A DNA stretch of 64,000 bases from Ascidia mentula (Eukaryota; Chordata; Ascidiacea; Phlebobranchia; Ascidiidae), in NCBI GenBank assembly GCA_947561715.1, contig OX387202.1, positions 2,170,001-2,234,000 on the forward strand. The letters run 5' to 3'. The position numbers were made by a program, and so were the translations under genes. How positions within the stretch are numbered: the stretch's first letter is position 1; every line of letters begins with the position of its first letter. Under the pieces are notes generated by a model. The model saw nothing but the letters and a program-made list of their open reading frames with translations. It had not been told where the DNA came from and made no database searches. Of this stretch, positions 1-64,000 are shown piece by piece.

Positions 1-2640
1 TCTGAGGTTTGTACAATAAGTCAACTTGTTTAATCGTAACATTTATTAGGAACATCGTAGGTCAAACACTGCGGATTATTATTACCTACGGGCCCAAGCA
101 TGGTTTCAATGCTCAGTGATCAAGTTTGTGACGTCTGTGATTAATGTGCCTTGCCACCGGCAGAGCTCTTAGAGCTGTTCAGATAACAAATAAATCTAAA
201 ATAAACCATCACGTTCAAGTGAAACGTAAACAAACAACAACGTCAATCTCGATTGTTGCGCAATTACAACCCACGCAAAATCATCACTTGGGTCGCACCA
301 TAATTAATTGATATCTTTACGTGTTTGCTTATTGTCATTAGTTACCACAAGCGGAAAAAAGTTTTTGTTACGTATTATCATGTCTATTCAGTTGGTGAAG
401 ATATGCTTTACCAAAACAAGACCATCATAATTAGCTAAAGTCAAATTCAGAGAATTGACGGTTATATTGGTTGTAACGGTAAAATTTGTGGTTTGATGTG
501 TTTGCGACCAAGACTTGCTTCATGTTGATGACCGGCTAACAAGTGACGCAAAAATGCGAAAAAAGTATGCTTTCCTTATTCCTTTTTCCTTTTTGGTCAC
601 CAATAGAGCAATTAATTTGAGCGTTGGCAGGAATGGTGGGTGGGATTACTCGCTGTTGTTTCCTGTGGAACCTACCACCGAACAAACACATTTCATGACA
701 TAAAAAGGATGCTGGACTTACATTCAGAGTTATCAATGCAATAAACATTTAAATCGTAAAAAAATATGGTTTAGGCCATGTAAAATCCATATATACTATA
801 TATAACTTATAAGTAAGATCTGCGCCAACCAAGATTTCCTGTGAACTTCATAAATTTCGTGGTTATGAATGTTCCAAAAGAATTCCCGCAACATTGGTAT
901 TAACGTAAACGATATTCTTGATTAAACTGTAATCTATTCATCTCATCCAGTGTTTTTGTGCTTACAAAAATGTGTTGTTTACTTGAAAGTTGAGTAATAC
1001 AAAAGCGGAAGTGACGTATAAGTGGCTGCGTAACCATTTGACGTCGGCAGAGCAACTGAGTTGAGCGTAGGTCGTAGTAGGTAGGCATAAATGCAGACTG
1101 TTGCAGTGTTTACCACGTTACTATTTATAGTATTTACTGCAAAATATCGCATCGTATTTGTCTCAAATCCATTCCTTTGTCAATATAGGAAACCACTTTG
1201 AAGCGCAAAAGTTTCCCTGCCATATATGTGTAAAAAAAGCCATAATAATCAATGAGAGCAGCAGACAGGGTGTGTACACGCACTGTTTCGACCTGTAAGG
1301 TCTCATCAGTGCAGCTGTTCACTGTGGCACTGTGCTAGCTTTTACACTAGCATCGAAAAATACCGCCGAAATATACCGCTCTGTTTTTGTATTCTTGGTG
1401 AGTTATCGTATAATTGCATGTCTACGTCATTGCTTGTTCCCCCACTTTTTTGCGTGTGTAGACTCTCGGCGTTTTTTTGGCGTACATGTTTCCACAGGCA
1501 GAAAAGTTTTATCGTTTTTTGTCGCTTCGGTTTATTGTCTCGGCAACCAGTCATGAAAGTGGACTTATTGTTAAGTTTTTTGTTGTTGTGGTTTTTAATT
1601 TCATATTCTTATTAGAAAGAAACTGAGGATGCCTTGTAGGCAAAATTAATATGTCTGTTAATAAATGAAGATCTTAAACGGGCACTGATCGTCTTTTACT
1701 CCTTTTGGAGTTCCAAGAATAGAATATATTAAATCGCAAAGACAGTTCCGCCGGTCACCGACTTGCACAGGTTGATTCCTGTAGTTTTTGACATTCTTAT
1801 TTTATCTGGATGGTTACATTTTATCACAGGTCATTGCGAATGTAAAATGGAAGACGTAGAACGCAGTATCAACAAATTTTAGTACAAACTAGTGGCATTT
1901 TTGTTGCTGGGCTTGCCATCATTTACGGTCACAGTTTAAGTGTTCATAACACTGTAAAAACTAAACTGTTTAACTAACGGCCATGTGAATAAACGTTAAA
2001 AGATATACTGACAGGATTTTACCATGTATGGAAGGTAACGCCTTGTTTAGCGATCGGTCGTGTTCAATCCTTCCACGAAAGCAGTGCAACGAGTTGAGTG
2101 CAGGCGTTGGCTGATGTGGGTGGAAAGTCTAACTGTTTCGTCAGTGTTTCCTATTTTTATTGATCACCAGACTCGTCAGATGAACCGAGGTGAACGTGGC
2201 TCTGCCTGGTATATCAGTAGCTGTTTTTCACTGTTACGAATAGTTTTCGCCGATGTATACCCATGGATAAAATCTCCGAAAGGTGCAGGCGTGAGTAATA
2301 GCGTACATAGTGGTAATTACAAACTGGGGATAGAATGTAATGTTACAATTCCTGTTGTATTTTGCGGTGGTTTTAATTGTTTTAGTACGAACAATAGTTT
2401 TTTGATTGACTCTTACTAAATGTTGGTAAAACGGTAACATGGAGGCTACTTGACATAATTGTATGCTTAAATTAAGAATCACAACGGTTGCACAAAAACA
2501 ATTACCAGGTTTGCAGAAGGTCCAACACGTAAACAATGGCCTGATCCAGGTGCGGCTGCATTGACTTGGTGGTTTGACATCAGTTATTTTTGCCGAAATT
2601 ACGTACTTAGATAGTACAAGAAATGCCTAATTTCAAACTC
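1..2640. other. No recognised gene
   Basis: AT-rich sequence with only short shadow ORFs. Apart from the hammerhead-core-like motif near 1290 I see no gene, RNA or bounded element. Fragments near 1030-1085 (GAGTTGAGCGTAGG) faintly echo repeat R1. The ORF at 2060-2419 has no recognisable domain. Confidence 0.5.
1275..1316 (-). ncRNA. Hammerhead-core-like motif
   Basis: Minus strand has CTGATGA, a perfect 5-bp stem GACCT/AGGTC with loop TAC, then GAAAC, an exact hammerhead catalytic core. Flanks TGCA and TGC could form a minimal stem I. The base before TGC is G, which is not a permitted cleavage base, so I rate it as a retroelement relic, not an active ribozyme. Confidence 0.35.
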
Positions 2641-3540
2641 GTGAGTAAATGCGCTGTTTTGTATTTCTGGTTTACTCAGCTGACGGCTGTGGAATGTAAG
2701 TAGGTGTCGGTTAAAACCATAGAAGGAAGAAAATGCATTAAAAAATAACTCTCCTCGTTTGCAAAAGCTTTCTGCAGTAATTTTTCCAGATGTGCATGAG
2801 CAATTGTTGTGTGTTTATTCGACCAAGTCATCGCTGTGACTGCGCCTAATTGGTCGATTGTGTGAAACCGTGATCGCCAAATTCTTGGAGCCGCCATGTA
2901 TTTGTGTTTAGTATCGCGCGTATGTAATTAATTTCTTCACCGTTGATTCGTAGATGATGACGTAGATGTGTTCAACGAGCGTTGGTATAGAGTTGAGCGA
3001 TCGTAGGTCTTCAGTCGCCTCCAGCGATTAGCAACGTTATAATGTGCAAAGAACATTGTGTGCAGTGCACCCTGGTGATAACGTAGTTGTGTTCGTTGGC
3101 GTTGGCGTTGCGTTGTTCTCTGGAAGGCAGCGTGATGTCGTAAATATGTTCGATGTCGTTGCATTGGTGTCTGCATGGTAGCGTGATAACGTTACCATTG
3201 TGGACGATGCATCAAATCGTAGAAAACCTCTCGTGATGTTGACGCTCGTTGTGTACGCGTTACATGAATTATTTTGCCGTGCATCGACTGAGAAACATCT
3301 TTTTGTTCGAACATTGCGGCGAAACAAATAAATGTAGATAATGTCATATCTTTACACAAAATTAAAAGGCGGTACAAGTGCAAAACAAAGCCTTTTAAGG
3401 TGAATCTGGATACACGAAATGTTAACAGCATTCTTTTTGACAATTGCATGTTGTGATAAGCCAAAAAGGTGATTAACTTGTCAAAAGTAATCAATAATTT
3501 CTTCGCATATTACTGTGTGTAAGATATGTTTACATTTTCT
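2640..3540. repeat. Dispersed repeat R1, copy 1
   Basis: Unclassified repeat found also at 26950-27850, 46540-47620 and in part at 48330-48790. Marks: GAGTTGAGCGATCG, CCTCCAGCGATTAGCAACGT, TGTGTACGCGTT. It tends to sit next to gypsy relics, so it may be an untranslated or LTR part of that element. ORFs across it are not conserved as protein between copies. Confidence 0.65.
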
Positions 3541-5067
3541 CTAGGGTCGGTAAAATAATGTATTGGAGCATCGTGTATGTGTATAATCAGAAAAAACGAC
3601 CCGCATCATTCGATTAAAGCGCGTAAAAAAGTAAGCACTAAGCTGAATGGCCTTTAAAAAGTAATCTTGGCACATAAGCCTAAGCAGTCATCAGAAAACC
3701 TATCACAAACAGTAAGCAACTACACATGTTTCATACATGAGCCTAATCTTACCGTATAAATAAATGCATAGGCTCCAAAAAAGCGTCATAAAGAGTAGAT
3801 GGGAATGTGTTTTCGTGGCACTGACAGCCAAAAAAGGTTTTGTTATCCTGTGTCATAACAAGGTTAAAAGTGTAGTAAAGCTTTAGCAAATGCTATTATG
3901 CCAAGGCAAAAGACTGTGTTACCAGCCTTGCATTAAAAAGCAAAAAAACAGTGAAGAAACAGCATCAAACGCGGGTAGAGATAAAGATTACGCCGATAAG
4001 AAAAACTGCGTAAAACCACCTTTAAAACAAACACCAAAAACTGTGATTGTATGATTACAAAAGTATACATAGATCGCTTGGCCTGCCTCCGCAGTTTTTG
4101 GTTAGACCCCAATTTGTTATTTAATGTCTGCATCTATTATTATATGTTTCCTTGTGCACTGCTTTTATAAGGGACTGACTATGAAACCACTTTATTAGCA
4201 CGAGTTTTCGCGAGATTGATCTCGCTTCTTCAGGTGCAGCAAATAACGTGTCAAATAAAATGCGGTAACAGCGCTAAAAACAAGAAAGAAAAAAAGGAAA
4301 AACGCACGAAGAGGTTATAATTGTTGGTCACTGAGTGCCCGTGGCATCTTGGTGCGTATAATGACTCATAAAGCCCCAGTCTCTATTGAGACCGTGGTTG
4401 ATAGAGTCAAATTTTTCGATGTGGCGTTGTTCTGCCGTCTCTCTCACTAGTCTCGTTTTGTCATTTTTTCCTTTTTATATCATTCAAATTTAAGTAAGGC
4501 AGAATATACCTAAAATTGAACAGTTTTGCCCCTTCGGTATTCAGGCAATAAACGTGAAACGTAGAAAAAACAATGCTGCAACTTTTTTGCTTCATATCAT
4601 GTTTCAAACGTTGGTTGTAGGAATAGTTTTGTTAGATTTTCGCAGGGTCATGCGTGGCACAGACATAGAAATCATTATGTAGTAAGGTGATTGTCATTTT
4701 GTTTTAAACAGCGTTTGTTTTCGCTAATTCACTGCAATAAATTATTGCTTCGGTTCATTAGGTCTAAGAAATCCACGAAGCCCCTGTGTTTCTGTTTAAT
4801 GTGTCTTCAATCAGCTTTTTTTTACTTTGCTAGTTCATGTAGAAGTTGATAGTGATTAATTATGAACAAATTTTCTAGTGCCATATCGTTAAACTTTTGT
4901 GAAGGCCGTAGTATGATATTGCTTGTATTTGAACGTCCTCAACCTTTACGTTAAAATGTATTCTGTTGTTCAAATGTAATGGCATCCGGTTAAGTTTTCA
5001 TCGTTCATTTCGGAGACAAATGCATTGGAGATGGGCAACCTTTGCATCAGTTCCTCTTGTATTCAGT
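3540..5067. other. No recognised gene; repeat fragments
   Basis: About 4040-4130 resembles the sequence after the intronic MITEs of genes 1 and 3 (GCTTGGCCTGC, TTTGGTTAGA). The hammerhead-like motif lies at 4198-4237. 4530-4690 is half of a local duplication. No protein-coding sequence is evident. Confidence 0.5.
4198..4237 (-). ncRNA. Hammerhead-like motif, minus strand
   Basis: Minus strand reads GCAC, CTGAAGA, a perfect 6-bp stem II (GCGAGA/TCTCGC, loop TCAA), GAAA, ACTC, GTGC. The core CUGANGA and GAAA match hammerhead ribozymes. GCAC/GTGC could be stem I and the C of ACTC the cleavage nucleotide. Stem III would be a single pair, so activity is doubtful. Similar motifs occur in Penelope-like retroelements, and the following TAATAAAGTGG recurs in the copy at 35381. 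Confidence 0.4.
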
Positions 5068-5383
5068 AAACAGTCAAAACGCTATTGTGACATCACAAGC
5101 TGTCGGTGTAGCGAGTTGTGAGGAAATAATGATGGTTGATTGATTTCGTGTCATTAGCGCGGAAAGAGAAACGATCATTCGGTAAATATAAAACCATATC
5201 AACCGAATCGTTGTTATTTGTAAATAGCAAAGTCAGAAGAGTTGATAATAGGCCTGGCAGCATCAGTAATAAATTGTGCAATGTGAAGCTAAACGATTGC
5301 AGTCTTGAAATTTAGACTCGTGTGACTATTTTTTCAGTCGTCAATAATGAATGTTAACATTCCTATAGCAAACACGACCAGTC
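5068..5383. repeat. Local direct repeat, copy 1
   Basis: Highly similar to 6217-6515 in the same orientation, 1.15 kb apart (shared CATTAGCGCGGAAAGAGAAA, ATATCAACCGAATCGTTG). A second pair, 4530-4690 and 5430-5600, also lies in direct order. Together they suggest a tandem duplication of about 1 kb, or the terminal repeats of a decayed element. No coding sequence is recognised. Confidence 0.7.
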
Positions 5384-6216
5384 GAGCCCAAGTGTTTGGT
5401 ATAGTGTGATAGCAGAACGGTTCTCTTGCCCCTCCGGTATTCAGACAAAAATCGTGAAACGTAGAAAAAACATTGCTGCAACCTTTTTTGCTTTATATCA
5501 TGTTTCAAACGTTGGTTGTAGAAAATTTTTTGCGTGTTTATCGCAGAGTCGTGCGTGGTACAGACATAGAAATCATCATGTGGTAAAGTGATTGTAAACA
5601 TTTTGTTTGGAAAATTTTTGAGTTAACTTCCGTCTAAAGATGGTGGCAGATATGAGCAAGACAGGATCGCGCCTTCCTCTCTCTTTATTAATCTGATCAC
5701 TAACAAACTCAGTCTATTCATTTACTTTCCTAATTTAATAAGACGACTGAACAGAATAATTTGTTTCGAATGGCATTTTATTTTAAATGTTTCATGATAG
5801 TTTAAGTAAACGCTCGGGTGAGCAACAAAATCAACAGAATGAAATCAGCCCTTTTGATGCTAAACTCTTATTGCAAGATTAGGTGTTGATGCTTGTTCGT
5901 AAAACTATTAAATTAGTCGCGAAGAACCAAGCTAGTTCCTGCAACAAACAATTCTAATTCATAGATTTTCTCAAACGAATTTCCAAACATCTAACAATGC
6001 GTTACTAACTGTAACATAAACCTTGTATTAGGAAACACAAGAGTAACGAATGCTAGTTTTGCTAATGCGTTTTAAACAGATTGTTTGTCATTTTGTTCTA
6101 ATATGAACCTTATTAACGTGACCTATCGTTAAACTTGTGTGAACGTTTGTGTTTGAATTCGGTCAAGTTTTCATTGTACATTTCGGAGGCAAATGAATTG
6201 AAACAGTCAAAAAGTA

Positions 6217-6515
6217 AACAGTCAAAACGCTATTGTGACGTCACAAGCTGTCATTGCGAGTTGTGAGGAAATGATGATGGTAGATTGATTTCGTGTCATT
6301 AGCGCGGAAAGAGAAACGATCATTCGGTAAATATAAATCCATATCAACCGAATCGTTGTTATTTGTAAATAGCAAAGTCAGAAGAGTTGATAATATGTCT
6401 GCCAGCATCAGTAATAAATTGTGCAATGTGAAGCTATACGACTGCAGTCTTGAAATTTAGACTCGCGTGACAATTTTTACAGCTGTGAAAATCAATGTTA
6501 ACATTTTACACGACC
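6217..6515. repeat. Local direct repeat, copy 2
   Basis: Partner of 5068-5383. The short minus ORF present in both copies (residues MHNLLLML) is a by-product of the duplication; I see no domain in it. Confidence 0.7.
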
Positions 6516-6548
6516 AGTCAAAAATGTGTTTTGTGTAAGATTTTCGTG

Positions 6549-6657
6549 CGGGTAGCGCATAGCCAGCTTCGGCACTTTACCTCTGTATCACTATCAGGTT
6601 AATGTCAATACACACAAACGATTTCAATTTGAAAAAAATACAGCTATGCGCTACCCG
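6549..6657. mobile_element. Small inverted-repeat MITE
   Basis: Perfect 15-bp inverted ends CGGGTAGCGCATAGC and GCTATGCGCTACCCG enclose a 109-bp hairpin-forming element. GATTTTCGT occurs 5' (6539-6547) and again at 6667-6675, which could be an offset duplication. Superfamily unknown. Confidence 0.65.
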
Positions 6658-7204
6658 ACCACTTGGGATTTTCGTCGGAGGAACATTCGAAGACCAAAAG
6701 GGCTGGTTAGCAAAATGGACGGTCGGTAACCAAAATAATGATTGTGGGGTTTAGGACTTCAAAAACAAACACTTAACCAAATCTATACCCTAACCCCAAC
6801 CTTAACCCTGAATGTTTGGGGCGCCCTAAGTACATATAGTCGGTTCAAACCTTTACGAGTGGTTATGATCGACCGAGGTGGGTGTGATTGATATTCATCT
6901 AAAACATAGAAGCTTGTGCAGAAGGGGCGCTACTACAAGTTGTTCACAAGTTATCATGAATTCACCCGCCATGAACGCAAATACGGTTAATAAAAACGTA
7001 CTGAGTTTTTTTATCAGTTTGTTAGAAGGCCATCATTGTTGTCTGTGTTAAAAACATTTGTAACGTGCAACACAATTATGTTATGAACATAAGTTTGTCG
7101 TCGATTAAAAGAGGGTTAATAAAGTGGTATCGAGTTAATTTTTAGTATGTTGGTTTAGATACATGTGTATGGTGGCCTATGAGTGCCACCCAAAACAACA
7201 ACAA

Positions 7205-7392
7205 TGGACACAAAAATCAAATGAAAAATGATTTGCAAATGAAAATTAATTTGCAAATAAATATCAAATTGCAAACGAAAAGTAATTTGAAAATGAAAAT
7301 GATTTGCGAATGAAAAGTAATTTAAAAATGAAAATGATTTGCAAACGAAAGTCATTTGCAAATAAAAATCACATTGCAAATGAAAAGTACGT
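7205..7392. repeat. Degenerate tandem array of ATTTGCAAAT-type units
   Basis: About ten irregular copies of an 18-20 bp AT-rich unit with ATTTGCAAAT or close variants alternating with GAAAATGA. The palindromic motif resembles octamer (POU-type) binding sites, which may be coincidence in AT-rich DNA. A minus-strand ORF of Phe-rich repeats across it is artefactual. Confidence 0.65.
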
Positions 7393-7689
7393 ATCATTAC
7401 GTGGTTAAGTTTCCTTAACTTATTTACCGCCATACGAAAACCAAACCATTACTTATGAAATAATACATGCTGCTCAAAACACTATATTTATGTCATAACA
7501 CTTCACTATGGCGAGTTGGGAGGATGTGTTTCTGGTTGGTTGGTTTCATAGCATTGTTGTAGTGTAACGCCTGGTGTGAAGAGGTGAACGACCATGTATA
7601 AAATGCAAAGTTTCTTTGGATGGAACGTCGTTTTGCAGTGATGTTTAATTCCCGAAAGTTGGCAAATACTTTTCACAATTCAGACTGAA

Positions 7690-8880
7690 ACTGTTGACCT
7701 CTGTCAGACGATATTTGTGTTTCCAACACAGGCAATCCAATGAAATATAAACGCTCTTGTGCAAGTAACGAATATCGCATCTGACATTGGGATGGCTTTT
7801 AATGACCTTGTAAAGCGGTCGACGATAGTAAGCAAGTATTTGCTTCCTTGTGATGGCGGAAGAGTGCCAACAATATCAATATTAACGTGGAAAAAAACGT
7901 GCTTTGGGAAGTTCATACCGATGTAGAGGAGAACGCACGTGTGTTTGAATCTTTGAACGTTGGCATTGTAAACATTGTCGAGGCCAATCTGGAACTTGCT
8001 TGTTTAAACCACGCCACACAAACCTCAACAAAATAATTTTGCATTTTGATCTGACTGATGGATGGGCCATGAATAGCATCGAACACCTTTCTTTGCCATG
8101 ATTGGTCTGCAAACACCAGTGGGCACATCACAAGTCTCACCTGTGAGGTATCCATCACAACTTCCTTAATTTGTAAGTTGGATACGGCAGTGCGGTAAGC
8201 TTGTATTTCTGGTACATGCTGTGCTTCGACAAGAGCAATGTGATCCAGATTGATGGAGCCAAATAATTTGAATGGAGCCAAATAATGCTCAGATAAGGTA
8301 TCAGCAACACAATTGTTTGTACATCACGAAGGTGGTGTTGTCATGCCAACCATAGATCCCCTTGTAACGCAAAAGTCAACGGTTTGTGGTCGGTGTAAAG
8401 GGTCAATAATCGGCCCTCCACAAAGTAGCGGAAACGGCGAAAAGCCAGATGAGCCCAAAGGATGGTTAAGATTTCTTGCCGCGCCGAAGCTCAATGTAAA
8501 TCACAAGACAACTGTAGCTTGGAATTCTTTTTTGACATCGATTATTAAATGAGTGTTTAAAATTTTTTAAAAAATTACGCTTGCGACAAATGGAATAAAT
8601 GTTTATCATTGCAGCAAATCTTTGCAAACAATGATCCTCGGCATCAACCAGATGACATATAAACTGAATGCACGTTGGAACGACGCGAAAATTGTCTGCC
8701 ATACAGTGGCAGCACGTTGTCCTCAAAAACTTCGTTTGAGAATATAAATCTATTGCTTCAGTCATGCTTTGAAGACGGGGCCAGCGCGTCCATAAGGCGA
8801 ACCGCCTGGGTCGCACAATCTTGAGGGTGCGCATCCTTTCGTAAAAAGCCGACGACCCATATACCGATTTGTGAAACAAA
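7690..8880 (-). pseudogene. Ty3/gypsy pol relic 1 (integrase and RNase H part)
   Basis: Minus strand. 8112-7882 encodes an H2C2-type integrase zinc region (LRFVWRGLNKQV, CLQCQRSKIQTHVRSPLHRY). After a frame break 7916-7704 gives the integrase core (HVNIDIVGTLPPSQGSKY, LLTIVDRFTRSLKAIP). Upstream pieces to 8880 match the RNase H area of relic 3. Several frameshifts and stops are present, so it is non-functional. The same piece recurs at 44.9-45.6 and 47.8-48.1 kb. Confidence 0.8.
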
Positions 8881-9486
8881 ACCGTGTAATCTAACAGAGC
8901 AATTCCTAATCAAATATAATTGTCGAGCCAATGCTTTTTTTTCTTATGATATCAATGATTCTTTGATATATTCTTATGAGCAACGAATACAAACTCTGAA
9001 ACCACTTTCTCAGTATTTCTATGAAAGAAAGTTTCTTTGGGAAAATTCCCTTTGTGAAGCAACAATGTAACTGGTAACTGGATATGCATGGATGTTGATT
9101 AGCACATTAGGTGACACTTCTCTTTCTTCGGTGCTAATTGCCAGTCGTAATGTATGACTTCATTCACAAATCAGACAGGATAACTTTTATATTGTTACAT
9201 TGCATTTGACATAGAAGGCATTTATCACCCAGTTTAGAATAAACTTACTGACTTCTGCTATCGAATAAAATCAAATTTGGCCTTCTAACAAAACGCGAAA
9301 CTTCTTTAATTTAATTGGATACATAGTAACGAAATAATCTAATATTAATCATACAACTGATTTATTATATTTATTAAACTAAATAGTATTTTTGCAATTT
9401 GGTTTTACATTTTTTAGTTGTTTACCACAAAGGAATGTTGCTTATCAATTGTTTTCGCAACATTGTTTTTACGTTGGACCCTATTA

Positions 9487-9605
9487 GGCGGGGGGTATCT
9501 GATAAGTCGGCGAGCCGAGTGATCGGAATCAGCGAGGCTCAAGGCCGCGCGGCGGGCAGAGAGATCGTGGGCTACGAGGCTCAAGATCGGGCGCCATGTT
9601 TTCTG
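9487..9605. other. GC-rich patch
   Basis: About 120 bp of markedly GC-rich sequence (GGCGGGGGG, GGCCGCGCGGCGGGC) with repeated GAGGCTCAAG, in otherwise AT-rich DNA. It falls within the extra DNA upstream of gene 1. It looks like a foreign repeat fragment. No RNA or coding identity is recognised. Confidence 0.5.
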
Positions 9606-9800
9606 ATCGGCATAAATTGGGTGATTATTGATTCTTCAATATAAGCAAACACAAACAGAAAGTCATTCATTCTCATTGAGAAACCATTTACAGACGATTT
9701 TCCGCTCCCTAGAATTTTTTTTAAATCTCTATATCTGTCGAGAATTGCGTACCGAATAGCGTGAAAGTAATAAAAATCGGTAGAGATATCACGTATTCCA

Positions 9801-11450
9801 TCAGAATGACCTCAAACACGGGCCTTTTTACGTTTTCGGCTTTGCCTGTGACGTCACTTTCAATCAAGTGCCATACAAAAAAGGAGAAAAACCTAATTTC
9901 AGTTTCCAGTACTGCCAGTCTGTTTCGTGAAAAGACTGACCAGGTGTTTGGTGACGTAAGTGTACGCAGGTTTTTCCTTTGGCGAAACTAACATTAAAAT
10001 TTCTCTTTTTTTAGAAGTTAATAGATTAAAGCTGTAGATAGAGATATTTAAAAAAAATAAATAAAATGATGTGTTTTGGTCATCTTCTCATAAAGAAGAA
10101 TCGCCGACCAATTTTGCCAGAAATCGAGCAATTAGTTGTCAGTGGAGATAATTGGCATTGCCGCTGTTTTAAAGATATGCAAAACTTGTACGTTTTTTTC
10201 CCTTTTTTTACCGCTGTTAGTTTGCACGAATTCCTTTTAAATTTGTAACTTATATATTCATCTGCAGTTCGGTTTGCCAAACTTTTTATGTTTAATACAA
10301 ACAAGATAGCCAATGCAATGGTTGAGAACTTCATGCTACAGACGTTTCGATTGTTTTCTACAATCATTTACAGTGTAAAATGAAGGCGATACGGCGAGGT
10401 TGCGATAAGTAGAAATAGGGGGAATTGAACAAGCGCAATTGTTGAGATTAGAAGCCGAACAGAGTTGCCTGTGGTAGTGATAAAAACAAAGTGTAAAAGA
10501 AAACAAATTAAATGCACTGTGCACGATAAAAAATTTAAAGTATTATAAAATACACGGCGACCAAGGGGTGTTTATATGTTAAAAAGTCGCATTGGTACAG
10601 AGGATTTATCGGCATTCAAGAGAAGCTAAAAGTTTTGGATGTAAATTATTTCCATAAAAGAAAGGGGCCGTTTTCCTTCAATCTGTCCAAGGATTGTTGG
10701 TTTCTTTAAGTCGACTTTGTGGGTTGGATTGGCCACAAGATGTTGACAAACATCCGAAGAAGGGCTCGTCAGGTGCTCCTTGAGTCTCTGTAGCATGAAG
10801 TTTTCAGCCATTGTATTGACTATTTTGTTTGTATTAAAGATTTATAAAACCATCAGTTATGTTCCTAAGATTTTTGTGATTGTGCTAAATAATTTTTCTT
10901 TTTTTTCCAACTCCAAAATAAGATAATGAGTTCGTTGCTTCGGCAGAGAATTAGTTGTGACGTTTTCTTTATTTTTTTTATGTATATAGGTGTAGAAATC
11001 ATTATAGAATGAATCAATCTGGAACATTTGAAAACGATATTGAGGGATAAGCGCAATGGTAGCGCACATATCCTATAATATATCAAAATTTTTCAGATAT
11101 TTTATAGAGAAAAAATTTGAAGAAAAGTCTAAACTAAATTTTCTGGCAACCGTAGTACCCGTAAACAAATCTACAAACAAGTCGAGTTGTTTAACTTTTC
11201 TTGTCAAATATTTATCATCAAATGCTGTTCAATAACAAATATTTCGACATTACTTCGGAGGAGAGCTAATCACGTCTTTTGTAAGATTTGACCTTTCGTC
11301 CAGACATCATTTTGCAATCATTTTATTTTCTTCAGGAAACTATTGGCAAATGTTTAGTTGGGAGGGGAAAGTTTACCACTTAATTGAAGGTGACGTCACA
11401 GGCAAAGCAGAAAACGTAAAAAGCCTCGTGTTTGAGGTCATTTTAATGAA
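9801..11450. mobile_element. Foldback-like element in the 5' region of gene 1
   Basis: Inverted 76-bp arms lie at 9801-9876 and 11375-11450 (shared GACCTCAAACACG, TTTTTACGTTTTC and GCCTGTGACGTCAC), 1.5 kb apart. Comparison with gene 3's flank shows that roughly 9240-11700 is extra DNA in gene 1, so the arms sit inside an insertion. No transposase is readable between them. Confidence 0.55.
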
Positions 11451-11701
11451 AAACCTAGACTTATGTGGTAGTAATAATGCGAAATGATTGTCACGTGAAT
11501 TATATTTCAAAATGATGTAACATGCTATGATATAAACCCAGTAGAATCTCAATTGTGGAGGTTAAACCTTATTGTGAAATGCTGCACAATGAAGCGGAAA
11601 AGTTTTATTGAAAAATTAATTTAGGATTCTGCCAGAATGACAATAGTCTCGTCGGGTGGCCCCCGCGTTGAAAGTTTTGTTAACTGGCGATTTTTTTTGT
11701 C

Positions 11702-11950
11702 AACTAACATCCCTGTCTAACACACATTTGTGATATGAATTACCTCGCATCGACCACCGACTCAATATTGACGAACATCGACACAATATTAAGATTGTGA
11801 AGGCAAAAATGCAATAAAGGGTACTAGGAATATATAATCACATAGGCTATATTATGTAGTTTTTTGCACTGACAAATATTTTCATTTTAATGCAGAGATT
11901 TTCCAATGTAGATTTTGTAAATGTTGATTGATCTGTATATTTAAACCAAC
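11702..11950 (+). promoter_or_regulatory. Conserved 5' flank of gene 1
   Basis: This block matches the flank of gene 3 (55145-55399) and an orphan copy at 46370-46530. Shared marks are a GATTGTGAAGG-type run, a TATA-rich stretch, ATATTTTCATTTTAATG, then CCAATGTAG followed by ATTTTGTAAA and the run up to the ATG. The pyrimidine-poor AG at 11910-11911 is conserved in all three copies, so it may be an acceptor for a 5' leader exon or for spliced-leader addition. Conservation is visible; the regulatory role is inferred. Confidence 0.45.
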
Positions 11951-14900
11951 ATGGATTCAGAAAAATCAAAATCCGAAAGTTCGCGAATGAAATCAAAAAC
12001 AGGATCTTGGACAAATGAGCAACTTCCACCAATGCAGAAAATTCAACCTTCTCATGGAAGGTATGTAAATGCCTCAAAATGAATGTTTATTCTTTTAAGC
12101 CATGTTTATCCAAACAGCATATGTTACAGAGTTGTCATCAAGTCGCATTGAGTCTAAGTATAGAATCAGAATAGAATGACCAACTGCCAGACTGCAAAGC
12201 AAGTGGTCCAGAGCTTAGGAAATAATTTATGCAATATTATTAACTAACACTAATTTGCTTACACACACATGCATTGAACATACTGCCCAAATCAGCAAGT
12301 TTCTGCTATGGTGAAGACGTAGAATATTTCAGCTTGGTATTTATAAGATCATTGCAAGACTATGCAGATGTGCTACAGACTACAGTGTAACTGAAACCTG
12401 TAAAGAACTTATTGTTATGTGAATATTTTAATAATGCAAAATTGGGAGAACCTGCTCATCTAAATGTTGATGTACCAGCTATTCTGCATTTAGATAGAGC
12501 GTTTTTTTTTTATTTCATAATAAAAATTTAACAATCTGTGCCAGCAATGAACAGTTTTATTTAGGCTGAAATGTTCCTCAGAAATTGTTCTAAAGATCAA
12601 TTTAAAGTAACTTAAATTCCGCCAAACTAGTGTTGCTTCAAAGCAATTTTTATGTCAAATCAGAGCAAAATACAAAAGAACAAGCACTCAGTGAGGTTTG
12701 GACTATGGTCCTAGTCATATTATACCACTGCTTTACTGACTGAGCTGTTTTCACCTGCATTTAGTCTGTTTTGAATGACTTCTGAATTATTTGGTGAAAG
12801 TAAACATGTCTTATGGGTCACCCAAATGCACTGGTTTAAATCTCACATGCCATATTTTTCTTAATATTAGCATTGGGTTGTAGTGAACATGTTATTTATT
12901 TCTTAAAAAATCTATCTAATGACTTTGAGATCTAAAACAAAATACCCAGATGTTCCTTGAAGCATGATTTAAATTTTCATCTGACACGTTAGGACTCACA
13001 GACACGATCAGATACAGTAGAAGAAACTTCACCTAAACTCGTTAAAGGGGGAAATGTCTGGGATTTGAAATTTTTAAATTCTTTATAAAAGATTTTTGTT
13101 TGATTGTCTAATGTAAACTAACTTTGGTGTCATCGTATAGATGAGAGATAGGCCTTGCATAAAACCACAGTTGGTACTTTCGAGCACTTATTTTTCTACA
13201 AATTCCAATTGCATTTTTCACCTAATTTGCTCATAATTTTCACTTATTCCTAACCACTTTGGTGGTAATATTTCATGCAATGGCATGATAGGCAGGATCG
13301 CCCCACTGCGCAGGTCCTTGCTTGGCAATCACAGCTAACGTATCGCGATCATGAGGTTTTCAGGCTTGGCAGCCCAGGCAATGCAGCCCAGCTGGATCAG
13401 CCACTTTTTCCTGACAAGTCGGAACAAGATTTGAAAAATCAAGCTCCCGGTGAGGTCTGAACTCACGAACCTGGGCTAACCAGGCCCAACGCTCTACCAA
13501 CTGAGCTACAGGAGCTCAGTGGTTTCACGGGGTATATTGTGGCCACGGTACACTGGTGCGCAAGCGCACAACTTGCCAGGCAACCTTCACATATACGTAG
13601 GGGATCTCTACCTCCGTATCAGATGACGCAGTAATATTTCATGCAATGGCATGATAGGCAGAATCGCCCCACTGCGACTCATGATCGCGATACGTTAGCT
13701 GTGATCGCCAAGCAAGGACCTGCCTGGCAAGTTGTGCGCTTGCGCACCAGTGTACCTTGGCCACAATATACCCCGTGAAACCACTGAGCACTGTAGCTCA
13801 GTTGGTAGAGCGTTGGGCCTGGTTAGCCCAGGGTCGTGAGTTCAAACCTCACCGGGAGCTTGATTTTTCAAATCTTGTTCCGACTTGTCAGGAAAAAGTG
13901 GCTGATCCAGCTGGGCTGCATTGCCTGGGCTGCCAAGCCTGAAAACCTCACTTTGGTGGTATTCCTAAATTTTCTGTTTGGAAATTATAATTTTTTTTTT
14001 ATTACTATATACAGCTATTTCAAAATGTAAAATTGCCAACGTAAATGTTTGATGAAGATATATATGGTGATGAGCAGATGGAATCACAGACAGAAACAAA
14101 GACAAAAGTTAAGACATCGATGAAATGATAATTCTTCTGGTACCAGTGATGAAACGATTATTTTTTTAAATTATATCTTACCCTGGCCCTTATTCTGGGC
14201 AGAGGCAACTTTTCAAGCCAGTTGTATTTGCTGGACAAGCTTACAGAATAGACTGCCAAGCACAGCACTTGCAAATGCAGGCCATGGTCAGATAGGGAAT
14301 GTCAGGTGTAGACAAGTTTCTGTTTGTATGTTCTGGTTTAAGTACTGATATAATTTTAAAAGTTATCGAATAAGATGTAAATATTATTTCTGGTGGTTAC
14401 ATCACAAACTTTTTCACTAAATACGAGAAATATGTTTACATATGCAGTATATGTAGATTTCACCTTAGTAAGAGAGAATGAAGTAGCTATGTCCTGTTCA
14501 ACAAATGATCTTTATACTAAACAATATCACCTAATTCTACAACATTTTTAGGTACAAATGATTCCACTTTCTTAACAAACAAACAAATAAGAAAATCTGT
14601 AAAAAAAAATGAAAATTGCTTTTTCACATCTAAATTTGGGTAGAATTTTCTTGCCCTAAATTTGCATTATACAGGTTTACGGTAAGCACAGACGATGTTA
14701 CGGGTGATGATCAGGAAGTGTTATCACATACAGAAAGATGGAAACTAGTCCCTGGGCATTCACCGATATCATCAAGTGATGTCATCAAAGCTTCACACAA
14801 AGGTCAACAGTTTTAAGTGAAATTGACTGCAACATGAATTTTGTCCAATTATTCGATAAAACACGATAAATATTTTAATTAAGCTACTTACAGTAGTGTT

Positions 14901-17900
14901 TTATGGTAATGTTATATTGCTTAATATTATGTTTCAACATAAATCATAATTTATATATCAGTGTAAATTTACAGTTCCAACGGAAAGATTAGATCCAATG
15001 ACCTCTGGCATGGATTTATGGGATATTGGTAATTATAGGATACCTGACCAAAGTGCAATACTCCAAGATTGCATGAGGGCATACAAAACAAATGATGAGG
15101 AGATAATTTCTTCAGTAGCTTCCTCACTTCCTGATTACCTCAATCTAAGTTGCTGTGAAGTTACTCAGGAAGAGATTAAAGCCCTTTCCTTTGTTATTGA
15201 AAGAAGAAAAAAATCGGTATTATTTTATAGTTTATCAATATTCTTAACACCATGATAAATAATGTTTCAGCAATTCAATTTTGTGAAATTGCTTATGTTT
15301 AAACTTTGTTGCTTGACGTGCATGTTAGATGAACACCATGTACTCCTTCCCTATTTGTATTCTTACTACTATACTAATTACAAGTTGATTGTTTCATTTA
15401 GATGTCGTATCTCGATCTCTCCATGAATAATACAGGAGATATTGGAGCAGCTGTATTGGCTCGTTGCATTCACAACATTGAAGAAGTTGATCTGAGTGAT
15501 TGTGGCATTGGAGTTAAGGGTGTGGAAATTCTGTCAGAGAAGATTAAAGATTTACAAAAACCTGTAAGATACAAATCAGAAGTCACATTATAAGTTATGT
15601 AAAACATGGCAATTGGTTATTGTGTAATTTCATATCACCACAAAATGAAACAATAAGTAAATATATTTGAAAAAAAAAGTTTATTTCTGTACTCGGGTTG
15701 TCTTACCATTATACTTTCTTGTTTGACATGCGTGTTCGTTGAAAACCATGTACCCCTTCCTTGTTTGTATTCTTACTAATATTCTAATTTCAAGTTCATT
15801 GTTTTATTCAGATGATGAAACTCAATCTCTCCTTTAACAAGATAGGAGATAGTGGAGCAGCTGCATTGGCTCGTTGCATTCACAACATTGAAGAATTTTT
15901 TCTGTGGAATTGTGGCATAGGAGATAAGGGTGTGGAAATTCTGTCAGAGAAGATTAAAGATTTGCAAAAACCTGTAAGATACAAATCAAAAGTCAAGTGA
16001 ACCATGACAATTGGTTGTTGTGTAACTTCATATCACCACAAAATGAAACAATAAGTAAATATATTTGAAAAAAAAAAGTTTATTTCTGTACTCAGGTTGT
16101 CTTACCATTATACTTTCTTGTTTGACATGCGTGTTCGTTGAAAACCATGTACCCCTTCCTTGTTTGTATTCTTACTAATATTCTAATTTCAAGTTCATTG
16201 TTTTATTCAGATGAGGAAACTCAATCTCTCCTTTAACAAGATAGGAGATAGTGGAGCAGCTGCATTGGCTCGTTGCATTCACAACATTGAAGAATTTTTT
16301 CTGTGGAATTGTGGCATAGGAGATAAGGGTGTGGAAATTCTGTCAGAGAAGATTAAAGATTTGCAAAAACCTGTAAGATATCAATCAGATGCCAAGTGAA
16401 ACATGACTATCAGTTGTTGAGAAATTTTATATCATCACAATAAAAAAATGTGAAAATTAGTTATTAAATTTTGTTTAATTGGGTCTTTTTCTGTACTCAG
16501 GATGTGTGGTCATTATACTTTCCTTGCTTGACTGCATGTTATTCAAACCTGTAAGACACAGTTAGTCCTTCACTTGTGCTTCGTTTGGTCTTTTTTCCAT
16601 TGTTCATATTCTGTTTTGTGACATGAAATTCTCTCAACAGAATAAAAAATATTAGAAACACCTGTAAAATTAACTTTTCACTATTTCAGACTGTTTTATC
16701 ACTTACACTAAAAAAACTTTACTACAGGATCTGCCTGGCTTTTTATCTGGAAGGTTGTTTTGCCGTGGCACAGTAGCATTGCAAAAGGTCTAAGTTTTTT
16801 TTTATGAATAGTCCATTTTTGCTGTTGCATTTTATTGTGTTTACTGTATGGAACTTTCTGATAAAAAGCCAGGTTTATCCTGTAGTAAAAAGCTACTGCT
16901 CTTTTTAGTGTGATTACAAAAGTTTACAGTGATTGCTTGGCCTGCATCTCCAGTTTTGGTTAGAACCCAATTTTTCATTTTTAAATTCAGTTTTATCACT
17001 TATGTTTGTTTGTAGTAATTTGTTTACATTAACCACTGTAACTATGCAACTATCTGATATTGTCCATTTTCTGTTGTTCACATTGTGAATAACCAAAAGA
17101 TATGGTAAACAACTAAAATTAGTTGTTTATCGTGAAATAGTTGTAATTTTGTTCAACATTCTCTAAAATTCTTTGGTAATATTTGTTATGTAATATCTGT
17201 TGTTTAGATGAAATATGTGAATCTACAAGGCAACAGTTTGACGGATGAAAGTGCTGAGTCATTGGCTGGATGTATGCACAATATTGAGTTGTTGTTTGTC
17301 ATAACAAGTAACAACTTTACACAGGCAGGGAAGGATCTCATCAATTCTGAAGTGATTGAAATAAAATGCATGTTTTTGTTGAAAACAAAGTACTAAACTG
17401 TTCATTACAATTAACATTTCTTTTGATCCCAAACTTGCTTTGGTCTGTTGCAAGGTTTTATATGATGTTTAATTTACAACTATAAAGAAACTTATCATAT
17501 ATACTACTAATAACATTGTAATTAATGAGGCATGACTAATAATTTTATTTTCTATATTTTACAGAAACATGAAGAATATGAAGTATTCCAGTCAACATCA
17601 TCAGTGGTTGGTGTGGAAGGTGGCAATCTTGATGTGATGGGTTGTGTTGTTGATATTCCTCCTAATGCACTGGATAAAAATATTAAAATTTGGTTGAGGA
17701 GTTACTATGGAAATACTAAGCCAAATGTAAGTGGCTTAGCCATTGCACTTAGACTTAGCTGACCTTTGCGATTAACTTGCCAATTTCTAAAAAAAATAAA
17801 AGGCTTAATATCAAAAGTATCAATATAAATCTCACCAACATTAATGTTTTGTGAATGTGACGCAACTCAACGAAGAGCCATGTGGCGTGGTCTAACTCCT

Positions 17901-20380
17901 TTTCCAGAACTTTCAATTTTCCCAAGTACAATTCAGACCTGAACGCGCAAACAAGAAGCGGGTCTAACATAAAACAAAAAAGACAACTGACGGATTTTTT
18001 TAAAAAAATGTTCAGAGGACGGTTTCGATTACACCTCTGAACATTTTAATGCTTTTTTAAAATTTTTGACAACACCCTACAATAAATGACCACCTGTCTG
18101 AATTGGATAAAAATGCAATAAAATTGCCAAAACACGCTCAAAATAGCTCTGCAAAAGCACTTGCTTTCCTGAGCCCACCCTTTTATTTTGATTCCCATGC
18201 ATCACCTGGTTGCTTTGTTATTTTCTCTATGACAGGCTTTTTATACAGACCAAAAGTATATGTTCTGGTCCAAACACTTAATCTGTTTAAACAAATGACA
18301 AAAAAATATCGATGCATCAAAAATACACAATTTTTACAACCATGTCTGCCGTACCCATGCACAAACATATGGAATATTTTATGTTTGTTGTCTTTATAAA
18401 TGCAAGATGTAATTTCTTGGCTGTTGAAAATTGCAAGTAAAATATTTCTTTATTCGACAATTATTCATTCCACAGAAGGAAATTACTCCACTGTTGTATT
18501 GTGGACCAAGTGAGTTGAATTTCACCAAAGAAGTCACCATCACTTTACCAACATGTTTTGTGCATGACGATCCTCATCAACTTGTTGTGGTAAGTTTAAG
18601 CATTAACTATGTGGCCTTCACTTAAAAGTGCTTTTACATCAATTTGCAAAAGTGCATAAAACTGCCAACGAAGTTCTGAAAGTTTTCATAATTATTCTTA
18701 ACTTTTAGATTTAGTGATTGTTAAACTATCCTGTAATAAAACTAATTTTATAAATTATACTACTTTGAGTTTGTTCAACCAATAGCCAATAAGTATGAAA
18801 ACAAGTATCAAAGTGTATATTGGAACTGAGAGTAATTTGTGATTGTTGTGTAGTGGCATAAATACCTTTTATTTTAAATGATGATGTACAAACACCTAAT
18901 ACAATATAAAGGTTGAAACAAGCCAAGATGGTGAAACATGGGAAGATTATCAAACTTTATCCTACAATGGGGAGGGGAAGATTACATTTACAGTAACTCA
19001 CTTTACATGGTAAGTGTAACATTTTACTGTCTGTTTTGTTTGACGTCATTCTTGTTTCAAAAACACTTTTTATGTTACATTGATTATCGTACTCGCAGGT
19101 ATCATGTGATCTACAAAAAACTTGGTTGGTTGAAGGAGAAAATGGTCCTGGGTGGATTTCCATCAAAGAAAAGTTCTGACTCTGCTGAAAGACTTTGGAG
19201 ACTTGTTATTTGTGACAACTTGCAGTTCAACTTAAAGACTGAAGATAATCTTAACAAGTTGATTGGTTTTACATTAGGGTAATTAATCACCACATTAAAA
19301 GTACAATTGCTTTGATAAACAATTACTTAAACTAATGCGTTGTAGAGATGGTATGAGTATTTATTAAGTCTATCAGTATTCAAATCCCTGCCAAAACATC
19401 AAGCATCAAAGGTCACAGAAGAGTCACAATAGTTTAGGGACTTTCTCTCTTTTCATCACGAAATTTTTTTGGTACTTTTAGTTTTTTAATGACTTGACAT
19501 TAAATAAACATACAGAAAAACTTTACAAAACAAACAAGTCAACCATAAAACGGCAAGTCAATAAATGTGAATTGTAACAAACAAAGCAATCTTATTTCGT
19601 CACCAGATATCTAATATATTGTTTGTTAACTGAGCCTCCTCTCATTCACAAGCGTTCAACTAATAGTTTGGTTATCATCAAGTAAAACCTAAGTGTTGTA
19701 AAATACTTAGAATCAATACTGATTGTGCTAATAAACTTCTTTCCAAATACTTTTTCTTTCTTGCAAGTTTATTTAATGCCCAATATTCTTTATTGTTTGT
19801 TTACCAGATCAGATAAAAATGGAGCAACTCTTACACTTGAAAGTAAAAGTGGCCGGGTGACATTTAATGAAAGTGAAACTGGTCGAGATAATTTCAATAA
19901 ATATCAAACAGAATTATGGAATACATATTCAAGCTTTTGGATGAAAGATGAGGTTTTACTTACGATTAGCAAACACCATGGTCATGAAATGGTTAATCTT
20001 AAATTGGATTTTGATGGAGAGTTACACACTACAAAGTTTGGTGTTGAAGTTGAAATAGAAGACCCACAGGAAAAACAAGTCAGTAAAAACATAACCTCTT
20101 ACACTCAACATTGCAAGATTTGACATTTTATCTTTTGCTTTTTACATTAAATATGTATATAATGGTTTACAGAAGACAAGACAGCAATATGATTTGAAAA
20201 ATGCCACGTCACAAATCCCCTTGCAGCAAGCAAGTATGACTAAGCACGTATTAGTTTTGAAGTCTTATGTCTCCTATGTTTAACTGTAATATCCAGAGAC
20301 TGCAATTACTGGCTGTACATTAATTGAACCACACATCACTGTAGCAGGAGGGGCAGTTAACAAAACAAACATTCAACCAG
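11951..20380 (+). CDS. LRR-ZU5-UPA protein, gene 1 (multi-exon, PIDD-like architecture)
   Basis: Spliced model read by eye. Exons: 11951-12060, 14675-14802, 14975-15216, 15402-15563, 15812-15973, 16211-16372, 17208-17351, 17565-17726, 18476-18589, 18912-19009, 19099-19278, 19808-20078, 20173-20233, 20297-20380. Phases agree throughout, giving about 690 codons. The start ATG opens a Lys/Ser-rich 37-residue exon conserved in gene 3. Order: charged N-terminus, LRR cap, three two-LRR exons plus a terminal LRR exon, ZU5, UPA-like module, short polar tail. There is no signal peptide or membrane segment, so it is probably intracellular. ZU5 ends in VTHFTWY, resembling the autocleavage site of PIDD. 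I infer an LRR sensor or scaffold; no death domain is visible. The 17351 donor (GTGATT) is weak. The final exon is uncertain: an open phase-compatible stretch follows an acceptor at 20730 and stops at 20857, unsupported by gene 2. Confidence 0.75.
13442..13515 (-). other. tRNA-like SINE head
   Basis: It folds as a 74-nt cloverleaf: acceptor GCTCCTG pairing with CGGGAGC, a D-stem GCTC/GAGC, an anticodon arm with loop CTGGTTA, and a T-arm GTGAG/CTCAC with loop TTCAGAC. The anticodon arm needs six pairs, and the reading GGT is unusual for eukaryotes. No CCA-relevant isolation is seen and the sequence continues into a SINE tail. A functional tRNA is unlikely; the A and B boxes would act as a Pol III promoter. 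Confidence 0.7.
13787..13860 (+). other. tRNA-like SINE head
   Basis: Almost identical to the inverted partner at 13442-13515, but the 5' acceptor half is AGCACTG and no longer pairs well with CGGGAGC. The D-arm, anticodon arm and T-arm (loop TTCAAAC) are intact. It runs straight into the SINE tail, so I treat it as an element promoter, not a tRNA gene. Confidence 0.65.
14050..14130 (+). pseudogene. Possible duplicated second exon in intron 1 of gene 1
   Basis: The frame FDEDIYGDEQMESQTETK parallels the true exon at 14675 (GDDQEVLSHTERWK). A counterpart at 57063-57123 (FDEGICGDEQMESQTEMETK) follows AAAAAG and could still be spliced in gene 3. In gene 1 the acceptor AG is replaced by TG, so the copy looks lost. 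It may be an ancient exon duplication or alternative exon. Confidence 0.35.
14975..15216 (+). other. LRR N-cap exon of gene 1
   Basis: An 80-codon exon with counterparts in gene 2 (32683-32906) and gene 3 (58826-59049), each 74 codons. It carries a polar stretch (residue pattern LQDCMRAYKTNDEEIISSVA) and then LxLSxCEVTQEEIKALSFVIERR, which reads as a half LRR starting the solenoid. It is entered in phase 1 and left in phase 0, matching the following LRR exons. The ERRxK end before GTAT is conserved in all three genes. Confidence 0.75.
15402..17351 (+). repeat. LRR exon array of gene 1
   Basis: Three 162-bp exons (15402-15563, 15812-15973, 16211-16372), each an in-frame 54-residue block entered after AG and left at CCT|GTAAGA. 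Each holds two ribonuclease-inhibitor-type LRRs of about 28 and 26 residues, with patterns KLNLSxNKIGDSGAAALA and LxLxxCGIGDxGVEILSEK. Exons 2 and 3 are identical apart from one base in codon 2, and their introns are also nearly identical, so this is a recent duplication of a 399-bp unit. The exon at 17208-17351 is a shorter capping LRR (KYVNLQGNSLTDESAESLAG). The 16.4-17.2 kb intron holds an inverted-repeat MITE. Confidence 0.85.
16706..16910. mobile_element. Inverted-repeat MITE in a gene 1 intron
   Basis: Long imperfect inverted arms (CACTAAAAAAAC, TTTACTACAGGAT, CTGGCTTTTTATC and their complements) about 205 bp end to end. The same element sits at 61098-61335 in the matching intron of gene 3, so it predates the duplication of these genes. 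Confidence 0.65.
17565..20078 (+). other. ZU5 and UPA-like exons of gene 1
   Basis: ZU5 begins at 17565-17726 (GVEGGNLDVMGCVVDIPPNA then an IWLRSYYG strand), continues at 18476-18589 (LLYCGPSELNFTKEVTITLP, the usual ZU5 GP-x-x-L-F-x-x-x-V-x-L-x-LP signature) and ends at 18912-19009 with a TSQDGETWE turn and VTHFT. The W codon after HFT is split by the intron. Exons 19099-19278 and 19808-20078 form the UPA-like part (WRLVICDN, then beta-rich sequence to EDPQEKQ). The last exon is 30 bp longer than in genes 2 and 3, giving ten extra residues near its middle. ZU5 is a protein-interaction fold known from ankyrins, UNC5 and PIDD. Confidence 0.75.
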
Positions 20381-20904
20381 GTTTGTATTTCGTTGTATGT
20401 ACCCTATTATCTGACCAGGGCACAACTATTATAATTTGAGGTCGGTTTCTTATGACAAAGCTTCTTGGCAAAGATTATTAGATTTGATGTTGCAAGATGT
20501 AAACTAATTACCTCACTATGTGAGATTTGACCTCAAAATTAGGCATTATTTCTCGAAAACATTTAAATGTGTCTTTGTTTTTAGACGCACCATATTTTCG
20601 ACAACAGTACACTCCTTACATTTTTGCTTGCTTTATTATTATTTTGGCAATCATTCAGATGAACAATTCTCTGAATGGTTTTCCAATTTTTCTTTTCTGT
20701 TTGTTTTGTCTTTTGGTTATAATCTTTAGGTGATTTCTATTATTGCTTGCATAAGCAAACTAGTCGAATATTGCATCAAATAAACCCTTTATTCATTTAC
20801 GTACCATTTTTATCGTTGCATAGCAAGCGAAATCAATTTATGATTGGAGGAATGTGAGTCTTCTGTAAATAAACTCTGTAAAGTTCAATCTATTGATTAG
20901 AAAA

Positions 20905-21110
20905 ATATTAATTCATTCATTGGTTTTATTTTTGCCCTGACACGACAACGAACATTGCAGTGTAAAAAAAAACCGAAAGCGTTACAGTGTGGGCAGGGAG
21001 ACGCTGGAAAACCCGTAGGTTTACGATGCCGAGCGTCACCAGTGGCCTGATGACTTAAACAACAAAAAACAAACGGAAACATTAATACGAACGTGAAAGT
21101 TAAAGGAAAT
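20905..21110 (-). mobile_element. LINE 3' end, related to part A
   Basis: A minus-strand 3' terminus with AATAAAACCAATGAATGAA at the end and the same GGGCAGGGAGACGCTGG block as the copy at 22632-22860. Only the 3' UTR remains. It lies just beyond the uncertain 3' end of gene 1. Confidence 0.55.
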
Positions 21111-22010
21111 AACTAATGGTAAAGGACTGATGCAATCGGTTTCAGCAAAATGCATGTCACAAAATCCGCAATGAAATCTTGCACGCATGATTTTGCCGGC
21201 TTTCAAGATGTGCAATGACAAACCAAAAGCTAGGATTTATAGTGTGCCGCACCTCCCCCAATCGTGAGGCTCCTAAATCTCCTTTATAAGCTTGTCAAAT
21301 ATGGACACGCCCCTTTGGAAAGGGAAATATATAAAACATGAAACTATCAGATGGATCAAGAAAAAAGAAATGCGCAGATGCGTATATTGGTATCGAACTC
21401 GTGGGGGGTTTTGTGGTCACATTGTGAACATAAGCGGGAAAGTTATCAAAACAAGGACCCAGCCATAATCTGGCAAGGACAAAATACCTTATGGTCGAAT
21501 GTGTAGCCTGGTTCGTGACAAACAGACTGCGCATGGAATTAAGAAATATTGAAAATAAACAGCAGAAAAGGAAATACGTGAGACTTCGATCGAATCATAC
21601 AGGAAGCAATTTACCCGCCATACAAGAGATTTGCGAAGATAAAGATCAGGCAGGCATAGATACACTAGGACGGAATAGCTAACAATCGGAAGAAGCGGGG
21701 TGAGACCTTGGTGATGACAAAAAGAAGACACGCAGGGAAAGTCTCTCCCAATCTCTGCTCTCTTTTCGGTTGAGGGAAAATTCTATCGTACTCCCAGTCA
21801 AGAAAGGAAAACACAGAGTATCTGCGAGTGTCTCCGTGAGAAAATTCCCCATTAAAAATGCATACGTATGAAACGGAAAGAGTATCTCAGAGACAGGAAG
21901 GAAGTATCTGAGATTCTCCTATCTGTCACCCACATACTACGCATCTCCCTAACTTAGATTGGGGATGGACATTTCATAAAAGCACGAATAATTGGCCCCT
22001 TAAAGGTTTA

Positions 22011-22754
22011 TTATTTCCATAAATACAGCTCGACGTTGACTGAAAGGTACTGCAAAGTAAAAATATGTGTGCCTGTTATTGTAAAAGCTGGCGCATTGCC
22101 ACAATCAACAGGTCGAAACACTGTATATACCCAGTATGCAACTCTTAATGAATAGTATGGTTCAATTTGTACATATACAGTTCGACATGTTTGCGTGGTT
22201 GGCCGTTGAACTGCATTCAAACCCGAACGATCTGGCATCATTTCATGCTGAGATCCAGTTATCGATCGAGCTTCCCACATTTCAATCTCAACCTCCGCTG
22301 CTTGCACCTCCTGTTCCACTTCCAACAACTCAAGTTCGTTTGCAACTCTTTGACCTTCAGTTTCTCTCTTCTCCTTTTCAGTAGCAATCTTTTGCCTTTC
22401 AGTTAACTGTCGTTTCTTCAAAAGGGCCATTTCCTTGCGAACCAAAGCTTCTGTGCGTTTCGTACTTGATCGGGTACTAGAGGTGTGCGCAGTAGAAACT
22501 GTCACGCCAGTTCGTTTTGACGAGACGCTAATTCTATCTACATTCTTCGAAGCAGATTGATTCTTCCACACGTGTATCGAATTCTTCCTTGTCTTTTTCC
22601 AAACTGGCAAGTTCCTGTTTTGCCTTATCTTTGACATTTCATTCATTGGTTTATTTTTTTGCCCAAAGTATTTCAGTATAAAAGGATGGGGAATGCGAGA
22701 GTATGGGCAGGGGGACGCTGGATGAACCTTCAGGTTTTCGGTGCCAAGCGTCAC
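22011..22754 (-). pseudogene. Coiled-coil ORF resembling a BEL/Pao gag, interrupted
   Basis: The minus frame stays open for 247 codons and contains a long charged coiled coil rich in Glu/Lys/Gln (TERQKIATEKEKRETEG, VANELELLEVEQEVQAAEVE), the style of the N-terminal part of BEL/Pao Gag. The first 40 residues are read from inserted LINE tail and are not native. Just inside, another frame holds a better coil (KQELASLEKDKEEFD), so the native gag is frameshifted. A likely N-terminal piece resumes beyond the LINE at 23525-23400 (MVVTKATLSKIVSDLNS). Assignment rests on composition, so it is tentative. Confidence 0.4.
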
Positions 22755-23390
22755 CCTTGGTCTAATTACTCAACAACACAAGATGAATAATGAAAACGAA
22801 AACATAAACATAAAGACGAACACAAAAATTGTGCAAAAGTGAACAATGAAAATAAGGAAATGTAAAGACGTTGTAGAAAACATAAATAGTAAATAACGAG
22901 AAAAAACAATCAAACAAACTACTTCAGTTACGCATGAGTACGGACAGATGCGTGCATGCTCTAGCGGCAGAAAGAAAAGCACGTGGGTCGCACATGTGCA
23001 CGTGTTTGTCAACATTAAACATACTTTCAGTTGTATAGTTGCAAAAGATGTTGTTTGTAGTGTTTTTTTAAAGCAAATTTTCCAGAGTTTTTCATTTTTT
23101 GCGGCAATTCATTCCAAATTTTGGGACCTTGGTACAGCAGCGTATTCTGGGCAAATAGAGAATTCATTATTGGAATAACATAATTTGAGCCATCTGCATG
23201 TCTAGTGAAATGGCAGTGTTTGTGCCATGGCTGAATAAAAAAATTATTGAAAAACAAAGGTAATTGATTAAAGTGATGCTTGTGCATAATTTGAGCTGTT
23301 TTTAGTTTAACAATTTCAGGGATTTCAAGAATTTCAAGGGTTTTGTATATTTCGCATTTCGACGTATGCATACTGTGTTTCTCTATGTAG
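22632..23390 (-). mobile_element. LINE 3' part A (5' truncated)
   Basis: On the minus strand, 23371-23027 encodes a typical end of a LINE reverse transcriptase protein (a QGPKIWNELP motif near its end, preceded by a His-rich stretch). It is followed by a 3' UTR with a GGGCAGGGGGACGCTGG patch and a tail of CCAATGAATGAAA at 22632. A related 3' end lies at 20905-21110 in the same orientation. Inserted into a gag-like ORF, which resumes on both sides. Confidence 0.65.
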
Positions 23391-23839
23391 ACATTAAAGT
23401 TTGTGGAAATTAACAGTTTCGTTTCTTTAACCTTGTGAACATTTACATCGACAATTAGCTCTTCAGCTTCGCGGTGAATTCAGGTCCGACACAATTTTAC
23501 TCAGTGTCGCCTTTGTCACAACCATTTTGTATGTTATCGAACAAACCTTCTTTCTCCTCTATTGAAATCTTAATTGTCCAATTTCCAGAAGAAAGTTGAG
23601 AACTTTTTATGTAACAGCTGTTGTCCGCCTTGTAGAACTTGCACGGCCTTGAGCGTGCCAGCTACCACAATCTATTTTTCCCATAAAAAACGCGACTTGA
23701 GTCAACATCGGTTCTCTGTTCACTTAATGTCAACACAACACACAATGTTTACAACCATAGCAACAACATACCGACTTTTCAGAGTCTAGGTCCAAATTAA
23801 ACCATTTTCATAAATTATAACACCTTGTATATAAATTAT

Positions 23840-25490
23840 ATAAATTATAACAACTGTATTCGTAAATGGAGAATATCCCGTAGTTCTTAAGTCGGCAGAA
23901 GTAATTCACATACACAAAAACGGTTCCGTGAGTGAGTGCACTAATTTCATTACTGTCCCTTTTGCAAAAAATTTTGAAAAAATTATCAACAGCCGTCTAT
24001 ATAACAACTACCTTAAAAAAAGTAAGTTAATTTCACAGCATCAATACGGATTAAGAAGCAAACATTCCACCACATGCACATATTTCTACATCTGTCTAAG
24101 GCATTCGACAACGCAAATCACGAAAAGTTGTTGGGAAGTAACCTTGTAGATAGAAGTCAATGTACTAGAATTGGAATTTCTGTGTCGGATATTAAACCCA
24201 TAACATGCGGTTGTCTACAGGGTTCGCCATTAACTCCTTTACTTTTTTTATGGCATATCAATGCCCCGCAACCATCCACTGTCACAACTAAATTGTTTGC
24301 TAACGATGCGGTTCTTTTCATGGCCTCCCCATCACTTATTGACTTACAATCCCATGTTGACAACTGGTTAAGGCACAATCGACTTTCCCTTATCATTCGG
24401 AAAACAAAGTTCCTATTGTTTCCCCACCACCTCAAGCACTCTCATTAAAAAACTCAGCACTCTTATTAAAAACTCTTCATAATAACATACTCCGTTCGAT
24501 AACCTTTGTTTTCTTTCAAAGCCACGTCACGCCATTATATAAGAAATTAGATATCATGAAAATTGGAGACATTTACAAACTCGATCTGGCTAAAGCAATG
24601 CACGATTTCTATACCGGCAATCTACCGGCCTCCTACAACTACTTATTTACGGTTATAGATGATCATTTCACAAATAATGCATCGAAAAAGAACCTATTTC
24701 ACCCAAGGGTTAACACCACCTTCGGCTTTTGCATACTTTAATATCGGGGCCCACAGATATGGAAGGAAATAAACCCTTCCATTAGATCGCTCTCCCGTCC
24801 ATCATTTAAAATAAGTCCGCCTAAGTTTGACATCTCAGTACTGACATCCATTTTCATCCACCCTGTTAACAGTCAGTTTCCCTTTTTCTTTCAAGTCCTC
24901 TTGTCTTTTATTGCGTTTTTCCTGTCCTATTTTCCTGGTGTTTTCTTGTCGATTATCTACTCCACTGTACACTCTACGCCGAAATGAGCTATTTACTGCC
25001 GTGGGATCCGTTATCGTTTAAGGCCTAGGAGCGCTGCACAGCAACATCACAACGTGCGCTGGACCATCAGCAAGACCTACGATGATTCAACAAACGCAAC
25101 CTCCAGACGATCCCGACCGTCTCCAGCCGAAACCACCACGTTTGGACTGTCCTCGGGACGTTTAAGGTCTGTCGATGTGGATCAAAGGAAACGTTCTGAG
25201 AACCGAGTTGTCGTTTGCGTTTCGATGGGTTTTGCTTTGGCCAACACGGCCGTGTGGCCACCTTTCGTCACATGCAGCCTGTTGCAACCCATCACCTCCC
25301 AGTGCGACTGGCTGCGATCCCACGGCAGACGGTGATTCTCCGTGAGGAAATCACCTTTGCATGGGCGCCTGACTCGATAACCGTTATGGTTTATCGGTGT
25401 CCATGCCATCCCATTTCTTTGTATATTGTTCATATGCGTAGTTGCTTTGTTTGCTCAAAATAAACATTATTTGATTTGATTTGAGTTTAA
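23840..25490 (+). mobile_element. LINE B (Jockey/CR1-like), degenerate, plus strand
   Basis: Reverse transcriptase pieces in several frames: 23928-24149 (FAKNFEKIINSRLYNNYL, QHQYGLRSKHST), 24074-24448 (LSKAFDNANHEKLL, ITCGCLQGSPLTPLLF, and FANDAV where FADD is usual). The C-terminal part is at 24556-24830. A GC-richer 3' UTR (25010-25440) ends with AATAAA and TTTGATTTGATTTGAG near 25480. The catalytic FADD is altered to FAND and there are frame breaks, so the copy is dead. Confidence 0.8.
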
Positions 25491-25999
25491 GCCAACTTGG
25501 TTAAGTTGCTGTTGGAATGCAGCAATTAGGCAAAATTTCCTTATCCCGTCATAAATTTCTGTTCTTTCAGTATTACAGTTGTCTAGTTCTTGAACGGTTT
25601 TGTAAAAAGAGATTACGCATTGGGTATAACGTAACGTTGAAACATTGCTGCTGAGGTTATCCCTTGAACCTTTGCAATAAAGGGATAAATTAAAGAGTTT
25701 ATGCGCATTAACCTCAACCGTCAGCTTAGTTTAAATCCTTAAAAAACAAACAACAACATTTGTGGTTATATGGTTAGTTCCCGATAAACTGGAACAAATG
25801 TGTTATCGTCAATCCTATAGTTATATAGTCTAGACCTATCGAAGCAGGTATATAACTTTTTACACCGTTAGAAAACAATGTAAAAGGGTTGACTATCTTT
25901 GTGATGTTTTGTATCAAATCCAACGAATTAACCAAGCGAGATGAGGCAAGTTGTATTTTTACGCACGAGGAATAAAACAAGCGATTGAACGACGGAGAG

Positions 26000-26500
26000 C
26001 TTTATTGCGATTTTAAAACCAACATCGAACACATGGCGCTCCACACTCACCCTGTGGCAGACAGGAAGTGGTAGCACGTTGTCCAAACACCCTTGGATCG
26101 TCAATTACTTTTTTTGAGAGTATAACTCGGTTGCTTGGGTCATGCTTTGTAAAACGTTACATAAAAAGAAAACAGGTTTATGGCGGCCTAACAATGAGAG
26201 CATCTCATCCATAATTCAGGTTCAAATGTATATAACAGTTTATGCACTCTTTTATAATCTGTGCAGTATTAAGTGCTTATTAACTATTGTTTTAGACATT
26301 CGTACTTATCATCCTTTGGTAGGTTTACCGAGAAATCCATTACTCTACCGGCGCTTGCTGGATTTAGGAAAGAAACCACATCGTCAGCAATCATCAGCAG
26401 ATACTCTTTGTAGCGCAAACTGGGCTTCTCTTGCTGGTGCAGGGGCGTTGTTTTAACGTATGCAAACGCAAACACGGTGATGCTCAAAGGTCAATGTAGG
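26000..26500 (-). pseudogene. Gypsy-linked fragment, relic 2
   Basis: DNA-level match to 45650-46080 (shared AACAATGAGAGCATCTCATCC, trimmed; GTAACAGTTTATGC-like; ATCAGCAGATA). That region continues the gypsy relic at 44.1-45.6 kb. No protein domain is readable here, so the label depends on the linkage. Confidence 0.45.
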
Positions 26501-26949
26501 AAATTCTGGAAACCTTGGGTTGGCCCGTTTGGTGAAGGTAAAGAATCAATACAAAAATCGACGTAACGAATCCAGCCACATATGCATTATTTTCGGGTGG
26601 AGGTCATGTCGTTTAACGGTCGGCTAAACGGTCAATACAAGAAGAGATACCAAATGTTGTTGATGGAAGCAACGAACAAGAGAAGGGCATTTGTCGTCAC
26701 GTTTCTCGCGTGGGGGTCGTCTTGTTTACCCACCATGAAGTTACGGAGAGTGGGTGTACTCTGTTGATTTGAGCGGGCGTTTTGCTTGCCTAATACTTTG
26801 TTTGCTTTTCGGTCATTTGCAAAATGCGAATTTAAAGGCGAGGGCTCTGTCACGTATGATATCTACGTTACAGTTATTTTGGTGGTGAGATTATTGTGCG
26901 GTATTCGTGTACGCTCGTTGCTTTTGATATCAATTATTTCATGTAAACA

Positions 26950-27850
26950 AATTTCAGTTCAAAGTTGGTGACATACTTAGATGGTGAAACGATGCAGAAA
27001 TAACTTTCTTCCATCTTGTATTGGGTCTCGTTATTAGTAACCAAAATAATCACTACGCAACTACACGATCATAAATCAAGATTCGTAGCAATAACTTTCT
27101 CATTTACCAACCTTTGAAACAGGGCGAGCTAGATTGTGTTTGCCAGACCCCAACATTTCATGTTGTCGTTTTGTACCAGGCCGGAGCCTCCTAGTTAATA
27201 TTTTACTATTCCTAACTTGCAGGCACTTTCTTTTGACACACTGTATATGTTTTAGTGCATTAACAACTGGTTTGCCAGAGTTTAATTTGATCGGTTTACA
27301 AAAATAGGAGGTACAGGAAAATGTCAGATCGAAAAAGCACATCTGGTAAAGTGGTTAAAAGTGTTTTCAGAATTGCCCAATAAACTGCGAAGGACACAAC
27401 GAAAAATGACGTGCGTTATTGTGCGAAAGGTGGTGACGTATATGTGTTCAACGGGCGTTGATATAGAGTTGAGCGATCGTAGGTCATCAAATGTCACCTC
27501 CAGCGATTAGCAACGTTATGAAGTGCAGATAACGTTGTGTTCAGTGCACCCCGGTGATGACGTAGGTGTGTTCGATGTCGTTGCGTTGGTGTCTCCATGG
27601 TAGCGTGATGACGTCACCATTGTGCGCTGGACCATGCATCGAATCGTAGAATACGTTTCGTGGCAATAACGCTCGTTGTGTACGCGTTTCATGAAATTCC
27701 TTTGCCGTATATCGAATAAGGAAAATGGCGCACATGTTGGGATATGCCAAAAAGGTGATTAATGCGCTCAAAGTAATCACTAATTTCTTAGCACAGGACT
27801 GAGTGTAAGAAATGTTTACATTTTCACAAGGGTCGGTAAAATAATGTATT
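26950..27850. repeat. Dispersed repeat R1, copy 2
   Basis: Same family and orientation as copy 1, longest in common with the copy at 46540-47620 (both begin TTTCAGTTCAAAGTTGGTGA). The open frame at 27541-27912 minus lies across non-coding repeat DNA. Confidence 0.65.
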
Positions 27851-28823
27851 AGCGAGGAGAAGGCAAATAAACCCATGAGGATGACGATCGTCGATCGCGA
27901 GCACGACGACACAACCGCGTCATATCGCGCAGCGCGTTGTCTGGGCTATTTCGAAAACATTAAAACCTAAAGCCGAATCACTGATTTCTTTGTTCGTGAA
28001 GCACCCGGAATCGATGTTTCGCCGTCGTGGAAACTTGTTTTGAGGTGAAGTCGTCGCTAATATTAATATCGAAGTTTTGATACATGGTGTGTTGCGCAAA
28101 AAATCTCCTCGATCCGTGAAAAAATGAAAAAACGGTGGTCCGATGTACATGTTACGGAATTATTTTGGCAGCTTTGCAATTCGGCTGCTAGATGTTTTAG
28201 GTGGGGATGTTAATCCCCAATTAACCCTTCTACCTAATTCGGTACTTTTCACAAAACTGCCTCCCTAATTCTGATACTGCCCAGAACCCTGCAATAACGG
28301 TTCACCACAAAGCCAAATTTACCCAGGCTGATTTAACTTATTGGACGTCGTGTCAAACTAAAAGCGATTAAAAACACTGCAAAAATTTACTGGCCAAGAT
28401 CTCGATAACTCACACACAACACTGTACCAGAGATGTTAACAACGCGACGCCCAGAATAAAACTCCCCGGTTTTAGAGAAATCGTTCGTTACGCAAAAATC
28501 ACCAACCAATCACGATGCGCCTTCCCGACACGCGGCACAACCGGGGCATACAAAAATAAACGGAGCGTGAGTAATATGAAAGGGAGGGGAGACGAAGGTA
28601 ATAAAATAGTGTGGTGAAAGTGTGTGAAGTGCGAGACTTAAAAGCAATATGCGTGGGTAAAACAATATAATAAATAAAGTGGTACCAACGAAAGAAAACA
28701 GTGAAATTACAAGGTGCCAGGAAGAAAAGTGAAAACAATGGAATACAAACAATAACAATAACTAACAAAAGTGTAAGGTGACGTGGAGGAAAGAAAATTC
28801 GTTACATACACTTTCGTCCATAA

Positions 28824-29382
28824 AACCTTGCACAAACCTTCGCCCGAGCTGTGCTTTCGGAAGGGGTAAACGAACAGGTAGCAGGTTTGACTGATGTGCG
28901 CGATGATTGCGATTGTTGTGGCGAGTGCGACGTGGATGAGTTTGTCAGGTTAAAACGCGACCCGTATTGGACCCCAAGCACTTTTGCGTAGAGTGCAATT
29001 TTTTCCTTAACTATAGACGAGTTCGATTATATTAGTAAGGGTATTGAAGGTAGATATTGTACAGGAGAGGAATGGCCGTAAATCTTTCGACGCGCAATAA
29101 AGGACAGTAATCCGTACTGTTCTTTCGCGGCTAAGGAGCAAAGATGGTACGTTAAGCAAAACACGCACCATCCAATGAGACTTTAAAAAAGGCTCGAAAC
29201 GCGGCGATCAGGGTAGGCGTTCCAAGCAGAAATTAGAAGCGCTTGCGATTATGCAGGATGAACAATACGTCGACCACGTTGCGGTGAAAGGAAATTTGGG
29301 CGGAACGCTGCTGCATGTCATCTCCCAGTATCATGCTGTGGTCGCAAGAGATTTTAGTAGAAATTTTTCACGAACGCACTAA
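28824..29382 (+). pseudogene. Unidentified coding-like relics
   Basis: Two GC-richer open stretches with codon-like composition: 28824-28991 (includes FARAVLSEGVNEQVAGLTD and a DDCDCCGECD cluster, ending TAG) and 29179-29382 (includes KLEALAIMQDEQYVDHVAV and LLHVISQYHAVVARDF, ending TAA). Neither has a clear start or splice sites. I recognise no family; a retroelement origin is likely given the setting, but a decayed host exon is possible. Confidence 0.3.
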
Positions 29383-29454
29383 ACGTCATATAATGTATTC
29401 CCATTTCATTTTCAATGTTTTCAATTCCCATTTATGAGATTGTGAAGGCAAAAA

Positions 29455-30860
29455 TACAAGACCTCAAAAGGTTCATATGTTTTCCGAGTAGCTTTCCCCA
29501 AGTCAACGATTAGATTTTATTGCAAAAAATGTTAAGTAGTTGTAAAATTTCGTTTACGATGTTACATTCCTTAAATTTTTAGAAACAATCTGTTTGTGAA
29601 ATGGCTGCTTTTACCTTATGTGTATTTCTCATGAAAAATGCTCCGTTTCGTTTGATCGGTGAAACACTAATCTGCAGGGGAGAATGATCCTCCTTCTCTC
29701 TTTATTATCCTCCATCATTTCGCGATCGAATTACAGAAGAGGACAGCGACGGAATATCTATTTCATTGTGACGTCACAGTGTATTGTGAAGGTGCCAAAT
29801 ATCAGATTCTGTTTTGTCAGTGCAGAGTCAGTACAGAGTTTTGTCAGCACAGAGTCAGTACAGTGTTTTGTCAGCACAGAGTCAGTACAGTGTTTTGTCA
29901 GCACAGAGTCAGTACAGAGTTTTGTCAGCACAGAGTCAGTACAGAGTTTTGTCAGCACAGAGTCAGTACAGAGTTTTGTCAGCACAGAGTCAGTACAAAG
30001 TTTTTCAGCACAGAGTCAGTACAGTGTTTTGTCAGCACAGAGTCAGTACAGAGTTTTGTCAGCACAGAATCAGTACAGAGTTTCGTCAGCACAGAATCAG
30101 TACAGAGTTTCGTCAGCACAGAATCAGTACAGAGTTTTGTCAGCACAGAGTCTGTACAGTGTTTTGTCAGCACAGAATCAGTACAGAGTTTTGTCAGCAC
30201 AGAATCAGTACAGAGTTTCGTCAGCACAGAATCAGTACAGAGTTTTGTCAGCACAGAGTCAGTACAGAGTTTTGTCAGCACAGAATTAGTACAGAGTTTC
30301 GTCAGTACATTATTTTTGTGGTTTTTCTTCATCATAAAAGTTTTATTTTCAATTCTGAAGTGTTTCAAGATCTGTCCCCAACACGATGTTTAATTTAGTA
30401 GCAATTTTATTTTTTCGAAACAATTTTGTAGTTAACTAAAAAAGCGAAAAGAACAAGGATGTGAATGCTGTTTCCACCGACCATTGTGTTCATAAAATTA
30501 ACTGCATTTACACACGGGGACTTTTTGTAATGTAATACTAATCCAAGTGGGGCCGATGGGAAATTTTGTACAGTGCCTGTGACAAGAATAACGTTTGCAA
30601 GGTAAATTGTGCCAGAAGCGTGTGCGAACTACCTTAAAGTTTTATTCTGCAAAGTAAAAAAACACAATACCGTGCGAGGCATGCCCAGGGCTTTTATCAG
30701 GACTTTCTGGGAGCCTAAGGTAGGGGTCGTACCACGGGCCATCTTTTGTTACCTGGAGATATTGTGTACGTCACAACGGTGTAGTGTTTCGCAGGAACTC
30801 GATATCTCGAACAAAACTACGCATGGAATTGTCACGTGACTTATTGTTTTGAGCAATAAT
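29455..30860 (+). repeat. Segmental duplicate A of the minisatellite locus
   Basis: The whole region, apart from the expanded array, is paralogous to 43015-43870. Shared marks include ACAAGACCTCAAAA, GTCAACGATTAGATTTTAT, TCTAATCTGCAGGG and the right end GCATGGAATTGTCACGTGA. No gene is recognised inside. Confidence 0.75.
29820..30310 (+). repeat. 27-bp minisatellite, 18 copies
   Basis: Eighteen tandem copies of a 27-bp unit (core CAGCACAGAGTCAGTACAGA plus GTTTTGT). One copy (about 29983-30007) is shortened by two bases, which switches the reading frame and explains the long overlapping ORFs in several frames. Copies 10-12 and 14-16 share an AATCAG variant and mix TTTC and TTTT ends, showing block-wise spread of variants. 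The sister locus at 43376-43440 has only about two copies between the same flanks. Confidence 0.92.
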
Positions 30861-30994
30861 GTTGTGTAAAAAGTCACAAGAAGTGATTCCGACCCTACGT
30901 CACAATGGGTCTGACGTAATAATGTTGCTGGTAAAGATTGGCTGAAAATGAATTGGTTTAGATAGGAGTTATTTACGAAAGCGCGTTTAGATGT

Positions 30995-31146
30995 TTTTAC
31001 TGCGGCGAATAAATCTTGATCGTGTTGAAACTGACAGCAGACGGACACAAAAGCTCATCTGTGTTGTTTTTTGTTAGTGCGTACAACTAAGTTTTGATTT
31101 TATCGAAACTGACTGCGACGTTCGAGATTTATTCACCGCAGTAAAA
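30995..31146. mobile_element. Short hairpin element
   Basis: Arms TTTTACTGCGGCGAATAAAT (about 30995-31017) and the complement with one mismatch (31123-31146) enclose about 150 bp. It looks like a small MITE. No flanking duplication is evident. Confidence 0.5.
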
Positions 31147-31410
31147 GCCCACAACTAAGCCAAGTAGCAGTCTGGCGTGATAGTTGCTATTAAATTCAGG
31201 TGTTTTTATTTTTATAAATGTTTTTTGGTACTCGGTGTTTATATTCCTGGACCATTCTGCTTTGCCTAAAAGTAAAATATTTCCTAAAAAATAATTTGTC
31301 ACTGCACTACACATGTTTTTTTAAAATACTCCTATAGACCAGTCACGTCCTAATACAATTTAGGAAACATTTAAAAACCAATTTCGCACTTTGTATTCTT
31401 ACTATGATAG

Positions 31411-31880
31411 CTTTCATGCAAAAGCTTGATTGGCAAGATCGCCCCACTGCGCAGGTTCTTACTTGATGATCACAGCTATCGTATCAAGATCATTAGGTTT
31501 ACAGGCTTTGCAGCCCAGACATTGCAGCCTACCTGGATCAGCTACTCTTTGCTGACAAGTTGGAGCGAGATCTGAAAAATCAAGCTCTTGGTGAGACTTC
31601 AACTCACGAGCCTGGGATAACCCAACGCTCTACCAAGTGAGCTACGATGCTGCCAATCATTCCATCGCATGAAACATTACTGCGTTGTCTGCTTACAGTG
31701 GCAGAGATCCCCTACGTATATCTGAAGGTGGCCTGGCAAGTTGTGCGCTTGCACATCAGTGTACCTTGGTCACAATATACCCAGTGAAACCACTGTAGCT
31801 CAGTTGGAGGATTGGTTAGGTTGGAGTCTCGAGTTCAAACCTCACCAAGAGCTTGATTTCTCAGATCTCACTCTGACACC
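31411..31880. mobile_element. Second composite SINE, upstream of gene 2
   Basis: The same two-headed plan as at 13268-13948. A minus-strand head lies at about 31583-31652 and a plus-strand head at about 31789-31852 (anticodon arm partly deleted). The shared spacer holds GATCCCCTACGTATAT and GCAAGTTGTGCGCTTGC. The spacer runs in the reverse orientation relative to the first locus. Target duplications are not clear by eye. The copy is more decayed than the one in gene 1. Confidence 0.7.
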
Positions 31881-32682
31881 GACCGAATTTGTCATGTAAT
31901 TTTAAAATTTTGTGCATAATAATAACAATTAATTTATTTCCCTCTCTGTTTGTTAAAACTTGCCGTTCGGCAAAGTTACCACCAATACTTTGGGACTGAA
32001 TGTTCTTCGTGTTTCATCCATAGGATTTAATCGTTACACGATTTGAAATTTTCGTGATAGTTCAAACCCTGTCATATGGACCACAAACATAAATTTTGCA
32101 ACCCGAGACCAGAACATTCGTTAACAACAAAGTTACACTAGGCAATCAAGCCAGTAAAGTATTCCTGCAAAATTGCAATATAAAAAAAAATTGTAAAAAA
32201 AGTAAAAAATACATAATTCTACAGATTTTGTAGGACCAAACAATGCAAGTCTTTAAATATTCACCATAAGACCTGTATGATGGGCAAGAGAAATCAAAGA
32301 CAGGGTAAGAGACAGTAAAACGAACTCTACTAAAACTAACATAAAAAATAAAACGGAACCGGTAAAACTTGTTTTATCGTTTTAATTACAAGTTTATACT
32401 TTCATTTATTCAATTTGCTTTGTGGATCTATTAAAATTTACTTTTTACAAACAGATTTTGTAATGATGGTTACCATGGCAATAAACATGTTTGAAATTTC
32501 GGAAAAAAAAACTAGAATAAAAAGATGCAAAATTTAATGGTTATTTATCAATATTTACAAGCGATGATTTAACCCTTTTTTTACGAATGTCAACGCCATT
32601 TAATTTTCAAAATAAAATTATCAACCACATGAGTTTGTTGATATAAATTTATATTTTATTAAAATACCATCATACTTTACAG

Positions 32683-35600
32683 GTCCAACAAGTTATGATC
32701 CAACATCTACTCGCTCGAATTTGAGGAGGAGACCAAGCGTGGAAAAAATACTTAAAGAATGCGGGAGGGCACATAAATCAAATGATGAGAAGACAACTTC
32801 CTCAGTAGCTTCCAAACTTCCTCATAAGCTCGATCTAAGTTGGTGTGATCTCACTCTGGAGGAAATAAAAAGCCTCTGCTTTGTAATTGAAAGAAGAAAC
32901 AAACCGGTATACTTTAATAGAATTTATAAAAATGATGCTCAAATTTCATCAAATACTTTCTTTTGGTGCTTCTTAGGTTACATAGTTACATATTACGTTA
33001 TTAGTAATTCTTCGGAGTGAAACCGATAGTCAAATATCATAAAGCATGTAATAATTAATTTGATTGAGACTTGTTTTCTAAGTTGTTTCAACTTGATCTC
33101 CAAACCAACAAGATAGGAGATATTGAAGCAGCTGTATTGGCTCGATGCATTCACAAGATTAGACAAGTTTACCTGAGTGAATGTGGTATAGAAGATCATG
33201 GTGTGGAAATCCTTTCAGCGAAAATTAAAAATTTACAAAAACCTGTAAGATACAAATAAAACGGTGTTTGGTGTTATAGCAAGAAGTGGAAAACTTCCGA
33301 AACTTTGGATTTATTGCTTAAATATCAAATCACAAAAAGTAAAATGTTCATTTAAAAAATGCCAAGTTGATATACATTGTCATATAGGTCCAAAATTTTG
33401 GTGCACTATCTTAACATTTTGTCAGCAGAACACTGGTAGAAGCTGCATTCCCCTCTTGGCACCCACGCAAAGTTTATAGCTTGGCATTTTATTTAGATGA
33501 AGAAACTCGATGTCTCCAAGAACAGGATAGGAGATAGTGGAGCAGCTGCATTGGCTCATTGCATTCACAACATTGAAGTAGTTGTTCTCGATAATTGTGA
33601 TATAGGAGATCGTGGTGTTGAATTTCTTTCAAAGAAAATTACACTCATGCAAAAACCAGTAAGATAAAATTGCATTCATAGTGCTGTTTAATATCAAATC
33701 ACATAATGTTAAAATACTGACTGAAATATTGTTTACTTTGAGGAAATGATTTCTATTGCTTTGTTGTTCCATCACTAGTTAATGCATTAAAAGCAATTTC
33801 AGATATTACAGAGCTTTAGGAAATGTGGATTCGCAAATTGCAAGTGTAGTGATGCTTCATTAGTTTTTGCATTCACTGTAAGATCGTGATTAAGTCATCT
33901 AAGTCAATTTAAAGGTATTTCAAACAAAATCATGATTTTGTGATTACAACCAAGCAGTTGTTAGTTTCAAAAGCAAAAAGAGCTTGAAAACTGCTGTGAT
34001 ATTTATTTGAGTGATGAAAGAAACAAGGTTATGTACATAGTCATATAGGTCTAAGATCGCATTGCCTCAACACAATATTAAAGCAATGGTTCTCGATAAT
34101 TGTGATATAGGAGATCGTGGTGTTGAATTTCTTTCAGAGAAAATTTCATCAATGCAAAAAAACAGTAAGATACAATTAAAAATAGTGTTTGGTGTTGTAA
34201 TTGCAAGTGGCAACAACTTTAAACATTAAAGATGCTGTTTAATATCGAATCACATGATGTTAAAATACTAACTTTGAAACAAAATTAACTTTGAGACAAT
34301 GGATCCAATTGTTTTGTAAAGCCATCTCTTTATGATGCAGTAAAACCAAATTCAGATTTTCCTCGACTTTAGGAAAGTAGGATTCACAAAGTCCATGGAT
34401 GCCCCATTAGTTCATGTCTACACTGTGAAGTCATGGTTAACATCATATTTACCTGATATAGGGTCATTTCAAACATGAGGTTGATAGTAACAACAATGTA
34501 GTTTTTGTTTTTGAATGCAAAAAGAAAGTGAAAAGAAACTGTGACAAAACAAGTTTGTGTGCTTAGTTATATAGGTGTAAGTTCCTGTTACCCTAACAAA
34601 ACTTTGGGTGCCTTATTCTTTATGTAGCACCTATGCAAAGTTTATTGTTTGGCATTTCATTCAGATGAAGAAACTCAGACTCTCCAAGAACAAGATAGGA
34701 GATAGTGGAACAGCTGCATTGGCTCGTTGCATTCACAATATTGAAGAACTTTATCTGAGTGATTGTGGCATAGGAGATAAGGGTGTGGAAATCCTCTCAG
34801 AGAAGATTAAAGATTTACAAAAACCTGTAAGATTTCTTTTATGAATTATTGGCAATTCATTTTGTATTCCCACTCATGTCTGTTGTAAAGTTTTCTCAGT
34901 TTTATTGACGTTAAATAAATTAAAGCTCTTTAGGCAAAAAAATATTTTTTTGGTTGACGATAATTAATGTTTTACATGTTTTTCAATGTGAGAACGGCTT
35001 TAAGTTAACTTGTGTTTTTGAATCATTTTTGGCAAGATTTATACAACGTTTACATTTTGTGTAGATGGAAGGCTTGTATTTATACTGCAACAATTTGACC
35101 GATGAAAGTGCTGAGTCATTGACTGCATGCAGACACAAAATCGGGTGGTTGCTTGTCAATATTGAAAACTTTACACAAGCAGGAAAAAATCTCAAAAATT
35201 CAAAAGTAAGGAAACTTTTCATGGTTTTGTACAAGTCAATATACCAAATATTTGTAACAAACTTTACTTCAGAATTCAAAATAGTCTTTGCTTCTGCAGC
35301 TGGGTTATAAACCGTATTTAATTTAAAATTCCATAAATACTGCTGTTATCATTTCGGACAAAGAACTAACATTTTTATTGCGACACCTGATGAAGCAAGA
35401 TCAAGCTCGCGAAAGTGCTATTAAAGTTGTTTACTAGTCTTATCTCTAACAACAGCAGTTCACCAGCAATCATTAGGCCTATAGGTACAGAACAGAGACG
35501 GACAAGACGAATTGAAGAAATTAACTTTTATGTGGGTAACTGATTTTTTACAGAAACATGAAGAATATAAAGTAATCCAGTCAACATCATCAGTTGTTGG

Positions 35601-38600
35601 TGTGAAAGGTGGCAAACTTCGTGTGATGGGTTGTATTGTTGATATTCCTGCTAATGCACTGGAGACAAATGTAAAAATTTGGATGCGAAGTTACTATGGA
35701 AATACTAAGCCAAATGTAAGTGGTTTTACACATGTGATTTGCATACAGGATTTTACTGTCAAAAGAGATCAGACTCAATATCAACTAACCTGACGGGGGT
35801 ATTCGCCGGAATCTGGCCGGCAGTTAGACCAGGGCTAAGCTTAGCCAACTTAGGCTCAGCTTGACCCTTGCGATTACTCCCAAATTTGGGTAACTCAGGC
35901 GTACAATTTCTAAAAGAGAGAAAAGGCTCAATATCGATATTAAATCCAACAAATGATTTTTGTGAGTTATCAACGTTATCAACATGTGATAGACTTTTTC
36001 CCATACACCTATTACTGTGGCTCAGTTCATCAATTTTGAATTATTGACTTTTAAGTCATTTACCCATGAAGGTCCACAAGTACAGTTCAGAGGAAAATAT
36101 AATTAATGCAGCTACAGTGAACAAAACACAGCAAGGATTTGTGGAGCCTCCAGGAGGTTCATATGCCTTATGAGATGGCAGAAAAAGCCCCGGAGGATGC
36201 CGAAACATCTTTTCAATGATGAGTGTTTTTGACATTGCATAGAGAAAGGCATGGCTAACTTTGAATTACCAAATGGATGAGGGTACCCAACGGATCGACA
36301 TTGACCGAAGGGTACCACAAAGTGGAAATTAGTGTGCCGCAAGTGTAAATGCTAGCACAGTGCCACTATCAACAACTGCATACGTTCTGTACTAAACATA
36401 CATCAATAACACACAATTTTTACAACCATGTACAAACATATGGAATATTTTATGTTTGTTGTTTTAACAAATTCAAGATGTATTTTCTTGGCTGTTAGCA
36501 AGAAAATGTTTCATTATTCAACCATTCTATTTAAACTTTTTTAATTGGGTTTTCATTCCACAGAAAGAAATTACTCCATTGTTGTATTGTGGACCAAGTG
36601 GGTTAAAGTTCACCCAAGAAGTCACCATCACTTTACCAACATGTTTTGTGTGTGAAGATTCACAACTTGTTGAAGTAAGTTTAAACATTCATCTTGTGGC
36701 CTTCACTTAAAAGTGCTTTCTTATAAATTAGCAAAAAAACTAAACTGTTTATTAAGCTGTGGTGTTTTTCTAATAGTTTTTATCATTACGTTAAACTCTC
36801 AGCATTTATTGATTGTTAAGGCCATATTTATAAATAAAAAAATAAATCCACTTAAATTTATTCAGTCAACGTAGAAGTAGAAGTGTTAAAATGCATTATG
36901 GAGTAATGAAGGTAAGATACACGAAATAAAACCGTTTAACACAATTTTAAGGTTGAAACAAGTCAAGATGGAAAAACATGGGAATATTATCAAAGTTTAA
37001 ACCACAGTGGGGAGGGAATGATTTCGTTTAAAGTAACTCACTTTACTTGGTAAATGTATACTGATGACAAAATAAATACAGGACAATTAATTTGTTTGCA
37101 TTAAGGTTCCAATCATTGTTAAAAAATGCCTTTGCTTGGTCGAAAAATAAAATAGTTATGGGTGGATTTCCATATAATGAACCTTTTGACTGTGATGAAA
37201 GACTTTGGAAATTTTTCATTTGCGATGACTTGAAATTCAATCAAGGGGAAAATCCACATCTGGAAAAGTTAACTGATTTTGCTTTAAGGTGAAAACCTAG
37301 CAAATGTTATGATTTTATGTTGTATTGATCAGTGTGTTGTAAAAAGGCATTTTCCTGTGTAGGCTTTTTCAATAGAAATTATGCCTTTTGGACCGGGTCC
37401 ACACTCACGTTTTGCTTTGTTTGTTTTATAACCACCTGTGTATACACCTTTTGGTCACAAGAGGTCGAGAGTTCTGCAGTAACACAAAAGATTGAAATTA
37501 GATTTTTTTCTATTGATTATTGCCAGATTTGCCAATTTTTTGTATTAATTATTGCCAGATATCATCAAACTGAAGCAACTCTTATACTTACAAGTGAAAG
37601 TGGTCGAGTTACATTTTCGAAAAATGAAGTCATTTTGATGAATATTTATGCAATCAATTCAACAAAACGTGATATTAGTTGGAAGTTTGCTCCACACATT
37701 GGTTATGAAACAGTGAATGTGAAATTGAAGTTTGTTGACGAGGAACAAGAAGCAGATTTTAGTGCGAAAGTTAACATAAAGGAGGAACAACAAAATCAAG
37801 TGAGATAAAAGAACTTTCATTGCCACTAGCTGTTCAATTGGCATTTAAAACTGTTTATTCATTGTTTGTAGGATGTTCCAAAAAGTGCTGAGCAAAGAAA
37901 TGACGAAAAACAATCAAGTATGGAAAAAGCGCATTTTTTAAAAGTAGATTAATTAATGCAAAAAATTGTTTTACATTTTGGGTTGTTAAGAATAATGAAG
38001 AAGAACAAGCTTCATAATGGTAAATCAGCTTGTTCTTTTACACCAGGTCAATATCTGGGCATAGAGGCACAACACTCAAACATAACAGAAAGTATAGTTG
38101 GAGTTCAGGGTGATGTCCATCAACATTCTGGAAACAGACAGGTAGGATCATTATACTATGTGTGAACTATGCGGAATGTTTGTAATGAATGCAAACATCG
38201 CTAAGTGTATTTATCTGTAGCCTGCGTTATAATGTTGAACTTCAGTTGCGACTTATATTGGATTTTATATCAACTACGCTTGCTGTTTGCAGGACATTGG
38301 ACACCAATCTGGGGTAAATATATTCATAAATCAAAAAATCAATGCGACAGAAACCTCAGGTAAAATGACAAACAGTCAACAACTGATGCAAACTTCATCA
38401 GAAGGTTTGTATTTTTGTTAACTAAGATAAATGATTTCCATTAAGTCACATCGATTGTAGTGAAGATGCACAATTTTGTTACATAATCCGGCAAATATGT
38501 TATTTTTTGGGGAATTCGTTTGTTTAGCGTAACACATCCGTAATAAATCTCACTGAAAGTCATTTGATTAAATGGCCATAAATTAATAAACAATCAAGTC

Positions 38601-38927
38601 ACTCTGAGTGTGTTATATTTATCAGTAAACAAGATTAAAATTATTGTCTAAATTAACGCAAACGAAATTGCGGAACAACTTTTATGCACCATGTTGCTGC
38701 CAGGAATGTATATTATACTTCAATAGTCTGTTCGTCTGACTCGTTAAATGTAATTTTCATTGACCGACTTTCCCCTGCTATTCAGCTAATGGCTTCCTGA
38801 GTGTAAGAACAGGTGAAACGCCGGTCAATAAAAATTACGTTTAATTGTGTCAGGGAAACAGTAACTAGACAATTATGGTTTTAATTTATTTTTAGATTGT
38901 GAACCATCATGCAGCAAAGATTGTTAG
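32683..38927 (+). CDS. LRR-ZU5-UPA protein, gene 2 (5' end unresolved)
   Basis: Exons by eye: 32683-32906 (LRR cap), 33083-33244, 33497-33658, 34665-34826 (two LRRs each), 35065-35205 (terminal LRR), 35554-35715, 36564-36674, 36952-37049 (ZU5), 37106-37288, 37559-37799 (UPA-like), 37872-37917, 38047-38141, 38293-38404, 38896-38927. All phases agree from the cap exon to a TAG at 38925-38927 (642 codons plus a partial first). ZU5 again ends VTHFTW. The tail is Asn/Gln/Ser-rich with a VGVQGDVHQHSGN segment and a final Cys-rich DCEPSCSKDC. The first exon is not convincingly found; 32276-32312 resembles part of exon 1 of genes 1 and 3 (an EKSKTG stretch before GGTAAG) but lacks an ATG context. AATAAA at about 39357 could be its poly(A) signal. 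This is the most diverged of the three copies. Confidence 0.72.
33083..35205 (+). repeat. LRR exon array of gene 2, including a half-exon relic
   Basis: Intact 162-bp two-LRR exons lie at 33083-33244, 33497-33658 and 34665-34826. The first begins LFQLDLQTNKIGDIEA instead of an ATG codon, which shows that the ATG opening the other LRR exons is an ordinary internal Met. The terminal LRR exon is 35065-35205 (47 residues, donor GTAAGG). Between them, about 34079-34167 keeps only the second half of an LRR exon, with an extra A disturbing the frame before GTAAGA, so it is a dead exon. Confidence 0.8.
34079..34167 (+). pseudogene. Relic half LRR exon in a gene 2 intron
   Basis: The sequence matches the second half of the exon at 33497-33658 (VLDNCDIGDRGVEFLS) almost base for base, but the first LRR half and acceptor are missing. 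An extra A in the lysine run before the donor shifts the frame. It probably remains from a 162-bp exon unit that was duplicated and then partly deleted. Confidence 0.7.
35381..35420 (+). ncRNA. Decayed hammerhead-like motif
   Basis: Plus strand reads CACCTGATGA, an imperfect stem (GCAAG/CTCGC), GAAA, GTGC. It belongs to the same repeat as 4198-4237 but lacks the four bases before GTGC that would carry the cleavage site. It sits in the gene 2 intron after the terminal LRR exon. Probably a dead remnant. Confidence 0.35.
35554..37799 (+). other. ZU5 and UPA-like exons of gene 2
   Basis: Same exon plan as gene 1: 35554-35715 (GVKGGKLRVMGCIVDIPANA), 36564-36674 (LLYCGPSGLKFTQEVTITLP, one codon shorter than in genes 1 and 3), 36952-37049 (TSQDGKTWE to VTHFTW), 37106-37288 (MGGFP, DERLWKFFICDDLKFN) and 37559-37799 (TSESGRVTFSKNE to KEEQQNQ). 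The region just after HFTW diverges strongly from genes 1 and 3, while HFTW itself is kept. Confidence 0.75.
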
Positions 38928-41900
38928 TTCCATCTTCCAATCCGTGCTGTGCTTTTGTTTGGTTACAATTATATCCACTTAAACCAATGTAATGTTAATT
39001 GCAACAAGTTGTCTAACGTTAACCAACATAGCTGCAAGACAAATTGATACAAAAATCTTAAATATGCGACTAAAAACATGTCGTAAAATAAAAGCTTGCT
39101 TGTTTAGTATTATTGTCTTCAAACTTCTTGTGTTCTTTTACTCCATGGATTGTATAATTTCCGCATTACCATTTCCTGTGCTCAGCTTGTGTTGTTGATT
39201 TGACACTTCTGTAAATACTACTATTGATTGGTTGCCAATGCTTGTGTTTTTCCTTTGTAATGCGCAGATGACAAAAGTTACAGTGAATCACTGTTTGTTG
39301 CGAAGTTTTTTATGCCTTTTTTTTAATTTTTATTTTTTAACTAAATTAAAGTTTTAATAAAATGTTACCAAGTTATTTACATACTTTGTTTGTGAAACAT
39401 ATTCAATGGCAAATGACACGAACGTCGACAACCTAATGCCATAAATTCAACAAAAATGAAACCAGAAGGCAGACCTGGTTAGCTCGGAAAGTTGCAAGGC
39501 ATTGGTCAACCATCAGAAGGAATTTCCTTCGTTCCAGCTCACTGAAAATGCATAGCTCGTTGCTTAACAGTTTTCAGTTGTGACTTGGTATAGCCCGCAA
39601 TAAACTTCCATAAACGTTTTTTAGCTTATTTTACAAACAACAGAAATAAAAGTCATTATATTGCGATAGACTAACTCTTAACGGCGTTTCATTGGCGCTA
39701 ACGCGCGAGTCTCCAACATTTGTTGATCCAAAATCATTTGAACTGTCTCTTTGTCGGTTTCGCTTGCAAACGGTTAAATCCGAATAAACAGTTTATTATC
39801 AGGCTGTGGGAATAAATCCCAACCCGGCGAATAGCTTGTAGAGTCTCAGTAATAATAGCAGTGTCTTGTCACCAGATAAAAGATGAAAGGTAGAACGATG
39901 GTTCCGAAAAGAATAGAATTGAGCCCAATATAAAGAGCTGAATTAACAGGCGCACATGACTATTTATACTTGGATTATCGAAAGCTTATTGGTAGGTTTA
40001 GTCACGTGCCGTTATACATCACTTGGGTTAATATAATACAAGAATAAGGATGTGGTGTGACATAAGCATAGTAGAACTATTTATGTTGTAAACAGGATGT
40101 TAAATGAATCATTTTACTTGAAACTCGAAACACAAGTAATAAATAAATTATTGGGGACACATTGTACCTCGTTAGGTTGTAGGAGAGACCGGAGATAACT
40201 CGCACGTTATTTTTAGAAAATTGCTCATATGTGTTTTTTATAATGTGTACCACATTCCTAAATTTTATTTCATAGTAAGTAGTGAAGCATTGCTCAAAAA
40301 ACAGAAAAGGTTTTTTGTTTTAGCTCATTTTTTAAACAATAATGTCCGAAGTCACCTCGGGGTAATATCGGACGTTACTGGTGATAGCTCGGACATCAAG
40401 TTTTAACAGACGTTTTTTTGTTTATTTAAAAATTAACTGAAATCAAACTTGGCGCAATACCAGCATTGGGGCATTAGCGCATAAAATATAATTCAAGCTT
40501 TCAGGAATCGTTGCGTGGCCACTTGCGGTTTCGACCTTTCCACACGTACAGGATTTTCCAATATTTTGGGTAACTCGTGTACTTTTCACGGCAGCATGGA
40601 TATCATGTATTTTCGTGTCAACAAACGAATTTTTATCTATGGGTTCTTCTTACTGCCAAAATCCGACCATTTTTTCCAGCCTCTGTATATTCTCTTCTAT
40701 GACCTGATTATTTTGCCTAAAACTCAAATAGTGTGGTCTCCTCGCTATTTCTTGCCATGATGTCAAAAGTATTCCCGACCACGTGACGATATAAAAATTA
40801 CAAAAATATGATCGTATTTTTTACCGTTAGGCAAAATCATCATTGGCCCATCCAAGAATACGTGGTTGAATATGCAATCAACCAATCACTACTTCTTTTT
40901 GATTAACTGTGACTTTGATATAACCTTCCACATACAAATTATAATTTTCCAAGTAGGCATGAATTAATTTTAAAGTTCCTGTTAACGTGTCATGGGGACA
41001 TAAAGCTTTTGTGAAATAATACCTAATTGTGACGTAAAATACCTCGTCCGAGGTATCCCCTTCCCTGCTATTGTATGTGTTATATACTTTTCATGTGTTG
41101 GGTATTCTAATAAAATAATATAAGGCCTAGATGCAATAGCAGGATGTTCGAGTTTTCTTTCCAGATGTCCAGATCCTCCTACATTGATATTTAGGAGTGT
41201 TCACACCACGACCATTTAAATATGTGCAATTAGACAACACAACGATCTGCGACGGTTTTGGGAGTTCGATCAACGCATATACTAGAAAACGTTCACAATC
41301 TTTCACATTTCAACGATCACCACCGGTTTTACACGTGCGGGAGTCATTCATTTATCTACGATCTCTATACGAGTACAAAGGAGTTCATCAGAAAACCACG
41401 TCAAAACACAAGGACAACTCATCCACGAGCAATCGGATCAATATTCGGAAAATCGAACAAATAACGCGAACCACCACCGAACCACAATATTCATCGACCA
41501 TTATATACATGAAATTCACTTTAACTCGGAAAGCATCTTGAACGAGGGGGAATTGTGTTTATCGTCAAACGTCATATTTGCAATTATTATGTTGTGTTTT
41601 ACACTATTTCTGGCACCACACGTTTTAACGTTGGACAATAATCACGCTTTTAAACCCATTCAACTCATTAACGGCGAACATGCTACGCTCGTAATAGATG
41701 TGTATGCTTGTGTTTTGTTTCCAAAATACGTTTGAAGTTGTGTTCCTTTCTGCGTGAAATTCATTTGTCAAAATGACAGAAGTAATTTTCCGCATGAGTG
41801 GTTTGGGCTCAAAAATAGCGCAGCTCTAAATCTTTTTTGGTAAAAGTTTTCCGTTTGGCAAAGTAGAAATTTTTGAAACATATAAGTTCCAAGCACTGAA

Positions 41901-42169
41901 AACATAAATTACGCTTAGGCGAAGAAAATCGTCTTGTTTTAACGGCGACCAGCGCGCCATCGATCTGAAACCCAGCATCAGAATGACTACAATTTTCCTA
42001 CAATGCTTCATATGAAACTATAGTTATTTGTGCGAACATTTTTCGGTGTTGGTCACAAAACTCGGACTTTATTTCAGAAATAAAGGGGATAATGTAGCTG
42101 CAACCACCGTTTCGACCACCGTGCAGCGGCCTACATCAGAATAGAAAAATGTGAATAATTCAAGTCAAG
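38928..42169. other. Gene 2 3' region and a stretch without recognised genes
   Basis: Likely 3' UTR of gene 2 to about 39380 (AATAAA at about 39357). Beyond that I see no gene. An imperfect hairpin lies at about 40342-40394 (TGTCCGA ... TCGGACA). 41197-41541 has an open frame of 114 codons rich in Ser/Thr/Arg without a recognised domain. 42080-42140 carries a GTTTCGACC...CATCAGA motif like those in the hammerhead-type relics. Confidence 0.4.
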
Positions 42170-42620
42170 TCATAATCAAATTTAATTTATTTTGGGCAAA
42201 AAGTAACTACGCAGATTAACATTATACAACAGAAATGAGATGGCATGGACACCGATAAAACCATAAAGGTTATCGAGTCAGGGGCCCATGAAAATGTGAT
42301 TTCCTCACGGAGAATAACCGTCTGCCATAGGATCCCAGCCAGTCGCTATGGGGGGTGATGGGTTGCGGCAGGTTACATATGAAGGAAGGTGGCCACCCGG
42401 CCCTGCTGGCCAAAGCAAAACCCAACGCCAACTCGGTTCCCAGAACGTTTCCTTTCATCCACATCGACAGACCTTAAAAATGCCTTTTACAGTCTATGGT
42501 GGTAGTTTTGGTTGGAGATGGTCGGGATCGTTTGGAGGTTACGCTTGTTGAATCATCGTAGATCTTGTTGATGATTAATCGCACATTGTGACGTAGGTGT
42601 GCAGCGCTCATAATACAACG
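42170..42620 (-). mobile_element. LINE 3' UTR copy, same family as LINE B
   Basis: Inverted copy of 25050-25470: shared blocks include CGACAGACCTTAAA on this strand, GGCCACC and the terminal TCAAATTTAATTTATTTTG. Only the 3' end is present, a common 5' truncation. Confidence 0.75.
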
Positions 42621-43014
42621 TGGACACAAACTGAGAAAAAACGCTAGAGTCGAAATAATAGGACTTGCTTGGCAATTGTTCCCCTGCACCTCTTGCACTC
42701 CAAAAACAACGTTAACCCGTGGTTGCCGATATTTGTAATGCAAATGTGTTCGCCCACGCCTTTCCTTAACGTTCTTCATTACTTTCTTCGTTTTTGCGCT
42801 ACAACATTGTCCACGTTGCATTATTCTGCGTATTTACGTTTCTACATCCTGATGTAGACTGCTGCATAGCAACCGAAGCGTTGATGTAATAAAATTATTG
42901 CCAGAAGAGAGAAACAGCAAAAAAACATGCCTGGTAGCATCAGTAGTAATTTATGAAAAACATGTTGTTCTTCGAAATAATGATCTGTTTTACAAATAAT
43001 TGCGGTGCTGTCGC

Positions 43015-43870
43015 GTTTCCGTTACAAGACCTCAAAATGTTCAAATTCTTTCCGAATCGCTTTCCGGTTGCAAGTCAACGATTAGATTTTATTTCCGAGA
43101 TTGGTAATATAGTTTCAAAGTTTTTGTTTGTGATTTTTATAAACAATCTGTTTGTAATTTTGCTGCTTTTACCTTATTACAATGTATTTCCCAAGAAAAA
43201 TGCTCCGTTTCGGTTGAACGGTGAAACTCTAATCTGCAGGGAGAGAATGCTCCTGCTTCTCTCTTTATTATCCTCACCATTTCGCGATTGAATTACCGAA
43301 GGCGGCAGCGACGGAATATCTATTTCATTCTGACGGGACAGTGTATTGTGAAGGTGGTAAAGACCAGCTTCTGTTTTGTCAGCACAGAATCAGTACAGAG
43401 TTTTGTCAGCACAGAGTCAGTACAGAGTTTTGTCAGTACATTATTTTTGTGGTTTTTCTTCATCATATGAGTTTTATTTTCAGTTCTGAAGTGTTTCACG
43501 ATTAGACATTAGGTCTTTTTTGTGTACAGTGGCTGTGACAAGAACAAAACATACAGGAAACGTTTGCAAGTTAAATTGTGTCAGTGTCGTGTGCGAACTA
43601 CACTGAAAGTTTTGTCCTGAACAGTAGAAACTTGAAAGCCGTGCGAGGTTATCTGCTTGTCCGAACCCAAATATTATTGCTTGTCAAGGAATGTCTATAA
43701 CTGTATGAGGGTAATGTAAAGGTCGTCAACTTACCACGAGTCATCCTTTGTTACCAGGAGTTATTGTCTGCGTCACAAACGGTGTCGTGTTTCTCAGGAA
43801 GTCGATATCTCGAACAAAACCACGCATGGAGTTGTCACGTGATTTGACTTATTGTTTTGAGCTATAATGT
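43015..43870 (+). repeat. Segmental duplicate B of the minisatellite locus
   Basis: Paralogue of 29455-30860 in the same orientation, 13.5 kb downstream, shorter mainly through the contracted array and a deletion after it. The ORF over 42953-43291 is not conserved as protein with copy A and I do not call it a gene. Confidence 0.75.
43376..43440 (+). repeat. Two-copy sister of the 27-bp minisatellite
   Basis: Two to two-and-a-half copies of the 27-bp unit found 18 times at 29820-30310. The left flank (CTCTCTTTATTATCCTC, GCGACGGAATATCTATTTCA) and right flank (CATTATTTTTGTGGTTTTTC) match those of the long array, so the pair is one duplicated locus with different copy numbers. Confidence 0.85.
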
Positions 43871-44099
43871 TGTTTTGAAATCAGTTTTTCCAAAGTACAC
43901 GAGAAACTGTAGCAGTAAAAGAATCCAGAGATTGACGCTGCCAATGTAACCTTACTCGCTTTGTGAGATATTATCGGTAACCAAGGTAACCTTTATTTCA
44001 GGTTTTTTCAACACTCTGGTCCGTTGGCGGCGGGATAAGGTTTTTATTGGTTGCCATCTTCTGCCTGCTTGCACAGCAGGTACCGGTTTGGATCAGTCA

Positions 44100-46080
44100 A
44101 CAATAGCAAGTTTAAGGCGATCAATGGAAATAGAATGCTCAACACCTAAAATGTTTATCACAAAATACTTTTAGTGATGTGCACACAATTTAAAATGACC
44201 ATCATACAATTGCATAAGGAAGGTGGCACTGCAGGAAATAGATTACTCCGTTTTTATCTTACTTGCCGCCAAATAACTTGAAAACATATCAACCTTCCGA
44301 CCATTTAATTAAAATACAAACAAATGACAAACAAGATAACTACCTCATATCACAACACGTAATTAAAGCGCTTCCAACAAATGCCGTAATACGTGGCGTT
44401 TAGTTAGGCGTAGAGTTGCTAGGTGAACCTCACTTTAGAGTTTACGGTCCTTAATCCTTAAAAGGCCCGAGCCCCGTTTAGCTAATTGCCATTTCGGTAT
44501 TTATAACATGAAATTAAAAAAATAGTAATATGTGCTGGATTATTGAAATCAAAGCCGATTTGTACCAAGTCTTGGAAAAGCGAAATAATTATCCCAAATT
44601 TCCATGTGCATTTATTTTGGATGAACGCGATGTGATTATAATTTGGTACGAAATGTAACAATGAATAATATAAATTTTGATATAGCACCAATACAATGTC
44701 GCGACATAGAATGCGGTAACATTGCCTGAATCGCACGACTGGGAGTTTGTACAAACTCGAAATACTCAAAAGCCGAGTCTGCAGCTACAGGTAAATCTCC
44801 AGACTGGGAAATGATATAACCGTAATTTCCGCGCTTGACGTGGTGGCAGAACTACTTTTGGCATGTCATGTATACTGAGCAGAACCAAGGGCAGCTCTTT
44901 TAGTGTGGATCGCACAGGCCACTGGCACAATTTAACTTGCAAACGGTTCTTGCTTGCTTTGTTTCAGAAAAAAAAATGCTAGAAGTTAAAAACACCGCCG
45001 CCTTCTGTAACTCAATCGCTAAATAATGAGAATAATAAAAATAGAAGCAGGAGCATTTCGAGAAATACATATTTTTTGGCATCTCACGGGAAGAACATAG
45101 ACCATGAATAGAACACTTTTCTTTGTCCTGATTGTGGGATAATTGGTGTGCGAAAACCAGTGGACACATCACATAAAAGTCCCACTAATGAGGTGTCCAT
45201 TACTACTTCCTTTATTTGTAAGTTGAGTACGGCAGTGCGGTAAGATTGCACTTCGGGAACTTGCTGTGCTTCGGTAAAAGCAATGTGATCCAGATTGATT
45301 GCAGGATTTTGAATGGAGCCAAATATTGCCCTAGATGAGGTATCGGTAACTCAATTGTATTTACCTTGTACATGACGAAGGTTATGTGCTCGGATATGGT
45401 GAACAGGTGACGCTGTTGTCATGCCAACCATAGATACGATGCCCTTTGTAACACAAAAGTCAACGGTTTGTGGTCGGAGGGGAGGGTGCCCCTCTAGAAA
45501 GTAGCGGAATAACCAGATGTGTCCCCAGCAACTCTCGGTCAAAAGCGTTGTACTTCATTTAATTGAATGAAAATATCTGTTTGAAAGCGTGGAAAGTTTG
45601 CAGCTCTAGGTGTAATTTATATTGACTCACTGAAGTGCTGGCCACCGGTATGTCGTCCTAGTAACACTAAAACAAATTGTTGACATACCTGGTCCATAAG
45701 AGAATATAATTCAGTTACTTCTGTCATGCTATGCAGAAAATATATCGAAAAGAAAATAGGTTTATGGGGCCTAACAATGAGAGCATCTCATCCATTAATT
45801 CTGCTGGAGATTGGTCTCCAAATTCAGATGTATGTAACAGTTTATGCGCTCTTGCATAATCCGTGCAGTCCTAAGTGCTTTGTAACCGATGTTTTGGGCA
45901 TTTGTACTGATCATCTCTGGTAGGTTTTATTCTATGCAATAGTCTGCCGGCGATTGACTAATCTACGTAAGAAACAACATCGTTTGCAGTCATCAGCAGA
46001 TATTCTGCGTATCGCAAACTGTGCTTCGACTTGCTGGGATAATATTGTCAAAAATTCAAAAACGTTGGCAGTTTCATAGC
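44100..46080 (-). pseudogene. Ty3/gypsy pol relic 3
   Basis: Minus strand. 45542-45351 reads as RNase H (FRYFLEGHPP, then RPQTVDFCVTK and RAHNLRHVQGK, the usual LRHVxGKxN end). About 45172-45060 retains part of the integrase zinc region (KEKCSIHGLCSSRE). At 44170-44104 the pol C-terminus is visible (GVEHSISIDRLKLAIVD and stop). The integrase core between is mostly lost. A degenerate, internally deleted copy. Confidence 0.7.
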
Positions 46081-46149
46081 AATTGCGTGCGTGGCAGGAG
46101 TTTCAATGTCAATATCGCGACGATTCAGACTTGCTGCGTCAACAATTAT

Positions 46150-46530
46150 TATTTTTCATTTCCTAATTAATTATAATTTTCGAGCCAATGTTTCTTTTCT
46201 TGTCATATCACTGATTTTTTTAATACATTCTTATGAGCAACAAACACAAACTCGGAACGCTATTATATTCTGTATTTCTATGGAAGAAAGTTTCTTGGGT
46301 AGGAAATTCCCTTTCAGAATTTGAAAATACTGAACTGCGTATGTCTTCGTGGCGTTCCATTGACACAAAACCAAGATTGCAGAGGCAAAAATGCAATAAA
46401 GGGGCTTGGCAATTATATACACATACATTATGTATATTTTGTCCTGTTAAAATATTTTCATTTTTATGTACAGAATTTTCCAATGCAGATTTTGTAAAGG
46501 TTAATCTGGCAATTGACTTGATCTTTTAGT
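46150..46530 (+). promoter_or_regulatory. Orphan copy of the gene-family 5' flank
   Basis: 46150-46320 matches 8900-9060 and 49560-49720. 46370-46530 matches the immediate 5' flanks of genes 1 and 3, including CCAATGCAG followed by ATTTTGTAAAGG and TCTGGCAATTGA. Homology stops about 30 bases before where the start codon would be, and an unrelated dispersed repeat (from about 46540) takes over. No LRR, ZU5 or other family exon follows, so this looks like a duplicate that lost its gene. Confidence 0.6.
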
Positions 46531-46539
46531 TTCAGTTCA

Positions 46540-47620
46540 AAGTTGGTGACATACTTAGATAGTGAAAAGATCCAGAAAAAACTTTCTTCCATCTTGTATT
46601 GGGTCCTGTCATTAGTAACCAAAATAATCACTACGCAACTACACGATCATAAATCAAGATTCGTAGCAATGACTTTCCCATTTACCAACCTTTAAAACAG
46701 GACGAGGTAGATTGTGTTTGCCAGACTCTAACATTTCGCCTTGTTAAAGTCGTTTTGTACCAGGGCAGAGCCTCCTAGTTAACATTTTACTATTCCTAAC
46801 TTGCAGGCAACTTCTTTTGAAACGCTGTATATGTTTTAGTGCATGAACAACTGGTTTGCCACAATTTAATTTGATCGATGTACAAACATTGGAGGTACAG
46901 GAAAAGGTTAGATAGAAAAAGCATAATCTGGTAAAATGATTAAAGGTGTCACAAAGACCAGTTTTAAGAATTGTCCAATAAACTGCAAAGTACACAATGA
47001 AAAGTGACGTGCGTTATTGTGCGAAGTTCGATTTAAACCATTAGAAGCGATAAACTACATTGAAAAGGGCAACGATAACTCTTCTCTTTTGTTATAATCT
47101 TCAAAGAAGATGTTGAGGTAAAACATAGTTTGTTGGATCCCACTTATTGTCCAGATGTACAAGCAATTATGGTTGTGGGTATTCGACCAAGTCACCGCTG
47201 TTACTGCATCTGATTGGTTGATTGTATGAAATAGCGTACAAGGCACGTGATTACCATTTTGTGCCGTCGTCTATGTGTCGCGCGTATGTATTTTATTTCA
47301 TTTCTTCTCCGTTTACTCGCACGTGGTGACGTACGTGTGTTCAACGAGCGTTGGTACAGAGTTGAGCGATCGCAGGTCTTCAGATGTCGCCTCCAGCGAT
47401 TAGCAACGTTATGATGTGCAGATAACATTGTGTTCAGTGCACCCCGGTTATGACGTAGGTGTGATCGATGTCGTTGCGTTGGTGTCTTCATTGTAGCGTG
47501 ATGTCGTTACCATTGTGCGTTGGACGATGCAACGAATCGTAGAAAACGTATCTTGGCGATGACGCTCGTTGTGTGCGCGTTTCATGAATTTCCCTTTCCG
47601 CGAAAATTTCCGTGAAACCG
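46540..47620. repeat. Dispersed repeat R1, copy 3
   Basis: Begins exactly where the orphan gene flank at 46370-46530 stops, so either R1 inserted there or a recombination joined the two. It contains the full set of R1 marks. Confidence 0.65.
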
Positions 47621-47814
47621 AATGGCGAAGCTAGATTTACCGCAGCACTGAATACCACGAACTCGCCCAAAACGCTTTTGGCTAAAAGGGCTGCGCCGGC
47701 GCCGTCCATTTCACACACCGTTTTTCGTCAGTCGCGATTGGGAGGTTAGCCTAAGCGAGATAATATTTATTTAAGGATCGCGAAATAACATCGGGAATTC
47801 GAGGGCTGATTTGA

Positions 47815-49030
47815 CATCATGCAAGGTGGCAGCACGCTGCGCTACACGCTCAATGCGGCCATTACAAAATGGGGCGAATTTTACCTCTGGCCAGCGAGTG
47901 AAACAGTCCACCACCGTTTGGAAATACATCTTGCCTTGACATTGTGTTACTGAACCTACTATGCCAATGTTGGCGTGACAAATCTGTATGAAACAAACTT
48001 GAAGGCAGTGAGCTGAACTTCCAAAGCCTCAAAATCAAGGATGGCATTTGCAAAGAACCCTTGTCTTTTACTCAATTGCATAAGCGAGATAATTGCTTTC
48101 CCGTTAATGTGCTACACATTATCGGTGAACTTCAAAATCGTCTGAACAGTATTCATGTTTTCCAGCTCTACGACAGTAGCTAATACCTGTAGCAAATCCC
48201 ACTAATTCTTTCAAATTTTCTTGTTTTTTTAGTCAATAAGGGGCCATGACCTTCATTGTCATTGCGTATAGGTAAGCATGTAAACTAATGAGTTTCTTTG
48301 AATGCAATGACACATTAGATCAGTACAAAACGAAACGTGACGTGTGTTATTGCGATTTAGCAACGGTATGATGCAAAGTACAAAACGAAACGTGACGTGT
48401 GTTATTGTGCGAAATTCGGTAAAAACCATTAGAAGCAGGAAAATACATTGAAAAAAGCTATGTAATAATTCTCCTCGTTTGCAAAAGCTTTCTGCAATAA
48501 TTGTTTGTAGCCGCGATTCATCCGTAGATCTTCTGTAATAATCTTGACAAAAGTTGATGAGGTACAACTTTGTCTGTTGGATTCCACTTGTAGCATGTAT
48601 TCGCCATTTCTAGAGCAATCATGTATGTGTGTATAGTGTGGACGATGTATGGAATCATAGAAAACGTCTCGTGACGACGACGCTGGTTGTGTACGCGTTT
48701 CATGAATTCTTTTGCCGTGCATCGACTGAGAAACATCTTTTTGTTCGAACGTTGCGCCGAAACAAATAAATGTAGATGACATCTTGGCTTTACACGAAGT
48801 GCTTATTAACGGTTGTTTTAGACATTCGTACTTATCATGCTCTGGTGGGTTTTCCAATCAATCCAATAGTTCCTGCTTGATCTAGGGAAGAAACCACATC
48901 GTTAGCAGTCATCAGCAGATATTCTTCGTAGCGTAAACTGGGATTCGACTTGCTGAAACCATATTATAGGCTGTTGTTTCCCAAACGTTGGCAGTTTCAT
49001 AGTAATTGCGTGCGTGGCAGGAGTTTCCTT
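47815..49030 (-). pseudogene. Ty3/gypsy pol relic 4
   Basis: Minus strand. 48000-47830 reads through as integrase core (HANIGIVGSVTQCQGKMYF, TVVDCFTRWPEVKFAP) in one frame. 48053-47862 in another frame carries the preceding linker. 48780-49030 repeats the block seen at 26290-26420 and 45870-46080. Frame breaks make it dead. Confidence 0.65.
48330..48790. repeat. Dispersed repeat R1, partial copy 4
   Basis: Contains CTCCTCGTTTGCAAAAGCTT and the GCATCGACTGAGAAACATC block in common with copy 1 but lacks the middle. It is embedded in gypsy relic 4. Confidence 0.55.
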
Positions 49031-50123
49031 GTCTAAGTCTTCAAAACGTCAAGGGTCGTCAGTGCTTGACCTACGTATTTTTATTTTTTTATTTTTATAT
49101 TTTTATTGACTTTTTGTCGCTTACCGATCTCGTTACGACGAAGAAAATGGTGGTTTTCGTAGTGTAGTTTTTGAACAGTTATGTTTTTGCAAAACATTAG
49201 TTATTTTTACATTATATGTTTTGCTTCGCTGCAGTGTTTTTTTTTTAAGTGTTTTAAGTCTTGTTCGGGTATTTCAAAACTTCTCTTTGCTTTTACAAAT
49301 ATTTTTCAAAATTAGTATGTTAAAAAAACAGGGGAGTAAATTTAGTCGATCTGGTTATTTTTCGGAGGAGACAAGGAAAAAGGCAAGGGAAAAATAACTT
49401 TTCGATAAACTTAAGGGTGGCATCGGCCACAAGGTTTCTTGTACAAACAAAAACACATTAAAGTTGCTTATCTAGGTATGCGTTTGTCTAAATTTGAAAA
49501 TAAAATTGTTTGGCGACATTTCAGACCGCAAAATGCTGCATTAAATTTTTTTTTGCATTTCCCAATTAATCACAATTGTCGAATCCATGCTTTATTCCTT
49601 GTCGTAACAATAATTCTTTAAATTACTCTTATAAACAACGAATAAAAACTCTGAAGACGCTTTCTGTGTATTTCTATGGAAGAAAGATTATTTGGTGGGA
49701 AATGCCCTTTCGAACTCCTGCGCCAGATTGGAAAAAATGTCGTGTAAAAATTGCCGATAATCCGCGCAATATTAATTAGCTGAAGTATAAACATACAAAA
49801 AAAACGTTGCGATCGTCCGCGCAATTAACGATCGTCGAAAAAAATCCTTCGCGCAAAAAACAAACTTTCCAATCTGGCTCGTGCGTAACAATATAAAATT
49901 ATTTGCAACAATGCAATACACAAGGATAGAGAGCAAAATTTACAATGATTTTATCGGATGAGACGTACAAATTATTTTTTTTATTTGGGGACAAATATTG
50001 AAAACGTGAGTATTGAATTCCACGCTTTGATGGTACCGTGTTAAAAAAAATGAATTTTACAGTTTTAACTGTCTGATGTATATTAAAAGCTGTCTATTTA
50101 ATACGTGTACACAAAAGGAAACA

Positions 50124-50325
50124 ACGCAGCAATGTTTCATGCAATAACGTGATTGGCAGGATCTCCCCACCGTAGCTCAGTTGGTAGAGGGTTGTATCTG
50201 GTTATCGTCGTAAGTTCAAACCTCACCGGGAACTTCATTTTACAAATCTCGCTCCGACATGTCAGAAAAAAGTGGCTGACCGAGCTGTGCTGCAATGCCT
50301 GGGCTGTGAAGCCTGTAAACCTAAC
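50124..50325 (+). mobile_element. Single-headed tRNA-type SINE inside the MULE element
   Basis: Begins with the same leader as the composites (ATGTTTCATGCAAT, GATTGGCAGGAT), goes directly into a tRNA-like head (50166-50234) and ends with the shared tail (AAAAAGTGGCTGACCGAGC). Only one head is present, so it may represent the basic unit of the family. Confidence 0.7.
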
Positions 50326-50641
50326 ATAAGATAACAGTCAAATTAAACATCTAGTCAAACAAAATATACTCGCTCACAACACAGAGATAAATGTGTGTTA
50401 GCCCCTACCACAAGGCAGCTAAAATATTGGTCAATTACACCATGGGATATTCTGTTGATAGTCTAACTACGGTAAACTGTCTGTTAACGGCATTAACGTG
50501 CGTAACAATATATAACAAAGGGGTTTGTTGTTCAATTGTCAAACAAAAGCGAAAGCAAAGCGGGAACGGACAGAGTTCTTCCGTTATAAAGGTCAAAACT
50601 AGTTTTGAGAAAATTTGTGGGGAAATTATTCATAAATAATT

Positions 50642-53014
50642 ATGCCAGATTTTACATGCGAAGTGTGCCAGGCAGTGGTGCACTCCAAGTCGGCTCTGTG
50701 TACTCACAGAAGACGAAAGCATCCTGAAAATTGCAGCGCAGGTTTTGCTTGTGTTTTGTGTAAAACATACAACTGTTTTTCCCAAAAACATTTAATTGAT
50801 CATTTGAACGAAAAACACGAAGAGAAGATAAAAGTAGAAAATATTCAATTCTGTCTGGAGAAAGACTTCGTGGAATGGAAAGCGGAAGTGGAAAAAAACA
50901 CAAATTCGGCGTTTGTGATAAACGCAACATCACACAGCGGGGAATACGACACAATTTACTACGTGTGCAATCGAACAGGTGTTTACTGCCCCAAAGGATC
51001 AGGAAAACGAGTGCTGAAGAGCCAAGGAAGCTCCAAAATCAATGCCAGGTGTAGTGCATATATGGTAAAACGCACGCATAAACGTTCGAATTTAACACAT
51101 GTAGAGTATTGCACTCATCACGTTGGTCACGCACAGCAGCTATGTCACCTGCGACTGTCAGAAAACTTGCGTTCGATGATAACCTCGGATCTCGCAGCAG
51201 GGGTATCGCCAGACAAGCTGCTGGATAAAGTTAGAGAGAATGTAATGTCGATAGACAGGGATGCTTGCGTGACAAAACGCGACATATTTAATATTCGGAA
51301 GCAATATAACATACCCAATATTGAGCGACATTCCAACGACACGGATAGCGTGGACTTGTGGGTCAACGAGCTTGAAAACAAGGCCGATTTTAACCCGATC
51401 GTTGGTTACAAAAAGCAAGGCCACCACAGCGATGTTTTGGGGAGGGATGACTTTGTTCTTTGTATTCAAACCGAATTTCAGAAGGAAATGCTTCTAACAC
51501 ATAGTACAAAGTTTATTTGCATTGACTCCACCCATGGAACCAATTGTTACAAGTTTTTGCTTGTAACAGTTATGGTTGTTGATGATTTTCATGAAGCCAT
51601 ACCTGTTTTTTGGATTATAGCAAACAGGGAAGATTGTCAAATTCTGAAGTATGCCTTTTCTGCTCTTAAAGCAAAAGTTGGAGAAATAACTACAGCTATT
51701 TTTATGTCTGACATGGCCAACAACTTTTACACATCATGGTGCACAGTCTTTCCACACCCTGTTAAACGACTGTGGTGCAATTGGCATGTTGACAGAGCCT
51801 GGAGAAGGGCAATAACAAAATATATCACAGGTAAAGAAGACCAAATGCTTATATATGCATACTTAAAAATTATCCACTATGAGACAGATATTTGTAAATT
51901 CAACAAGCTATTGCAAGAGGTTATCACTTTGTTCGGAGAGGTTTCACCACCTTTTCTTCAGTATTTTGTCAACACCTTCATTTCCGGAGAAAAATTTCAG
52001 CTGTGGGCATCCAGTTGTAGAACTGGTGCTATTGCCAATACTAACATGTATGTTGAATCTTTCCATCAGGTCCTGAAATATGACTACTTTCAAAAAAAAC
52101 AAAATCGAAGAATAGACAATTTGTTGGCAATCCTTTTGAAGTTGTCTAGAGACAAATGCTTTGAACAATTAATAAAAACAGAAAAGGGCAAAACAAGTTA
52201 CAGAGTAACACAAATACAAAAACGGCATAAGGAGTCATTATTACTTACAACAATAGTTCAAGCAGGAGTTCAAACATGGAAAATTGCAGCAACACAACCA
52301 GAGCAGCCATGTTACCAGATTTCAAGAGAGCAGTTGGAATGTAGTTGCAAAGTCAAGTGTGGAGCATGCAAAGTATGTGTCCACTTGTACACATGTACCT
52401 GCATGGACTTTTTGACCAAAAATGTTGCATGCAAACATATTCATGCTGTCCACACGAAATCTTCAACCATATCCATAGCTCATAACCCAGAAATTGGACT
52501 GCAACCTGTTAACACTGCAATAAAAAATACCATAGTTAAAACGATACCTAAACATGCAGAGCAGTTTCAGAAAAAAATTGCCATGAAATTGCAAGAGATT
52601 CTAAATGGAGGCTTGCAATGCAATAATGAAAACAACTTGCAAGATATATATAAAAGAGTATCATCAGTTGCCACGTTTGGCAGAAGTTTAAATGTTAACA
52701 AAGCTGATGTCGCATTTGTAAAACTGGAGACAGTGGCAGCAAACCAACATGTCCAAAAACAAAGTAGATTTTTTTCAACCGCACAGAAACCTGGGCGGAA
52801 AAGAAATCAACTACAGCCACCTTCTCCACAAACTCGCAAAAAAATGATTCATCTACTCTCTGAAGTGAATCCAACAGTTTGTGCAAATTGTTTTCAATCA
52901 GAAGATGAGGCGAACACTTCCAGCATTGAATGGATTCAATGTGATCAATGCAATTTCTGGTTACACCAAACATGCTCACACCAATCCAAATGTAATGTTT
53001 GCATTGGAATGTAG
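50642..53014 (+). CDS. Mutator-like (MULE) transposase with C2H2, SWIM and PHD-like zinc motifs
   Basis: An intact single-exon ORF of 790 codons. N-terminus: two C2H2-like fingers (about residues 5-30 and 37-60). Residues 95-175 form a FAR1/FLYWCH-like Cys/His region. The MULE catalytic core has D295 (ICIDSTHGTNCY), D357 (FMSDMANNFY), the CNWH motif (C379, H382) and a candidate catalytic E472 (MYVESFHQV). A SWIM finger follows (CTC at 585-587, CKH at 597-599). The C-terminus (747-788) is PHD-like with ECD-type spacing ending HQTCSHQSKCNVC. MULE transposases cut and paste DNA from the nucleus. Absence of stops or shifts in such a long frame amid decayed repeats suggests a young element or a selected gene. 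The ATG follows a stop-rich leader. A poly(A)-type AATAAA lies near 53743. Confidence 0.88.
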   Translation: MPDFTCEVCQAVVHSKSALCTHRRRKHPENCSAGFACVLCKTYNCFSQKHLIDHLNEKHEEKIKVENIQFCLEKDFVEWKAEVEKNTNSAFVINATSHSGEYDTIYYVCNRTGVYCPKGSGKRVLKSQGSSKINARCSAYMVKRTHKRSNLTHVEYCTHHVGHAQQLCHLRLSENLRSMITSDLAAGVSPDKLLDKVRENVMSIDRDACVTKRDIFNIRKQYNIPNIERHSNDTDSVDLWVNELENKADFNPIVGYKKQGHHSDVLGRDDFVLCIQTEFQKEMLLTHSTKFICIDSTHGTNCYKFLLVTVMVVDDFHEAIPVFWIIANREDCQILKYAFSALKAKVGEITTAIFMSDMANNFYTSWCTVFPHPVKRLWCNWHVDRAWRRAITKYITGKEDQMLIYAYLKIIHYETDICKFNKLLQEVITLFGEVSPPFLQYFVNTFISGEKFQLWASSCRTGAIANTNMYVESFHQVLKYDYFQKKQNRRIDNLLAILLKLSRDKCFEQLIKTEKGKTSYRVTQIQKRHKESLLLTTIVQAGVQTWKIAATQPEQPCYQISREQLECSCKVKCGACKVCVHLYTCTCMDFLTKNVACKHIHAVHTKSSTISIAHNPEIGLQPVNTAIKNTIVKTIPKHAEQFQKKIAMKLQEILNGGLQCNNENNLQDIYKRVSSVATFGRSLNVNKADVAFVKLETVAANQHVQKQSRFFSTAQKPGRKRNQLQPPSPQTRKKMIHLLSEVNPTVCANCFQSEDEANTSSIEWIQCDQCNFWLHQTCSHQSKCNVCIGM

Positions 53015-53029
53015 TGCAACTGTTTTTTG

Positions 53030-53619
53030 GGTTTAGTGTTGAGAGTATCTCCACTGTTTTTACGTTTAGTGTCGAAAGTATCTCCACTGTTTTTGCGTTT
53101 AGTGTCGAGAGTATCTCCACTTTTTTTTTTCGTTTAGTGTTGAGAGTATCTCCACTGTTTTTACGTTTAGTGTCGAGAGTATCTCCACTGTTTTTTCGTT
53201 TAGTGTCGAGAGTATCTCCACTGTTTTTTTGGTTTAGTGTTGAGAGTATCTCCACTGTTTTTTGGGTTTAGTGTTGAGAGTATCTCCACTGTTTTTTTGC
53301 GTTTAGTGTTGAGAGTATCTCCACTGTTTTTACGTTTAGTGTCGAGAGTATCTCCACTGTTTTTGCGTTTAGTGTCGAGAGTATCTCCACTGTTTTTTGG
53401 GTTTAGTGTTGAGAGTATCTCCACTGTTTTTTGGGTTTAGTGTTGAGAGTATCTCCACTGTTTTTTTGCGTTTAGTGTCGAGAGTATCTCCACTGTTTTT
53501 ACGTTTAGTGTCGAGAGTATCTCCACTGTTTTTGCGTTTAGTGTCGAGAGTATCTCCACTGTTTTTGCGTTTAGTGTTGAGAGTATCTCCACTGTTTTTT
53601 TGCGTTCAGAGTATCTCCG
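53030..53619 (+). repeat. 33-bp minisatellite directly after the transposase stop codon
   Basis: Seventeen full copies and one degenerate copy of a 32-35 bp unit with core GAGAGTATCTCCACTG, joined by a T-run and GTTTAGTGT(T/C). The linker after the T-run (GGG, ACG, GCG, TTGCG) alternates in a partly regular order: from 53281 the series TTGCG-ACG-GCG-GGG-GGG is followed by TTGCG-ACG-GCG-GCG-TTGCG, a higher-order period of about 168 bp. The array starts within 20 bp of the transposase stop. Open frames on both strands here are products of the repetition. Confidence 0.9.
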
Positions 53620-54328
53620 CATGTGCATGCTCACAGTCATATGTTGGAGGGAGGGTACCATACCCAAAATACAGCACAGGAAACGCATATTGTTGTTTGT
53701 CTTTTTTGCGGTAATTATTCAGTTTATGCTTACTCCATTAAATAAAGAATATAATAGCTAAGAGCTGACATACCTGTATTGATGCACACCATTCCGGAAA
53801 CTTAAAAGAGAACAACAGATGATCAGCAGCCAGTGCTTGATCTGACTTGCACAGGCACAGGCTGAATTTGTGGCCATTTATGACATTTTCTCTAACTTGA
53901 TGCACACCACTAAGAAAATAAAACTACTTTAAATGTACAAAAAAAGCAATAATTCTTAATAAAACCAGCATACCCAACCTGTTCAACATCCAAAAAGTTT
54001 GCGCAGACGCAGGATCGACGGACCACTCCACGTGGCCCTTCCAGCCAGCACTTGCAGTGTTACCCACACTTTTTTGCCAGTCTTACATAAAAACGGAAAC
54101 TTGCGTAACATTTTTTTCATAAAACAAATAAAACACACCACAATTTGCTTTTAGCATATATTTTTAGTAAATGGCATGTTTTAAAATAATAGTAGAACAC
54201 TGGTGCTTTAATTAATTTTATTTTTAAATCTGTTCCCAAACAAAATAAAAAAATAATTCATACGTCTCATCCGATAAAATCATTATAATTTTGCTCTCTA
54301 TCCGTGCGTCAATGCAATGGGCTATGTA

Positions 54329-54867
54329 TAGGGTTCCTCTATTTCCCGGATTTTTTACTTCCCGGGATTCGGGAAATGAAAAAAAAATTTCCCGGGATTC
54401 CCGGGATCCCGACAAAAAAATTGGCATTTTTTTCGTGCGTAATTGCATTATTTAAACGACTAAAATTTGTCTATTACACCCGCAAACATTTAATTTAGCA
54501 AGTTCCCGTCAAGTAATATCACATTCGCCAAGGTTAAGCTATAAACCGTAAAAAAAATAAAGAGAATTTTTGTACCGCTAGGTTGCGCCCTAAAAATTTT
54601 TTACGTTGTGCTTACAAATGCGTACCAACGTCGTTTATAGTGTAAGTTTTCGCCATAAAACTGATTGAAAAACACAAAACAGGGTCATCATTTTGATTCA
54701 TAGGATCCAAAAAAGCAAAAAAAGGAAAATTTATTCACTTCTTAATCTATTTTGCTTTGTTGCCATATTCCCGGGAAGTGAAATCAAAATTCCCGGGATT
54801 CGGGAACGGAATATTGTCGAGAAATCCCGGGAATATCCCGTCGAGACATTCCCGGGAAGGAACCCTA
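54329..54867. mobile_element. hAT-type MITE with TAGGGTTCC ends
   Basis: 539 bp between inverted ends TAGGGTTCCT and its complement, flanked by a perfect 8-bp duplication GCTATGTA (54321-54328 and 54868-54875). Subterminal DNA is packed with CCCGGGATT-type motifs in both directions. No ORF of substance. It lies just outside the right end of the MULE element and in the 5' region of gene 3. Confidence 0.85.
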
Positions 54868-55144
54868 GCTATGTATGGTTGCTGATTAGCACATTAGGTG
54901 GCACTTCTCTTTCTTCGGTGCTAATTGCCAGTCGTAAAGTATGACTTCATTCACAACAGACAGAAAGGATAACTTTTATATTTTTACATTGCATTTGACA
55001 TGGAAGGCATTTTCAATGCAAGAAAATGCCAGGCATAGCACTTGCAAAGCAAAAGATAGAAAGGAAATGACATCACCGGAGCGGTTCAACAGAATTTGAA
55101 AACACTAAATTATGTATGTCGTGGCGTTAGCTGGTTAGGTAACA

Positions 55145-55399
55145 TTATTGTTATTTAACACACATTTATAATGTGAATTACCTCGCATCAACCCCCAACT
55201 AATTATTGACGAACATTGACACAAAACGATTGTGAAGTTCAAAATGCACAAAAGGGGCTTTACCAATATATATATACACATATTTTGTCTTTCTTTTGCA
55301 CTGATAAAATATTTTCATTTTAATGTATATGCAGTTTTCCAATGCAGATTTTGTAAAGGTTAATCTGGCAATTGATTTGATTTGTATATTTAAACCAAC
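55145..55399 (+). promoter_or_regulatory. Conserved 5' flank of gene 3
   Basis: Paralogous to the flank of gene 1, with the same order: TTACCTCGCATC, ATTGACGAACAT, a TATA-rich run, ATATTTTCATTTTAATG, CAATGCAG followed by ATTTTGTAAA, then TTTAAACCAAC before the ATG. Further upstream (54873-55025) it also matches 9085-9240, so gene 1 has about 2.4 kb of inserted DNA that gene 3 lacks. Confidence 0.45.
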
Positions 55400-58300
55400 A
55401 TGGATCCAAAAAAATCCAAATCTGAAAGTTCACAAATGAAATCAAAGACAGGATCTTCGACAAATGAGCAACTTCCACTAAAGCAGAAAAAACATCCTTC
55501 TCATAAAAGGTATGTAATTGCCACAACATGACTTTTGTGCCTGGAAGCTAACCAGACCAACAGTGTAATGCCATGAGACTGCAACGTATGCTGCAATAGG
55601 CAAGCTTAGTGAAACTTAATTTTGAGTATATATAATGTCTGTTTCAAGGCAACTATCCCTCAGGTCAACATACCGGTCTTCCTGTTACTTTCTTTAGTAA
55701 TATAATATTCTCAGTAGTTCCTTCCAATCAAAATATGTTTATTCTTTTAGGCCATGTGAATCCAAACAGCATATGTTACAGAGTTAGCATCGAATCGCAT
55801 TGAGTCTAAGTATAGAATCAGAATAGAATGACCAAACACCAGACTACAACACAGGTAGCCCAGAGCATAGAAAATAATTTACGCAATATCTTGAACTAAC
55901 ACTGAACAGTTCACATAGGAAACAGGATTTGCTTACACACACATGCATTGAACATATTGCTCAACTCATCGAGTTGCTGTCGTGGTGATGATGTAGAATA
56001 TTTTAGCTTGGTATTTATAAGATCATTGAAAGACCAAGCAGGTGCATTACAGGCTACAGTGTAACTGAAACATGCACAGAACTTATTGTCATGTGAATAT
56101 TTTAATAATGCAAAATTAGGAGAAGCTGCTCATCCAAATCTTGGTGTACCAGCTATTGTGCATTTAGATAGAGCCGATTTATTATGTCCTAATGAAAATT
56201 TAACAATCTGTGCTGGCATCAAGCAGTTGTATTTTACCCTGAAATGTTTCTTTGAAATTGTTCCAAAGATCTATTCAAAGTAGCATAAAATCCGCCAAAT
56301 TTGTGTTGCTTCAAACTTTTCATGATAAGTCAGAGCAAAATACAAATGAACAAACACTCGGAGAAGTTTGGCCCATGGTCCCATACCATATCAATACTTC
56401 ACTGACTGAACTGTCTTCACCTGCATTTAGTCTGTGTTGAATGACTTTTGAATAATTTGGTGAAAGTAAATATGCCTTATTGGTCACCCAAATACACTGG
56501 CTTCAATTTCATAGGTCATATTTTTTGAATATTAGCATTGGTTTGTAGTGAACATGTTATTAATTTCTTCATAAAAACCATCATGGTGACCTTGAGTTCC
56601 AAAACAAAATACACAGTTGTTCCTTGAAGCATGTTTTAAATTTCATCTGACACGTTAGGACTCACAGACAGGATCAAATACAGTAGAAGAAACTTTACCA
56701 AAACTCCTTGGAGGGAAATGTCTGGGACATAGAAATTTCATGTTCTCTATAAAAGATTTTTATTGATTTCTACTGTAAACTAACTTTGGTTTCATTGAAT
56801 AGATGAGAGATATGCCTTGCATAAAACCACAGTAGCTAGAATACTTTTGACCACTCATTTTTCTACAAATTCCAATTGCATTTTTTACCTAATTTGTATA
56901 AATTTTCAGGTATATACAAAAAACTCATCATATTTATCAAATAATTTTCACTTATTCACAACCACTTCTGTGATATTCCTAAATTTTCTGTGTGAAAATA
57001 ATTTTTTTTCTTTTAATACCATATATAGATAGTTTAATATATAAAAATTACCAACTAAAAAGGTTTGATGAAGGTATATGTGGTGATGAGCAGATGGAAT
57101 CACAGACAGAAATGGAGACAAAGGCAACTTTTCAAGCCAGTTGTGTATGGTGGGCAGTGTACAGAATAGAATGCCAAGCACAGCACTTACCAATGCAGGC
57201 CATGGTCAGATAGGGAATATCAGGTGTGCATAACAAATTTACATTGGAGGCTAAGACAAGCTTGTGTTTGTATGTTCATAGTTGAGCCAGCGTCATCAGA
57301 AAGTAGTATTGGAAATTTACACAACACCACAGTCTGTGCTTGCAGAACTTATTTTTTAGTACTGATAACATTTTAAAGGTTATCTAAGGTGTAAAAGTTA
57401 ATTCTAGTGGTTTAACATCACAAACTTTTACACTAAATCTGACAACTATTATTGCATAAATATGCAGTAGCCTGTATGTAGGTTTCTCCTTGGTAAGAGA
57501 TAGTGTAGTAGCTAAGTCATGTTCAACAAAAAAGGTGTAATTAAATCTTTATATTAAACAATATCACCAAAAAGGACACAAGACTCTGGATATTCCTCTG
57601 GACATTCCTCTGGACTTTCCTCTGGATATTCATCGATATCAGGAGGTGATGACCATAGGCGTTGATTTAGGGGTGACTGGGGTGACATGGCACCCCTCAC
57701 AAATAAACAGGGGTGACAACGTATGTATTGTCACCCCTGGATTTCGTTTAAATTAAAAATTATTCTCAGAAGAACCACATACATTATACTATGCATAAAG
57801 CTAGTTTCAAACGACTTGTATTATCACCGTCACAATCATGACAAACACAAGTGTCTCGTGGATTATTACGCAGCGCAGCAGTTGTTGTAGCACAATGGTA
57901 AAAATCAGCATTGTTGCGTAATAGATTTGTTTGTTACCTCATAATTACTAAATCTGCAATAGGCCGAGTAAAATAAAAATGTGCTGCTTTCAGTAAGGGG
58001 GTCAATAATTAAAGTGATTAAAATTTAGTGCTACAACAACATGATTCCGTGTTAAAACAAAGTGACACGAAAGGGAATTTGCGTCGTTTACATATGTTCA
58101 GGGCGACATAGGCGCCTAGTTTTTATTTTTCCAGGGGGGGCGGCTATATTATGACGTCATAATTTGTTACCATGACGTCATCAAGTATCGAAAACCTGTG
58201 TTTGAATTTCAATGCATGAGGCGTATTAACCAAAAGGATGACGTTAACGATGAACGCACGAGATCGGTCTACGACACGACTAATAAGTACCAGTTGGCAT

Positions 58301-61300
58301 ATCATACTGCGAGACTGACGTTGCAACAACCGATGTCAGTTACGCAAGCGAAACTAGGTCAACATATTTTCTGTACGTCGTGTAAGAAACACATTTTTTA
58401 GGTCTTTTTTTTCTTAGAACCTTACGAATGCGACGAGTTACATGGTGCGGACAGACGCGCGTAAAGGCCACTCGTTTTTTTTTGAAAAACCAGGGGGGGC
58501 GTCCCCTGCCCCCCCGGACTAGGCGCCTATGCAGGGCGATACGATTGATGAATGTTTTTTGCGTGTTTCTATAATTTGGAAAGTCACCCTTAATATTTTA
58601 AAAAACATTACAAAATCGACGCCTATGGTGATGACATAAACACTCGCAAAGGTCAACAGTTTTCTGTTTTAAGTGAAATTAAATACAACATATATTTTAT
58701 CCCACCATTCGATAAAACACGATAAATAATTTTTAATAACAAACTTATAGTAGTGTTTTACGATAATGTTATGTCATTGGTTGATATTATGTATCAAAAT
58801 GAATTATATCAGTGTAAATTTGCAGTTTCAACAAAAAGATTAAATCCAATGATCTCTGCCTCCTATCGGAGGAGACCTGACCAAAGGGCAATACTCCAAC
58901 GTTGCATGACCGCCTACAAAACAAATGATGAGAAGATAATTTCTTTAGTAGCTTCCTCACTACCTAAAGGCCTGGATCTAAGTTTGTGTGAAGTTACTCA
59001 GGAAGAGACTGAAGCCCTCTCCTTTGTTATTGAAAGAAGAAGCAAATCGGTATTATTTTATAGTTTATGAAACTTCTTAACAACATGATAAGCAAATATA
59101 TACATAATGTTTCAACTTTTTGTAAAGCGCTCACAGTTTAGTGCCAAGGATGTGCTGTCATTATATTTAATTTTTTGAAAACCATGTACTCCTTCCGTGT
59201 TTGTATTCTCACAAATATCCTATTTCAAGTTGATTGTTAAAATAAGTGAAAAAAAATTAAAAAAATTGAGTTTACTTTATTACTCAGTATGTGTGGTCAT
59301 TACACTTTCTTGCTTGACATGCATGTTCGTTGAAAACTATGAACCCCTTCCTTGTTTGTATTTTTACTAATATTCTAATTTGAAGTTCATTGTTTCATTC
59401 AGATGAGGAAACTCAATCTCTCCATGAACAAGATTGGAGATAGTGGAGCAGCTGCATTGGCTCGTTGCATTCACAACATTGAAGAACTTGTTCTGAGTAG
59501 TTGTAACATAAGAGACCAGGGTGTGGAAATTCTCTCAGAGAAGATCAAAGATTTGCAAAAACCTGTAAGATACAAATCAGAATTCAAGTAAAGCTTGACA
59601 ATTGGTTGTTGTGTAATTTCATATCACCGCAAAATGAAACAATAAGTAAATATATTTGAAAAAAAAGAGTTTATTTCTGTACTCAGGTTGTCTTACCATT
59701 ATACTTTCTTGTTTGACATGCATGTTCGTTGAAACCATGAACCCCTTCCTTGTTTGTATTCTTACTAATAATCTAATTTCAAGTTCCTTGTTTCATTCAG
59801 ATGGGGAAACTCGATCTCACCTACTACAAGATAGGAGTTAGTGGAGCAGCTGCATTGGCTCGTTGCATTCACAACATTGAAGAACTTGATCTGCATAGTT
59901 GTGACATAGGAGATCATGGTGTGAAAATACTCTCAGAGAAGATTAAAGATCGGGAAAAACCTGTAAGATATAAATCAGATGCCAAGTGAAACATGACTAT
60001 CAGTTGTTGAGAAATTTTATATCATCACAATAAAAAAATGTGAAGATTAGTTGTTAAATTTTGTGAAATTGGATATATTTCTTTACTCAGGATGTGTGGT
60101 CATTATACTTGACATGCGTGTTCGTTGAAAACCATGAACCCCTTCCTTGTTTGTATTCTTACTAATAATCTAATTTCAAGTTCCTTGTTTCATTCAGATG
60201 AGGAAACTCGATCTCTCCAAGAACAAGATAGGAGTTAGTGGAGCAGCTACATTGGCTCGTTGCATTCACAACATTGAAGAACTTGCTCTGTGTTATTGTG
60301 ACATTGGAGATGAGGGTGTGGAAATTCTCTCAGAGAAGATTAAAGATTTGCAAAAACCTGTAAGATACACATTAGAAGCCAAGTGAAACATGACTATCGG
60401 TTGTTGAGAAATTTTATATAAACACAATAAAAAAATGTGGAAATTAGTATTTGAATTTTGTTAAATTGGGTTTATTTTGCTACTCAGGATGTGTGGTCAT
60501 TATGCTTTCTTTCTTGACATGCGTGTTCGTTAAAAACCATGCATCCCTTCCTTGTTTGTATTTCTACTAATATTCTAATTGGATGTTTATTGTTTCATTT
60601 AGATGAGGATGCTCGATCTGTCCTCAAACAAGATAGGAGATAGTGGAGCAGCTGCATTGGCTCGTTGCATTCACAACACTGAAGAACTTGTTCTGTGGGA
60701 TTGTGGCATAGGATATGAGGGTGTGGAAATTCTTTCGGAGAAGATTAAAGATTTACAAAAACCTGTAAGATACAAATCGGAAGCCAAGTGAAACATGACT
60801 ATTGGTTGTTGAGAAATTTTATATAAACACAATAAAAAAAATGTGAAAATTAGTTGTTAAATTTTGTAAAATTGGGTCTATTTTGGTACTCGGGATGTGT
60901 GGTCATTATACTTTTTTGCTTGACTGCATGTTATTCAAACTTGTAGGACACAGTTAGTCCTTCACTTGTGCTTCGTTTGGTCTTTTTTCCATTGTTCATA
61001 TTCTGTTTTGTGACATGAAATTCTCTTTACAGAATAAAAAATATTAGAAACACCTGTAAAATTAACTTTTCACTATTACAGATTGTTTTATCACTTACAT
61101 TAAAAAAAACAGTGGCTTTTTACTACAGGATCTGCCTTACTTTTTATCTGGAAGGTTGTGTGCCTTGACACCGTAGCATTGAAAGAGGTCTAAGTTTTTT
61201 TTTATGAATAGTCCATTCTTTGCTGTTGTTGTTTTTCAGCATTTTTAATATCATTTTATTGTGTTTACTATATGGAACTTTTTGATAAAAAGCCAAGTTT

Positions 61301-63916
61301 ATCCTGTAGTAAAAAGCTACTGCTTTTTTTAGGGTGATTATGAAAGTATACAGTGATTGCTTGGCCTGCATCTCCAGTTTTGGTTGGAACCCAATTTTTC
61401 ATTTTTAAATTCAGTTTTATCACTTATGTTTGTTTGTAGTAATTTGTTTACATTAACCACTGTAACTATGCAACTATCTGATATTGTCCATTTTCTGTTG
61501 TTCACATTGTGAATAACAAAAAGATATGGTCAACAACTAAAATTAGTTGTTTATCATGAAATAGTTGTAATTTTGTTCAACATTCTCTAAAATTCTTTGG
61601 CAATATTTGTTATGTAATATCTGTTGTTTAGATGAAATATGTGAATCTGCAAGTCAACAGTTTGACGGATGAAAGTGCTGAGACATTGGCTGGATGTATG
61701 CACAATATTGAGATGTTGTTTGTCATAACATGTAACAACTTTACACAGGCAGGGAAGGATCTCATCAATTCTAAAGTGATTGAAATAAAAAGCATGTTTT
61801 TGTTGAAAACAAAATACTAAATTTTTCATTACAATTAACATTTCTTTTCATCCTAAAATTGCTTTGGTCTGTTACAAGGTTTTATATGATGTTTAATTTA
61901 CAACTATAAAGAAACTTATTATATATACTACTAATAACATTGTAATGACTGATGCATGACTAATAATTATATTTTCTATATTTACAGAAGCATAAAGAGT
62001 ATGAAGTAATCCAGTCAACATCATCAGTTGTTGGTGTGGAAGGTGGCAAACTTGAAGTGATGGGTTGTGTTGTTGATATTCCTCCTAATGCACTGGATAC
62101 AAATGCAAAAATTTGGTTGAGAAGTTACTATGGAAATACTAAGTCAAATGTAAGTGGCTTAGCCATTGCACTTAGACTTAGCTGACCCCTGCGATTAACT
62201 TATCAATTTCTAAAAAAAGTATATGTTCTGGTCCAAACACTTAATCTGTTTAAACAAATGACAAAAAATATTGATGCATCAACAATACACAATTTTTACA
62301 ACCATGTACATACATTGGCAAAATTTTATGTTTGTTGTCTTTACAAATGCAAGATGTAATTTCTTGGCTGTTAGGAAGTAAAATGTTTCATTATTCAACA
62401 ATTATATTTAAATTTTTATTATTGGGTTTTCATTCCACAGAAGGAAATTACTCCATTGTTGTATTGTGGACCAAGCGGGTTAAAGTTCACCAAAGATGTC
62501 ACCATCACTTTACCAACATGTTTTGTGTGTGAAGATCTTCATCAACTTGTTGTGGTAAGTTTAAACATTCATCTTGTTGCCGTTACATGTTTCATATTTT
62601 AAAATAAAAAAATAAATCATCTTGAATTAATTCAGTCAACATAGAAGTACAAGTTTTAAAATGTATCATGGAGTAATGAAGGTAATTTATAATTCTTATG
62701 TAGAAACACTAGATACACTTTTATTTTAAATGATGTTGTAATGAAACTGTTTAATAAAATGTTAAGGTTGAGACAAGTCAAGATGGTAAAACATGGGAAT
62801 ATTATCAAACTTTATCCTACAATGGAGAGGGAAAGATTACATTTAAAGTAACTCATTTTACCTGGTAAGTGTATTTTTTTAAAGAAATGTAAAAAAAATT
62901 GCCTGAGTCTTGTTTTTGTACTTGAAGGTTTCGCGTTATTCGGAAGAAACTCTTTGGTTGGTCAAAGGAGAAAATGGTCCTGGGTGGATTTCCATCAAAG
63001 GAAAGCTCTGACTCTGCTGAAAGACTTTGGAGACTTGTTATTTGTGACAACTTGCAGTTCAACTTAAAGACTGATGATAACCTCAATAAGTTGCTTGGTT
63101 TCACTTTAGGGTAATGAATCACATCGCAATTGTGATAAACAATTGCTTAAAATAATGTTTGGTAGAGATGTTATAGGTTTTCAGTTAGTCTATCGGTAGT
63201 CAAATCCCTACCATCAAAGATCACAACAATACAAAAAAATCTCTTTTTTGATCACTCGACCAACATTAAAAGCAAACTTTTGAATTTTTGAAAATATGTA
63301 CATAAATCTTTACAAAAAAAAACAATTTGACCATACAACGGCAAGCTAATCAATGCGAAAATATCAGTAACATTCTAAAACAATGATATTTTGTCGTGAG
63401 ATTCTTGATAATGCTAAAATAAATTTTAAAAAATATTTTCCCATTCACAAGCATTAAACTTCATAGTTTGGTTATTATTAATCAAATCCAAGGTGTATCA
63501 AAATAAATTTTCAATAGGGTAAACAGTGAAATGCCATCCATGATGTAACACTCTAACAAGTCACTTAATAACAATACTAATTGTGCCTAATCCGTTTCAA
63601 TAAATTCCTTTGCCAATACATTTTTTTTGTATGTCTAAACAAAGTACATAATATTCTTCATTACTTGTTTACCAGATCAGATCAAAATGAATCTACACTC
63701 GCACTCAAAAGTGAATCTGGTAGAGTAACATTCAATAAAAATCCAATCAAATTGAAGAATACATTTTCAAACAATTGGACACAACATGAGGTTTTGTTTA
63801 AGTTTTCTCCATACAGAGGTTATGAAATGGTTAATGTTGAATTGGACTTTCATGGCAAGCCATTCACAACAGATTTTGGTATAAAAGTTGAAACAGAAGA
63901 CACACAAGAAAAACAA
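55400..63916 (+). CDS. LRR-ZU5-UPA protein, gene 3 (partial; transposon in an exon; runs off the window)
   Basis: Exons by eye: 55400-55509 (start ATG; same length and phase as exon 1 of gene 1), a disrupted exon about 57573-57653 plus 58636-58651, 58826-59049 (LRR cap), 59403-59564, 59801-59962, 60198-60359, 60603-60764 (two LRRs each), 61632-61775 (terminal LRR), 61988-62149, 62441-62554, 62767-62864 (ZU5, ending VTHFTW), 62928-63110, 63676-63916 (UPA-like). C-terminal exons would lie past 64,000. Everything from the cap onward is open and in phase. The second coding exon carries a 974-bp hAT-type insertion plus its 8-bp duplication (982 bp, not a multiple of three). The copy is therefore either broken there, spliced around the insert, or started downstream. 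Confidence 0.72.
57063..57123 (+). other. Candidate alternative second exon of gene 3
   Basis: An open segment encoding FDEGICGDEQMESQTEMETK follows AAAAAG and keeps the phase needed after exon 1. It resembles part of the exon at 14675-14802 and matches the relic at 14050. No clear donor is visible (AAGGCAAC follows), so splicing is uncertain. If used, it could help bypass the hAT-interrupted exon. Confidence 0.3.
57654..58627. mobile_element. hAT-type DNA transposon (non-autonomous) in gene 3, host of a nested element
   Basis: Terminal inverted repeats CATAGGCGTTGATTT (left) and the complement of CATAGGCGTCGATTT (right) bound 974 bp. A perfect 8-bp duplication GTGATGAC flanks it (57646-57653 and 58628-58635), the size typical of hAT elements. 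Inside the ends a GGGGTGACTGGGGTGAC-like motif recurs. No transposase ORF is visible. Removing the insert and one duplication joins an open frame ending AAAG|GTCAAC like the exon of gene 1, so it landed in coding sequence. A second element sits inside it at 58107-58531, which makes this one about 541 bp. Confidence 0.85.
58107..58531. mobile_element. Nested hAT-type MITE
   Basis: A 425-bp element with 14-bp ends CATAGGCGCCTAGT and its complement, flanked by a perfect 8-bp duplication CAGGGCGA (58099-58106 and 58532-58539). It carries C-runs and G-runs just inside both ends and a TGACGTCA palindrome near 58151-58158. Its ends share the CATAGGCG start with the host element, so the same or a related transposase may have moved both. 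No coding capacity is seen; a 67-codon open stretch inside is not conserved with anything I recognise. Confidence 0.85.
59403..61775 (+). repeat. LRR exon array of gene 3 (four cassettes plus terminal LRR)
   Basis: Four 162-bp exons start at 59403, 59801, 60198 and 60603, a period of 397-405 bp that covers both exon and intron. The backbone (ALARCIHNIEEL, GVEILSEKIKD) is nearly fixed at DNA level. The codons at xLxxCxI vary freely: LVLSSCNI, LDLHSCDI, LALCYCDI, LVLWDCGI. The first-repeat tops vary too (NLSMNKIGDS, DLTYYKIGVS, DLSKNKIGVS, DLSSNKIGDS). The terminal LRR exon at 61632-61775 matches that of gene 1. Confidence 0.85.
61098..61335. mobile_element. Inverted-repeat MITE in a gene 3 intron
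   Basis: Counterpart of 16706-16910 with fuller arms (TAAAAAAAACAGTGGC and TTTTTACTACAGGAT inverted at the right end) and a 30-bp longer centre. Downstream sequence (TGATTGCTTGGCCTGCATCT) is also shared with gene 1 and loosely with 4040-4130. Confidence 0.65.
61988..63916 (+). other. ZU5 and UPA-like exons of gene 3
   Basis: Exons 61988-62149, 62441-62554, 62767-62864, 62928-63110 and 63676-63916 are all open with the lengths seen in genes 1 and 2. ZU5 signatures are GVEGGKLEVMGCVVDIPPNA and CGPSGLKFTKDVTITLP, ending VTHFTW. The UPA-like part (EKMVLGGFPSKESSDSAERL) is close to gene 1. The poorly matching introns carry only scattered shared blocks. Confidence 0.75.
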
Positions 63917-64000
63917 GTAAGTTAAAACATAGCCCCTTGCACCCATAAATTTAAGTTTTATATGACTTTGTGCATTTCGCTTTTTAGATTAAATATGTAT

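Follow-up and report, generated by a model that had tools for sequence, protein, structure and literature searches.

Organization of Gene 3 and Its Neighbors

The window, by which we mean the whole 64,000-nucleotide stretch analyzed here (C70:2170001-2234000, where C70, C71 and C52 are sequences of one ascidian genome assembly), carries three genes with LRR exons, all on the plus strand. The mitochondrial code of this genome is the ascidian one: COX1, on C79, uses TGA for Trp and has AGG at seven positions where, judged by eye, Gly is usual, and its five conserved Arg are encoded by CGN. Gene 3 was read as 13 exons in a single frame, giving a product of 665 residues up to the window end, past which its tail exons continue. 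This product runs from a polar N-terminus through a Ser/Gly/Tyr-rich stretch, half an LRR cap, four LRR cassettes and an LRR cap to ZU5 (three exons) and then to a presumed UPA (two exons).

Exon 1 of gene 3 (55400..55509), which starts MDPKKSKSESSQ..., is polar and Lys-rich; its spliced frame closes and it has counterparts in other copies, and by inspection it shows no hydrophobic leader or signal peptide. The low-complexity Ser/Gly/Tyr-rich stretch is encoded by exon 2 (57575..57645), which has AG/GT borders and keeps exons 1 and 3 in frame with each other, while exon 3 (58826..59049), supported by frame and counterparts, completes the N-terminal region and ends in what looks like half an LRR cap. 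The four cassettes follow, each of 162 bp in phase 0, preceded by AG and followed by GT, and encoding 54 aa that make up two RI-type LRRs. At the codons found to be variable (see below), cassette 1 (59403..59564) carries N5, M8, V30, S32, S33, N35 and Q39; cassette 2 (59801..59962) D5, Y8, D30, H32, S33, D35 and H39; cassette 3 (60198..60359) D5, K8, A30, C32, Y33, D35 and E39; and cassette 4 (60603..60764) D5, S8, V30, W32, D33, G35 and E39. The C-terminal LRR cap exon (61632..61775; 48 aa) was placed by frame and by its counterparts in other copies.

Downstream lie ZU5 exons a (61988..62149), b (62441..62554) and c (62767..62864). The frame supports exons a and b, and Pfam recognized ZU5 (PF00791) at 28 bits in the ZU5-UPA piece and at 25.5 bits in the 665-aa product, against a cut-off of 21. 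Exon c ends in ...VTHFTW, at the place where PIDD undergoes HF/S-type self-cleavage according to the part of PMC3210808 available to us. The two exons that come next (62928..63110 and 63676..63916) are supported by frame and by counterparts in other copies, and we presume them to encode UPA from their position after ZU5; Pfam gave no FIIND/UPA match in the 665-aa product or in the presumed UPA exons of a second gene subtype, while order and length fit.

Gene 1 contains three intact cassettes (15402..15563, 15812..15973 and 16211..16372), the third identical to the second at the seven variable residues, followed by ZU5 exon a (17565..17726) and more exons up to about 20380. Gene 2 contains intact cassettes at 33083..33244, 33497..33658 and 34665..34826, with a broken one near 34060-34148 after the second of these, then ZU5 exon a (35554..35715) and a presumed UPA of the second subtype up to about 37800. 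Behind gene 2, at 37953-38300 of the window, we observed an open stretch with SNITESIVGVQGDVHQHSGN, which is kept in one other copy, at C70:2152965. Two further features of the window are a minisatellite at 29811-30309 (a 27-base unit in 18.5 copies, with several open frames on both strands) and a stop-to-stop frame of 792 codons at 50636-53014, which, judged from its matches to MULE transposase (8.5e-8) and ZSWIM RNaseH-like (2.7e-8) profiles, is a transposase or transposase-derived gene.

A Large Tandem Family

Gene 3 is one member of a large tandem family. Its first ZU5 exon has 80 matches genome-wide, 34 of them on C70, and 27 fall within a cluster at C70:2.09-2.64 Mb, 26 on the plus strand; among the copies listed from this cluster, the exon order of gene 3 was found again. 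A genome search with the cassette returned at least 107 matches at E<=2.3e-12 among the best 150 of 940 candidates, all on C70. The stretches that we examined contained 84 cassette matches, of which 78 were intact (162 bp, AG and GT borders, stop-free); the other six, being broken, truncated or stop-bearing, were excluded from all exon comparisons. Some gene copies look broken as well, as judged from the ZU5 exon a at C70:2255538, which has a TAG, and from two presumed UPA exons that contain a stop. With 78 of 84 cassette matches intact, decay was rejected as a general reading of these sequences.

The 78 intact cassettes belong to 20 gene arrays on the one chromosome, C70, and the copy-number differences that the initial annotation had proposed looking for are present: arrays vary from one to seven intact cassettes, these numbers being lower bounds for some arrays beyond C70:2.08-2.344 Mb that were covered in part. 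Since the compared cassettes are of phase 0-0, their gain or loss leaves the frame intact. Read from its sequence, the family plan is an N-terminal cap, 1-7 exchangeable 54-residue LRR cassettes, a C-terminal cap, ZU5 and, after it, the presumed UPA, which in one gene subtype is followed by a short conserved tail. The gene 2 cassettes (window 33083-34826) recur with equal or near-equal scores near C70 2354595, 2368037 and 2522576, up to about 320 kb distant, which points to recent segmental duplication.

The ZU5 Module and Its Surroundings

At the putative self-cleavage place, the cluster copies end their ZU5 in HFT (12 of 13) or HFS (1 of 13), and two more distant ZU5 genes (L034 and L036) have HF-A. 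Self-cleavage of PIDD, NLRP1 and CARD8 needs Ser, and Thr is named among the general nucleophiles of such reactions, in the portion of PMC3210808 that we could consult.

As far as the window reaches, the 665-aa product of gene 3 showed no NACHT domain, nor did any lie in C70:2.08-2.65 Mb among the matches listed (the best 95 of 317 candidates), and with no NACHT in its product gene 3 was not classed as an NLR. Classification as PIDD, which has two ZU5 and a C-terminal Death domain, was likewise rejected, as the product up to the window end has one ZU5 stretch and none of the 17 Death matches listed falls in the cluster; no CARD or Death domain was found. Three tails and two stretches of presumed UPA had no match in Pfam. 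We also looked for a conserved effector exon downstream of the tail by comparing the open frames of three gene tails with nine, but no frame carried a convincing coding signature; the best had 31 residues and a pN/pS of 0.32 from 12 differences.

Elsewhere in the genome, as read from sequence, the same ZU5 module is placed after NACHT-LRR and GBP domains. At L034 (C71:12435000-12440000), NACHT, LRR and ZU5 exons stand in a row, and at L035 (C52:21195500-21201000) a GBP-type domain (PF02263, 3.7e-6) precedes the same ZU5 exon; the latter lies in a region (C52:21.157-21.449 Mb) with six strong ZU5 matches, at one of which the GBP layout was read. We also observed, on the minus strand at C70:3811863-3819955, a tail exon with ...HIITAGGSVNKTNTQ... 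in tandem (12 matches, about 341 bases apart). At L036 (C70:3816900-3824500), nine of these tail exons were read, near-identical and behind a ZU5 exon at 3823489. Such a tandem array suggests a tail that may be multivalent or self-assembling.

Variation Is Concentrated at Seven Cassette Codons

The initial annotation had described the cassettes as an almost invariant DNA backbone with variation confined to the codons around a strand motif. The codons that it quoted are all there: codon 30 reads GTT, GAT, GCT and GTT along gene 3, and genes 1 and 2 supply TTT and TAT, respectively; at codons 32-33 the gene 3 cassettes have AGTAGT, CATAGT, TGTTAT and TGGGAT, and gene 1 has TGGAAT; and codon 35 occurs as AAC, GAC and GGC. 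We found seven of the 54 codons (5, 8, 30, 32, 33, 35 and 39) to be variable, including codons 5, 8 and 39, which had gone unmentioned. Base differences among the 10 intact exons of the window came to 45.3% at these seven codons and 11.6% at the other 47, and within gene 3 to 43.7% and 8.3%, for which "almost invariant" is too strong a term. "Confined" also overstates the pattern, as the seven codons account for 41% of the amino-acid differences among the 78 exons.

Across these 78 exons, the amino-acid entropy of the seven codons is 1.7-3.1 bits, highest at codon 8, and the amino acid differs in 68-86% of pairs. Eight further codons (2, 3, 7, 28, 29, 42, 46 and 52) differ in 30-50% of pairs and the remaining 39 in fewer. 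The 78 cassettes carry 75 distinct seven-residue sets.

The cassettes belong to the RI-type LRRs (LRR_6 profile, 8.4e-34), and when the four joined cassettes of gene 3 were compared with the PDB, a GALA LRR protein scored best (3.4e-22), followed by ribonuclease inhibitor (6.5e-17), with NLRP3 lower. In a low-confidence model of one cassette (pLDDT 62.7), residues 2-5 and 26-30 form strands, and residues 13-22 and 38-51 are helical; Foldseek searches with this 54-residue model gave weak matches, none at E<=0.001 and mostly LRR proteins on top, with RanGAP1 and NOD2 first and the LRRs of NLRP1 and ribonuclease inhibitor also present. The proposal that the variable codons are exposed strand positions holds, by motif, for codons 5, 8, 30, 32 and 33, which are x positions of L-x-L-x-x-N/C, but not for codons 35 and 39, which come after the strand motif, within the loop and close to where the helix starts. 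Residue 7 is another x of the strand motif and is Ser in 65 of 78 cassettes. The motif register is the main ground for taking the seven as not buried; the secondary structure of the model is consistent with this, though at low confidence. Ligands of LRR proteins usually bind on the face made up by the strand with its turn (PMC3138743, in the section available), which is also where VLRC has its variable residues (PMC3900441, likewise in part). We presume, from the motif register, that the seven codons lie mainly on the binding face; their residues would line the concave surface and the adjoining loop, and the family proteins would be recognition molecules.

Replacement Change Outpaces Introns and Synonymous Sites

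Replacement change at the seven codons runs at several times the intron rate, whereas ZU5 and the greater part of the LRR scaffold are conserved. Over all 3003 exon pairs, pN was 0.445 at the seven codons and 0.081 elsewhere, with a pS of 0.154 and an intron divergence of 0.288. The excess over introns is large where introns are close and falls to a ratio of 1.01 where they are more than 40% apart, a loss at the most distant pairs that saturation predicts. In the 26 pairs with introns less than 5% apart, pN at the seven codons was 0.321, pS 0.068 and intron divergence 0.038.

We then considered 18 independent, non-overlapping exon pairs with introns up to 12% apart. Nonsynonymous change in these was 0.376 (122/324) at the seven codons and 0.047 (93/1985) elsewhere, against 0.096 (58/606) at synonymous sites and 0.054 (370/6846) in introns. 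The seven codons exceeded the pair's own intron in 17 of the 18 pairs and the other codons in 6, and by bootstrap (95%) the seven-codon divergence was 5.7-8.6 times that of introns and 3.2-5.0 times pS. Because the seven codons had been picked from the data, a held-out test was used, in which codons were picked on half of the genes and measured on the rest in 20 random splits; the same seven were picked in all 20, and held-out close pairs had a mean pN of 0.391 there, compared with 0.046 elsewhere and a pS of 0.096. Along the exon, in the 27 pairs with both introns less than 6% apart, divergence per 20 bases peaks at 0.10-0.18 over two strand-loop patches, and the helix segments, at 0.017-0.033, lie below the intron mean of 0.037. 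The diversifying selection put forward in the initial annotation is thus supported, replacement change at the seven codons standing well above both introns and synonymous sites.

Rates were also estimated codon by codon on trees, from 77 exons after removal of one exact duplicate (76 with introns on both sides); such rates presuppose the absence of recombination, a premise violated here by the exon/intron recombination signal described below. Many slow codons also reach P>=0.9, and for this reason we counted only sites that beat the intron rate as well. On the intron tree these were codons 3, 5, 30, 32, 33, 35 and 39, with log-likelihood gains over equal rates (grid) of 4.2-14.5 except at codon 3 (0.2). 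On the whole-exon tree all seven variable codons pass the P threshold, with gains of 0.6-2.9 except at codon 32 (9.5). The expectation of raised dN/dS at individual codons is therefore borne out on the intron tree for codons 5, 30, 32, 33, 35 and 39, which are above synonymous and intron rates, but not for codon 8, whose rate ratio does not exceed 1 on two of three trees and which shows equal high rates on the intron tree. It should be noted that pS exceeds intron divergence in the 18 close pairs (0.096 and 0.054) and falls below it over all 3003 pairs (0.154 and 0.288), an opposite order which indicates that introns and exons do not follow a single clock.

For the remaining exons, copies with gaps, stops or less than 90% coverage were removed. 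The pN/pS of ZU5 exons a, b and c was 0.53, 0.31 and 0.29 (13, 9 and 11 distinct copies), and that of the presumed UPA exons 0.41 and 0.75 (seven distinct copies each). The N-terminal exon gave 0.97 and the C-terminal LRR cap 2.49, each from five distinct copies, too few to use; the cap value fits selection on the strand codons of the cap.

Recombination and Other Explanations for the Variable Codons

The explanation that competes best with selection is that the variability is mainly shuffled, with gene conversion copying short patches from a shared pool and a homogenized backbone making those patches look fast. Several results lean this way. Over the 1007 pairs with both introns less than 25% apart, the exon backbone correlates weakly with the left intron (rho 0.08) and the right intron (0.29), the two introns correlating at 0.33, and in some cases, each involving exon 2306256, nearly identical backbones are accompanied by right introns that differ by 50-56%. 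Site compatibility over exon and introns declines with distance (p=0.002 at 60 and 100 bases, p=0.08 at 30), and the variable residues of a cassette's two repeats are nearly unlinked, with 1 of 10 cross pairs linked at p<0.05, compared with 8 of 10 residue pairs inside the second patch. These partly separate histories of intron and exon suggest that exon-scale recombination also acts, and the cassette shuffling raised in the initial annotation holds up to that extent, for exchange at the level of exon and intron blocks; within exons, the test for recombination gave no significant result (p=0.10-0.33). Shuffling would, however, move silent and replacement variants alike, whereas replacement at the seven codons is 3.9-fold silent change (0.376 against 0.096). 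The 78 exons moreover hold 68 distinct second patches, and when all 2926 pairs are taken, the exon is correlated with the left intron (rho 0.50; 0.37 for the right intron and 0.43 between introns). We therefore regard shuffling as an unlikely main cause.

Dscam-like alternative splicing of the cassettes, which would add diversity at the RNA level and explain intron likeness as splicing control, appears less probable still. The cassettes are of equal length, in phase 0-0 and in runs of 1-7, which would suit such splicing, but 2 of the 20 arrays have a single intact cassette.

Relaxed constraint, under which the seven positions tolerate any residue, suits the finding that five of the seven are surface positions by motif. 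Relaxed sites should nevertheless not outpace introns, which the seven codons do in close pairs by the bootstrap ratio given above; on this ground neutral drift and relaxed constraint were rejected, and we hold the latter to be very improbable.

Least credible is a local mutator acting on the seven codons, of the kind known from the assembly of VLRs, from hypermutation of antibodies or from diversity-generating retroelements: the rates are indeed very local, but the excess lies at codon positions 1 and 2 (0.51 and 0.36, against 0.16 at position 3), and synonymous change at the seven codons, somewhat higher than at other codons over all pairs (0.214 against 0.148), is near average in close pairs (0.077 against 0.067 below 5%, 0.141 against 0.100 at 5-10%), which speaks against a simple hotspot and led us to reject local hypermutation.

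Discussion

We consider it likely that the family is a germline-diversified set of intracellular sensors, in which variation on the LRR binding face is wired to a FIIND-like switch. That the products are intracellular receptors or sensors is probable, their cytosolic location having been judged by eye. In the mechanism that we propose, the variable residues would make direct contact with a range of ligands, either non-self or produced by pathogens. Through unequal exchange and gene conversion, the cassettes would retain a common scaffold and pass variants to one another, and selection would keep change at the contact positions. The ZU5-UPA-tail part may then be freed when a ligand binds or the N-terminal part is lost, perhaps following self-cleavage at HF/T, and the freed tail could recruit partners.

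A bolder version, which we offer as possible but rather doubtful, is that these NACHT-less "LRR-FIIND" receptors form a germline VLR-like repertoire, whose cassette number and contact residues would be recombined and selected exon by exon and possibly mixed by splicing. In that case, the common ZU5-UPA together with a tail motif that occurs repeatedly (...HINIAGGSVNKTNTQ...) would constitute a plug-in signaling module, which might assemble with itself and would work for NACHT-LRR and GBP sensors too.

Tunicates, the sister group of the vertebrates, are not known to possess either antibodies or VLRs. Fast change at contact codons is expected of molecules that must track changing targets, and if the sensor reading is true, the family would show a chordate keeping a broad recognition repertoire in its germline with a conserved signaling module, and would give the NLRP1/CARD8-type ZU5 switch a wider, modular setting. 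In the portion of the literature that our searches brought up, we found no publication on tunicate LRR-ZU5 genes.

Among known proteins, NLRP1 and PIDD resemble the family in having LRRs before ZU5-UPA (UPA being presumed here), and the likeness to NLRP1, CARD8 and PIDD extends to the HF-(T/S) at the self-cleavage place (PMC3210808, in the part available). The ascidian proteins differ from these three in being without NACHT, in having no CARD or Death domain that we found, in the Thr of 12 of 13 copies and in their tandem, hypervariable LRRs. As to the sensor modules joined to ZU5, the sources accessible to us in part describe NACHT-ZU5 proteins of sponges, cnidarians and ctenophores (PMC12909245), a zebrafish GBP with FIIND and CARD that resembles the ascidian GBP-ZU5 layout (PMC4932187), and animal TRADD-N proteins with FIIND (PMC8195603); in contrast to all of these, the ascidian family has an LRR-only sensor with selected cassettes.

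With respect to the repertoire, zebrafish NLR-B30.2 genes likewise form a large clustered family marked by duplication, gene conversion and positive selection, although recognition there is assigned to B30.2 rather than to the LRRs (PMC4852459, as far as its available text goes). In highly variable plant NLRs, residues of high entropy are grouped on the surface of the LRRs, where they are predictive of binding sites (PMC8226289, in excerpt); those proteins belong to another kingdom and have another signaling part, whereas the ascidian variation repeats cassette by cassette. Lamprey VLRs, like the family, are built of modular LRR units between caps and vary chiefly on the concave face of the strands (PMC3900441, in the portion consulted). 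Unlike VLRs, which are assembled somatically from flanking LRR donor cassettes, the ascidian genes, as read from genome sequence, have RI-type LRRs, no signal peptide by inspection, and complete cassette runs already in the assembled genome.
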